From Coriobacteriia bacterium (GTDB lineage Bacteria; Actinomycetota; Coriobacteriia; WRKU01; WQUG01): a stretch of DNA of 49,267 nucleotides. The translations under genes and the position numbers were made by a program. Location of the stretch: the NCBI GenBank assembly GCA_009784345.1, contig WRBW01000005.1, positions 1 through 49,267 on the forward strand, written 5' to 3'. The notes under the pieces were generated by a model, which made no database searches, was not told the origin of the DNA, and was given only the letters and a program-made list of their open reading frames with translations. Numbering within the stretch: position 1 is the stretch's first letter; each line of letters opens with the position of its first letter. Below are positions 1-49,267 of the stretch, one piece after another.

Positions 1-21
1 CCAGCTTATTGAAAGGAAGAA

Positions 22-471
22 ATGATGCAGTGGTTTGAAATGTATGATGGCAGCTGCGAGCCGAGCAGCGAGGATGTGCTGGGCTTTGTTGACACAGCGC
101 TGTGGGATGAGCTGGTTCAGTATGCGGTCGACGCTTTCAAGGCGCGGCCCGTGCTCGAGTACAGCAAGTGCAAGATGGACGACGGGCTTTTTTTGGGCTG
201 GAACTTGAAGCTGAAGAAGTCGGGTAAGAATTTGTGCACGCTCTATCCGAAGCAGGGCTACTATCTGGCGCTGATTACGGTGGCGGCCAAAGATACGGAT
301 GAAGCTGACATCATGGCGCAGGATTTTTGCCCCTCGACGAAAGAGCTCTACGATAAGGTGGAGACTCACGCGCACTATGGCAAGATGCTGTGCCTTGAGG
401 TGCGCAGTGCAGAGGTTTTGGGAGATCTGAAGCGGCTCGTTGCCCTGCGTGCGACTACCGGAAAGCGGTAG
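22..471 (+). CDS. DUF3788-like family protein
   Basis: Complete ORF; overall pattern (SKCKMDDGLFLGWNLKLKKSGKNLCTLYP, LALITVAAKD) resembles DUF3788. Confidence 0.6.
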   Translation: MMQWFEMYDGSCEPSSEDVLGFVDTALWDELVQYAVDAFKARPVLEYSKCKMDDGLFLGWNLKLKKSGKNLCTLYPKQGYYLALITVAAKDTDEADIMAQDFCPSTKELYDKVETHAHYGKMLCLEVRSAEVLGDLKRLVALRATTGKR

Positions 472-552
472 TGGGCACTGCAAGTGCGTTAATGTAATGA
501 CCATTAAGTTAATGTCTGTTAAAATAATCTTCACAAGCAAGCCCAATGCTAT

Positions 553-948
553 TCAGTAGCTCACTACAGATTCTGCGGGAATCCACCCCGTGACCCCCGT
601 CGCATTTCGCGCATAGAGCCAAGCATTCACAATCTCTCGAACTTCAAGCACATCACCTTGCTTAGCCACCAATTCCGTAGGATTGTAGTCACGCCGCAAG
701 GTGTCATCATCAACAAAACTCGCAGGCGCATAGGTCTGATGCCCTTCGATTACACAGGCATGCCAATGTAAAAAATGCTCATCTGCGACAGGATTCATCT
801 TCACCTTTGCGCCCATCAAAAAAGTGGGGAACTGGCCTTCTCCCTCATGTGCTTCAACCACTCTAACTTTCACGATCTTCCCCTCACAGTCATGCCTAAT
901 CTTCACGAACGATACACTTGGCAACCCAATAACATATGCTTCCAGCAA
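553..948 (-). CDS. hypothetical protein with SH3-like C-terminal segment
   Basis: ORF with GDVLEVREIVNAWLYARNATGVTGWIPAESVV, SH3-like pattern; start codon uncertain (non-ATG). Confidence 0.5.
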   Translation of the reverse strand: MLEAYVIGLPSVSFVKIRHDCEGKIVKVRVVEAHEGEGQFPTFLMGAKVKMNPVADEHFLHWHACVIEGHQTYAPASFVDDDTLRRDYNPTELVAKQGDVLEVREIVNAWLYARNATGVTGWIPAESVVSY

Positions 949-1067
949 GAATTAACTATATATATATCGGTGCTCAACGCCATCCCCCGAATCGCGCAAG
1001 GTGGGCGTCTCACACCGAGCGCCCTATCTGACTGGTGTGGACGCAGGTCACTTGTTACAGCAGACTT

Positions 1068-2312
1068 CTATTCAGAAATGTCGAGTAGCCAATCAATGGC
1101 ATTTTTTATTTCGATACCACCTTCGTAAGATGAACCATAATCCATTGTCAGCACTGTTTTTGGATAGCTATCATTTACCCGAAGAAGCGGAGTCAGCTCT
1201 CGGCTCAAGGTGGCACTATCCTGAACCGTTTGTGAAACCTGGTAGTATGCCCGCCTACCTGAATTTGTAGTAACGAAATCAATCTCTCTATCTTGTTGTT
1301 TGCCGATATTGATTTGACTGTTACGGCGGGCAAGCTCAAGATAGATGATGTTTTCGAGCCTTCTACCAACGTCGCCCTGACTTTTTCCCAAGAGCCAGTA
1401 GCGAAAGCTCAAATCAGCCAAATAGTACTTTTCGTGAGTCTTGAGATATGCCATACCTCGAAGATCAACGCGACCAACTTTGTACAAGAGATAGCTCTCA
1501 AGGAGAGAATACACAATTTCAGAGACATTTTGACGCGAAACATCCTTGTTGTCGCGCTCAAGACCTTCGGATATACGTCTCATTGAACTTACATTGCCAA
1601 TGTTGTCAGCCAAAAACGAAGCTGTTGCTTTAAGGGCTGGCACGTCTATTTTCGGCCTTCTTGTTGCAATGTCTTTCACTATGATTGAAGCATATACACC
1701 GTCAAGGTAAAGTGTGATTTCACGTTCCGTCTCAAGTGCTGTCACATAAGGCATTGCACCATAGGTCCGATAGCGCTCGAAGGCTGCTTCAAGGGTTGCC
1801 GGCTGCCAATCAGGAAGAATAGATGCATACTCTTTGAAGGAGAGTGGGTGTGCCTGAATTTCAATATATCTACCTGTGAGAAAAGTCGCAAGCTCCCCCG
1901 AAAGAAAGTATGCGTTTGAACCTGTCAGGTAGAGGTCAACGTCTTCCCGTACATTAAGGGCTGCTGCAACCTTTTCAAAACTCTCGAGGTTTTGAATCTC
2001 GTCGAGAAATACATAATTCATGCCATGAGGTGCCAGCTTTTGAACGACATACCTGTAGAATTCTCGCTGCTCTTGGGGGTACGCTTCCTCAAGACTCTCA
2101 AGATTAATAGATACAATGTTTTTTTCAGGCACCCCTGAATCTAAGAGTTCCTGCTGGAAGAGCTTCATAATGGTGGACTTTCCGCAGCGCCGCATTCCCG
2201 TAATGATCTTTATGAGGTCTCGATCTTTCCAAGCGTTAAGCCACTCCACATATTGGGGTCTCGCTATGATGTTTTGACGACTGACCATTTTCCCACCTCT
2301 TCGACTGAACAA
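1068..2312 (-). CDS. AAA ATPase of the DUF4143 family
   Basis: Walker A GMRRCGKST, Walker B YVFLDEIQN, LTGSNAYFLSGELATFLTGRYIEI sensor region, C-terminal DUF4143-type domain. Alternative start at 2288. Confidence 0.85.
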   Translation of the reverse strand: MFSRRGGKMVSRQNIIARPQYVEWLNAWKDRDLIKIITGMRRCGKSTIMKLFQQELLDSGVPEKNIVSINLESLEEAYPQEQREFYRYVVQKLAPHGMNYVFLDEIQNLESFEKVAAALNVREDVDLYLTGSNAYFLSGELATFLTGRYIEIQAHPLSFKEYASILPDWQPATLEAAFERYRTYGAMPYVTALETEREITLYLDGVYASIIVKDIATRRPKIDVPALKATASFLADNIGNVSSMRRISEGLERDNKDVSRQNVSEIVYSLLESYLLYKVGRVDLRGMAYLKTHEKYYLADLSFRYWLLGKSQGDVGRRLENIIYLELARRNSQINIGKQQDREIDFVTTNSGRRAYYQVSQTVQDSATLSRELTPLLRVNDSYPKTVLTMDYGSSYEGGIEIKNAIDWLLDISE

Positions 2313-2405
2313 TCGGATAGGTGAATACTAACATAGTGGCTAGAATTTATGCCACTTTTTGTCATTTCGACAACTTTGGACTATTTTCGTGCCAAAAATT
2401 AAATA

Positions 2406-2464
2406 GCGGCGGAGTGCGTCCAATCCAGTTAGTCACTGCTGGTGTGGACGCACTCCCCCGCTTT
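2406..2464. terminator. bidirectional hairpin terminator built from two inverted copies of the GGCGGAGTGCGTCCA motif
   Basis: GGCGGAGTGCGTCCA (2408-2422) inverted against TGGACGCACTCCCCC (2445-2459), inner CCAG/CTGG extension, CGCTTTTT on the + side and AT-rich DNA on the other; lies 3' of the helicase gene. Confidence 0.65.
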
Positions 2465-2501
2465 TTCAGAAGTCCCCTGCCAGTCCGCCTTTTATGCAGA
2501 G

Positions 2502-3740
2502 CTATCTTCTGCGGCCGCGACCTCTGCCACCCCCGCCTTTTCTGTGAGAGAAGGGAACAGCTTTTTTCTTGACAGCTTTGCGGTCCTTTGCGGGCACAAT
2601 ACGCTCGGGGTTGTAGGCAAAACCTTTCAGATCCGACACCGGAATGACGGCTTTCGTCAGGTATTCGATGTCGCGAAAGGCAGAGATTTCTTCAGGCGCC
2701 ACAAAGGTGATGGCGTCGCCACTTTGGTCGGCGCGGCCCGTGCGGCCGATACGGTGCACGTAGTCTTCGGGCGTGACGGGCACGTCATAGTTGATGACCG
2801 TGTCGATGTTGTCGACGTGAATGCCGCGCGCCATGACGTCAGTCGTGACCAGAATGTCGATGCGATCCTTCATAAAGTCGCCCAGGGCACGGGTGCGCTG
2901 CGACTGGTTACGGTCGCCGTGAATCGCCTGATTCTTGATCTTGTTCTTGCCCAGAATGCGCGAGACCATGTCGGCCCGGCGCTTTGTGCGGGTAAAGACG
3001 AGCGTCTTGCCGGTTGACTTGCTTTCAAGTAGTGCTAGCAGCAGGTCAGCTTTTTGGTTGAAGACCACGGGCATGCAGGTCTCGGTTATCTGGCGTGCGG
3101 TTTCGCCCTTGCGTGCGATCTCGACAGTCACCGCACCCTTCATGTGCGTGCCGACGACTTTGTTTATTTCGCTGCCGATGGTCGCGCTGAACAGCAGCTT
3201 TTGCGAATCTGCCGGAATCATACCCAGGATCTTTTTCATAGGGGGCCAAAAGCCCATGTCCAGCATACGGTCAGCTTCATCAAGTACCAACACCTGAATC
3301 TGGCTCAAGTCGATGCGCTTGTCGTCAATCAGGTCGATGAGGCGACCAGGCGTTGCCACCAGCACATCTACGCCGCGCGCCAGACGCTCCAGCTGTGGCT
3401 TGTACTTGATACCACCCACGACGCTGCGCACCTTATACTGCGATGGCTGAGCCACCACGCGTGCCACCTTTTCCACCTGTGCGGCAAGCTCGCGCGTAGG
3501 CACAACAATCAGGGCATGGGGCACGGGGCGCTTGCGCGAAGCCCGCGTGATATTTTGCATCAGCGGCAGCACGTAGGCCGCCGTCTTACCCGTACCCGTT
3601 TGCGCACAGGCCACGACATGCTTGCCGTCAAGCGCAGGCGGAATCGAACCCTCCTGCACCGGCGTTGGCTCGCTGTATCCGAGGTCTGAAACGGCACGCA
3701 AAACCTGGCTGTTCAGACCCAATTCTTCAAATGTTTTCAT
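2502..3740 (-). CDS. DEAD/DEAH-box RNA helicase (RhlE-like)
   Basis: AQTGTGKTAAYVLP, PTRELAAQ, DEAD, SAT, HRIGRTGR motifs; basic RGRGRRR tail. Confidence 0.95.
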   Translation of the reverse strand: MKTFEELGLNSQVLRAVSDLGYSEPTPVQEGSIPPALDGKHVVACAQTGTGKTAAYVLPLMQNITRASRKRPVPHALIVVPTRELAAQVEKVARVVAQPSQYKVRSVVGGIKYKPQLERLARGVDVLVATPGRLIDLIDDKRIDLSQIQVLVLDEADRMLDMGFWPPMKKILGMIPADSQKLLFSATIGSEINKVVGTHMKGAVTVEIARKGETARQITETCMPVVFNQKADLLLALLESKSTGKTLVFTRTKRRADMVSRILGKNKIKNQAIHGDRNQSQRTRALGDFMKDRIDILVTTDVMARGIHVDNIDTVINYDVPVTPEDYVHRIGRTGRADQSGDAITFVAPEEISAFRDIEYLTKAVIPVSDLKGFAYNPERIVPAKDRKAVKKKAVPFSHRKGGGGRGRGRRR

Positions 3741-3851
3741 ATGTCTCTTTCTGTAATGAGGGCTCTTTTGAGCATACTCTTAGTTGGTTCTGTAAGGGGT
3801 GTGCTCTGCTTGAAGGGCAGTAACGGGCGGAGTGCGCCCATGCCTCGAGCA

Positions 3852-3879
3852 AAGAAAGAGCGGGGAACCCCCGCTTTCA
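3852..3879. terminator. GC-rich hairpin, putative terminator
   Basis: AAAGAGCGGGG-AAC-CCCCGCTTTC stem-loop in an intergenic region. Confidence 0.45.
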
Positions 3880-4043
3880 GTACATACCAGTATAGCACCT
3901 GCAGCCGAGCACCATCAGAGCTGCGGCAGATTCTGCTTGAGCCTCGGGTACAGAAAGCAAGTGAATGCACCATAAAACATGGTGCTAATACCATAATTTG
4001 TGGTTTCATGGCGGAGTGCGCCCATACCAGACACAGGGTAGTG

Positions 4044-4640
4044 CTAGCCCTGAACGCTCATCCCTAAGACCATGACCATGAGGATATAGCCAAGCCACAG
4101 GGCAGATAGAATCCAGGGTAACTTGCTGGAAGGATTATAGCCCACAAGCTCGCGCCCCTCGCGGTCACGCATGCGACCCGTCAGGATTTGGAATAGGTCA
4201 TACAACCACCAGATCGTGAATCCACCATACGTAAAGAGCTTAAGCAGCCCCAGTCCCGGCTGTCTCAAATAGAACCTGTCAGCACCAAGCATTCCAAAAA
4301 GGAGCGCCCACAAAAAAGCGGGCCAGAATTTCTTCACTGGTGTAGGTCTTGCAGCGGGTACTGGCACAGGCGCTGGCACAGGAACTGGAGGTGCAGCAGC
4401 AACTGTCGTGGCAGCACCTACTGCATCATTATTGATGGTGATATTGATATGAGGGGCAGCTGCCTCTACCTGGCTGACCGCATCCCCGTGTATGGGACCT
4501 ACCTCAGACCGACACCAGGGACAAATCCCCGCGGGCACCACAGCTCCGCATCCCGGACAGCGATAAAGCTCTGCTGGCGCAGATCCACCGGCACCGACCG
4601 TTGTCCCACTTGCAGCATTCGAAGTCATGTCACACCTCAC
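4044..4640 (-). CDS. TM2-domain membrane protein with N-terminal zinc ribbon
   Basis: CPGCGAVVPAGICPWCRSE zinc ribbon; FWPAFLWALLFGMLGADRFYLRQPGLGLLKLFTYGGFTIWWLYDLFQIL TM2 signature. Confidence 0.85.
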   Translation of the reverse strand: MRCDMTSNAASGTTVGAGGSAPAELYRCPGCGAVVPAGICPWCRSEVGPIHGDAVSQVEAAAPHINITINNDAVGAATTVAAAPPVPVPAPVPVPAARPTPVKKFWPAFLWALLFGMLGADRFYLRQPGLGLLKLFTYGGFTIWWLYDLFQILTGRMRDREGRELVGYNPSSKLPWILSALWLGYILMVMVLGMSVQG

Positions 4641-4734
4641 TTTTAGCCCTGTAGTGCACGCACTGCCAAAAAAGTAACTACTACTTCAACATACCACAAG
4701 CCCCCGACACAGCATCTACGCCCCCCTCTATTGG

Positions 4735-4797
4735 ACAAATTACTCAATACGTTTCACTATTTACTCAATATATCGCACTATTTACTCAATAGACTTA
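4735..4797. promoter_or_regulatory. three tandem 21-bp repeats (iteron-like array A)
   Basis: acaaattactcaatacgtttc / actatttactcaatatatcgc / actatttactcaatagactta at 4735, 4756, 4777. Confidence 0.7.
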
Positions 4798-4832
4798 CAA
4801 TACGCGAAGTGCATTGGGGAAACTCGACTTAC

Positions 4833-4860
4833 TGCAGGACGGGTTGCCAGCACACACCAA
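4833..4860. repeat. 28-bp direct repeat, copy 1
   Basis: TGCAGGACGGGTTGCCAGCACACACCAA, identical to 6556-6583. Confidence 0.9.
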
Positions 4861-4918
4861 GCTAGACGCAGCGCAGGCACTGTGTTCTTATACATAAGAC
4901 TTTGAGGAGAGAACTACC

Positions 4919-5192
4919 TTGACGAACACTTTTTCAAATAACTTCATTAAATACGAAAAGAACCTCGCGCTACTGCAAGAAACCATGTGGGGGCCAAACG
5001 CTATCAGGCAAGCAGAAGAGCTGGCATCGCACTTCCCCCTCAAGCGAGCAAAAGTGTAACGACATCGCCTGGGAAGAATACCTCGCCATCCAGGACCCAA
5101 CTAGCGAAGATGGCAAATGGACCCTGGATATGATGGAGGCTGAAGCTGGCAAGTACTACAACACCATCCAGCTGGTCGCCAAAGTCCTCTAG
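4919..5192 (+). pseudogene. SAM-dependent methyltransferase remnant with central deletion
   Basis: N-terminal segment TNTFSNNFIKYEKNLALLQETMWGPNAIRQAEELASHFPLK, then a frame shift into C-terminal DIAWEEYLAIQDPTSEDGKWTLDMMEAEAGKYYNTIQLVAKVL*; the SAM-binding core is absent. Confidence 0.65.
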
Positions 5193-5225
5193 CCAAACGC
5201 CAGCGAAATATCTGCGGCTTCCTCC

Positions 5226-6431
5226 TTAGGCCTCATAAAGCGAGAAAAGGGGATATTTACCCAAGAGGAAATCTTCGAGCGATCTCGACGAACCACCTAT
5301 TACCAGCGAATTGGCTTCTGGGTAACGTTTTTTGAAGGCCGCAACACCATCAAGCGATTTTACGCGCCCACTTTTCACCTCGATACAAGTCAACTGGTTA
5401 CCTTTTTTCAAAACGAAGTCAACTTCATTTCCGCGGTCACGCCAATACTGAACGGTAAAACCTTCTGATTTTGAGCGCGCAAGAAGATAAGCACCCACAG
5501 CACTTTCTACCAGATGCCCCTTCCAGGAAGGATCGCTTTCGAGCCGCCCACGCTGAGATGCTGTCGAAAAGCTCATGAGCGAAGTGTCAAAGGTCATAAA
5601 GCGCGGGGAGCTCTTTCGGCTTCTCACTAACTGAGGGCTGTATTTCTCAAGGCCGCACAGCATACCTGCCTTGCCCAGCAATTCCAAGTAGTGCGCAAGC
5701 GTTGCTGTGCTGCCAGCATCTTGAAGCTGTCCCATAATTTTCGTGAGCGATAATTCTTGAGCGGAATAACTCGTGCCGAGCAAAAACAGGGACCGCAGTA
5801 GTGCCGGTTTTTGAACGCTCTCCATCTGAAGTACATCAAGAGAGATTGTTGGTTCAACAATCGCATCTCGCATGAAATCCATCCATCGCTTGCCCTGCCC
5901 TATGAGACTTGCAGAGCCCGGATAGCCTCCGTAATAGAGAAAATCCTCAAGTGAGTACCCAAAGGCATCGCGGCATTCCTCGAAGCTCCAGTGGGTCGAG
6001 TAGAGAACTTCAAAGCGCCCCATAAGTGACTCATTCATTCCCTTCCGAAGCATCAGGGTTGATGAACCTGTGAGTACAACACGCAGATTAATATCATTGC
6101 GCGCGTCTTCATCCCACAACAGCTTTACATATGCAGACCAATTCTCTATCTTTTGAATTTCGTCAATAACAAGCAGTGCCCCTGTACCCCCGTCTGATTG
6201 CGGGCCAAGCGCTAAAGAGCGTGCCGCCGCCCACTCGCTCTTAATCCAGTCACCCGAAACCGCAAGCGGATCATCTGCACTTGCAAAGTAAACAACTTGC
6301 TGAGTTTTTGCCATAGCCTGTTCAACTGCGGTAGTCTTTCCCGTCTGACGAGGCCCAATTACTATTTGAATGAATTTGCGCGGCTCTTCTATGCGCCTTG
6401 CAAGTTCGCCCACCAGCTCACGTTGGTACAT
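5226..6431 (-). CDS. AAA ATPase of the DUF4143 family
   Basis: GPRQTGKTTAVEQ Walker A, LLVIDEIQK Walker B, VLTGSSTLMLRKGMNESLMGRFE, C-terminal YWRDRGNEVDFVLKKGNQLTCIEVKSG nuclease-like DUF4143 domain. Confidence 0.9.
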   Translation of the reverse strand: MYQRELVGELARRIEEPRKFIQIVIGPRQTGKTTAVEQAMAKTQQVVYFASADDPLAVSGDWIKSEWAAARSLALGPQSDGGTGALLVIDEIQKIENWSAYVKLLWDEDARNDINLRVVLTGSSTLMLRKGMNESLMGRFEVLYSTHWSFEECRDAFGYSLEDFLYYGGYPGSASLIGQGKRWMDFMRDAIVEPTISLDVLQMESVQKPALLRSLFLLGTSYSAQELSLTKIMGQLQDAGSTATLAHYLELLGKAGMLCGLEKYSPQLVRSRKSSPRFMTFDTSLMSFSTASQRGRLESDPSWKGHLVESAVGAYLLARSKSEGFTVQYWRDRGNEVDFVLKKGNQLTCIEVKSGRVKSLDGVAAFKKRYPEANSLVIGGSSRSLEDFLLGKYPLFSLYEA

Positions 6432-6474
6432 AACATTCCTATCTCTTTAAATGCTTACCACACAGTTATTCTAT

Positions 6475-6537
6475 TTTACTATTTGTGAAGTGTATTTTAC
6501 AAATTGCGAAATGAACTTTACTATTTGTAAAAAGTAT
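6475..6537. promoter_or_regulatory. three tandem 21-bp repeats (iteron-like array B) upstream of the DUF4143 gene
   Basis: tttactatttgtgaagtgtat / tttacaaattgcgaaatgaac / tttactatttgtaaaaagtat at 6475, 6496, 6517. Confidence 0.75.
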
Positions 6538-6551
6538 TGAGAAGCTTTACC

Positions 6552-6680
6552 TTATTGCAGGACGGGTTGCCAGCACACACCAAAGCAGTCGATAACCCAG
6601 GCGACTTTCTGGAACTGCATGAAAGGCTCTTCGTGCATCATGACGCTGCCGCCTTCTGAGAACTTGAACGGCCATCACAT
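6552..6680 (-). pseudogene. C-terminal remnant of a VOC/PhnB-like protein
   Basis: Minus-strand FKFSEGGSVMMHEEPFMQFQKVAWVIDCFGVCWQPVLQ*, VOC/PhnB-like tail, no intact N-terminus. Confidence 0.5.
6556..6583. repeat. 28-bp direct repeat, copy 2
   Basis: Identical to 4833-4860. Confidence 0.9.
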
Positions 6681-6717
6681 CCCAGCAAGAGTGTGAATCT
6701 TGACCGCTATCCAGCAT

Positions 6718-6754
6718 GTCTAGTAATATGGAATGCAACTCCATATTACTAGAC
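6718..6754. promoter_or_regulatory. perfect 15-bp inverted repeat, candidate operator of the following gene
   Basis: GTCTAGTAATATGGA-ATGCAAC-TCCATATTACTAGAC ending 13 bp before the ATG at 6768. Confidence 0.75.
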
Positions 6755-6767
6755 AAAGGATACTGCG

Positions 6768-7979
6768 ATGTATATTGAGCGCGAAATCGAAGGCACCATA
6801 ACAGCGCTGCTCACCCAGTTCAAAGTTGTGTTGATTACCGGCCCCCGACAGGTGGGCAAAGCCACTATGCTTCAGCATGTGCTTTCTAGTACGCACGCCT
6901 ATGTGACACTCGACAATATCCTTGCCCTCAAAACAGCTCTTGATGACCCGCCACTGTTTTTCTTAGAAAATCCGCCTCCTCTCATCATTGATGAAGTCCA
7001 ATATGCCCAAGACATATTTCGTCAGATAAAGCTGATTGTCGATCAGAGCGATGCACGTGGCTCTATTGTCCTCACTGGTTCGCAGCCCTATCACCTAATG
7101 CAGCACATTAGTGACTCGCTTGCAGGCCGCATTGCCATACTTGAAATGAGCGGCTTGTCACAAAGAGAGCTCACAGGACACATCACCCGCAAGCCTTTCA
7201 TTCCTCACGAGTCAATGCTACAAAAAAACTCAAGGCTCAAAGATGCACACCAGCTGTGGGCGCGCATCCACAGAGGCTCAATGCCCGAGCTTCAAAATGA
7301 AACAATCGACTGGGCCACCTACTACCAGGGCTATGTTCGCTCTTACATCGAACGCGATGTTCGCGAGCTCATAAGACTCAAGGATGAAATCAAATTCTAT
7401 AACTTCCTTGTTGCCATGGCGGCACGTACCGGGCAGATTTTCAACGCAGCAAGCATCGCAAACGACTTGGATATTTCGCTCAAGACCGTCCAAAGCTGGG
7501 CCTCGATACTTGAAGCGTCAAGTATCATGCGCTTCGTTCGACCCTACCACGAAAATATCAATAAGCAGCTCATTAAGGCCCCAAAGCCTTACTTCTACGA
7601 TACGGGGCTCGTGTGCCACCTCTTGGGGTGGAACAGTCCCGAAGTCTTGCAGAGTGGCGCTATGGCAGGACAACTCTTCGAAACCTTTGCCGTCAGCGAG
7701 ATACTCAAGAGCCACCAAAATGCAGGTGAAGACTTTCGCAACATCTTCTTTTACCGTGACACCGAAAAGCGTGAAATAGACCTCGTCATACGTTCAGGCC
7801 GCTCACTTCACCCCATAGAAATAAAAAAGACCGCCAACCCGCGACGCGAGATGACGAGCAGCTTCAAAGCACTGGATGCTTTCAGCCTCGATATTGGCAT
7901 AGGTGCCCTCGTTTGCATGACAAACAAATCGAACCTCCTGGCTCAAGACGTGCTTGCCCTGCCCATTGATCTCATTTAG
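6768..7979 (+). CDS. AAA ATPase of the DUF4143 family with atypical Walker A (GKA)
   Basis: ITGPRQVGKATMLQ, PPLIIDEVQYA, VLTGSQPYHLMQHISDSLAGRIAILEMSGLSQRE, YRDTEKREIDLVIRSGRSLHPIEIKK. Confidence 0.9.
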   Translation: MYIEREIEGTITALLTQFKVVLITGPRQVGKATMLQHVLSSTHAYVTLDNILALKTALDDPPLFFLENPPPLIIDEVQYAQDIFRQIKLIVDQSDARGSIVLTGSQPYHLMQHISDSLAGRIAILEMSGLSQRELTGHITRKPFIPHESMLQKNSRLKDAHQLWARIHRGSMPELQNETIDWATYYQGYVRSYIERDVRELIRLKDEIKFYNFLVAMAARTGQIFNAASIANDLDISLKTVQSWASILEASSIMRFVRPYHENINKQLIKAPKPYFYDTGLVCHLLGWNSPEVLQSGAMAGQLFETFAVSEILKSHQNAGEDFRNIFFYRDTEKREIDLVIRSGRSLHPIEIKKTANPRREMTSSFKALDAFSLDIGIGALVCMTNKSNLLAQDVLALPIDLI

Positions 7980-8066
7980 ATAGCCACCTCTACGGGACGC
8001 TCAGTAAACGGCGGAGCACGCGAAGCGTGGCCTGCCCCGCACTTGATGCGGGGTCCACACCCGCCA

Positions 8067-8312
8067 CTACATCGCTGCGCGATTCAGCAAGTCGATGCGC
8101 TCTGCAATCCAAGTCTTGATTATTGATTGGCGCGTAACACCGATACGGGCAGCCTCTTGATCGAGCGAATCAACCATCCATTGAGGGAAGTCCACATTGA
8201 CGCGCTTCGCCTCATGCCTAGGGCGCCTAAACGTCGACATGTCGAGATAAGGCGTCATGTCGACCTCCCCACTATCAAACATTTCATCAAATTCCTCAAC
8301 ACTTATCTTCAT
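8067..8312 (-). CDS. BrnA/CopG-like antitoxin, apparently without an adjacent toxin
   Basis: KRVNVDFPQWMVDSLDQEAARIGVTRQSIIKTWIAERI, RHH-type BrnA pattern. Confidence 0.7.
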   Translation of the reverse strand: MKISVEEFDEMFDSGEVDMTPYLDMSTFRRPRHEAKRVNVDFPQWMVDSLDQEAARIGVTRQSIIKTWIAERIDLLNRAAM

Positions 8313-8343
8313 AGCTCAACACCTCCTCGAAATAGCATAGTTA

Positions 8344-8856
8344 TTATATAATTTTTATACTTATTGTACTGCAGAGAGTATCTTGTCGGCGGAGTGCGTC
8401 CAGCATCCCAAACACTTCCACTAGGCTGGCAAAATTTGCAGCTCGCGCGCCTACAGTCGAACCAAGGTCCCAAAACGCACGTATCTCCCCCTCCGCAAAT
8501 TGCTCGATGATAGGCAGCATGGACTTGCGTCGAGAATAAGTATGCACGATGCAGTCGCTGGAAAGCCTAAAGGTGCCTAGCTTTGAGCTGTGATGCAAGT
8601 AAAAAGGCGGGGCTGCATCAGCCACCAAATCAAAGGACTTTCCACATGGTAGCTGCTTGCTCCACAACAGGCAATGGTAATCACGCAGAGTCGGGCTGTA
8701 AGTGTCAGGATCCTTACCCCCAATCGCATCCGAATAACTCACAAATGATGTATCAATCATTTCCTTTTCCCTTCGAATCTGCGGAGAAACCCCTACCCGC
8801 CCACACCAGTAATCAGGTGGAACTTGAGGTACTTCGGAAATCTCATAAAGTAGCAA
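8344..8856 (-). CDS. DUF6994-like family protein
   Basis: IDTSFVSYSDAIGGKDPDTYSPTLRDYHCLLWSKQLPCGKSFDL pattern; likely start MIDTSF near 8760. Ends with a copy of the 15-bp motif. Confidence 0.55.
   Translation of the reverse strand: MLLYEISEVPQVPPDYWCGRVGVSPQIRREKEMIDTSFVSYSDAIGGKDPDTYSPTLRDYHCLLWSKQLPCGKSFDLVADAAPPFYLHHSSKLGTFRLSSDCIVHTYSRRKSMLPIIEQFAEGEIRAFWDLGSTVGARAANFASLVEVFGMLDALRRQDTLCSTISIKII
8388..8402 (+). repeat. 15-bp dispersed motif, exact
   Basis: GGCGGAGTGCGTCCA; inside the DUF6994-like CDS. Confidence 0.9.
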
Positions 8857-8908
8857 TGTGGGGCAAGCGCCCGATGGAGTACATTAATTCCCAAATCATC
8901 AGGCTCAC

Positions 8909-10456
8909 TCAATCACCATTAAGGTCGATGTCTGAAGCCAGATATTTTCCGCTCAACCAAAAAGCTGGCTTTGGAAGCCACCGCCCATCTGGAAGAACGG
9001 ACCCGAATCTCTTGCCGCGGACAGTATCTTCAAAGCCATCGACTTCTACATATCTATATTTTGCCCTATTTCTGACAAAGACAAATTTGAAATCTCTTGC
9101 TTTTGGAAGATTATGCTCTACTTTAACGCCGTTTTTCTGCATCTTCAAATTGGTCTCGACACCATCATTTATCACACGTCTTGTTGCTGCCCATAGCTTT
9201 TTTCCCTCGCGCTCGACTATTTCAGCCGGCGGCTTCCAAAAGATTACCTCTCTTAACACTCTATCTACCTCAAGTCCGTTTTTGTCAGGCTCATCTTTTT
9301 GAAAAATAACCAACATTAACCTTAGGCTATTTAGATATTCGCGAAGTTCAGAAGCCTCCCAAGATTCTTCAGCTACCAAATCCATGAACTCAAATGTCAA
9401 AAGTGGCAAATCTTCCGCAAGCCTTCCGTCATGCTCAAGACAGATTGTTCTCGATGATGCACCCTGCTTTTTAAGTTCCTCTGCCTCATTCTGGTCAACC
9501 CCAAGTATGAGGTTGGTGATGCTTCTCCAGTGACTCTTGTTCCGAGTATGCTTAATTCCAAAATATAGGCAAATATCTCTGTCCGTCATCCCAATAAAGG
9601 GCACAAACAAATCGCGAATACTATTATCGAGGCCGTTATCACGCAAAATGCTAATATCACTTACAATTGGCTTATACTCAATGTCGTCTAAGTGACTCTT
9701 GAGTACTGCCTTCATATAGCTACTCTTAAAAGCAAAAGCTCTGCTTCTCGCCTTCTTCTTGCCGTCTAATGAAGGATAGTATTGAAGCTTCCAACTCTTC
9801 TCCAATGTACTACCTTTTGTACAAGCCCCTAAGTAGAGTGTATCGCCCTCTCTCAACATGTGAGCTAGACCATTTCTTACCATTGTCGAAATGTCTTCAT
9901 AGTCTTGGCGAATTATTTCTAGGTCTTTCTCAGTAGGCGTGTGTATCCACACGTTTCGTATACCCTGCTTCAACCGATTATCCCTCAGCTCATCCTCGTG
10001 CTCATAGAATACAAGAAGGATTTTTTCCATCTTCTTCCACAAGGAAGAGTCTTCTAGAGTTCTAGCAATAGGCTCTCTATACGAAATCATGCAAATGACT
10101 ACTCGCTCTTTGGCGGATGGCTTCCCACTCTTCAACATTTTATACGGGGTTGATTTAAGCTCGACTCCCGCTGCTGGAAAATCAGGTTCAGTCTCGGAAT
10201 TCCTATAGTAGCCAAAAAACCTCTCCTCAATTAATTGTCCTAAATTCCCCTTTCCTTTCCCCTGCCCAAAATATCTATCTTCTTCAAAAAAGTTCTTAGG
10301 TTTTTCTGTATCAGTCGGAAAGCGATTTAGTGAAAGTATGTCATTGAAAGTAAGTCCTTCAAGGAGCTTACCTACTGATTCGATGCTTTGAGGACATGAC
10401 TCATCCATGGATTCAAGTGCATCAAGAATTCTCTTTCTCTCAGCAGCTTGAAGCAT
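8909..10456 (-). CDS. Sau3AI-type (MutH-like) type II restriction endonuclease
   Basis: GKGNLGQLIEERFFGYYRNSETEPDFPAAGVELKSTPY (E...D...ExK catalytic pattern of MutH/Sau3AI); adjacent to a C5-cytosine methyltransferase. Confidence 0.85.
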   Translation of the reverse strand: MLQAAERKRILDALESMDESCPQSIESVGKLLEGLTFNDILSLNRFPTDTEKPKNFFEEDRYFGQGKGKGNLGQLIEERFFGYYRNSETEPDFPAAGVELKSTPYKMLKSGKPSAKERVVICMISYREPIARTLEDSSLWKKMEKILLVFYEHEDELRDNRLKQGIRNVWIHTPTEKDLEIIRQDYEDISTMVRNGLAHMLREGDTLYLGACTKGSTLEKSWKLQYYPSLDGKKKARSRAFAFKSSYMKAVLKSHLDDIEYKPIVSDISILRDNGLDNSIRDLFVPFIGMTDRDICLYFGIKHTRNKSHWRSITNLILGVDQNEAEELKKQGASSRTICLEHDGRLAEDLPLLTFEFMDLVAEESWEASELREYLNSLRLMLVIFQKDEPDKNGLEVDRVLREVIFWKPPAEIVEREGKKLWAATRRVINDGVETNLKMQKNGVKVEHNLPKARDFKFVFVRNRAKYRYVEVDGFEDTVRGKRFGSVLPDGRWLPKPAFWLSGKYLASDIDLNGD

Positions 10457-10459
10457 ATT

Positions 10460-11788
10460 CTATTCGACCGCCTGATGTCGTCTGGCAATCTCTTTTCCAA
10501 TTTGGCGAACGATGCCTACAACCAGTGCGTTCCCAATGCAGAATGCGCGCTGCGCATCTGTCATGCCTGTGCCAGTCCACCCTTTGGGAAATCCACTCAA
10601 TACATCAAGTTCGTCAGGTACTAGACGACGAAATTTTCCTGATTCGGTAACTACAGCGTGTTTTGCTCTAGATGCAGACCCCCCCCCCTCAGATGTGAGG
10701 ATAGTACGTGCAGGCCTGTTGAGTGGATCAGGGAAAACCATACTTCCCTCTGCGTAAATGTATTCGTGCCCCGTAGTCTTATTCATGCGGGGTATCTTTT
10801 TACCACCCTTGTGATATTTCCACTTTTCGATGGCATCTTCTGAAAGGTAAAACTCTTCTGGAACTTCATCTTCACAGACAAGAGCGCTTTCCAGGGTATG
10901 ACTCTTCCCAGAATACTTTGCTTGAACTCTCGCCGTAACGATGTGGCAGTGTTGCATTACGCCGGCATTAAGAAAGGGTGATGTACTTTTGCCATGTCCA
11001 AAGCTAGTGCTCACCTCATAAGGATCATTAGGGATTTCGAATTCACTGTAGCATAGGTTTTCTGAGGTGATGGGCAGAGCTTTTGCCTCGACACCATCAG
11101 CAGATAGCCTCTTTTCTAAATCCCATTTCTCGTCTGTCAGCTCTGCATAGATAAACACGCGGCGCCGGCGCTGAGGGTAACCATAGTCAGCAGCATTGAC
11201 GTCGCGCCACTCTACGGAATATCCCAGGTTCGCTAGACAGCTGAGCATGATAGCAAAGTCTCTTCCGCGCTGATCTTTAGGGGACTTGAGCATTCTGTCG
11301 ACGTTTTCCAGAAGTAAGTACTTGGGTCGCTTGTCGCCATATAGCGACAGCATACGATAGATTTCCCACCACAGTACACCCTTTTTGCCACGCAGACCTT
11401 TAGCCTGTGGCAAGGGTCGCGCCACGGAGTAATCTTGACAAGGAAACCCACCCACCAACATCTCGCACTCGGGAAGCTGCCTGACACCAGCTTCAACCTC
11501 ATCGAGGACAACCGCCAAATCTTCATTAATCATGTTTTCAGCAGGAATTTTCTTAGCGAAACGCTCTTGATAGCACTCGAAAGCATATTGCTTCTTTGGT
11601 GAGCCAGGAGGCTCCCATTGGTTCGCCCAGACGACTTTGAAGCCGTTATTCTTCCACTTGGCTCCCCGAAAGTTCACACCCTCGAGCCCAACATGAAAGC
11701 CTCCCACGCCAGCAAAAAGCTCCACAACCCGAATGGGTTGCACTAGATTTTTAACAGTATTTGCTGGTTTTTTGATCGCCATAACCAA
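10460..11788 (-). CDS. DNA (cytosine-5)-methyltransferase
   Basis: VVELFAGVGGFHVGLE, GGFPCQDYSVA, YLLLENVDR, YGYPQRRRRVF, ILTSEGGGSASR motifs. Confidence 0.95.
   Translation of the reverse strand: MVMAIKKPANTVKNLVQPIRVVELFAGVGGFHVGLEGVNFRGAKWKNNGFKVVWANQWEPPGSPKKQYAFECYQERFAKKIPAENMINEDLAVVLDEVEAGVRQLPECEMLVGGFPCQDYSVARPLPQAKGLRGKKGVLWWEIYRMLSLYGDKRPKYLLLENVDRMLKSPKDQRGRDFAIMLSCLANLGYSVEWRDVNAADYGYPQRRRRVFIYAELTDEKWDLEKRLSADGVEAKALPITSENLCYSEFEIPNDPYEVSTSFGHGKSTSPFLNAGVMQHCHIVTARVQAKYSGKSHTLESALVCEDEVPEEFYLSEDAIEKWKYHKGGKKIPRMNKTTGHEYIYAEGSMVFPDPLNRPARTILTSEGGGSASRAKHAVVTESGKFRRLVPDELDVLSGFPKGWTGTGMTDAQRAFCIGNALVVGIVRQIGKEIARRHQAVE
10679..10688 (-). repeat. homopolymer C10 (G10 on the coding strand) within the methyltransferase CDS
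   Basis: gcagaCCCCCCCCCCtcagatg; encodes E-G-G-G-S. Confidence 0.9.
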
Positions 11789-11881
11789 AGCATTTTAGCG
11801 ATCTATTCACCCTATTTGATTAATACCCTCTAAGATCTCACAATCCGTAGATCAGAGAGGGGGATCCAGCTTTTGCACTCA

Positions 11882-13723
11882 TTATGAATACATATTGTTC
11901 AGCAATGAGTTTATCAAGGAGCTGCCTCTCGAAGAAATGAGTCTGATTGCTGGTGCTGGATTAACCAGCGCCGACTCAAGACCACTCTTTGCTTCTTCCA
12001 GCTCATCCTTGGTGGGGTATAACGCTCTTTCAAGATATGTTTGGCAGTATGACTGACCCTCTTTCTCATACTCATATAGCGTCTTTAGACCCTTGCCGCG
12101 ATTGGAGGGCAAGTCTAAGAACATTATATTTCCAATGGCTCCACCTGGGATTTTATACCTTTTGTAGAATTGGTCGAGAAAGCCTCTTCTGGTAAGAATA
12201 TGTTCATATTCATATCTTTGTTCGTTGAGAGTACATGCATAATAGGATGTGAAAACAGCCACTATTAGTTTTTGCACCTTTCCGATGTTGATTGAGGGTC
12301 TCTCAACTTCATCACTGTGCCACTCAATCAGTGCATTCTCCAACCTTTGCCTGTCTAATGACCTTAGGTATCTATTCTCTCCACCATCAACGTATATTTG
12401 TGCAATCTTTGAATCCCCTGTGCCGGACCAATACCCTGTTACGGCATCAAATAGCAGGTAGAATATGAAATTTCTGCGAGCCTTATCATAATTCACCATA
12501 TAATGAGATGTCGGCTCGAGCACTTGCACATCTGAAAGATTTCTGTACTTTATGGTCCAAAGGGATGCGAACATAGAAATGACCTGAAAGTCAGAGATAG
12601 CCGATGACTCATAGGCATCATTTACACCAGGCTTCCGAAGCTTCTGCTTGAGGGTATCGTTGATATCTTTATAAATATTTAGCACCTCATTCGTAAGCCT
12701 TTCAACAAATTGCTCATCCTTCAATAAGTCAGCTTTATTCACCAATTCATGAAGCTTTCGATTGTCTACTTTTAGCGCGATTGCAGCACTTGTGAAGCCG
12801 ACTACATTTTTTAACTCTCCGGTCTCGCTGCTTTTCCCGAAAAACAGCGCTGGGTTCTTTGATACTATAAGCGACCCTAGCGCTCCACAGAATTCTGAAA
12901 GATTGATCTCTCTATCTTCTTGCATCTGAAGTGGATCGTAATCGACAATTTCCAGCTCGCGATCGGAAATTAAAGAATCGTAACGATGTATCACATTATC
13001 AAGGAGCTCTTGGCTTGCTGGCCCCTCACTTAGCTTTACAGTGTATCCATACCACTGTGCCGCAAAAACCTGATACTTAGTCAGCTTTTTTCCACCACGG
13101 TTTAGGTTTGAAAAGACCTCAGCAAGCTGCGTCTCATCTCCCAAAAACTCAATGTAAGGTATGTCCACATTATCAATGTTCAAATATGACTTTACGTCAG
13201 AAATTAGCTCACCCTGGAGTCTGGTCAGCTCATCACCCTTCGCTGCAGTCACCATATTCGAAAATTCACTATTTATCTGATCCCTAAGATAGAATGTATC
13301 AGAATCATCAAGCGAAATTACAACCTCTCTAAGTACTGCTGATATCTTTGCCTCATACTCGCTCATTGTTGCCTGAGGAATTTTCTCCCGCTCATCAAAC
13401 AGTATACTGAGTACCTTTTGTAGAAATTCACCCTTAATCGGATAATACAACGACGGATTTGACTCAAAGTCCATCATCGTCGAATACCTCTGCAGTCCAT
13501 CAATCAATGTGAACCTGTCGGAATTATCGTTTTCGTCAGCACCATATTTGTACAATAAGATTGAGCCGAATGGAAAGCCATTGTGAAGCGTCTCGATAAA
13601 CTCTCTCTTTTCATTCTTGCTCCATACAAGTCTTCGCTGGTATTTTGGAAGCTTAATTTTGCCCCTCAGCATGCTTAAACTCATTTTGTCTGCACGATAT
13701 AAAGCATGGCGATCGTTAGTCAT
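11882..13723 (-). CDS. DUF262 (GmrSD-like) domain protein with HNH/DUF1524-like C-terminus
   Basis: KIKLPKYQRRLVWSKNEKREFIETLHNGFPFGSILLYK, LIDGLQRYSTM; C-terminal YEHILTRR...GNIMFLDLPSNRGKG. Confidence 0.85.
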   Translation of the reverse strand: MTNDRHALYRADKMSLSMLRGKIKLPKYQRRLVWSKNEKREFIETLHNGFPFGSILLYKYGADENDNSDRFTLIDGLQRYSTMMDFESNPSLYYPIKGEFLQKVLSILFDEREKIPQATMSEYEAKISAVLREVVISLDDSDTFYLRDQINSEFSNMVTAAKGDELTRLQGELISDVKSYLNIDNVDIPYIEFLGDETQLAEVFSNLNRGGKKLTKYQVFAAQWYGYTVKLSEGPASQELLDNVIHRYDSLISDRELEIVDYDPLQMQEDREINLSEFCGALGSLIVSKNPALFFGKSSETGELKNVVGFTSAAIALKVDNRKLHELVNKADLLKDEQFVERLTNEVLNIYKDINDTLKQKLRKPGVNDAYESSAISDFQVISMFASLWTIKYRNLSDVQVLEPTSHYMVNYDKARRNFIFYLLFDAVTGYWSGTGDSKIAQIYVDGGENRYLRSLDRQRLENALIEWHSDEVERPSINIGKVQKLIVAVFTSYYACTLNEQRYEYEHILTRRGFLDQFYKRYKIPGGAIGNIMFLDLPSNRGKGLKTLYEYEKEGQSYCQTYLERALYPTKDELEEAKSGLESALVNPAPAIRLISSRGSSLINSLLNNMYS

Positions 13724-13899
13724 ATTGCACTCCCAAGAATCTGGATGAACACTTATCCTATTAGATCATGACGTTTGCGACGGATCAAGATCTGCGAAAA
13801 AAATGCATGAGACATAAATGCTCGCTTCCGCCACCAATGCCACCTGTGCTGAAGTGAGATTGCCGAGTTCGAGCGTGATTTTTTTGAGCGATCATAAAA

Positions 13900-14131
13900 G
13901 AAGGTCAAGGGCGAGATTCCGCGTCGGGGTGCAGCGAGTGTGGTCATGATATTGACAGACGCTGACGCGAGGCACTTCGGTGACGATTAGATTGACTGCG
14001 TCATCACTGCGCTCCGTTCGCCAGGGCATGCGCAAGCGATGCCCGCTCACTATGCTTGCGTTGCGGGTTAAGCCCGCAATGACGGGAATGGATGTCGCGC
14101 TGGTGGGTGGGTGGTGTGGGCGTGCTCCCCC
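13900..14131. repeat. mosaic extragenic repeat block ending in the 15-bp motif variant
   Basis: About 190 bp (13944-14131) nearly identical to 16720-16909; hairpin TTGCGGG-TTAAG-CCCGCAA; ends TGGGCGTGCTCCCCC. Confidence 0.8.
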
Positions 14132-14133
14132 AA

Positions 14134-14982
14134 TTAAGCTTTATTTGTTAATGCCAGTTGAGATGAGAGAGCGTGTATACTTGCCAGCTTTTCGTAACTT
14201 ACAAATTCGACTCTCTGGCGAATGTCGTCGAAGATAGTTCGATTGATGACATCGTGGAATTTGCTTTCTCGATACTCATCGGCAACAATCTGAAACGATG
14301 CGTTGAAGTCCTGTAGCTCATAGAATTTTGTCAGCGAATTGAGTATATCGGTCGAGTGCTCGATTTCGATAAAGGCGCTGGGCATACGCCTTTCGTTAAA
14401 CCAGACAACGTCAACTGTTTTCGCATATCTGAGCAGCTCTGGGTAGGCGAAGGGCTCGATGTCATTTAGTGAGCTTACGCTAGAGAGCGGCTTTCCCACG
14501 AAAAGCCGGTTCTTGTCCTGGTTCGGCACGTAGGTTGACTGGTCTTTGTAGTTCCCGACCTCGACCGCCAGACCCTGATAGTAGGAGTGTGAAAAGTCTT
14601 CTTTTTGCGCGTCTGCAACGGTGGCGATGTTGAGCTTGCTGAGGACCTCTGGTTTTTGTTCTTCGAGGGCCCAGAGCCCTGGCTTTATCTTGAAGAACGC
14701 AGGATTGTCTTGAACGATTCTTCTGACTGAGGCCTCGGGTGTTTTTGACTTCCAGCGCGAGTAGTCCATCGCTGCATTGAGTTGCCCGAAGGTGGCAAAG
14801 CCGCCGAGCTCCTTCATTTTTGCTATGACCTGTTGTGCCTGCGTCACTGTGACATCACCTCGCTGGTTGCCGCTATTCGTATGTGGCAAGTTTACCCTAT
14901 GACGAGCGCATGGTGGCTGGGCTAGAGGAGCAGGCGGTAGGGTCATTGAGTCGATATTTGTTTTGCTTAGAGTTCGTGCCAT
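14134..14982 (-). CDS. wHTH (HARE-HTH-like) protein with nuclease-like C-terminal domain
   Basis: QQVIAKMKELGGFATFGQLNAAMDYSRWKSKTPEASVRRIVQDNPAFFKIKPGLWAL wHTH; VVWFNERRMPSAFIEIEHSTDILNSLTKFYELQDF. Start uncertain. Confidence 0.6.
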   Translation of the reverse strand: MARTLSKTNIDSMTLPPAPLAQPPCARHRVNLPHTNSGNQRGDVTVTQAQQVIAKMKELGGFATFGQLNAAMDYSRWKSKTPEASVRRIVQDNPAFFKIKPGLWALEEQKPEVLSKLNIATVADAQKEDFSHSYYQGLAVEVGNYKDQSTYVPNQDKNRLFVGKPLSSVSSLNDIEPFAYPELLRYAKTVDVVWFNERRMPSAFIEIEHSTDILNSLTKFYELQDFNASFQIVADEYRESKFHDVINRTIFDDIRQRVEFVSYEKLASIHALSSQLALTNKA

Positions 14983-15161
14983 TCGAGTTCGTTGTTGTTG
15001 GCGACCGCCATTTGGGATGATGTGATGTTGCCGGGTTCGAGGACGAATTCGCAGTCGCGGTATTTCTGGCGGGCGATGTCGAGTGCTTCTTCGGGTGATT
15101 GTGCAATGACGGTAAATGCTTCTGAGATGGTTTCTTCGATTATGATTTCGTATTCTTTCAT
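14967..15161 (-). CDS. DpnD/PcfM-like small protein
   Basis: MKEYEIIIEETISEAFTVIAQSPEEALDIARQKYRDCEFVLEPGNITSS pattern of the DpnD-PcfM family. Confidence 0.65.
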   Translation of the reverse strand: MKEYEIIIEETISEAFTVIAQSPEEALDIARQKYRDCEFVLEPGNITSSQMAVANNNELEWHEL

Positions 15162-15189
15162 GGGGGTTGCTCCAATCAATTTTTGATCG

Positions 15190-15455
15190 ATCGTATCAGA
15201 ATGGCGCGTAAGGTCAAGGGCGAGGTTGCGGGCGAGCGGGGGCGCTCGCCCCTACAGATGGGCGTACGCGGCAAGGGTTTTCGGGTGCTGTGCGCCCGTT
15301 TCTGGTCCTGTGGCGTGAGCCACAGGTGCATGGGGTTAAGGGCGAGGTCAAGGTCAAGGGCGAGATGCTGCGTCGGAGTGCGGTATGACAAGGCACGGGC
15401 CGCAATGACGTGACTACAACCGGCGGGTTGCTGGATTGGACGTGCTCCCCCGCTT
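15190..15455. repeat. mosaic extragenic repeat block with GNRA hairpin
   Basis: CCTGTGGC-GTGA-GCCACAGG at 15307-15326; GGGCGAGC...GCTCGCCC hairpin; ends TGGACGTGCTCCCCC (15437-15451). Confidence 0.8.
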
Positions 15456-15477
15456 GAGCAGTTGGATTAAATGCGTA

Positions 15478-16333
15478 CTACTCATCCCTTAGCGTGTTCG
15501 CAGGTAGACCATTGATATCCTTTGCATTAAGATGACTGATAACAGGCTTTCCTGTATCTTTTTCAATCTGTTCACGAGCGACCTTTGCGGCAGTAGAACC
15601 TTTGACAGCAACTTGAGCACTTTCATCAAAGCCATCTGGCTGCGTCTCGACTGAGATGTCGGTTGTCGCTGCTTCGGCTAGCATGTTGAGGATTAATTCC
15701 GTGTTGGTCATATTATCGCGCAGGCTTTCTTTACGGAGACCTTTGTGATGTTTATAATCGCGGGTAGTCATCCCGCTCCATGTTTTGGTCATCAGGTCAG
15801 TCAAGATGGCATATTCTTTACCCTGTTTGACCGCTTTCATCCCACTGGTCAGTAAGCGCTTTGCGAACTTCGATCGATTTGATGCGCTGATTAATCCAAC
15901 ACTCACTGTGTCCGAGGCGACGATAGTTCATGATGGCTTTGTCGATTGACAGTTCTGGATCGACCGCTTCATCAAGAGCCGCGCTGCCCATTTTGGCAAG
16001 CCAAAGCTTGAAGGATTCGGCCTTTGGCGAGGGAATTGATTGGATGAGTCGGAGGACTTGCTCGGTGTCTGCAACGTCTGTTTTGTATCGCTTACCGTCT
16101 GCAGCCTCTAGCTTCAGTTGCCTACAATTTGTAAGCAACTGGTTTGCTCCCTCATTTTTCAGCCTCTTTTTTAAAACAGCCCAGTATGTACTCGCACCCC
16201 TTTGAGTGTCTTGATCGGTGAGCACTGAAACAATGTCTACGATTGAGAAGTAATACTTTTGAGCCCCCTCATCCCAGACGGCCCGAACGGGTTGATCTTC
16301 AAAAAGCTTGATTTTTTGGCTGGCATTTTCCAT
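15478..16333 (-). pseudogene. BRO-N/antirepressor-like gene split by a frameshift
   Basis: 15818-16333 encodes the N-terminal half (FSIVDIVSVLTDQD...WLAKMGSAALDEAVDPELSIDKAI...WDESG); VKQGKEYAILTDLMTKTWSGMTTRDYKHHKGL continues in another frame to 15478. Confidence 0.7.
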
Positions 16334-16599
16334 AATATCGATCCCAACTGACCCCAGTTATTATTGATAAGTTTAATTGTCACTGATTCTGAAACACATT
16401 GTAAGCGAACAAGCTGTGGAGATTTAACGCATACCTGTTTCGCACAAAAAGGTGTGTAGAGTATCGGGATTACTGCTTCGCCACTGGGCGGCTGTAGTCC
16501 CAAAGAGTGCAACATTGAGGAGGTCTGCTTCACTGGCGTGACGTGATGTAATGAGAATGGAGGGCGAGCGGAGTTGTGCTCAGGAAAAGACGGTTGGGG

Positions 16600-16912
16600 A
16601 CTAGAGGTTTTCGGGTGCTGTGCGCCCGTTACTGGTCCTGTGGCGTGAGCCACAGGTGCATGGGGTTAAGGGCGTGGTCAAGGTCAAGGACGAGATTCCG
16701 CATCAGGCGCGGCGAGCGTCGTCATGATATAGACAGACGCTGACGCGAGGCGCTTCGGTGACGATTAGATTGACTGCGTCATCACTGCACTCCGTTCGCA
16801 AGGGCATTCGCAAGCGATGCCCACTCACTACGCTTGCGTTGCGGCTCGGGGGCCGCAATGACGGGAGTGGACATCGCGCTGGCGGGGGCTGGTGTGGGCG
16901 TGCTCCCCCGCT
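16600..16912. repeat. mosaic extragenic repeat block with GNRA hairpin
   Basis: CCTGTGGC-GTGA-GCCACAGG 16637-16656; TTGCGGC-TCGGGG-GCCGCAA 16839-16858; ends TGGGCGTGCTCCCCC 16895-16909. Confidence 0.8.
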
Positions 16913-17188
16913 TTATTTCTTGTATATGTTGGCGCGTGAGCCAACCTTTACGACAAGCACCCTGAACTGACCATCATTGATGTCTGCGATAATGCGGAAC
17001 TTGCCCACTTTGTAGCGCCAGAGGTTTTCATATTCCCCTTCGAGGGCGCGACCGAAGAGTCGCGGATTTTCGCAGTCGTGGATATTGGTTTCGAGCCACC
17101 TTAAGAGACGTTTTTGTACGGGCGCGTCAAGCTTCTTAAATTGTTTTTCAGCCTTAGGGTCGAAGCTCCACGTGAACTTAGGCTCCAT
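16913..17188 (-). CDS. RelE/ParE-family toxin
   Basis: FTWSFDPKAEKQFKKLDAPVQKRLLRWLE...LWRYKVGKFRIIADINDGQFRVLVVKVGSRANIYKK. Confidence 0.9.
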   Translation of the reverse strand: MEPKFTWSFDPKAEKQFKKLDAPVQKRLLRWLETNIHDCENPRLFGRALEGEYENLWRYKVGKFRIIADINDGQFRVLVVKVGSRANIYKK

Positions 17189-17396
17189 ACTGCCTGAGCA
17201 TTTCTTCGCGGCTGATAGGCTTATTGTTTTCGCGAATAACAGCGACGGCATCGTGATAATCCTCTTCGTCCTGCAGCTTTTCTGTGAGTAAGTCAACGAC
17301 GTAGGCGTTAAATGACACGCCCTGGAACTGAGCCTCTTCTTTTACGCGGTTGAAGAGGGAGTCCTTCATTCTGAGAGATGTATTGACTGTTGCCAT
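17178..17396 (-). CDS. RelB/DinJ-like antitoxin
   Basis: MATVNTSLRMKDSLFNRVKEEAQFQGVSFNAYVVDLLTEKL, overlaps the RelE-like toxin gene. Confidence 0.8.
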   Translation of the reverse strand: MATVNTSLRMKDSLFNRVKEEAQFQGVSFNAYVVDLLTEKLQDEEDYHDAVAVIRENNKPISREEMLRQYGA

Positions 17397-17495
17397 AGTT
17401 GCACCTTTCGTTAAGCAAGTTGTGAGAGTATTGTACCACACCTGTAATACTCCATCGTGACAGGACGCGTGGGTGGCTTGGACGTGCTCCCTCGC

Positions 17496-17768
17496 TTATT
17501 CGTAAATTTTTCCTCTGTGTCCAATGTCGATGATGTAGATGGTGACCTCGTTATCTTTGATGTTTGCGATGACTCGGTAATTGCCAATACGATAGCGCCA
17601 AGCGCCCGCTTGCTTGCCCGTGAGGCTTTTGCCCTGGAGGCGCGGATCTGCAGTTTCAGCAAGGTTCTTTCTTATCCAGCGCAGAATGCGAGCCCTAACC
17701 TGGTGGTCCATTTTGGACAGTGCCTTATCTGCTCTTTTCGAGAAGACAACGTGATAATGCTGCGTCAT
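17496..17768 (-). CDS. RelE-family toxin
   Basis: YHVVFSKRADKALSKMDHQVRARILRWI...AWRYRIGNYRVIANIKDNEVTIYIIDIGHRGKIYE. Confidence 0.9.
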   Translation of the reverse strand: MTQHYHVVFSKRADKALSKMDHQVRARILRWIRKNLAETADPRLQGKSLTGKQAGAWRYRIGNYRVIANIKDNEVTIYIIDIGHRGKIYE

Positions 17769-17989
17769 GCGAGACCATACTTTTGCTCGATTTCATCGAG
17801 TGAATAGCTGATGGGGTCTTTTTCGAATTCCGCCTTTGCCTGTTTGTAAGCTTCAAGGTCGTATTCATCCTCGATGCGGTCGAGTATGGCGAGCCGAATG
17901 ACGTCGGAAACAGAGCGCCTTTCCTGAGCGGCGTATTCTTTTATGATGCGCGCATCTTCTTCGTTGAGTCTAAGTGTGATGACTGACAT
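17765..17989 (-). CDS. RelB-family antitoxin
   Basis: MSVITLRLNEEDARIIKEYAAQERRSVSDVIRLAILDRIEDEYDLEAYKQAKAEFEKDP; 4-bp overlap with the toxin gene. Confidence 0.85.
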   Translation of the reverse strand: MSVITLRLNEEDARIIKEYAAQERRSVSDVIRLAILDRIEDEYDLEAYKQAKAEFEKDPISYSLDEIEQKYGLA

Positions 17990-18170
17990 GGTGCTCCTCT
18001 GCGGCTGGATGATTACATTGTAAGCGATTGCATACATTGTATTCATTTTGTCTCTTGAAGTCAAAATTGGGTGAGGATTTGGGTCAGAGCGAGATTCCGC
18101 ATCGAGGGGTGGCATGACAGAGTTGAGGCGGCGTGACAAAGCTTGTGTGGACGTGCTCCCCCGCTTAGCA

Positions 18171-19085
18171 TCATTTCCTGGATGGCTGGTTGAGGAGGGA
18201 TTCAAGGTGGGTGATGTGGATGCGGGTGGCAGCTTTGAGGCCTTGTGTCGTCGTGCTTGATTTGAGGCGCGTGCGATAGTCAGTCGTAGCTGTGAGGAGC
18301 TCGTGTTCGAGTGCCGTGGTGGATGGCGGCTTGCTGGGATTGGTTGTTGTGTCCGCGTCGGTGCTCTTGCCGAAGGTTCCCGCATCGATGGAGCGTGCGA
18401 CGTCTTTGACTTCTGGGCTTGGTGCGGTTCCCAGCTGGGTGAGCCGTTTGCGGCTGATGCGGGCTTCGCCGTCGATTATCTTGCGCTTTGCTTCTTTTGA
18501 AGTCTTGCCGATGGCCGTGATTCCGTCGGCAACCTTTTCTGCAGCAACAACGGTTGATCTTGCTAGGCCATGCTGGTTTCCCAGTATTTCTGCGGTTCTA
18601 CCTTGCTGTGAATTAATCAAGTTCCGATTTTCGGAACTTGATTCTTCTGCGCCTGTGACCTGCGTGTTTTCGTTCTCTCCTCCCTCTTTTTTGCGACCGG
18701 CACCTGTGCGTAGACCGCCGCGCACCTTTTTGGCTGCTTTATACTGCAGCCCGAGGAAGTAGGTAAACTGCAAGGGTGAGAGGTTTCGGCGTGCGATCTG
18801 GGTGGTGATCATCCAGATGATGACGTCTTCGCGGGTGGGGAATTCAAGTTCAGTTGTTTTGAAGGGCAGGTCGTGTTTTTGTGCGATGCCGTAACGGTTA
18901 TGACCATCGATAAGTATGTCGTGGCCTTTCCAGATGACGATGGCATCGCGGATGCCATGCTCAAGGATGCTTGCTTCAAGCGCTGTATGCGATTCTGGGT
19001 CGAGGCGTGGTAGAAGGAACTTGAACTCTTCATCGATGATGATTTTGGGGGCTGCGCTGTGGGTGGTGACGGCACTTGGTGACAT
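18171..19085 (-). CDS. ParB/RepB-like nuclease-domain protein
   Basis: LDPESHTALEASILEHGIRDAIVIWKGHDILIDGHNRYGIAQKHDLPF; GRTAEILGNQHGLARSTVVAAEKVADGI. Confidence 0.75.
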   Translation of the reverse strand: MSPSAVTTHSAAPKIIIDEEFKFLLPRLDPESHTALEASILEHGIRDAIVIWKGHDILIDGHNRYGIAQKHDLPFKTTELEFPTREDVIIWMITTQIARRNLSPLQFTYFLGLQYKAAKKVRGGLRTGAGRKKEGGENENTQVTGAEESSSENRNLINSQQGRTAEILGNQHGLARSTVVAAEKVADGITAIGKTSKEAKRKIIDGEARISRKRLTQLGTAPSPEVKDVARSIDAGTFGKSTDADTTTNPSKPPSTTALEHELLTATTDYRTRLKSSTTTQGLKAATRIHITHLESLLNQPSRK

Positions 19086-19169
19086 GGGGCTACCTCACAA
19101 TCTGGTGGAGGCGGTCCATGGATTTGATGATTTGATTATACGCCTTATTGGGATGCGGGAGGCGAGGGC

Positions 19170-19265
19170 TAGGGCATAAGGTCAAGGACGAGATTCCGCA
19201 TCAAGTGCGGAATGACAAGGATGGGGTGCGGAATGACGATGCAGGTGTGGACGTGCTCCCCCGCT
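19170..19265. repeat. extragenic repeat block with palindrome and motif variant
   Basis: ATTCCGCA-TCAAG-TGCGGAAT 19193-19213; TGGACGTGCTCCCCC 19248-19262. Confidence 0.7.
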
Positions 19266-19416
19266 TGAAAAGGCGAACAGGACATGTCTGAGGAGCGTGA
19301 TACAGTAGTTGTGTTGGTTGACTGGCTTGCAGTTCGAGCCGTAAGCCTAACTCTTTTCTACGGAAGACAGTTAGCCAGCTTCATTGATGGTGGCTGAATC
19401 GAAGGAGTTGAGGGTT

Positions 19417-20355
19417 ATGAGCAAGAGCACTCAAGTTGCAATTTTTCAAAGCGGAAATCAAGATGTCGTACTGACGGTCGACCCAAGCGGAAGCACAATA
19501 TGGGCTACGCAAGCGCAGATAGTTGACCTCTTTGGAGTTGATCAATCGGGTGTTTCTAGGCATATCAGGAATATTTTCTCTGACGGCGAAGTGAACGAGA
19601 AATGCAATATGCAAATAATGCATAATAGCAGCTCAGACAGGCCGGTTAGTCTCTACAGCCTCGATGTGATACTTTCTGTTGGGTACAGGGCAAGTTCAGC
19701 AAGAGCGATTGAGTTTCGCAAGTGGGCTAATGCTGTTCTGGGCAACTACATCATCGATGGAGCTGCTGTTAATGCGAGACGACTTGAAGAGATCGGCAAA
19801 GTCGTGAGCATCTTGAACCGTTCAAATGAGGAGCTGATTTCTGGTGTTGCTAGCGTGCTTGAGCAGTATTCTGATGGCCTGAAACTGCTTGAAAGCTATG
19901 ATGCAAAGTCGCTGGTTGCCCCCAAGGGTACTACTGACTTGCGAGAATTAAACTACGAAGAGGCCCGCGAACTAATAGATAGCATGCCCTATATGCGAGA
20001 GAGTGACTTATTTGGACGCGAGAAGGATGACTCCTTCAAAAGTGCATTAGCGACCGTATATCAGACCTTTGGCGGGCATGACCTCTACCCTTCGGTACAG
20101 GAAAAGGCTGCCAACTTACTGTACCTGATTATCAAGAATCATCCCTTTAATGACGGCAATAAGCGTATTGCAGCCACGATGTTCGTATACTTTTTGAGCC
20201 TCAATGGGGCTTTGATTGATGAAAGCCAGCGACCCTTGATTGCAAATAATACTCTTGCGGCGATTACTCTGATGATTGCCCTGAGCAAGCCTGACGAAAA
20301 AGAGATGATGTGCTTGCTGGTGATGAATATGCTCAAGGGTGAACTTGCGGCTTAG
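19417..20355 (+). CDS. RhuM-Fic/DOC fusion protein
   Basis: RhuM-like N-terminus (WATQAQIVDLFGVDQSGVSRHIRNIFSDGEV) and Fic motif HPFNDGNKRIAATMFVYFL. Confidence 0.9.
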   Translation: MSKSTQVAIFQSGNQDVVLTVDPSGSTIWATQAQIVDLFGVDQSGVSRHIRNIFSDGEVNEKCNMQIMHNSSSDRPVSLYSLDVILSVGYRASSARAIEFRKWANAVLGNYIIDGAAVNARRLEEIGKVVSILNRSNEELISGVASVLEQYSDGLKLLESYDAKSLVAPKGTTDLRELNYEEARELIDSMPYMRESDLFGREKDDSFKSALATVYQTFGGHDLYPSVQEKAANLLYLIIKNHPFNDGNKRIAATMFVYFLSLNGALIDESQRPLIANNTLAAITLMIALSKPDEKEMMCLLVMNMLKGELAA

Positions 20356-20384
20356 AAGAAGATTCCCAGGCTGAGCTCGATGGT

Positions 20385-20560
20385 GATGCAGTTGGGTTTC
20401 GGGTGCTGTACGCCCGTTACTGGTCCTGTTGCGTGAGCCACAGGTGTATGGGGTTAAGGGCGTGGTCAAGGTCAAGTCAAGGGTGAGATGCCGCGTCGGA
20501 GCGCGGCATGACAATGCTGGGTGCGGCATGTGATGGGTGGCTTGGACGCACTCCCCCCGT
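20385..20560. repeat. mosaic extragenic repeat block with GNRA hairpin
   Basis: CCTGTTGC-GTGA-GCCACAGG 20425-20444; ATGCCGCG-TCGGAG-CGCGGCAT 20488-20509; TGGACGCACTCCCCC 20543-20557. Confidence 0.75.
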
Positions 20561-20571
20561 ATATGGACGTG

Positions 20572-21900
20572 CTATTTAACCTTGCCGACTGTTTTCACTG
20601 TGCTCCAGGGTCCGTAGTTCTTTATTCCTGACACTGTTTTGTAGGCGCGGACTTTTGCATAGTAGGTCTTGCCCTTTTTGAGTTTTGGGACAAGGGCTGT
20701 GGTCGCAGTTTTCTTATTAATGGTGTAGGTTTTTTTGTTTTGAGTGCAAGCTTTGTTGGTGCCCAGCTGGACTTGGAATCCGCTGGCTCCTGACATGGCT
20801 GCCCAGGTCACTTTTACTTTAGAGGCACCGGCGGGCTTTGCCGATTTGATGCCGACTTTTTTGGGCTTTGGTGCAGGCTCCGGTGCTGGTTTTGGTGCGG
20901 GTGCTGGTGCGGGTGAGGGTGCGGGAGCGGGCTTTGCAGCGCCTCCTGCGAAGCTGTCAATGCTGCCAGATCGCCCGACGTCGATTCTGCTGCTGCCGTT
21001 ATAGCCCAGCGTTATGACCGTTGTGCCGTTAGCGCAGGTTCCATATTTGGTGTAACCATGTGCCGTCATGCGGTCAAGTACTGCCCTTGCAGGAAAGCCA
21101 TATTGGCTGGCGGGAGATCCCACCGTAGACATGACGGCGTAGCCTTTTGTAGAACCGTTTTTGAGCGCAGACAGCAAGGCGTCAGAAGAAGAGGTGTTTG
21201 ATCCATGGTGACCAGCAATGTAGAAGCATATGGGTGCATTACCCCTTTGCGCACGATAGCTGGCAATTTTTGCCAGGGCATCCGCGCGAGCGTTCGCATT
21301 GTTGTTGTCCTCGAGATCGCCCGTAATGAGAATGCGGTTTTGACCGTATTCGAGTATGGCGATTACCGAATTGTCGTTGGTGTTGGGGTAATTGTGCTTT
21401 GTGTCGAGAATGGTGAGGGTGACGTTATCCCACAAGGAGACTACTTCGGCTTTTGCTTGGTCATAGGCCCTTCCCTTTGCCGTTGCAGATGCTTCGAAGT
21501 TTTTGAAGGCGTTGCTACTGCCCTTATCCCCGTAGATAGTTCTGTCGACATTGAAGGTGTTGTAAACGCCGGGAAAGCCGCCCACGTGGTCTGCGTGGGA
21601 GTGTGTGGCGATGGCCAGCTCGATAGAGCCCTCGACGTAGGGGCGAATATAGCTTTCTATGCTTGTGTATTTCGAGCTGGGGACATCGCCCGCATCGACG
21701 AGCACTTCTTTGCTTCCCGCCTTGATGAACACAGACTGTGCGTCGCCGCATTCAATGACATGCAGCTTTACCTCGCCCGTGTGAGTCACGGCAATTGCCG
21801 TAGTGGCGCAGACGACGTTGCCTGCAACTGCGGCAAGGAGCAGTGCTGCGGCTATTGCAGAAGTGACGAATCTGGGGCGAAGCTTTGTTGCTGCGTTCAT
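20572..21900 (-). CDS. secreted ComEC-C-terminal-like metallo-beta-lactamase protein with fibronectin-III-like domain
   Basis: Signal-peptide-like N-terminus; LAIATHSHADHVGGFPGVYN, ILITGDLED, FYIAGHHGSNTSSSDALL; Pro/Ala linker; Fn3-like C-terminus (SAKPAGASKVKVTWAAMSGASGFQVQ). Start could be further upstream (22023). Confidence 0.85.
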   Translation of the reverse strand: MNAATKLRPRFVTSAIAAALLLAAVAGNVVCATTAIAVTHTGEVKLHVIECGDAQSVFIKAGSKEVLVDAGDVPSSKYTSIESYIRPYVEGSIELAIATHSHADHVGGFPGVYNTFNVDRTIYGDKGSSNAFKNFEASATAKGRAYDQAKAEVVSLWDNVTLTILDTKHNYPNTNDNSVIAILEYGQNRILITGDLEDNNNANARADALAKIASYRAQRGNAPICFYIAGHHGSNTSSSDALLSALKNGSTKGYAVMSTVGSPASQYGFPARAVLDRMTAHGYTKYGTCANGTTVITLGYNGSSRIDVGRSGSIDSFAGGAAKPAPAPSPAPAPAPKPAPEPAPKPKKVGIKSAKPAGASKVKVTWAAMSGASGFQVQLGTNKACTQNKKTYTINKKTATTALVPKLKKGKTYYAKVRAYKTVSGIKNYGPWSTVKTVGKVK

Positions 21901-22139
21901 GCTTGTGTTCACGTGACCTTCTTTCGCACTGTTCGAAGATTCTGTCTTTTTGGCGCGGAGCGTGCCTGCACACTGAGTGAGGGGAGTTGCAGCGTGCGCG
22001 CCCATGGGTTTGTTGGCTAGCATAGTTGTGATGTTGTTATTGATAAGTTGTGTGTATTATTTGCAGACGAACTATATTACACACAATTTCTGCCGTGCGC
22101 AAGCCGCTAAACATACTTTTTCCCGAGTGCATGATCGCT

Positions 22140-22530
22140 AAAGCGCGCATGTCGTCTGACGAGGGATCTTTGTGTACGAAGTACCGCAAAATATGCGGCG
22201 AGTGTCGTCATGAAATAGGCTGATGCTGACGCGAGGCGCTTCGGTGACAATTAGACTGCGGCTCGGGGGCCGCAGTGACGGAGTTGAAACAGCCTGCCCG
22301 TTGCGAAGCACCGGATACTGGTCCTGTGCGTAAGCACAGGTGCATGGGGTTAAGGGCGTGGTCAAGGGCGAGACCCAGCATCAACGACACGTAGTGAGGA
22401 AAGTTCGCTTGCGAAACTTTCAGAGCGAAGTGCAGTGATGGCGAAGCCAAGTCCGGGGTGACAATGCTGGAACAGCATGACAGGTGTAAGCTCGCGCTGG
22501 CGGGTGGGTGGTTTGGACGTGCTCCGCCGC
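22140..22530. repeat. mosaic extragenic repeat block with GNRA hairpin
   Basis: CTGCGGC-TCGGGG-GCCGCAG 22256-22275; CCTGTGC-GTAA-GCACAGG 22323-22340; TGGACGTGCTCCGCC 22514-22528. Confidence 0.75.
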
Positions 22531-22545
22531 TTTGCTTGAAGCTGA

Positions 22546-23136
22546 TTAAAGGTCGATTTCCTGGCCGGGCTCGATGATGATGCGGTTGGGGGCGGTGAAC
22601 TTTTCGGCTTTTGCGCGGTCGAAGAGGGCGCCTGGTTTCATATGGACGGGGATGTTGTGGGCGGCGCCGATGAGGGCTGCGGCTTTGGCGGCTTCATCGG
22701 GCCCCATGTTGAAGATGCCGTCGATGGGCAGGAGCGCGTAGTCCAGCTTGAGAGCAGCGAAGTCTTTCATCTGGTCCGTCGTTGAGGTATCGCCGGATGC
22801 ATAGATTTTCGTGTCATCGACCGTGATGAGGTAGCCGACGCATTTTTTGGGGTTGTGCATGAGGTTTTTCGCCATGACTGATTGGATGTGGACGCCGTGG
22901 CTATCAAAGCTGTTGTGGGTGCCGCCTGCCAGGGCTTCAAAGTTGGTGATAACGCTGCAGCCCGGCTTTTGCGTGACGAGCTCTATTTTATTGTGGTCAC
23001 GGTGCTGATGGGTGACGAGGATAAGATCTGCGGGTAGCTCGTAGCCGTCGCCTGCAAAGGGGTCGACGTAGATGACGGTGCCGTCTGCGGCGGTGATGCG
23101 ATAGCTGCCGTGTCCTTGGTAGTAGAGTTTTGCCAT
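22546..23136 (-). CDS. MBL-fold metallo-hydrolase
   Basis: ILVTHQHRDHNKIELV, IYASGDTSTTDQMKDF, PIDGIFNMGPDEAAKAAALIGA. Confidence 0.85.
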   Translation of the reverse strand: MAKLYYQGHGSYRITAADGTVIYVDPFAGDGYELPADLILVTHQHRDHNKIELVTQKPGCSVITNFEALAGGTHNSFDSHGVHIQSVMAKNLMHNPKKCVGYLITVDDTKIYASGDTSTTDQMKDFAALKLDYALLPIDGIFNMGPDEAAKAAALIGAAHNIPVHMKPGALFDRAKAEKFTAPNRIIIEPGQEIDL

Positions 23137-23196
23137 GGTGCTGCCTTTCGTTGTGGGTTCAAAGGAATAGCTCCAGCGGATGCTGGACTCTCACGA

Positions 23197-23400
23197 CTAT
23201 TCGAAGGTAGGTTTTAGCTTCTTTTTTACGCAGTCAGCAAGATAGAGATTAATCAGCGTTTGATAGGGAACGCCGGTTTCTGCTGACTGCTCTTTGAAGT
23301 AGTCTATCGTACTGATATTGAGGCGAATCGTTATTTGCTTCTGCATTTTTTTTGGAATAGGGCTCGGTTGGGCATTTGAAAAATCGTATTCACTTCTCAT
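23197..23400 (-). CDS. BrnA-like antitoxin
   Basis: KKMQKQITIRLNISTIDYFKEQSAETGVPYQTLINLYLADCVKKK. Confidence 0.8.
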   Translation of the reverse strand: MRSEYDFSNAQPSPIPKKMQKQITIRLNISTIDYFKEQSAETGVPYQTLINLYLADCVKKKLKPTFE

Positions 23401-23511
23401 ACTCTGTCCTTTCTGAAATTCTGATATTGAACCCGCTCATTCTTTGTTGCTTTTCTGGCAGAGATTATTCTTGTTGTCGTCCCACTCGAAAATAATTGCT
23501 TCTGTAAACAT
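23397..23511 (-). pseudogene. BrnT toxin remnant (internal deletion)
   Basis: MFTEAIIFEWDDNKNN (BrnT N-terminus) followed in a shifted frame by SARKATKNERVQYQNFRKDRV* (BrnT C-terminus), overlapping the brnA start. Confidence 0.75.
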
Positions 23512-23665
23512 ATTATACATCTCCTGTAAATATCATTGCAAGAGTCTTTGCAGGAAGATTAACATGCAGACATTTACGCGGGATTAAACGAAGATGAAAG
23601 ATAGATTAAAAGATCATTAACTATTCCTTAAAGAAAGATGAAAGAAGATGAAAGAGCGTCGTGAA

Positions 23666-24211
23666 CTAGCGGTTGTACAGTTGGTCGCGTAGGCTTTGGA
23701 TTTGCTCGTCTGTCAGGCCCAGTTCGTGTGCTTTGGCTAGAGCCTCCTCGCGACTGGCACCCTGCATATCCCGGTACAGCATCAGCAACTGCCAGTAAGA
23801 CAGCCCCGTTTCATCCATGACCATTTGAATGGCCGACTGCTGCGCGCTGTCACCTGCCGCATCACTGCCGTCTGCACTACTGTCGCCTGAATAGCTGCTA
23901 ACCGCCGTGGTCAGCTGCGTGTGGGTGCTGTAAAGAAAAGTCGCCGCAATCGCTACGGGCACCAGAATGATGGCAAGTGCAATAGCAAGCCCAATCCACA
24001 GACCTTTGCGGCTCTTTGGCGGATGCGCATCAAGCCCTCGCAGCTCGCGGCGACGCTGCTCTTGCTGCGAGCTGGTACCCCATCCCTGCTGACTTTCAGG
24101 TGTGGACGCCCTCCCCCGCTGGCGCGACGGCGCGGATGATGTACGTCCTTCAGAGCGATCACCATGAGTACGAATGGGTCCTCTGCTTCTGGTATGGGGG
24201 TCTTGCGACAT
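23666..24211 (-). CDS. single-TM hypothetical protein
   Basis: KGLWIGLAIALAIILVPVAIAATFLYS TM segment; C-terminal EEALAKAHELGLTDEQIQSLRDQLYNR. Confidence 0.6.
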   Translation of the reverse strand: MSQDPHTRSRGPIRTHGDRSEGRTSSAPSRQRGRASTPESQQGWGTSSQQEQRRRELRGLDAHPPKSRKGLWIGLAIALAIILVPVAIAATFLYSTHTQLTTAVSSYSGDSSADGSDAAGDSAQQSAIQMVMDETGLSYWQLLMLYRDMQGASREEALAKAHELGLTDEQIQSLRDQLYNR

Positions 24212-24309
24212 GGGGTATGCCTCTTTCGGGGTTTGGGTGCAGGGGATTAATTTAAGCATGCTACTGCGAGAAACGCCAGACTAAGATCTGTACTGCAGGT
24301 GCAGGCGAG

Positions 24310-25527
24310 CTAGGCTGCTTGCAGCAGGATGCTAACCTCGAAGAGGTCGCCGCTGACGGCTACGGCAAGCTCGCCGCCCATGAGCTCGGTCAGGCTTTTG
24401 GCGATGTGCAGACCAAGGCCGCTGCCTTCAGACTGGCGGGCTGCGTCGCCGCGAATGAACTGCTCGGTTAGATCGCCGCCCGTTTGGTCCAGGTGCTGCG
24501 CCGATATGTTTTTCAGGGTGAGTTTGACCACCTGTGCCGCGGTTTCGGTCGCTTCAAGATTTGAGCCTGCTGCTGTAGCGTCTGCCATCTTATCTACTGT
24601 TGCATCTGCCGCGACCTGGTCGATTGCAGCAAAGATGCGGGTGCCTGGCAGTGCATATTTGCTTGCATTGGCGTAGAGGTTTTCGAGCACGCGCCACAGC
24701 TGCTGCGGGTCTGCACTGACCGTGAGGCCTTCATCGTCGGGGTCGAAAACGAAGCTCAAGTCCTTTTCTGCAAAGCGGTCATCGAATTCACCTGCTACCT
24801 GCCAGACCGCTTCTGCCAACTTGACAGGACGGACCACCACAGCGACGTTGCCCGTAGACGCCTTTGATGCTTCCAGCAAGTCAGCAGTCAGGGTCTTCAG
24901 GCGGGCAGATTTGCGGTCAAGTACCTCGGTGTATTCTGCGAACTTCTGGTCAAACTCCGCATCCTGTGGTGACAGCTTTTTTAGCAAGTCGCTGTAATTG
25001 ATAATCGAGGTCAGTGGGGTTTGCAGGTCGTGTGACACGTTAGTGATGAGCTCTGATTTGAAGCGTTCGGCGCGCAGCTTTTCTTCGTTTGCCCGCTGGT
25101 ACTTGCGGTCGTATTCTGACGAAAGCGAATACAGAAAGCTGTTCAGGTAGCAAACGCCGACAATCAGCAAGGCCGTCACGCTGGCACTGGGGAGGTCAAA
25201 ACGGCCCCAGAAAGCCTGATTTGCCTGCGACCAGAACATGACGATGCTGTAAACAAAGAGGAGCGTTATCAGCACCGTGATGGTCATGTTGATGGGCTTG
25301 CGGATGAAATGAATCACGCGCGACCACAGGGCTAGAAAGTACAGCACGGGCATGGCGGCAATAGTCGCCATCATCACAGCTGCCTCGCGACTGAAGGTCG
25401 ATATGAAGGGAGACCTCTCTGCCGCACCCAGCATGGCGTAGGAATTAATCACCAGCAGTGCCGCCACAACGGCAATCATGATGGCTGCGACCTGCAGGGT
25501 ATTTTTGTCAATCTTGTAGTTGTTCAT
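24310..25527 (-). CDS. sensor histidine kinase
   Basis: ELITNVSHDLQTPLTSIINYSDLL H-box; LWRVLENLYANASKYA N-box; GSGLGLHIAKSLTELMGG. Confidence 0.95.
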   Translation of the reverse strand: MNNYKIDKNTLQVAAIMIAVVAALLVINSYAMLGAAERSPFISTFSREAAVMMATIAAMPVLYFLALWSRVIHFIRKPINMTITVLITLLFVYSIVMFWSQANQAFWGRFDLPSASVTALLIVGVCYLNSFLYSLSSEYDRKYQRANEEKLRAERFKSELITNVSHDLQTPLTSIINYSDLLKKLSPQDAEFDQKFAEYTEVLDRKSARLKTLTADLLEASKASTGNVAVVVRPVKLAEAVWQVAGEFDDRFAEKDLSFVFDPDDEGLTVSADPQQLWRVLENLYANASKYALPGTRIFAAIDQVAADATVDKMADATAAGSNLEATETAAQVVKLTLKNISAQHLDQTGGDLTEQFIRGDAARQSEGSGLGLHIAKSLTELMGGELAVAVSGDLFEVSILLQAA

Positions 25528-26288
25528 GTGAGTTTTACCACCTTATAACCCAGGCCGTAGATCATCTTCAGGTACTGCGGCTCTTTAGGGTTGACTTCGA
25601 TTTTTTCGCGGATGCGACGGACGTGGACCGATACGGTTTTCGATACTTCAAACGCGGGCTCATTCCAGACGGATTCATAGATTTGATTAGCGGAAAAGAC
25701 CTGTTCGGGGTGTGAGATCAGCAGCTTCAGGATTTGGTATTCTAGGGCTGTCAGCTTGACTTCGGCCTCTGCCAGAGTGACGCGCTTTTTCACGTCGTCC
25801 AGTATGAGGTCGCCGGTTTGATAGATGCCTGCTTGCGGCTTGCTGGTCTGATCGCCCTCGCCCGTTTTGCTGTCGGCCGCACCCGCATCTGCACCTGCGT
25901 CCAAGCCACCCAGGCGCGCATAACGGCGCAGCGTCGCCTTGACCCGCGCAATCAGCTCGACGGGATTGAAGGGCTTCGTGATGTAGTCATCCCCTCCCAT
26001 GTTCAGCCCCAGAATGCGGTCCGTGTCTTCGGCTTTGGCCGACAGAAAGACGATGGGCACATTGCTGCGGTCGCGAATACGCACAGCCGTCTGAATGCCA
26101 TCAAGCTGCGGCATCATGACATCCAGCAGCACCAGATGCACGTCAGTATCACCCAGCACCTGCAAGGCCTCCAGCCCGTCTTGCGCCTGCACAACGCCGA
26201 AGCCCTCCTGGCTCAGATAAATCTCGAGCGCATTGCGAATGTCTGCGTCGTCGTCAGTGATGAGTATCGTGTAGTCGCTGTTGTTCAT
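25524..26288 (-). CDS. OmpR/VanR-family response regulator
   Basis: ILITDDDADIR, LVLLDVMMPQLDG, MGGDDYITKPFNP; winged-helix C-terminus. Confidence 0.95.
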   Translation of the reverse strand: MNNSDYTILITDDDADIRNALEIYLSQEGFGVVQAQDGLEALQVLGDTDVHLVLLDVMMPQLDGIQTAVRIRDRSNVPIVFLSAKAEDTDRILGLNMGGDDYITKPFNPVELIARVKATLRRYARLGGLDAGADAGAADSKTGEGDQTSKPQAGIYQTGDLILDDVKKRVTLAEAEVKLTALEYQILKLLISHPEQVFSANQIYESVWNEPAFEVSKTVSVHVRRIREKIEVNPKEPQYLKMIYGLGYKVVKLT

Positions 26289-26296
26289 GTCGTCTC

Positions 26297-27466
26297 TTAT
26301 TCCCAGGCGGTCACGATGTGGCCGCCTCTATTGTCGGTCGAATAGCTAAAGCCAGGCGCATCATCAGAGGGAGTGCGTCCATTGCTGTTGCTGCTGCCAG
26401 CTTCAGTCTTGTTGTTAGGCACATATACTACGCCATTTTCTGCTGCCTGATAACGAACCTGATAGCTTCGTGCACCAATAGTAAGGTCAAAGCCACCCCT
26501 TTCTGCTAGCTGCTGCAGGTACTCCTCGAGCGTCAGATTGTGCTGCGCCATGTACCAGGCGTGCGGGACGCCAACGTAACGAAAGTGCCAGGGCTCGAAG
26601 GCGATACCGGTGATGTCTTTCGTCCCAGCTGGATAGCGCAGAATCAAACCGTAGCGCCAGGCGTTGTCTGCCAGAAACTGCTCTTCTGCCGATGTGCCGT
26701 CGAGCTGCTCGCTCAAGGGGGCATGGCGCTGTGCCAAATTGGTCGGGACGATGTCTGCTGCAAGACCACTGTGATGCTCACTGTGACCAGGAGGCTGCAC
26801 GAGGCTAGGGTCTGCCATCTGCTGGTACAGTTGATTCTGACGCTCGAGGCTGCGAAAGCCGCTGGCGATGTGAAAGGGTCCGTATCCTGCTGCTCGCGCA
26901 GAATCCAGCAAGCCTGCGACTGCTGCCAGCGCATCTGGGCGCATCAAGATGCCGTCTTGCGCCACAGGTAATAGGGGTGCAACGGGGACCAGATCTGCCT
27001 GAACAGGAATAGTGCTGATGGCGTGATCTGTGTTTATGAGCTCGAAGGTGTGCGTGTTAGTGAGCTCGCTTACCGGGACAGCCGTATTAAAGGGTGCGTT
27101 GTTGTGCGCGAAGTCTGTTGCATCGCCCTCTACATCTTCCGGTGCCAAATCACCCGCAGTAGCAGCCGCTGCCGCGACACGGTAGCTGCCGTCGCCTGGG
27201 CGCAGTGCCGAAATGAGAGCAGGAGTATCAAGGGCTGATGTGAGGCTCGCCACACCTGATGCGATGACAACCGCTATGACAGCTGCCAGCAGAATCTGGC
27301 GCAAGCTTCGTGTCTGGGCTGCCTTTTGGCGACGCCTGCGAATGCGCTCGCGCCTCGCCGGACTGAGCTCGCAGCTCAAATCCGCATGCCCTGCAAAGGA
27401 GCCTGATTGCCGCCCTGTTATGTGAGTACTGTTTTCCATGCACCCCAGACTAGAGGGCAAAGTCAA
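26297..27466 (-). CDS. VanY-like D-Ala-D-Ala carboxypeptidase
   Basis: HIASGFRSLERQNQLY, QPPGHSEHHSGLAADI, AFEPWHFRYVGVPHAWYM (VanY/Peptidase M15B motifs). Confidence 0.9.
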   Translation of the reverse strand: MTLPSSLGCMENSTHITGRQSGSFAGHADLSCELSPARRERIRRRRQKAAQTRSLRQILLAAVIAVVIASGVASLTSALDTPALISALRPGDGSYRVAAAAATAGDLAPEDVEGDATDFAHNNAPFNTAVPVSELTNTHTFELINTDHAISTIPVQADLVPVAPLLPVAQDGILMRPDALAAVAGLLDSARAAGYGPFHIASGFRSLERQNQLYQQMADPSLVQPPGHSEHHSGLAADIVPTNLAQRHAPLSEQLDGTSAEEQFLADNAWRYGLILRYPAGTKDITGIAFEPWHFRYVGVPHAWYMAQHNLTLEEYLQQLAERGGFDLTIGARSYQVRYQAAENGVVYVPNNKTEAGSSNSNGRTPSDDAPGFSYSTDNRGGHIVTAWE

Positions 27467-27509
27467 AGTTGGAGCACCAGAAATATTACAACAATGTTAA
27501 GAAGTCCCT

Positions 27510-27524
27510 GGCGGAGTGCGTCCA
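27510..27524 (+). repeat. 15-bp dispersed motif, exact
   Basis: GGCGGAGTGCGTCCA, intergenic upstream of vanY-like gene. Confidence 0.9.
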
Positions 27525-27702
27525 TGCTATCGCGACTCATCACACTGAGTGAGCGGACGGGCGGGGACGCACGCCCCTACAAACTCTGCATGCGTCTCAA
27601 GCCTTGTATCTGCGCCATTTTGGCATATTTGGAGTAGATATTTTTTGAGTGGCGTGGATAAAGGTGGCGGAGGGAGGCGGAGTACGTCCATGCTATCGCA
27701 TT

Positions 27703-28062
27703 TTAGTTGACCTCGAAGGGGTTGAGGCGCCGTGTGAGGTGCCAGCCGCTGCAGTCATTGCAGCGATATTTGGCAAGGGGCGGTGTCGTGAGGTCACGGG
27801 CCGCTTCTGCGATGGCAGCATCTGCCTGTTGTGCCGTGTAGACGCGCTTGCCTGAGGTGCGACAATACATCCCTTCGCGCGAGGCGCTCCAGTATTCGCA
27901 GCTGGTGTCCTTCGGCGATGCAGCCTGTTTGCGGACAGGCTTTGCACCGTCGTCTTTTTTGATTTGAGTCGGCGTCGCATCAAGCAGCTGATTCATTTCA
28001 TCATCTGACAGATCAGATCGCTCGAAGCTGACACCGAAATCCATCTCATCCACGCTGCTCAC
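27703..28062 (-). CDS. hypothetical protein with zinc-ribbon-like C-terminus
   Basis: KYRCNDCSGWHLTRR near C-terminus. Confidence 0.5.
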   Translation of the reverse strand: MSSVDEMDFGVSFERSDLSDDEMNQLLDATPTQIKKDDGAKPVRKQAASPKDTSCEYWSASREGMYCRTSGKRVYTAQQADAAIAEAARDLTTPPLAKYRCNDCSGWHLTRRLNPFEVN

Positions 28063-28293
28063 CTCTCTTCACTGAAGTCGTCTTGCACACCTACCATCTT
28101 ACCCTGAAAGACCAAGATCCCTCGCCAGAGGTCTCATTATCACAGAAACAAACTGCGCTAGGGAAATAGGAGTTTGGAATGACGTTGATCTAGCGCAAGA
28201 CCCCGGATCGAGGGTCATGGTGGGATGCTGGGTGCACTCCGCCAATTAATTAAGAGTGGTATGATGAATTCTTATCTGAGGTACAGGTGAGCT

Positions 28294-29538
28294 TTGGTGG
28301 ATAGTGTGCGGGGAGGCATCATGGCGCTGAAGGACAAGCTGGGTAGTGCGAAAGACGGTGCGCTGGATGTGGCGGGGCTGCTGCTGGCAAAGAAGGGTCG
28401 CAGTCGCGTTGCGAGCGGTGGGATGAGCGAACACGACCGTGTCAATATTTTGATTGCGGGAAAGACGGGCGTGGGAAAGAGCAGTCTCATTAATGCGGTG
28501 TTTGGCAAGGATCTGGCGCGCACGGGGATTGGTGCGCCGGTGACTCAGTACTATGAGCGTTTCGAGCGCGCGGGCATCCCGCTGACGGTCTATGACTTCA
28601 AGGGGCTGGAGCTTGATCCGCAGGTTCAGCGCAGTGTGCGTTCTGATATCAAGAAGCTTATTGCGGCGAATCGGCGCAATGTGAGTCGCAATGATGACAT
28701 TCATCTGGTGTGGTACTGCATTTCATCTGAGGGCTCGAAGGTCGAGGATTTCGAATTCGAGTTGATTCAGGATATTTCCAAATATGTTGACGTGATTATC
28801 GTTATTACAAAGAGCTATGACGGGGCTGATGCGAGTGAGCTGATGGCTTACATCGAATCACAACGTGAAGTGCGCGGGCTTGATTATCGCGGTCTGGTGC
28901 CCGTGGTATCTTTTGACAAGAGTATCGGGGATGTCGTCGTGGCACCCGCCTGTGGCATCGAAGAGCTGACCGAGCTGTCCTATGAACTGTTGCCAGAGGT
29001 GCAGCGCCGCGCCTTTGCAGAGGCTCAGCGAGCATCTGCGCTTTTGCGCAAGCGTGCCGCCTATTCTGCCATTGGACTTGCGAGCGCGTCTTCTGCTGCC
29101 ATTGGTGCGATTCCCATAAAGAAGGCAGATGCTGCACTGTTGGTACCCATACAGATGGCTATGCTGGGCAAGATTGCGAATCTTTACGAATTGGACTTTC
29201 ACAAGGATGACTTTTCAAAGGTCATTGCGGCTGTTGCGCCTGCCGCCCTGCCAACAGCTGGGAAGTATGGCGTCCAAACGCTGCTGGGCTTTGTGCCTGC
29301 TGGCAGGGCTGCGACGGCTGTAATTAGTGGCTCTGTTGCTGCGGGGCTGACCGTTGCATTGGGTGCCGCCTTTGTGAAAGCACTGGAGGCCGGCCTGTCT
29401 GAAGTTGACTTGAGCAATGGCATTCCGCCCGAGTTTGCCGACCTGATGCGCGCGACTTTTGGCGCATCAATCGCTGACTCGCTGAAGGGCGCCGTGGGTG
29501 CTGATTCTAGCGCTGGCGCTGCACCCGTGGTGTCTTAG
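28294..29538 (+). CDS. Era-like GTPase with DUF697-like C-terminal region
   Basis: ILIAGKTGVGKSSLINAVFG, YDFKGLE, VIIVITKSYD; C-terminal GLASASSAAIGAIPIKKADAALLVPIQMAMLGKIANLYE. Confidence 0.85.
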   Translation: MVDSVRGGIMALKDKLGSAKDGALDVAGLLLAKKGRSRVASGGMSEHDRVNILIAGKTGVGKSSLINAVFGKDLARTGIGAPVTQYYERFERAGIPLTVYDFKGLELDPQVQRSVRSDIKKLIAANRRNVSRNDDIHLVWYCISSEGSKVEDFEFELIQDISKYVDVIIVITKSYDGADASELMAYIESQREVRGLDYRGLVPVVSFDKSIGDVVVAPACGIEELTELSYELLPEVQRRAFAEAQRASALLRKRAAYSAIGLASASSAAIGAIPIKKADAALLVPIQMAMLGKIANLYELDFHKDDFSKVIAAVAPAALPTAGKYGVQTLLGFVPAGRAATAVISGSVAAGLTVALGAAFVKALEAGLSEVDLSNGIPPEFADLMRATFGASIADSLKGAVGADSSAGAAPVVS

Positions 29539-30770
29539 TTTAGCTTGAGGTATTTGCGCTTGCCGACCTGCAGAACCTTGCCCTGTAAGGCTGCCGGTTC
29601 AAGCTCATAGCTTTTGGCGGCAAGTGCCTCACCGTCAATTTTGACTCCGCCGCCGTCAATCAACCTGCGAGCCTCGCCAGATGAGCTGGCTAGACCGTGC
29701 TGATTCATCAGTGCTGGCAAGAAGATGCGGCCTTCGTCATTGGACGCACTCCCCCAGTCGATAGTGACCTCAGCTATATCAGTGGGCATGGCGTGCTGCT
29801 TGAAGATGCGGTCAAAGGCGGCTTCTGATTCTGCGGCCGCCTCTATGCCGTAGTACAGTCCGACGATGTCGCGTGCGAGGCGACGCTTAAGCTGACCAGG
29901 GTGCAGGCTGCCGTCTGCGAGGCCCGCTTCAATGGCCTTGATTTCGCCCAGGGACTCTGCCGTTGCCAGGCGGAAGTAGCTGGGCATCAGCTCATCGGGA
30001 ATCGACATGACTTTGCCAAACATATCTGCTGGATCGTCTGTTAACCCGACGTAGTTTTGATAGGATTTGCTCATTTTTTGCACGCCGTCGGTGCCCACCA
30101 GCAGCGGCATGGTCAGCGCAATCTGTGGCTCCATGCCTGATTTTTCCATAAGCTCGCGGCCTGCCAGCAGGTTGAACAGTTGGTCAGTTCCCCCCAGCTC
30201 GACGTCTGCTTCAATGGCGACGCTGTCGTAGGCCTGTGCCATGGGGTACAGCAGTTCGTGCAGCGAGATGGGTTTTTGTTCTTTCAGGCGTTTGTCAAAG
30301 TCATCGCGCTCGATGATGCGCGCGACCGTAAATTTCGACGTGATTTTCAGCAGGTCGGCAAAGCCCAGGGGGGACAGCCACTCGCTGTTGTGGCGTAGCT
30401 CGGTCTTTTCGGGATCGAGAATCTTGAAGGCCTGTTCGATGTAGGTCTCTGCGTTTGCCGCGACCTCTTCTGGTGTCAGGGGGGGGCGCGTGACGCTACG
30501 CCCTGAGGGGTCGCCAATCAGTGCCGTAAAGTCACCAATAATCAGTACGACGGTATGTCCGCAGTCCTGAAACTGGCGCAGCTTGCGCAGGGGCACGGCG
30601 TGACCCAGGTGCAGGTCGGGAGCCGTAGGGTCAACACCCAGCTTGATGCGCAGGGGTGCGCCGCTTGCCTGCGAGCGCTCGAGCTTTTTGCGCAGGTCAG
30701 CCAGGGGGACAATCTGTTCTGCCCCGGACTCGATTATTTCTAACTGTTCATCAATTCCAAAATTAGACAC
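29535..30770 (-). CDS. tyrS: tyrosyl-tRNA synthetase
   Basis: LGVDPTAPDLHLGHAVPLRKL HIGH region, KMSKS motif, C-terminal S4 domain. Confidence 0.95.
   Translation of the reverse strand: MSNFGIDEQLEIIESGAEQIVPLADLRKKLERSQASGAPLRIKLGVDPTAPDLHLGHAVPLRKLRQFQDCGHTVVLIIGDFTALIGDPSGRSVTRPPLTPEEVAANAETYIEQAFKILDPEKTELRHNSEWLSPLGFADLLKITSKFTVARIIERDDFDKRLKEQKPISLHELLYPMAQAYDSVAIEADVELGGTDQLFNLLAGRELMEKSGMEPQIALTMPLLVGTDGVQKMSKSYQNYVGLTDDPADMFGKVMSIPDELMPSYFRLATAESLGEIKAIEAGLADGSLHPGQLKRRLARDIVGLYYGIEAAAESEAAFDRIFKQHAMPTDIAEVTIDWGSASNDEGRIFLPALMNQHGLASSSGEARRLIDGGGVKIDGEALAAKSYELEPAALQGKVLQVGKRKYLKLN
29741..29755 (-). repeat. 15-bp dispersed motif, 14/15
   Basis: TGGACGCACTCCCCC inside tyrS. Confidence 0.85.
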
Positions 30771-31323
30771 GAGTTACATACCTGCCATCCCTCGTGTCAA
30801 TCCGTAACACATCACCAATCTCGACGAAGTTAGGCACGCTAATAGTCGCACCGGTCTCGAGCGTGGCTGGCTTGCCACTGCTATTGACGGTATCGCCCTT
30901 GAAACCAGGCTCGGTTTCAGTCACTTCAAGCTCGACAAACATCGGAGGCTCGACACCCAAGTAGTCGCCATCAGCGGTCAGCACCGTGACCTCGTCGTTT
31001 TCCTTCAGCCACTTCTTGCCTTCACCCACAAAGTCTGCGTCCATTTCGACCTGGTCATAGGTGTCGGTGTCCATAAAGTGATAACTATCGCCGTCGTTAT
31101 ACAAATACTGCATACCACGACGCTCGACACGCACGCTGTCAAACTTTTCACCACTGCGGAAGGTATAGTCAACAATGCGACCATCCTCGAGGTTCTTTAG
31201 CTTCGTGCGTACAAAAGCAGGACCCTTGCCCGGCTTGACGTGCTGAAACTCGACGATAATCCAACGCTTGCCATCATGTAAGATAGCCATGCCGTTTTTG
31301 AATTGAGCAGTTGAAACTGACAT
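30763..31323 (-). CDS. efp: elongation factor P
   Basis: VEFQHVKPGKGPAFVRTKLKN and GDTVNSSGKPATLETGATISVPNFVEIGDVLRIDTRDGRYVTRV. Confidence 0.98.
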   Translation of the reverse strand: MSVSTAQFKNGMAILHDGKRWIIVEFQHVKPGKGPAFVRTKLKNLEDGRIVDYTFRSGEKFDSVRVERRGMQYLYNDGDSYHFMDTDTYDQVEMDADFVGEGKKWLKENDEVTVLTADGDYLGVEPPMFVELEVTETEPGFKGDTVNSSGKPATLETGATISVPNFVEIGDVLRIDTRDGRYVTRV

Positions 31324-31474
31324 AAGTATGTCCTCTCACCCGGCGCCCCCGCAGAAGCATCCGTATAGTCATTTTTCATGCTGAACCATTATACTATCTC
31401 GCTATTCAATAGAGGTAGTCTACTTTTTACACAAAAAGGACTGGGACGATCCTCACTTTGGTTGACAGCATGTC

Positions 31475-32086
31475 TTATGCAGAATGACTCTTTTCACGTT
31501 CAGTATTGTCAAAAAAGACTGCATCACCTAATGTTCCATCACTATATATACACTGCGGATGCGACTTCACGAGCCTATACTGGCCAGCCATATATTCGTC
31601 TATAGCTTTACCCCAAAAATAAGCGGATGCCGTATTTTTCGGGCTGTAGTATAAATGCCACCTCCCCCTTTGTCTGTCAAATATTTCAAACACGGCTTTT
31701 CTTCCGATGCCTAATCTGCGGTATTTATGCATCACAAAGAAGTCACACAGACAGTAGTCGATCTTTTCGTCAGTTACTTCCGGCATATCATGAATCAACG
31801 CGAAGCCTGCCAACTTATCGTCAGCCTCAATAAAATACGCGATGCACTTTCTGTCGGCCTGCATGAAGCAATCGAAATCATAGCGCTCATCACAGTAAAG
31901 TCCGAATTCATTTACATCCTCAGGGACATATTGAGACCACTCATACGCATATTTTTCATATAAATTGATAAGAATTTGCAATTCATCAACATTAACTTCC
32001 CGTAATGTCATTTTCATTTTTGCACCATTCCAATTGTAAAAAAAATTGACTTTGCCACGAGAGCGCAAGCTTTGGTCGTTTAACAA
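31475..32086 (-). CDS. GNAT-family N-acetyltransferase
   Basis: DFFVMHKYRRLGIGRKAVFEIFDRQRGRWHL; start probably MKMTLREV (32017). Confidence 0.8.
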   Translation of the reverse strand: MLNDQSLRSRGKVNFFYNWNGAKMKMTLREVNVDELQILINLYEKYAYEWSQYVPEDVNEFGLYCDERYDFDCFMQADRKCIAYFIEADDKLAGFALIHDMPEVTDEKIDYCLCDFFVMHKYRRLGIGRKAVFEIFDRQRGRWHLYYSPKNTASAYFWGKAIDEYMAGQYRLVKSHPQCIYSDGTLGDAVFFDNTEREKSHSA

Positions 32087-32107
32087 AAATACCCTACAAG
32101 CCTTGTA

Positions 32108-32881
32108 CTAGTCTTGCTGGGCAGCGGCTGCGCGAAAAGCCGTCGCCATATAGTCAGACAGGCCCTCGCCCGCCTTGTCGATGTTTTCCTTGAAGCGCGG
32201 GTCGGCCTCCCACATGGCTCCAAAGTTTGCGTGCATTTCAGGCGAGCAGTCATAAAACCAGCGGCTAATGAGCTCGCGATGCTCTTCAGCCAAGGCTCGC
32301 GCATCAGGCCCGTCGGCAGGCTCGCCTTCGTTCATCAAGGCCACAAAGTCATGGTTGATATCAGCGGCCTCTTCTTTGTAGCGTTCCCAGTCCGCCGGCG
32401 TATAGCCCTTCACGCGCCGCGCGCTCTGGGCGTAAGCATCAGTGTGACCCCACTTTTCGCGGGCCTCGTCCTCATAGGGGTCGTTGGCAAAACCATTCAG
32501 TTCATCAGTGGTGCTCATGGGAGCTCCTTCCAATTCAGCGTAAATCATGTCTTCAAGGTGGTGAATCAGGCCATCGATCTTGCTGCGTTCTTGCTTCAGC
32601 AGCTCAAGGTGACTGATAAGGCGACGGGATCTGTCAAAACAGTCGGCGGAGTGCGTCCCATCCATGAGACCCGCAATCTGCTCCAAAGGCATATCCAGTG
32701 CCCGGTAGGCTAGTATTTCTGCTAGCCTGCGCGCGTCACCTTCCTGATACAGGCGGTAGCCCGCCTGGCTACGAGCACTGGGCTGCAAAAGCCCGATGCG
32801 GTCATAATGACGCAAGGTCTTTGTCGTGACCCCTGCCAGTCCCGCCAGCTGACCTACGGTATAAGTGCTTGATTCATCCAT
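32108..32881 (-). CDS. MerR-family regulator with TipAS domain
   Basis: YTVGQLAGLAGVTTKTLRHYDRIGLLQPSARSQAGYRLY; TipAS C-terminal domain. Confidence 0.92.
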   Translation of the reverse strand: MDESSTYTVGQLAGLAGVTTKTLRHYDRIGLLQPSARSQAGYRLYQEGDARRLAEILAYRALDMPLEQIAGLMDGTHSADCFDRSRRLISHLELLKQERSKIDGLIHHLEDMIYAELEGAPMSTTDELNGFANDPYEDEAREKWGHTDAYAQSARRVKGYTPADWERYKEEAADINHDFVALMNEGEPADGPDARALAEEHRELISRWFYDCSPEMHANFGAMWEADPRFKENIDKAGEGLSDYMATAFRAAAAQQD

Positions 32882-33000
32882 GCCACCATAGTAAACCTTA
32901 CCCTTAGGGCAAGGTCAACACCCAGTTGGCAAATAATTGCGCAGAGGGGGTCCATGGTGGGGGGCGAGTGGGTGCTCGCCCCGCTGGTGTGAAAGCAGTT

Positions 33001-34158
33001 TTAGATGGTGATGAGATGTTTGGGAGAGCTGGTAATGTTTTCGCTACCATCCTCTGTGACAATCACCATGTCTTCGATGCGCACACCCAATACACCGGGT
33101 ATGTATATCCCGGGCTCGCAGGTGATGACGGCACCGGCGGGAAGGGCTTCCTCGCTGCGCGTTGAAGCATTGGGTAGCTCGTGAATATCAAGTCCGACCC
33201 CGTGTCCGGTGCCGTGAGTAAAGTACTCGCCGAAACCTGCGTGTTCAATGACTTTACGTCCTGCTGCGTCCACTTCGATACCAGTGGCACCTGCCACGAA
33301 GGCAGCAAGGCTCGCCTCTTGAGCTGCGAGCACGGCATCGTATACCGCTACCTGCTGGTCGGTGGGATGGACGCACTCCGCCGTATCAGTTTTTCCGCCA
33401 ATAAAGATAGTGCGGGTCATATCGCTGCAGTAGCCACGGTAGGCTGCTCCAAAATCAAGGGTCAGCAGGTCACCGGGTTCGATAATGCGCTCGCCGGGGT
33501 GCGCATGTGGCAGCGAACCGTTGGGACCAGAGGCCACAATGGGTGGAAAGGCGAGGCCTTCAGCACCCAGCTTGCGCGCGGTGAACTCGAGCTCGAGGGC
33601 GATTTCTGCTTCAGACATGCCCGGCTTTATAAAACTGCACAGGTGATCAAAAGTCTGGTCGGTGATGGCCTGAGCCGTCTTGATGCGGGCCAGTTCTGCT
33701 CGGTCCTTGGAAGCGCGGACATCTTCGACCCAGTTTTTGGCGGGCGTGATGGTGGCATGAGCTGCGCTCTCTTTGAGCTGTTCGAAGAGGCGGTAAGGAA
33801 TCGTGTCCTCAAGCGCGATGGTCTTGAAACTTGTGAGGTCCCAGATTTCGTGCATGTCCTTGAAGACGAGCTTGCCTGCAGGGTCGTCGACGGTCCAGAG
33901 GGGACTTGCTACCGGCGCGTCGCCCGCTGTCTGCGCTGCCTGCGTTTGGGCCACTTCAAGATAGCGGCCGTCAGTGAGCAGGCGGGCCTGATCCTGAGTT
34001 ATCAGTACAGCATGAGGATTCCCCTCATCGCGTAGGTAGTCAAAGCCCGTTAGGTATTCGACATTGACGGACTTGATGGCGATAAAGGCATCGATGTTTT
34101 CTGCGGCAAGGCGGGTGCGGATCTGTGTGATGCGGTTGGTGATGTCAAAGTGGGGCAT
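33001..34158 (-). CDS. Xaa-Pro aminopeptidase (M24B)
   Basis: LTLDFGAAYRGYCSDMTRTIFIG, FTHGTGHGVGLDIHELP, VITCEPGIYIPG. Confidence 0.95.
   Translation of the reverse strand: MPHFDITNRITQIRTRLAAENIDAFIAIKSVNVEYLTGFDYLRDEGNPHAVLITQDQARLLTDGRYLEVAQTQAAQTAGDAPVASPLWTVDDPAGKLVFKDMHEIWDLTSFKTIALEDTIPYRLFEQLKESAAHATITPAKNWVEDVRASKDRAELARIKTAQAITDQTFDHLCSFIKPGMSEAEIALELEFTARKLGAEGLAFPPIVASGPNGSLPHAHPGERIIEPGDLLTLDFGAAYRGYCSDMTRTIFIGGKTDTAECVHPTDQQVAVYDAVLAAQEASLAAFVAGATGIEVDAAGRKVIEHAGFGEYFTHGTGHGVGLDIHELPNASTRSEEALPAGAVITCEPGIYIPGVLGVRIEDMVIVTEDGSENITSSPKHLITI
33368..33382 (-). repeat. 15-bp dispersed motif, exact
   Basis: TGGACGCACTCCGCC inside the Xaa-Pro aminopeptidase gene. Confidence 0.9.
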
Positions 34159-34169
34159 GGTAGCGGCTC

Positions 34170-34598
34170 CTAAGGTAACAAATGGTCGAGGGCGGATTTG
34201 TATGAACCTGCGCCGTCTCCGGCGAAGTGTGCTGCACAGACCTCGCGGATGACATTGTTGCGGCGAAAGTCTTCGCGGCTGTCGGGGTCTGAAAGGTGCA
34301 CCTCGACGACGGGCACATCGATGGCAGCTATCGCATCGCGCAGTGCAATCGAATAGTGTGTGTAAGCAGCAGCATTTAGAATGACAGCATCATAGTTACC
34401 CGTCGCGTCTTGCAGCGTGTCGACCATGACTCCCTCGTGATTTGTTTGCACAAAGTCGAGTGTGCCTTCCGTTACCTGCTCGAACCAGTATTCTGTCAAC
34501 AGGTCGTTGATCTCTTCTAAGCTCAGCGTGCCATAGATTTCAGGTTCGCGGGTTCCCAAGAGGTTCAGGTTGGGGCCATTTAAGATGAGGACTCTCAT
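34170..34598 (-). CDS. aroQ: type II 3-dehydroquinate dehydratase
   Basis: ILNGPNLNLLGTREPEIYG, QTNHEG, ILNAAAYTHYS, EVHLSDPDSREDFR. Confidence 0.97.
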   Translation of the reverse strand: MRVLILNGPNLNLLGTREPEIYGTLSLEEINDLLTEYWFEQVTEGTLDFVQTNHEGVMVDTLQDATGNYDAVILNAAAYTHYSIALRDAIAAIDVPVVEVHLSDPDSREDFRRNNVIREVCAAHFAGDGAGSYKSALDHLLP

Positions 34599-36046
34599 GT
34601 TGTGGGCTCCTTTGGTGCTGACGCAGTGCTCTCTTCCGGGTGCAGAGACCCCGGCTCGGGGGCCGGGGTGACGGGGGTGGAGTCAGGAGTGACGGGGGTG
34701 GATTCAGTGTCAGGAGAGGTGCTGGCCTGGTCAGACTCCGCCAATTCTGCTGCCTGAGCTTCACTTCTCTTTGGGACTGCGAGCCAGGCGCGCAGATGAT
34801 CGCACAGTACCTCGCGGGAAACGGTCACTATTTCTGGCTGGCCAGGTGCCGGCAGCAGGATGAAGCGCAGGTCAGAATCCTGCGTCTTTTTATCGCGATA
34901 GAAGACCTCAAGCATGGCGTCCCGATTGCTGCCCATGATGGACGGGTCAAGGGCCGGTAGCCCCAGCGCATCAAGTAGCGCATCTTGTCGCAGGACGAAA
35001 TCTGCCGGGGCATCGACTAGTTGCATGGCAATGCGTGCTTCAAAGCGCATACCCTGCGCCACAGCAATACCGTGAGGCACGGCGTCGATGGGCACGATGG
35101 GTGTTGCTGTTGACGCAGACTCTTCCACGTACTGCGCCTGCTGCAGCTGCTCTTCATGGCGCTGAGCCGTGATTGTTTCGATGACGTGACCCAGGGTGTG
35201 GCCGTAATTCAGCGACAGGCGCGTCGAGGGCACCATATCTTCTGTCGGGTCTGCAGCCACCACTTGCGCCTTAAAAGTGATGCAGGCTGCAATCAATTCT
35301 TTCAGCGTCACCGGATCGCGACGGCGCAGCCCTTCGGCATTGATCTCCATCCAGGCGGTGAAGTCCTCGCCCGCTAGAAGGGCTGTTTTGGCAGCCTCTG
35401 CAAGGCCGCATTGGTAGTCTGCTTCTGGCAAGTCCTGCAGGTAGGCAAGGTCAGTAGCTATGACTAGCGGGTGCTTATACAGACCAATTTGATTCTTGCC
35501 CGTCGGTAGGTTCACGGCTGTCTTGCCCCCAACGGCCGCATCTACCAGCCCCAAAAGCGTCGTCGAAATATGCACCAAATGCATGCCGCGCTTATAGATT
35601 CCTGCGACAAAACCGGTCAGGTCACTGACGACTCCCCCACCTAGCGAGCACAGCACGGTGTCACGGGTGGCACCCAGGGTGCCCAGGGCTTCGCACAGCT
35701 GCTCGACAACGGCGAGCGACTTTGCTGCTTCTCCTGCTGGTACAGTCAGGGCATCTACCCGCCAGCCTGCTGAAATAAACTGTGTCTCGACATCGATCCC
35801 AAAAAGCTCAGCCGTATTTTCATCGCACAGGATGATGACACGCGGGGGCTCGTTAAAGCGCAGGGCAGCGCGTTCGACACTGGGCTTGCCAATAAGGGTC
35901 TCGAGGTATTTTGCCAGCATGCGCCCGGGCTTTTCCATCATAAAGATGGGATAGGCAGCAACGCCTTTCCCTAGGTTCACATCGAGGCGCAGACCATCAG
36001 GATAGTCATGTCTTACCACGACTTCATTAGGCGAGGATGTAGTCAT
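34595..36046 (-). CDS. aroB: 3-dehydroquinate synthase with Pro/Thr-rich C-terminal extension
   Basis: CSLGGGVVSDLTGFVAGIYKRG, TTLLGLVDAAVGGKTAVN; 4-bp overlap with aroQ. Confidence 0.97.
   Translation of the reverse strand: MTTSSPNEVVVRHDYPDGLRLDVNLGKGVAAYPIFMMEKPGRMLAKYLETLIGKPSVERAALRFNEPPRVIILCDENTAELFGIDVETQFISAGWRVDALTVPAGEAAKSLAVVEQLCEALGTLGATRDTVLCSLGGGVVSDLTGFVAGIYKRGMHLVHISTTLLGLVDAAVGGKTAVNLPTGKNQIGLYKHPLVIATDLAYLQDLPEADYQCGLAEAAKTALLAGEDFTAWMEINAEGLRRRDPVTLKELIAACITFKAQVVAADPTEDMVPSTRLSLNYGHTLGHVIETITAQRHEEQLQQAQYVEESASTATPIVPIDAVPHGIAVAQGMRFEARIAMQLVDAPADFVLRQDALLDALGLPALDPSIMGSNRDAMLEVFYRDKKTQDSDLRFILLPAPGQPEIVTVSREVLCDHLRAWLAVPKRSEAQAAELAESDQASTSPDTESTPVTPDSTPVTPAPEPGSLHPEESTASAPKEPTT
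34640..34700. repeat. palindromic repeat element inside aroB 3' end
   Basis: ACCCCGGC-TCGGGG-GCCGGGGT (34648-34669) followed by TGACGGG, same family as extragenic palindromes. Confidence 0.8.
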
Positions 36047-36596
36047 AACCTGCCTCTTTCAGTCTTCTGACCACGCAATCTGCAACCTCATCGATGCTGC
36101 GCTGGTCGGTTTTGACACTAAAATCGCTGGCCGCCTCATACAGTGCGAGGCGCGATTGTGCTAGGGCATAAATGGCATCGGTGCTGCCAGCAAGGCTCAG
36201 CAGCGGACGGCTGGTCCAGTCATCAATGCGGGCAAGCGCGCGCTCAGGCGAAACCGCGAGGTAGACCACTACCGCAGATCGCCGCAGCGCCGCAAGACTC
36301 TCGGGATTAGTGACCGTGCCACCACCACAGGCTATGATGCAGTTCCCTGGGCTTGCCAATGCTGACTGCAGCGCCTCGCGCTCGAGCTCGCGAAAACGAC
36401 GCTCCCCGTCCTCTTGAAAAATCGCAGAAACCTTTTTCCCGGTCAACTCTTCGATAGAATCATCCAAGTCGATGCGCGCCCGCCCATAGCGCGTCGCAAG
36501 CTCACGGGCAACACAGGTCTTGCCTGCGCCCATAAAGCCAACCAGCGCAATATGACGTCGCTCATCGCTTGCGGTATGTACTGTTGAATCACTCAT
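36027..36596 (-). CDS. aroK: shikimate kinase
   Basis: IALVGFMGAGKTCVARELATRYG, DLDDSIEELTG, CGGGTV. Confidence 0.95.
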   Translation of the reverse strand: MSDSTVHTASDERRHIALVGFMGAGKTCVARELATRYGRARIDLDDSIEELTGKKVSAIFQEDGERRFRELEREALQSALASPGNCIIACGGGTVTNPESLAALRRSAVVVYLAVSPERALARIDDWTSRPLLSLAGSTDAIYALAQSRLALYEAASDFSVKTDQRSIDEVADCVVRRLKEAGYDYILA

Positions 36597-36669
36597 GTGA
36601 CCCCCGTATCTTTCAAATCTCTTGCGTATTACCAGCAGACCATCAGCGCCCTAGCAAAGACCCACAACT

Positions 36670-37560
36670 CTATTCGAAACTCGCTGCTGTGACCTGCGTC
36701 AAAGAAGCATCTATGATACTACGAAGCTCGCGCGAATCTGCGTCGACCCCCCAGAATCGCATGCCCAAAATGGCCTGCTCGACCAACATGCTGCGCCCGT
36801 CTGCAGCAGGAATATTCAAATAGTGAGCCGCACCCACCAGCGCCGTCGTGCCATCCTTGCGATACACGGCATCATAGACCGCAGCAACATAGTTACCCAA
36901 AAAGACCTCAGACACAGGCATACGATTGTCGGCCATCCCCAGCGGAGTCGCGTTAACCAGCAGGTCAACGGGCGATTCCAGCATCTCAAGCCCCTGATAC
37001 GACAGCGGTAAAATCCGATCTTTGTCACCAATACTCGTATCCTCAAGCTGCCAATCCTGCACAACGCGCCGCGGATCACGGGTGACCAATGCAATTTGGT
37101 CAGCACCCCCCTGGAGGAGTGCGTCCACTATAGCCCGCGATGCGCCGCCACTGCCGCAGACGACGGCGGTACACTCTAGCATGTCGAATTCGAGCTCGCG
37201 CGTCAGCGCGCGGGCAAAGCCGCCAGCATCGGTATTGTCCCCAAAGAGACTGCCATCTGCTTCACGGCGGATGTAGTTTACTGCGCCCGTTCTGCGGGCA
37301 GCTGTGGTCGTGCGGTCACAGGCCTCAAAGGCGGCAAGCTTGTAGGGAATGGTGACGCAGGCTCCAGCAAAAGCCCCGCTGCGCAAGGCATGCACGATGA
37401 CCTCAAAACCGGCCTCGTCCCCCGGGTCAAGGGCTTCGAGCTCACGCGGCAGCTTCAACTGCTGGTACACCGCATTGTGCAGCAGCGGTGACAGCGACTG
37501 AGTGATGGGCGTACCCACTACCAGATACTTTTGCACTTTATGTGTCGTATAGTCAGTCAT
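36670..37560 (-). CDS. aroE: shikimate dehydrogenase
   Basis: VVGTPITQSLSPLLHNAVY, VTIPYK, GDNTDAGGFARAL, VNATPLGM. Confidence 0.96.
   Translation of the reverse strand: MTDYTTHKVQKYLVVGTPITQSLSPLLHNAVYQQLKLPRELEALDPGDEAGFEVIVHALRSGAFAGACVTIPYKLAAFEACDRTTTAARRTGAVNYIRREADGSLFGDNTDAGGFARALTRELEFDMLECTAVVCGSGGASRAIVDALLQGGADQIALVTRDPRRVVQDWQLEDTSIGDKDRILPLSYQGLEMLESPVDLLVNATPLGMADNRMPVSEVFLGNYVAAVYDAVYRKDGTTALVGAAHYLNIPAADGRSMLVEQAILGMRFWGVDADSRELRSIIDASLTQVTAASFE
37113..37127 (+). repeat. 15-bp dispersed motif, 14/15
   Basis: GGAGGAGTGCGTCCA inside aroE. Confidence 0.85.
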
Positions 37561-37574
37561 GGACGCACTCCGCC
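37560..37574 (-). repeat. 15-bp dispersed motif, exact
   Basis: TGGACGCACTCCGCC abutting the aroE start codon. Confidence 0.9.
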
Positions 37575-37584
37575 TCTTGGTCTC

Positions 37585-38100
37585 CTACTTGATGGGTGCA
37601 GGCTGCCTGTCGCGCATAATAAGCTTCTCCACATGACGCAACAGCAGCGTATGCGTGAGGTCTTTTTTCGCCAGCGGCAGCACCATAACGCAGGGGATGC
37701 CCAGCAGTGCTGAACCCAGTACGTCGGTAAAGAGCTGGTCGCCAATCATGATGGTGTTTTTGCGGCGGCCGCGTGTTTCGCCAGATTTCGAATGGGCGCG
37801 CTTGATGGACAGCCAGAAGGCAAAGGGTAGCGGTTTGACGGCCTTTGACACCAGTTCCATATCCAGTTCTTTTGCGGCGGTGTGGACGCGCTCGTGCCAG
37901 TTGTTGGATATCAGGCAGACTTTCAGGCCGGCGTCATACAGCGACTGGCACCAGGCCAGTATTTCAGGGCTGAACTGACTGGTATCGCGGGGCAACAGGG
38001 TGTTGTCCAGATCGACCAGTACCGTGTCCTTGCCCTGCGCGACAATCCACGCGGGGTCAATATCAAGGACGGATTCAACGTACTGTGCAGGTATTTTCAT
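37585..38100 (-). CDS. YqeG-family HAD IIIA-type phosphatase
   Basis: VLVDLDNTLLPRD, CLISNNWHERV, KAVKPLPFAF, IMIGDQLFTDVLG; start MKIPAQY at 38100. Confidence 0.92.
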   Translation of the reverse strand: MKIPAQYVESVLDIDPAWIVAQGKDTVLVDLDNTLLPRDTSQFSPEILAWCQSLYDAGLKVCLISNNWHERVHTAAKELDMELVSKAVKPLPFAFWLSIKRAHSKSGETRGRRKNTIMIGDQLFTDVLGSALLGIPCVMVLPLAKKDLTHTLLLRHVEKLIMRDRQPAPIK

Positions 38101-38101
38101 G

Positions 38102-39187
38102 TTATTGTCCAAACACTTCGCGGGACAGCTGGCGGGCGCGGTTGAACTCTGCGGTGTTGCTGGCAAAGGTCTGCGAGCCGTCAGTCCCGGTCAGGACAAA
38201 GTAAATGTAGTCAGTGCTTGCCGGATGCAGGGCCGCGTCCAAGGCCTCGCGTCCTGGGTTCGAAATGGGCCCGGGGGGCAGACCGTCATTCATGTAGGTA
38301 TTCCAGGGGCTGGGCACCTCGGTCTGGGCATAGGTCAGGCGCAGGCGTTGACGTTCCTCACCGGGCAGCAGGTACTGCACGGTCGAACAAAACTGCAGCT
38401 TGCGATTAATCGCCAGGCGATTGTAGACCACAGATGACACCAGCGGACGCTCGCTTGACAGTGATGACTCCATCTCGACCAGCGAGGCAATCGTCACCAG
38501 CTGCGCAGGGCTCATGTCGGCAGCAGGACCTGTGGGCGCGTCCAAGGTATTCCAAACGGCCTCGAAACGACGCAACATCTGCGTGATGACGTCTTCTACC
38601 GTGGCATCTTCGAAAAACTCATAGGTATCAGGAAAGAGGTAGCCCTCCATCGAATCATTAAAGGCACCCACCAGGAAAGGAAACTCGCCGGCAAACTGCG
38701 CGGCACCAGTCTTACCCAGGGTCGTGAACTCTTCGGCACTAAAGCTCATGCCGGCTTCTTCAAGCAGCGTCCCCATGCGGTCGATACTGCGTCCCTCGGG
38801 CAAGGTCACCTTCACCACGTCTTGACGCGGCGGGCCTGCCTGCAGCATGGCAAAAATCTCATCCTTGCTCATGCCGGTGTGCATCTGATAAGTACCAGCC
38901 ATAAAGCTGCCGTCAGCACCCGCAAGTCTTGCCTGTACACGAAAACTCAGCGCAGAGTTCACCATGCCCGAATCATACAAAATGTCGGCAATCGCCGAAG
39001 TCGAGCTACCGCTGGGAATGACAATCGTCTTCTCAACGCCAGCCTCACCAGCAGCGGTCGCCGCCGGGCCTCCGCTCATCAGCACATAGTAGCCCACACC
39101 AACGCCCGCCAAAGTTAGTATTATCAGCACCGACAACAAGACAATGCCAAAAGGAAATTTCTTAGTCTGTTTACTTCTACGACCCAT
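38102..39187 (-). CDS. mltG: endolytic transglycosylase MltG
   Basis: EGYLFPDTYEF, IASLVEMESSLSSERPLVSSVVYNRL, NTYMNDGLPPGPISNPGREALDAALHPA. Confidence 0.96.
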   Translation of the reverse strand: MGRRSKQTKKFPFGIVLLSVLIILTLAGVGVGYYVLMSGGPAATAAGEAGVEKTIVIPSGSSTSAIADILYDSGMVNSALSFRVQARLAGADGSFMAGTYQMHTGMSKDEIFAMLQAGPPRQDVVKVTLPEGRSIDRMGTLLEEAGMSFSAEEFTTLGKTGAAQFAGEFPFLVGAFNDSMEGYLFPDTYEFFEDATVEDVITQMLRRFEAVWNTLDAPTGPAADMSPAQLVTIASLVEMESSLSSERPLVSSVVYNRLAINRKLQFCSTVQYLLPGEERQRLRLTYAQTEVPSPWNTYMNDGLPPGPISNPGREALDAALHPASTDYIYFVLTGTDGSQTFASNTAEFNRARQLSREVFGQ

Positions 39188-39220
39188 AACGAGGTTTGAC
39201 TCCCCTCAGATTTGAAAACA

Positions 39221-39691
39221 CTAGCCGTTCATTGTATCAAGATAGCGTGCCAAAATCACCGCAGCCGCCTGCCCGTCAAGCTTGCCCCGCATGTCTCTTT
39301 CGCTCATGCCCATGCTGTGACCTGCACGTTTAGCCTCACTACTGGACTGTCGCTCATCAAAATAGACCACTTCAAGACCTTGGCGGAGTGCGTCCATATC
39401 TGTACAGCCTGTGATGGCTTCGAGCATTTTCGATGACAGCGAGCGTGTCCGCCTGGCCTGCTGCCCCTCGCTGCCATCAGCAAGCAGCGGCAATCCAATG
39501 ACCAGCGTGTCGATCTCATAGTCTGCAATAAGCCCTGACAATTCCTTGCCGATGGCAAGCAAGCCCTTGGTATCGAGCACACTCAAGGGCGAGGCATGTC
39601 TGCGATCCGCACTGGACACAGCGACCCCTGTCCGAGTCTCGCCCACATCAAGAGCAAGAACACGCCCCTGCCTGTCGCGGTCACTAAGCAA
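39221..39691 (-). CDS. yqgF: Holliday junction resolvase-like YqgF/RuvX
   Basis: VLALDVGETRTGVAVS, LVIGLPLLADGSEG, YFDERQSSSEA. Confidence 0.95.
   Translation of the reverse strand: MLSDRDRQGRVLALDVGETRTGVAVSSADRRHASPLSVLDTKGLLAIGKELSGLIADYEIDTLVIGLPLLADGSEGQQARRTRSLSSKMLEAITGCTDMDALRQGLEVVYFDERQSSSEAKRAGHSMGMSERDMRGKLDGQAAAVILARYLDTMNG
39382..39396 (+). repeat. 15-bp dispersed motif, exact
   Basis: GGCGGAGTGCGTCCA inside yqgF. Confidence 0.9.
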
Positions 39692-42332
39692 GGCGTGCCC
39701 GAAGCTCCGTGATGACTTCTTCGAGACGTGCGGGGTCTACGGGGTCTGCCCCGCCCTGAGCCATGCCAGGCTTTCCGCCCCCGCGACCATCCAGTGAGGC
39801 CGCGATATCTTTGACGAGGTTGCCGGCATGAAAACCTGCCGTCGTAGCCTTGTCGTTTGCAGCTGCCATATATATCGCCTTGCCGCTTTCCTTGTCAGCG
39901 GTCACAATGACGGCAGCATCGATACCGGCCTGGCGCAGTCTATCCCACAGTTTGCGCAAGTCAGCCGTTGCCACATCATCGGGGCTGGCAATGGCCAGCT
40001 GGTAACCGCCGGCATCAAAGGCGTCTTCAAGCAAAGCCTCCGTGCCCTTGCCCACAGGTCCCGCCTCAACGGCAGCTTTAAGTTGTACCTTGAGCTTGCG
40101 CTGGTTTTCCAGCAGGTTCTCGACTTTTGCGCACAGATCCTTTGGCTGCGCCTTCAGTAGTGCCGCTGCAGCTTCAAGTTCATTTTGATAGCTGCGTGTC
40201 AGGCGGTAGGCAGCCATACTGGTGACCGCTTCAATGCGGCGCAGGTTAGCACCCACGCTTTCTTCAGCAACTATTTTGAAGAGCCCGATTTCAGAACTGC
40301 GTCCAATATGCGTGCCACCACAGAGCTCTTTACTGGTGGTGCCTATTTCCAGTACGCGCACGTACTCACCATACTTTTCACCAAAAAGGGCAGTGACACC
40401 CAAATCTTGAGCCTCTGCAAGCGTTGTCGTAAAGGCGCGCACGGGCAGGTCGTCAGATATTTTTTGATTCACCAGTTCTTCGATTTCTGTCAGCTGTGAT
40501 GAGGTCAGACGCTCGAAATGCGTAAAGTCGAAGCGCAAACGGGTGTCAGTGACCAGCGATCCTGCCTGCGTTACGTGTGAACCTACGACCTCGCGCAAGG
40601 CCCAGTGCAGCAGATGGGTGGCCGTATGGTTGCGCCTAATGAGGCTTCTGCGATCAACATCAATGGCTGCCTCGACGCCTTCTTCAACCGCAAGTTTACC
40701 GGCTTTCATCTGACCCTTGTGAATAATCAGGCCATCCTTGACCTGCGTGTCACTGACGCTAAATACCGCGCCAGAAGGCGTCGTTATAGTGCCTGTGTCT
40801 CCGACTTGGCCACCCTGTTCGGCGTAGAAAGGGGTGTAGTCCAGAATCACTTCGCCTGCTTCGCCTTCTTGCAGCTGCTCTCCCTGCTTGCCCTCGCCAT
40901 CAATAATTGCTAGGACAGCGGCCTCGAGACGATCTTTCGCATAGCCTTCAAAGTAGGTCGGTCCGAACTCTTTCAGGATGTCAGTGTAGCTACCGCCAAA
41001 GGTAGACCAGCTGACATCTTGCACCTGAGCCCGAGCACGCTCTTTTTGCTGCTTCATGCAGGATTCAAAGCCCTCGCGATCAACGCGGTAGCCCTTTTCT
41101 GCACAAACCTCGAGAGTCAAGTCGATGGGAAAGCCGTAGGTGTCATGCAGCTTGAAGGCCGCCTCACCAGAGAGCTCTCCGCCTTCGGGGACTTGCGTTA
41201 GCCCCTCGTCTAGATATTTAAGCCCCTTGGTCAGGGTCTGCAAGAAACTCTCTTCTTCTGCCGTGACGATGCCGGCAATCAAATCTTTGTGCGTGCTGAG
41301 CTCGCGGTAGTGATCTGACATAAGCTCGATGACCTTGTCGACAATGCTCAACAGGAATGCTTCGTCATGGCCCAGCTTGTGACCATTCAAAACAGCTTTT
41401 CGCAGCAGACGACGCAAGACGTATCCGCGACCCTCATTTGCAGGCAATACGCCGTCGGCAATCATAAAGGCGACCGATCTGGCGTGGTCTGCAATGATAC
41501 GCAGCGACACATCATCCGCACTGGGCACAACGGCACCCGTATAGCTGCTGTTCGTGCAGTCTTCTGCCACAGCAATCAGGGCGCGCATCAAGTCGATATC
41601 ATAGTTAGTTGGCACATCTTGCATGATTGCTGCCATGCGCTCGAGCCCCATGCCCGTGTCAACGCTCTTCTTAGGCAGAGGGTGCAAAACACCGTCCTTG
41701 TCACGGTTGTACTGCATAAATACTAGGTTCCAGTATTCGACAAAGCGGTCACATTCGCATCCCACGGTGCAGTCAGGACTGTCGCAGCCAAAGGCTTCAC
41801 CGCGATCATAAAAGAGCTCTGCACACGGACCGCAGGGACCCGTAGGGCCTGCTGCCCAAAAGTTATCAGCCTCATCAAAGCGGCGCACGCGATCAGCAGG
41901 CAGGCTTGTCTCCTGCAGCCACAGCTCGACCGCCTCATCATCATCACGAAAGGCCGTGGCGTAAATACGCTCGGGGTCAAGACCTAAAACTTCTGTCGAG
42001 AACTCCCAAGCCCAGGCAATGGCCTCGCGCTTAAAATAATCACCAAAGCTAAAGTTACCCATCATCTCAAAGAACGACAAGTGGCGTCCCGTAGTGCCGA
42101 TGATGTCAATATCGGTCGTGCGCACACATTTTTGCGCCGTGGTGGCACGCAAGGTGTCAGGCTTTTTCGCACCCAGAAATATCGGCTTAAACTGCACCAT
42201 GCCCGCAGCCGTCAAAAGTAGCGAGGGGTCATCAGGTATCAGTGACGAAGAGGGCAGACGGGTTGCGCCGCGCTGCTCAAAAAAGCTCAAAAATTGTTCG
42301 CGAATATCAGCGGTACTTACAGGAGGATTCAT
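39684..42332 (-). CDS. alaS: alanyl-tRNA synthetase
   Basis: RTTDIDIIGTTGRHLSFFEMMGNFSFGDYFK, HTATHLLHWALRE, CGGTH. Confidence 0.98.
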   Translation of the reverse strand: MNPPVSTADIREQFLSFFEQRGATRLPSSSLIPDDPSLLLTAAGMVQFKPIFLGAKKPDTLRATTAQKCVRTTDIDIIGTTGRHLSFFEMMGNFSFGDYFKREAIAWAWEFSTEVLGLDPERIYATAFRDDDEAVELWLQETSLPADRVRRFDEADNFWAAGPTGPCGPCAELFYDRGEAFGCDSPDCTVGCECDRFVEYWNLVFMQYNRDKDGVLHPLPKKSVDTGMGLERMAAIMQDVPTNYDIDLMRALIAVAEDCTNSSYTGAVVPSADDVSLRIIADHARSVAFMIADGVLPANEGRGYVLRRLLRKAVLNGHKLGHDEAFLLSIVDKVIELMSDHYRELSTHKDLIAGIVTAEEESFLQTLTKGLKYLDEGLTQVPEGGELSGEAAFKLHDTYGFPIDLTLEVCAEKGYRVDREGFESCMKQQKERARAQVQDVSWSTFGGSYTDILKEFGPTYFEGYAKDRLEAAVLAIIDGEGKQGEQLQEGEAGEVILDYTPFYAEQGGQVGDTGTITTPSGAVFSVSDTQVKDGLIIHKGQMKAGKLAVEEGVEAAIDVDRRSLIRRNHTATHLLHWALREVVGSHVTQAGSLVTDTRLRFDFTHFERLTSSQLTEIEELVNQKISDDLPVRAFTTTLAEAQDLGVTALFGEKYGEYVRVLEIGTTSKELCGGTHIGRSSEIGLFKIVAEESVGANLRRIEAVTSMAAYRLTRSYQNELEAAAALLKAQPKDLCAKVENLLENQRKLKVQLKAAVEAGPVGKGTEALLEDAFDAGGYQLAIASPDDVATADLRKLWDRLRQAGIDAAVIVTADKESGKAIYMAAANDKATTAGFHAGNLVKDIAASLDGRGGGKPGMAQGGADPVDPARLEEVITELRARLA

Positions 42333-42357
42333 TTCTTAGTAGTCCTTGCTCTAGGGT

Positions 42358-43032
42358 TTATGGTTGTTGTGTCGGTATCGTTTGAGGCACATAGGCTGGT
42401 GCAGGTGCAGGTGCTGGTGCCGCAGCTGGTACTGGTGCAGGTGCCCCAGATGACGCAGATGCTACAGCAGGCGCAGCCATAGGTGCAGGTGCCACCGTAG
42501 GTACTGGCGCAGGTGCCGCCGTAGGTGCAGGCGCAGCTGCAGGTGTCAGCGGCACAGATACATCGTCGGGCATGCGAATCGGAATCTCTGTCGCGTCGGC
42601 GGCAGCTTGAGTAGCGCTGGCTTGGCTCGCATCTTCGGCCCGCGCCTTGCGCTCTTTCCAGTTGCGCATCAACTTGTCGGTAAAGCCCGTGACAAAATCA
42701 ACCGGCGTCTGGACGACATTGGTCGCCTGCTCTGCCGTATGGGCAACTTTATTTGTTGTCGATTCGAGATTGCTCATAATGCTATCAAGGTGAGCCATCT
42801 GCGCATTAACCTGCTCGACCGTCGAGTCCACATTGTTCAGTATTGGCACGACAGAAACACGCAGCTCGGCCACGGTCTTTTCAGCTTCATCCATGGTGCG
42901 CTTCGTACTCTCAAGCAAGCGGGCCAGATTACGCAGTACAAAAACAAAAACAACGAGGGCAGCAACGCCACCAACAAACAAAAGGAAACGCATAAAAGGA
43001 AACAGACTTTCCCAGTTAAAAGACTCAAACAT
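42358..43032 (-). CDS. DUF948-like membrane protein with Pro/Ala-repeat tail
   Basis: N-terminal TM, coiled-coil TVAELRVSVVPILNNVDSTVEQVNAQMAHLDSIMSNLESTTNKVA; low-complexity PAPA tail; directly 5' of alaS. Confidence 0.75.
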   Translation of the reverse strand: MFESFNWESLFPFMRFLLFVGGVAALVVFVFVLRNLARLLESTKRTMDEAEKTVAELRVSVVPILNNVDSTVEQVNAQMAHLDSIMSNLESTTNKVAHTAEQATNVVQTPVDFVTGFTDKLMRNWKERKARAEDASQASATQAAADATEIPIRMPDDVSVPLTPAAAPAPTAAPAPVPTVAPAPMAAPAVASASSGAPAPVPAAAPAPAPAPAYVPQTIPTQQP

Positions 43033-43131
43033 AAAGCCCTCCTCATTTTTTGTTATCTCGACCTAGCTACAAATCAAATATGCAACTCTCTATTCTATCA
43101 AAGGGCAGCTTAAAAACGATAGAATAGAGTC

Positions 43132-44307
43132 ATGGATACCAAGTGCGGAAACGATAAGAGCATCACGCGCCTGGGCTTTGGCTGTATGCGCTTCCCGCGC
43201 TCAGATGAGGCCGCAGAAGAGCTGGTTGTTGCAGCCGCTGCTGCCGGCATCACCTACTTTGATACAGCGATCATCTACCCAGGCAGCGAGGCAAAACTGG
43301 GGCGCGCCGTCAACAAGCACGGCTTGCGCGAACAGCTACAAATAGCGACAAAGATTCCCCCTTATCTGTGCAAAAAACCTGGCGACTTTGACAAGCACTT
43401 TGAGGGCTCACTAACGCGCCTGCAAACCGACTACATCGATGACTACCTGGTTCACATGATTAGCGACGTCAAGGTCTGGGAACGCATGAAGCGCCTGGGC
43501 ATCATCGAGTGGGCGCAGGCTCAAAAAGAGGCTGGCCGCATACGCAACTTTGGCTTTTCTTTCCACGGCGGCTTTGAAGAATTCAAAAAGGTCGTCGACG
43601 CCTACGACTGGGACTTTTGCCTGATTCAGTACAACTACTTGGATAAGAATGCCGCAGGTCAAGCAAGCGACGACGGTCTGCACTACGCAGCAAGCAAGGG
43701 CTTGCGCGTCAACATCATGGGCCCGCTCAAGGGTGGCCGCCTCGCAGACAGCCTGCCCAAAGCGGCCCTGCAAGCCTTTGCCCGCCCCAGCAGCAACGGC
43801 GAAGTCTACACGCCCGAGGCCTGGGCCCTGCGTTGGCTTTTCAACCAGCCAGAAGTGTCCGTAGTGCTTTCCGGCATGAAGACCATGGACGTACTCCGCG
43901 CCAATATTGAAACAGCGAAAGAATCCTATCCGGGCATGTTGGCGGAGTCTGACCATGAAATCATCGCAGACGCGAGGCGTGCGATAACTGATGTCATGAA
44001 GGTGGCCTGTACGGGCTGCAACTACTGCATGCCTTGTCCGCAGGGCGTTGATATTCCAACCTGTCTGATCGCCTACAACAACATTGGTGTTGAGGGGCGC
44101 ATCGGTGCCTTGAAAAACTATATCAACCACACCAGCTTGAAAGAGCAACCAACCGTTGCGTCTCGCTGTAACCAGTGCGGACGCTGCGAGTCCAAATGTC
44201 CGCAACACATTGCCATTCGCACGGAACTCGGGCGTGTGAAGCGCAGTTTCGAAGGCTTTTACTACCGACCCATTGTATGGATAGCACGGCGCATCCTCAA
44301 AGTATAG
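43132..44307 (+). CDS. aldo/keto reductase with C-terminal 4Fe-4S ferredoxin domain
   Basis: RLGFGCMRFP, CTGCNYCMPCPQGVDIP, CNQCGRCESKCPQHI. Confidence 0.95.
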   Translation: MDTKCGNDKSITRLGFGCMRFPRSDEAAEELVVAAAAAGITYFDTAIIYPGSEAKLGRAVNKHGLREQLQIATKIPPYLCKKPGDFDKHFEGSLTRLQTDYIDDYLVHMISDVKVWERMKRLGIIEWAQAQKEAGRIRNFGFSFHGGFEEFKKVVDAYDWDFCLIQYNYLDKNAAGQASDDGLHYAASKGLRVNIMGPLKGGRLADSLPKAALQAFARPSSNGEVYTPEAWALRWLFNQPEVSVVLSGMKTMDVLRANIETAKESYPGMLAESDHEIIADARRAITDVMKVACTGCNYCMPCPQGVDIPTCLIAYNNIGVEGRIGALKNYINHTSLKEQPTVASRCNQCGRCESKCPQHIAIRTELGRVKRSFEGFYYRPIVWIARRILKV

Positions 44308-44373
44308 CGATGCCAAAGCAAGCTAGAGCATGCACTTTGCAAGAGTCGGGAGCACAGGGAAAGAGGTATCCTC

Positions 44374-46062
44374 ATGGCGCGTAGCGTACAAGCTGCAGCT
44401 GCAAAAAAGAGTCTGACCATGCTGGGCTTCTATGGCCTCACGGTCGCTATGACCATGGATTTGCATATCTACCCTGCCTTTGCCCAGTCCGGCCTAAGCC
44501 TGGTTTTCTTCTTGCTGGTAGGCGGTATTTTGTGGTTTATCCCAACGGCCTTGGTTTCTGCAGAGATGGCTACGGTTGAATCATGGGAATCAGGTGGCAT
44601 CTACGTCTGGGTCAAAAACACCTTAGGTGAACGCTACGGCTTTGCTGCCGTCTTTTTCCAGTGGCTGCAAGTCACGGTCGGCTTTATCGCCATGCTGTAC
44701 TTCATCCTGGGTGCTGTCGCAAGTGTGACCGGCTGGGCTGCTCTGAACAACGACCCCGTGGTCAAGGCACTTGCTGCCATCGGTCTTTTTTGGGTTGTCA
44801 CCATTTTGCAGTTTCGCGGCACCAAGGTCGCCGAGCGCATGGGTGACATCGGCGGTGTCGTAGGAATCATCGTCCCAACGATTGTCTTGACCGTGCTGGC
44901 CTTGCTGTTTTTGGCGACGGGAGGTCAATCAGCCACACCGCTCACGACTTCGGCGCTCCTGCCAGACTTCACAAAGATCACGACGCTTGTGGTCTTTGTG
45001 TCCTTCATGTTGTCCTACATGGGGGTCGAGAGCTCTGCCTCTTATGCAAATGACCTGCAAAACCCGGGGCGCAACTACCCCATCGCCATGTTTTTGATGG
45101 TCATTACGGCCATTGCTTTGAACACCATCGGCGGCATGTCAGTCGCCCTGACTATTCCGACAGAAAAAATATCGTTGAACACGGGCATTATTGACGCACT
45201 TTCTGCCCTCTTTGCCCATGCGGGCGTTCACGCAAGCTGGGCTGCCAACGTCATAGCGCTGATGATTGCCGTCGGAGTGAGTTCACAAGTCGCCAGCTGG
45301 GTCGTTGGTCCTGCGCGGGGTATCTACATGGCAGCCCAGCAAGGTCTTTTGCCACCCATCTTTAGAAAAGTCAATCAGCACGACATCCCGATAGTGCTGA
45401 TTGTTGCCCAGGGCATCATCGTAAGCCTTTGGGCTGTGGTCTTGACCCTTGGTGGTGGTGGCAACAACCTGTCCTTCTTGATTGCCATTGCCTTGACGGT
45501 GTGCATCTACGTTGTCGCCTATGTGCTGATGTTTGCCGGCTACTTCAAGCTCGTATTCAAGCAGCGTGATCTGCCGCGCAAATATCAAATCCCCGGTGGT
45601 GTCTTTGGCAAGACCATCGTTGCAGGCATCGGTCTGTTCACGACGCTTTGCGCCTTTGCCATATCCTTTGTGCCTCCCGCTGGTCTGCAAGCCGGACAAT
45701 CATCCACCTACCTAATTATCCTGGCAGCCTGCTTTGTCCTCGCCTTCATTACACCCTTCTGGATTTATGCACGTCACGACAAAAGCAAGCACAAAACCAT
45801 CGTGTTGCCCTCGCTGATTCGCTCACACGAACTGGGACAGCACCGCTTTAGCCTGCCGCGCTTTCGCGCGAAGTACCACCTGCGTCCAGCGCCCGAAGAC
45901 TACCTGCCCTTTTCCTGGAATCGTAAAGTGCGCCGCGAGCAGCATGAGGACATGATGGCAGCTTATGAGGCGCGTCAGCAGCAGAGTGTTGAACCTGCTG
46001 CCTACGACGGACCAGAAACGGTTGTTGAAGCCGAAGACATCGAATACGTCGAAACCCCCTAA
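44374..46062 (+). CDS. APC-superfamily amino acid permease
   Basis: About 12 TM helices; FFLLVGGILWFIPTALVSAEMATVESWESGGIYVWVKNTLGERYGF resembles GABA/glutamate antiporter family. Confidence 0.9.
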   Translation: MARSVQAAAAKKSLTMLGFYGLTVAMTMDLHIYPAFAQSGLSLVFFLLVGGILWFIPTALVSAEMATVESWESGGIYVWVKNTLGERYGFAAVFFQWLQVTVGFIAMLYFILGAVASVTGWAALNNDPVVKALAAIGLFWVVTILQFRGTKVAERMGDIGGVVGIIVPTIVLTVLALLFLATGGQSATPLTTSALLPDFTKITTLVVFVSFMLSYMGVESSASYANDLQNPGRNYPIAMFLMVITAIALNTIGGMSVALTIPTEKISLNTGIIDALSALFAHAGVHASWAANVIALMIAVGVSSQVASWVVGPARGIYMAAQQGLLPPIFRKVNQHDIPIVLIVAQGIIVSLWAVVLTLGGGGNNLSFLIAIALTVCIYVVAYVLMFAGYFKLVFKQRDLPRKYQIPGGVFGKTIVAGIGLFTTLCAFAISFVPPAGLQAGQSSTYLIILAACFVLAFITPFWIYARHDKSKHKTIVLPSLIRSHELGQHRFSLPRFRAKYHLRPAPEDYLPFSWNRKVRREQHEDMMAAYEARQQQSVEPAAYDGPETVVEAEDIEYVETP

Positions 46063-46074
46063 GAACCGTTCTTC

Positions 46075-46215
46075 AGATTTGTCACCCCGGCCTCCGAGCC
46101 GGGGTCTCGCCCTTGACCTTATTGTCATGCAACACGCCGATGCGGGGTCTCGCCCTTGACCTTGAACTGTGGCAGTGAAGCAGCCTTCTTAGTCCCTGCG
46201 CGCAAGCGCAGGTAC
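46075..46215. repeat. extragenic repeat block, inverted relative to the others in part, with GNRA hairpin
   Basis: ACCCCGGC-CTCCGA-GCCGGGGT 46084-46105; CCTGCGC-GCAA-GCGCAGG 46195-46212. Confidence 0.75.
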
Positions 46216-46221
46216 ATGGCC

Positions 46222-46737
46222 CTAGTGCAGAGAAGTACCTTGGCCGTGGTACCAGGTTTCGAGACCGTCAATGCTGGTGTAGTGCCCCACGATGCGATGC
46301 TTCCTACCGCTGCGGCTGCGCATGGTGACGTATGACAGGACACGGTTTTCCTCGCGGTTGTCATCGAGCTGCGCGATGTAGTCGCGACGCACGGCAACGA
46401 TGCGATCGCTGGACACACTCACATAGAAATCATCATCCTGGTACTGCGGCATCTGGGCACGGCGCCTTTTCATCTCAGCATTGAAGCTAAAGCCGAGCTC
46501 CTTTTCCTGACGCTGCAGCAGCATAAGCCCGCGCAGGGGCGCAAACATGCCGATGAAGCAAAAACTGACAAAAATGAGAAAAGCGACAAAGCCGACCGTT
46601 GATGCAACTTCAAAAAAGCCGTAATTCGTTTCTTGCAGATTTATCAAGGTAATGGCGGCAAAGAACACTAGGGCGAGCGCTCCCCCAACGATGAAGGGCA
46701 TGCGCATGCCGCGCAGAAAAAGGCGCAGTCGGGTCAT
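46222..46737 (-). CDS. YcxB-like membrane protein
   Basis: Two TM segments plus C-terminal FYVSVSSDRIVAVRRDYIAQLDDNREENRVLSYVTMRSRSG. Confidence 0.5.
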   Translation of the reverse strand: MTRLRLFLRGMRMPFIVGGALALVFFAAITLINLQETNYGFFEVASTVGFVAFLIFVSFCFIGMFAPLRGLMLLQRQEKELGFSFNAEMKRRRAQMPQYQDDDFYVSVSSDRIVAVRRDYIAQLDDNREENRVLSYVTMRSRSGRKHRIVGHYTSIDGLETWYHGQGTSLH

Positions 46738-47804
46738 TTTGCGGTCGTCTGAGGCGGGCTCGGTACTACAGGTGTACCCGGCGCGGCAGGCGGTTTAACT
46801 GCTGTCTTTGCCTTGGCACCCTCTTTGCAGAGCTTCTCATAATGTTCGCGCACGGCTGGCTCATGCTTTACTTTGTCCCAGGTGTCTTCGAAGCTCCAGC
46901 GGCGGCGCTTCTGAATAGTCCAATAGGCAATGACGAGGACGGCAACGATCAGCAGGGCGGGAAAACAAATCTGTCGCAGGATGGGCAGCAACTGTCCGTC
47001 AACAAAGGTGCTGCGCTCGAGCTCTGCAGCCTCGCCTTCAGCAAAGGGGTTCGGAAAGGGCGTGTCATGCAGTTTTGCCACCAGCAAATGTCTGCCGTTG
47101 GTGAACTCATTGGTGCAGGTTGCCAGCAAGACGATGTTGTCATCGGGTGTTATCGGACCGATGTCGCGGGTATGGAGGGCAGTCTCTATCAGCATGTTCA
47201 CGTAGGCCTGCTGGTTGTCGCGCCCCTGTACGGCAGGGTTGAAAACCTGCCAGTTGTAGCCGCTGGTTTCGACAAAGGCAAAAAACTCGAGGCCGTGGTC
47301 TTTGTCATTAAACATGAGGTTGCCGTACTTGCGGCTGTCGAAAAACTCGCGGTCTGCAAAGAGATCAATGTTGCCAAACATGGCACCTTGGTCCATGTGA
47401 TGGCCGTGGATGATGCTGTTAAAGTCAGTAAAGTTGGGGTCGTTATCTGCATCGAGAAAGATGGCGCCTGCCAGTGAGTGTTCGCCCAGGGCATTGTGGT
47501 TCAAGTAATGCGAGTTGTTCGTGCCCTGCAGCAAGGGAAAGTCAATCATGGTTCCGTAGACCGTAATCCAGCCAAAGACATCGGGGTTTAAGGCGCGCAG
47601 CTCTGCAAAGGACAGGGGGTCTTCTGCAGGATTATAGATGGTGTACTGGTCTGACATCGCATTGTTGTGCATCTGGTCAGTATCCCAGGTAGCATAGAGC
47701 GAGAACGCCAGCAAGAACATGACGATGGCAACGATTATCGTATCGAGGCCACTATCAAATATCTTTACCGCCTTTGGCGTTTGGTACGCTGCATGAGTAT
47801 TCAT
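46734..47804 (-). CDS. class B-like sortase
   Basis: VFGWITVYGTMIDFPLLQGTNNSHYLNHN, SIIHGHHMDQGAMFGNI, LLATCTNEF catalytic Cys, C-terminal TM. Confidence 0.9.
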   Translation of the reverse strand: MNTHAAYQTPKAVKIFDSGLDTIIVAIVMFLLAFSLYATWDTDQMHNNAMSDQYTIYNPAEDPLSFAELRALNPDVFGWITVYGTMIDFPLLQGTNNSHYLNHNALGEHSLAGAIFLDADNDPNFTDFNSIIHGHHMDQGAMFGNIDLFADREFFDSRKYGNLMFNDKDHGLEFFAFVETSGYNWQVFNPAVQGRDNQQAYVNMLIETALHTRDIGPITPDDNIVLLATCTNEFTNGRHLLVAKLHDTPFPNPFAEGEAAELERSTFVDGQLLPILRQICFPALLIVAVLVIAYWTIQKRRRWSFEDTWDKVKHEPAVREHYEKLCKEGAKAKTAVKPPAAPGTPVVPSPPQTTAK

Positions 47805-47842
47805 TATCTTTGATTATACCGTGAGCGCCCTTTCTGACAAAT

Positions 47843-47887
47843 TAACAGACCCCGCGAACAGCTTCGTCGCAGGGTCTGTCTGTTAAA
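47843..47887 (-). terminator. hairpin terminator downstream of metA
   Basis: TTAACAGACCCCGCGA...TCGCAGGGTCTGTCTGTTAA inverted repeat 3' of metA. Confidence 0.6.
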
Positions 47888-47908
47888 GCTTCAAGTGACT
47901 TGATGTCT

Positions 47909-48826
47909 CTAGCGCAGCTCGCTTAAGTCATAAGGGGTTTCTTGGTAGACGCAGTAATTCAACCAGTTGCTAAAGAGCAGGTTCGCGTGTGCGCGCCAGC
48001 GAACAAGGATGCCCTTTTCTGGGTCATCGTCTACAAAGTAGTTTGCAGGCACGTCAATGTCGAGGCCCTTGCCGATGTCACGATCAAACTCTGCCTTCAG
48101 GGTCTCTGCGTCATATTCGCTGTGGCCCGTTGCAAAGACCAGGCGTCCATCAGTCGAAGCTGCCAGATACAGACCGACCTCGGGCGAATCTGCCAGTACG
48201 TCAATGCTGCGGCAAGCCTTGACCGCATCAACATCAATAGTCGTATGGCGGCTGTGTGGCGCCCAAAAAACATCGTCAAAGCCGCGGGTCAATTTGTTCT
48301 TTGAATCGCTGACATAGTGCTCAAAGACGCCGAAAACCTTTGAATCTACCGGTTCTTTTTCAATGCCATAGTAGTAGTAAAGCGCCGCCTGAGCCGCCCA
48401 ACAAATACAAAAAGTTGAAAAGACATTGGTCTTTGCCCATTCAAAGATGCGCACCAGTTCATCCCAGTAATTGACCTGTCCAAAGGGCAGCTGCTCGACA
48501 GGTGCACCGGTGATAATCAAGCCATCCCAACGATCTTCCTTGACCTCATCAAAGGTGCGATAAAAGGAATCTAGGTGCTGGGGATCAACATTTTTGGACT
48601 GGTAGCTGCCGGTCTTGAGAAAGCGTACCTCGACTTGCAGGGATGTATTTCCCAGCACGCGCAAGAGCTGTGTCTCCGTCGTAATTTTGGTGGGCATCAA
48701 GTTCAGCACTAAGATACGCAGAGGTCGAATGTCTTGCGTCAATGCGCGCTCTTCGGTCATGACAAAGACGTTTTCACGCCCTAGGGTACGTATGGCAGGC
48801 AGTCCAGCTTGAATCTTTACAGGCAT
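47909..48826 (-). CDS. metA: homoserine O-succinyl/acetyltransferase
   Basis: [70 protein letters not shown]. Confidence 0.97.
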
Positions 48827-48956
48827 GTGGTGCTCCTCGATCTACTATCCGAATCTGCGCAGATAATTGCTGCGCAAGGCATTAGTATAACGATTAATGA
48901 GTGCTTTTTGTTTGCATGTAACGAGCTGTTACATCTTTTTCGAATTGAGCGACTTT

Positions 48957-49267
48957 TTAAGGAGTGCGTGCGTAAAGCTCTTCTACCGTCAGAAATTGAT
49001 AGCCTTGTGCGCGCAGAGCCTGAATGATGCTGCGCGTTGCCATGACGGTCTGTTCGCGGTTACCCCCGCCGTCATGCATCAGCACCACAGAACCGGGCTT
49101 TGCGCGCTCGATGACGCGGTCGGCAATAGTGCTTGCCCCTGGTCTGCGCCAGTCAACAGGGTCCAGGTTCCAATTGGCCATGCGCACGTCCAGCGCACCA
49201 AAGAGCGACATCGTGGATGCGTTCCACTGACCATAGGGGGGACGTACCCAACCTGGACGTACTCCCG
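48957..49267 (-). CDS. polysaccharide deacetylase, partial (runs off window end)
   Basis: RPPYGQWNAST-MSLFGALDVRMANWNLDPVDWRRPGASTIADRVIERAKPGSVVLMHDGGG; frame open to the window edge. Confidence 0.85.
   Translation of the reverse strand, partial: GVRPGWVRPPYGQWNASTMSLFGALDVRMANWNLDPVDWRRPGASTIADRVIERAKPGSVVLMHDGGGNREQTVMATRSIIQALRAQGYQFLTVEELYARTP

Follow-up and report, generated by a model that had tools for sequence, protein, structure and literature searches.

The question raised by this locus was whether a run of ten guanines in a cytosine methyltransferase gene could switch a restriction-modification (R-M) system on and off, and how a cell would tolerate such a switch next to an intact nuclease gene. 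The run lies in the window (the whole stretch of DNA analyzed, 49,267 nucleotides, contig C5), which belongs to a Coriobacteriia MAG of 1.48 Mb with a completeness of 85%. The C5 cytosine DNA methyltransferase gene (M; 10460..11788, minus strand) was identified by the Pfam DNA_methylase profile (PF00145, 181 bits) and TIGR00675 (192 bits); the motifs GGFPCQDYS and ENVDR were found in its product, and the solved fold nearest to its model is M.HhaI. Its open reading frame encodes 442 amino acids from a TTG codon, the likelier start being an ATG two codons in, at position 11782. The neighboring gene on the same strand (R; 8909..10456) encodes a Sau3AI-family (MutH-like) restriction endonuclease, as indicated by NF040973 (403 bits, cut-off 300) and by structure 4pxg (E 3.6e-43). 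The two open reading frames are separate, with 3 nt between the M stop codon (TAG) and the ATG of R, and a possible ribosome site of R's own, AGGCGG, is located 12–17 nt before this ATG. The locus thus comprises a Sau3AI-family nuclease and an adjacent C5 methyltransferase with conserved motifs, as in a Sau3AI-type Type II R-M system (nuclease structure 4pxg), with GATC as a candidate recognition sequence.

The run occupies positions 10679..10688. The plus strand around it reads GCAGA CCCCCCCCCC TCAGATGTGAGG, and the minus, coding strand reads ATC CTC ACA TCT GAG GGG GGG GGG TCT GCA TCT AGA (I-L-T-S-E-G-G-G-S-A-S-R), the third base of GAG being counted within the run of ten. It encodes E-G-G-G within ILTSEGGGSASR in frame with M, and the 442-aa reading frame is intact at this length; position, coding-strand reading, and frame all agreed with the earlier description. 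A change of run length by one or two bases would leave 372–379 residues and remove the last 64–70, since translation would end at a stop codon at 10668..10670 (one base more or two fewer) or at 10651..10653 (one base fewer or two more), both on the minus strand. This bears out the prediction that a one-base slip truncates M after its catalytic motifs. The part that would be lost aligns with residues 250–318 of M.HhaI, which holds the C5 methyltransferase motifs IX and X. In an AF2 model of M (pLDDT 83), the tract falls in an irregular stretch (residues 361–377) that precedes the last strands and helices, and methylation should be lost from a slipped M. The run therefore has the form of a contingency locus, i.e., an in-frame homopolymer in which a change of one unit truncates the product.

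How unusual such a run is was assessed from composition. It is the only run of ten G or C in the 49-kb window, for which dinucleotide-preserving shuffles gave a mean expectation of 0.03, with 2 of 100 shuffles containing one, and the genome holds a single copy of its 15-mer. Judged only by composition, such a run is unusual, yet possible. It might be a neutral accident of codon usage in a constitutive Sau3AI-like R-M system, to which the tract-bearing relatives described below would be unrelated. The genome does contain nine G runs of at least 9 bases in 1.48 Mb, several of them intergenic, and three consecutive GGG codons have a probability of about 0.003, given that GGG makes up 13.9% of the glycine codons in 29 window genes; moreover, the M gene of the window falls outside the clade of these relatives in a quick tree. 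Against this, the run sits at exactly the codon that bears the tract in that clade, with the same SEGGGSASR surroundings, and a tract is absent from 95 other homologs; the genome also has only two coding runs of at least 10 G, M's G10 and a G14 on contig C80, both in R-M methyltransferases. We consider a neutral accident improbable. What goes beyond chance is where the run lies and the fact that relatives conserve it as a tract.

Homologs of M are present throughout the class, and the DNA at the site was compared in 111 distinct ones. In 95 of them, the run is 6 bases or shorter and consists of mixed GGN codons, usually within ILTGEGG. A run of at least 7 was found in the remaining 16, namely in the window (10), in G059 (8), and in 14 members of a single clade of family f7 (SH-aLRT 99), in which R and M are fused and all 14 genes carry G7–G13 at the same codon. 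Frame deviations in this clade amount to −2 (two genes), −1 (six), 0 (four), and +1 (two), so that four genes are ON and ten are OFF; the tract is thus conserved but variable in length between these species, with both states represented. Phase variation, as the first-pass annotation had proposed, is well supported by a tract of G7–G13 at one site throughout this clade, in ON and OFF lengths. Replacement by mixed GGN codons in close relatives, named there as a sign against switching, is true of the 95 and false of the tract clade. The alternative raised in the same place, a rare error, is disfavored.

In families f4 and f6, the tract pattern was found in none of 280 genomes, and the M gene is absent from both sequenced congeners. 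Since the window gene lies outside the strongly supported fused clade (with an end branch of 0.87 in the quick tree), inference from the relatives is indirect; a single clade uniting it with the fused genes is compatible with the data (AU p 0.51). The quick tree had suggested that the tract arose separately at least twice, but the AU test retained the single clade. Viral contigs scanned with the window's M gave no match, a scan of them for the tract pattern gave two matches, neither with a methyltransferase hit, and where viral contigs encode relatives of the fused M, these have no tract; plasmid and phage matches were below 50% identity.

Whether the tract is maintained as such could be judged from the fused genes, among which synonymous sites are near saturation (pS ~0.7). 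Both tract codons are GGG in all 14 genes, although GGG accounts for 17.5% of their glycine codons, and among 43 other invariant glycine columns of the same genes none has one codon in at least 13 of 14, the maximum for GGG being 6. Such uniformity despite saturated synonymous sites, and with no equivalent in the control columns, argues that the tract itself is maintained. The OFF alleles are undecayed in these relatives: the frame downstream of the tract is intact in ten of ten, and the median dN/dS beyond the tract is 0.10 in OFF alleles, as compared with 0.11 in their upstream part and 0.08 in ON alleles, which indicates purifying selection past the tract. The closest comparison is that of G142 (G10, ON) with G144 (G9, OFF), which are 95.9% identical over 2682 nt; after the tract, they encode the same residues, though 7.5% of 201 nucleotides differ. 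As judged from these alignments, the OFF alleles are recent, or reversible, or sequence errors.

The last of these options, taken to its full extent, would mean that all OFF alleles of the relatives are homopolymer sequencing or assembly errors in intact genes with a non-switching tract. Sequencing is known to be prone to single-base errors in runs of G9–G10, a deficit of one base accounts for six of the ten OFF calls, and an intact, selected downstream frame is equally expected from errors, so some of these calls could indeed be assembly errors. Errors would leave unexplained, however, the GGG codons in all 14 diverged genes and the runs of up to 13, and deviations of −2 and +1 were also seen; furthermore, two OFF genomes are near-finished (G137 in 1 contig, G080 in 3 contigs). 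Other coding G runs in the relatives were too scarce and heterogeneous to gauge the rate of assembly error. This explanation is in our judgment very unlikely, and sequence errors alone cannot account for the conserved tract.

The arrangement of the two genes bears on how a switch could be tolerated. In classical Type II pairs, safe switching is not expected, since an intact R becomes toxic once M is lost. The worry about toxicity voiced in the first-pass annotation was legitimate; yet all ten OFF alleles keep the nuclease frame. In all 14 family f7 relatives, a single open reading frame of ~860–950 codons encodes both proteins, with R first (the frame of L126 spans both), i.e., they have the single-chain (Type IIC/IIG-like) form that is absent from the window. 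These natural fusions (L124:4998-7709 and 13 homologs, L125–L137) have the Sau3AI-family nuclease at the N terminus and the C5 methyltransferase at the C terminus. Since the D-x(n)-E-L-K motif is also kept in ten of ten OFF fusions, either R is silenced otherwise, through instability or inactivity of the chain, or OFF cells have some other protection. As 10 of 14 clade genomes are OFF in their assemblies and yet have the nuclease frame intact, the expectation that Type II switching is unsafe becomes directly testable.

One further explanation of these alleles is that the tract is a frameshifting signal, at which the ribosome or RNA polymerase slips, so that full-length M is still made in part at OFF lengths, the proportion of the products being set by the length of the tract. 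This would account both for the survival of OFF alleles with intact R and for selection on both parts of the gene, but the shift needed varies from allele to allele (none, one in either direction, or two), unlike at dedicated sites, and no shift at all is needed by the allele of the window or by those of four relatives. We regard it as very unlikely.

Runs of at least 7 G go together with a linkage of R to M through which a frameshift in M can reach R as well: they occur in the 14 fusions and in the window, where M and R are 3 nt apart. In no other Coriobacteriia locus sampled does R directly follow M. Where R is separate and lies upstream or on the opposite strand, as in some 70 loci, the only tract is that of G059 (G8, R upstream), an exception to this pattern; in two loci of other phyla (L038 and L039), R follows M and the tract is absent. 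A precedent is Cj0031 of Campylobacter jejuni, a phase-variable Type IIG R-M enzyme with a polyG9 tract, for which joint loss of restriction and modification was proposed as a route round toxicity (PMC4889913). By analogy with it, we hypothesize that R-M linkage may make switching survivable, the independent events being few.

The G10 run is thus probably, in our estimate, a simple-sequence, slipped-strand contingency locus that switches a Type II R-M system. Replication slippage would alter the run length, and we infer both that this is frequent and reversible in the window's organism and that switching occurs there. In one length class, here 10, M would be whole and the system ON; at other lengths, the last 64–70 residues with motifs IX and X would be cut and methylation abolished (OFF). 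The OFF state would presumably also shut off the nuclease. In the window, this could be brought about by translational coupling, as R starts 3 nt past the M stop and ribosomes in the OFF frame would leave ~200 nt earlier, although the possible own ribosome site of R means that coupling may be incomplete; in the fused relatives, attachment to a broken M domain might leave R inactive or unstable. The outcome would be a mixture of restricting and methylating cells with non-restricting ones, in which protection from phages is balanced against DNA uptake or self-damage; methylation might also regulate genes. If so, methylation and phage resistance would be within-population mixtures, which is relevant to methylome studies and transformation. 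A wider proposal, against which we lean slightly on balance, is that there may be a class of Sau3AI-like Type II R-M systems with safe phase variation, in which linkage (by fusion or by M-R coupling) lets a single G slip silence restriction and modification together, the nuclease being dependent on an intact C terminus of M, even though Sau3AI acts autonomously. If this dependence were biochemical, the fused enzyme would work like a Type IIG enzyme built from Type IIP parts.

Most documented cases of R-M genes that vary in phase through poly-G come from host-adapted Campylobacter, Helicobacter, Neisseria, and mycoplasmas. We found no report of it in Coriobacteriia or in Sau3AI-type pairs in open-access papers, nor any description there of a poly-G switch for Sau3AI R-M. 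What appears to be new is the Sau3AI-type pair and the Coriobacteriia host, the mechanism as such being already known from other R-M genes. Like Cj0031, the present locus has poly-G of the same length class in R-M coding sequence, where slippage splits the gene into two frames; unlike that single-chain Type IIG enzyme, it pairs a C5 methyltransferase with a Sau3AI-type nuclease, as two proteins in the window and as one chain beginning with R in the relatives. A CpG (C5) methyltransferase of Mycoplasma agalactiae likewise has a truncating, length-variable poly(G) of 6–11, with most strains OFF (PMC9465063). Its tract is described as lying just upstream of the active domain, whereas here it is near the C terminus, past the catalytic motifs, in an M gene that is coupled or fused to a nuclease. 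RM.Eco29kI, an engineered Type IIC fusion, combines R and M in one polypeptide with both activities kept (PMC3039593); it is artificial and has no tract, in contrast to the natural Coriobacteriia fusions with a tract in M.

Several additional observations were made. The G14 run on contig C80 of the same genome (L184:302-315) splits an MmeI-like single-chain R-M gene (domains MmeI_Mtase, MmeI_TRD, and MmeI_C) into two frames just past DPACGSGNF, which makes this gene a candidate second phase-variable R-M system of the genome, OFF as assembled; the position of this tract is not conserved in the MmeI-like genes of relatives. Another genome of the same genus (G002) has an in-frame G12 (L158:1501-1512) in an MmeI-like methyltransferase domain, at a position different from that of the G14, and poly-G in R-M genes thus recurs within this genus. 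Among family f7 genomes, G10 runs were also seen in other open genes, encoding a bacterial sugar transferase (PF02397; L148:651-1754, G046) and a DUF6273 protein (L140:1372-2475, G106), both possible further contingency loci. Upstream of M in the window lies a GmrSD_N/DUF262 gene (11882..13723, minus strand), which probably belongs to one defence island with R and M; a DUF262-like open reading frame was also seen by eye just downstream of the fused gene at L004. The segment 8909–14982 (R, M, the DUF262 gene, and the next open reading frame) has a G+C of 0.42–0.49, as compared with 0.50–0.58 in most other window genes, which suggests that the defence island was acquired. Finally, degenerate direct repeats (AAGGTCAAGGGCGAG...) at 13894–15381 occur in 3–4 copies and flank the open reading frame at 14134–14982 on both sides.
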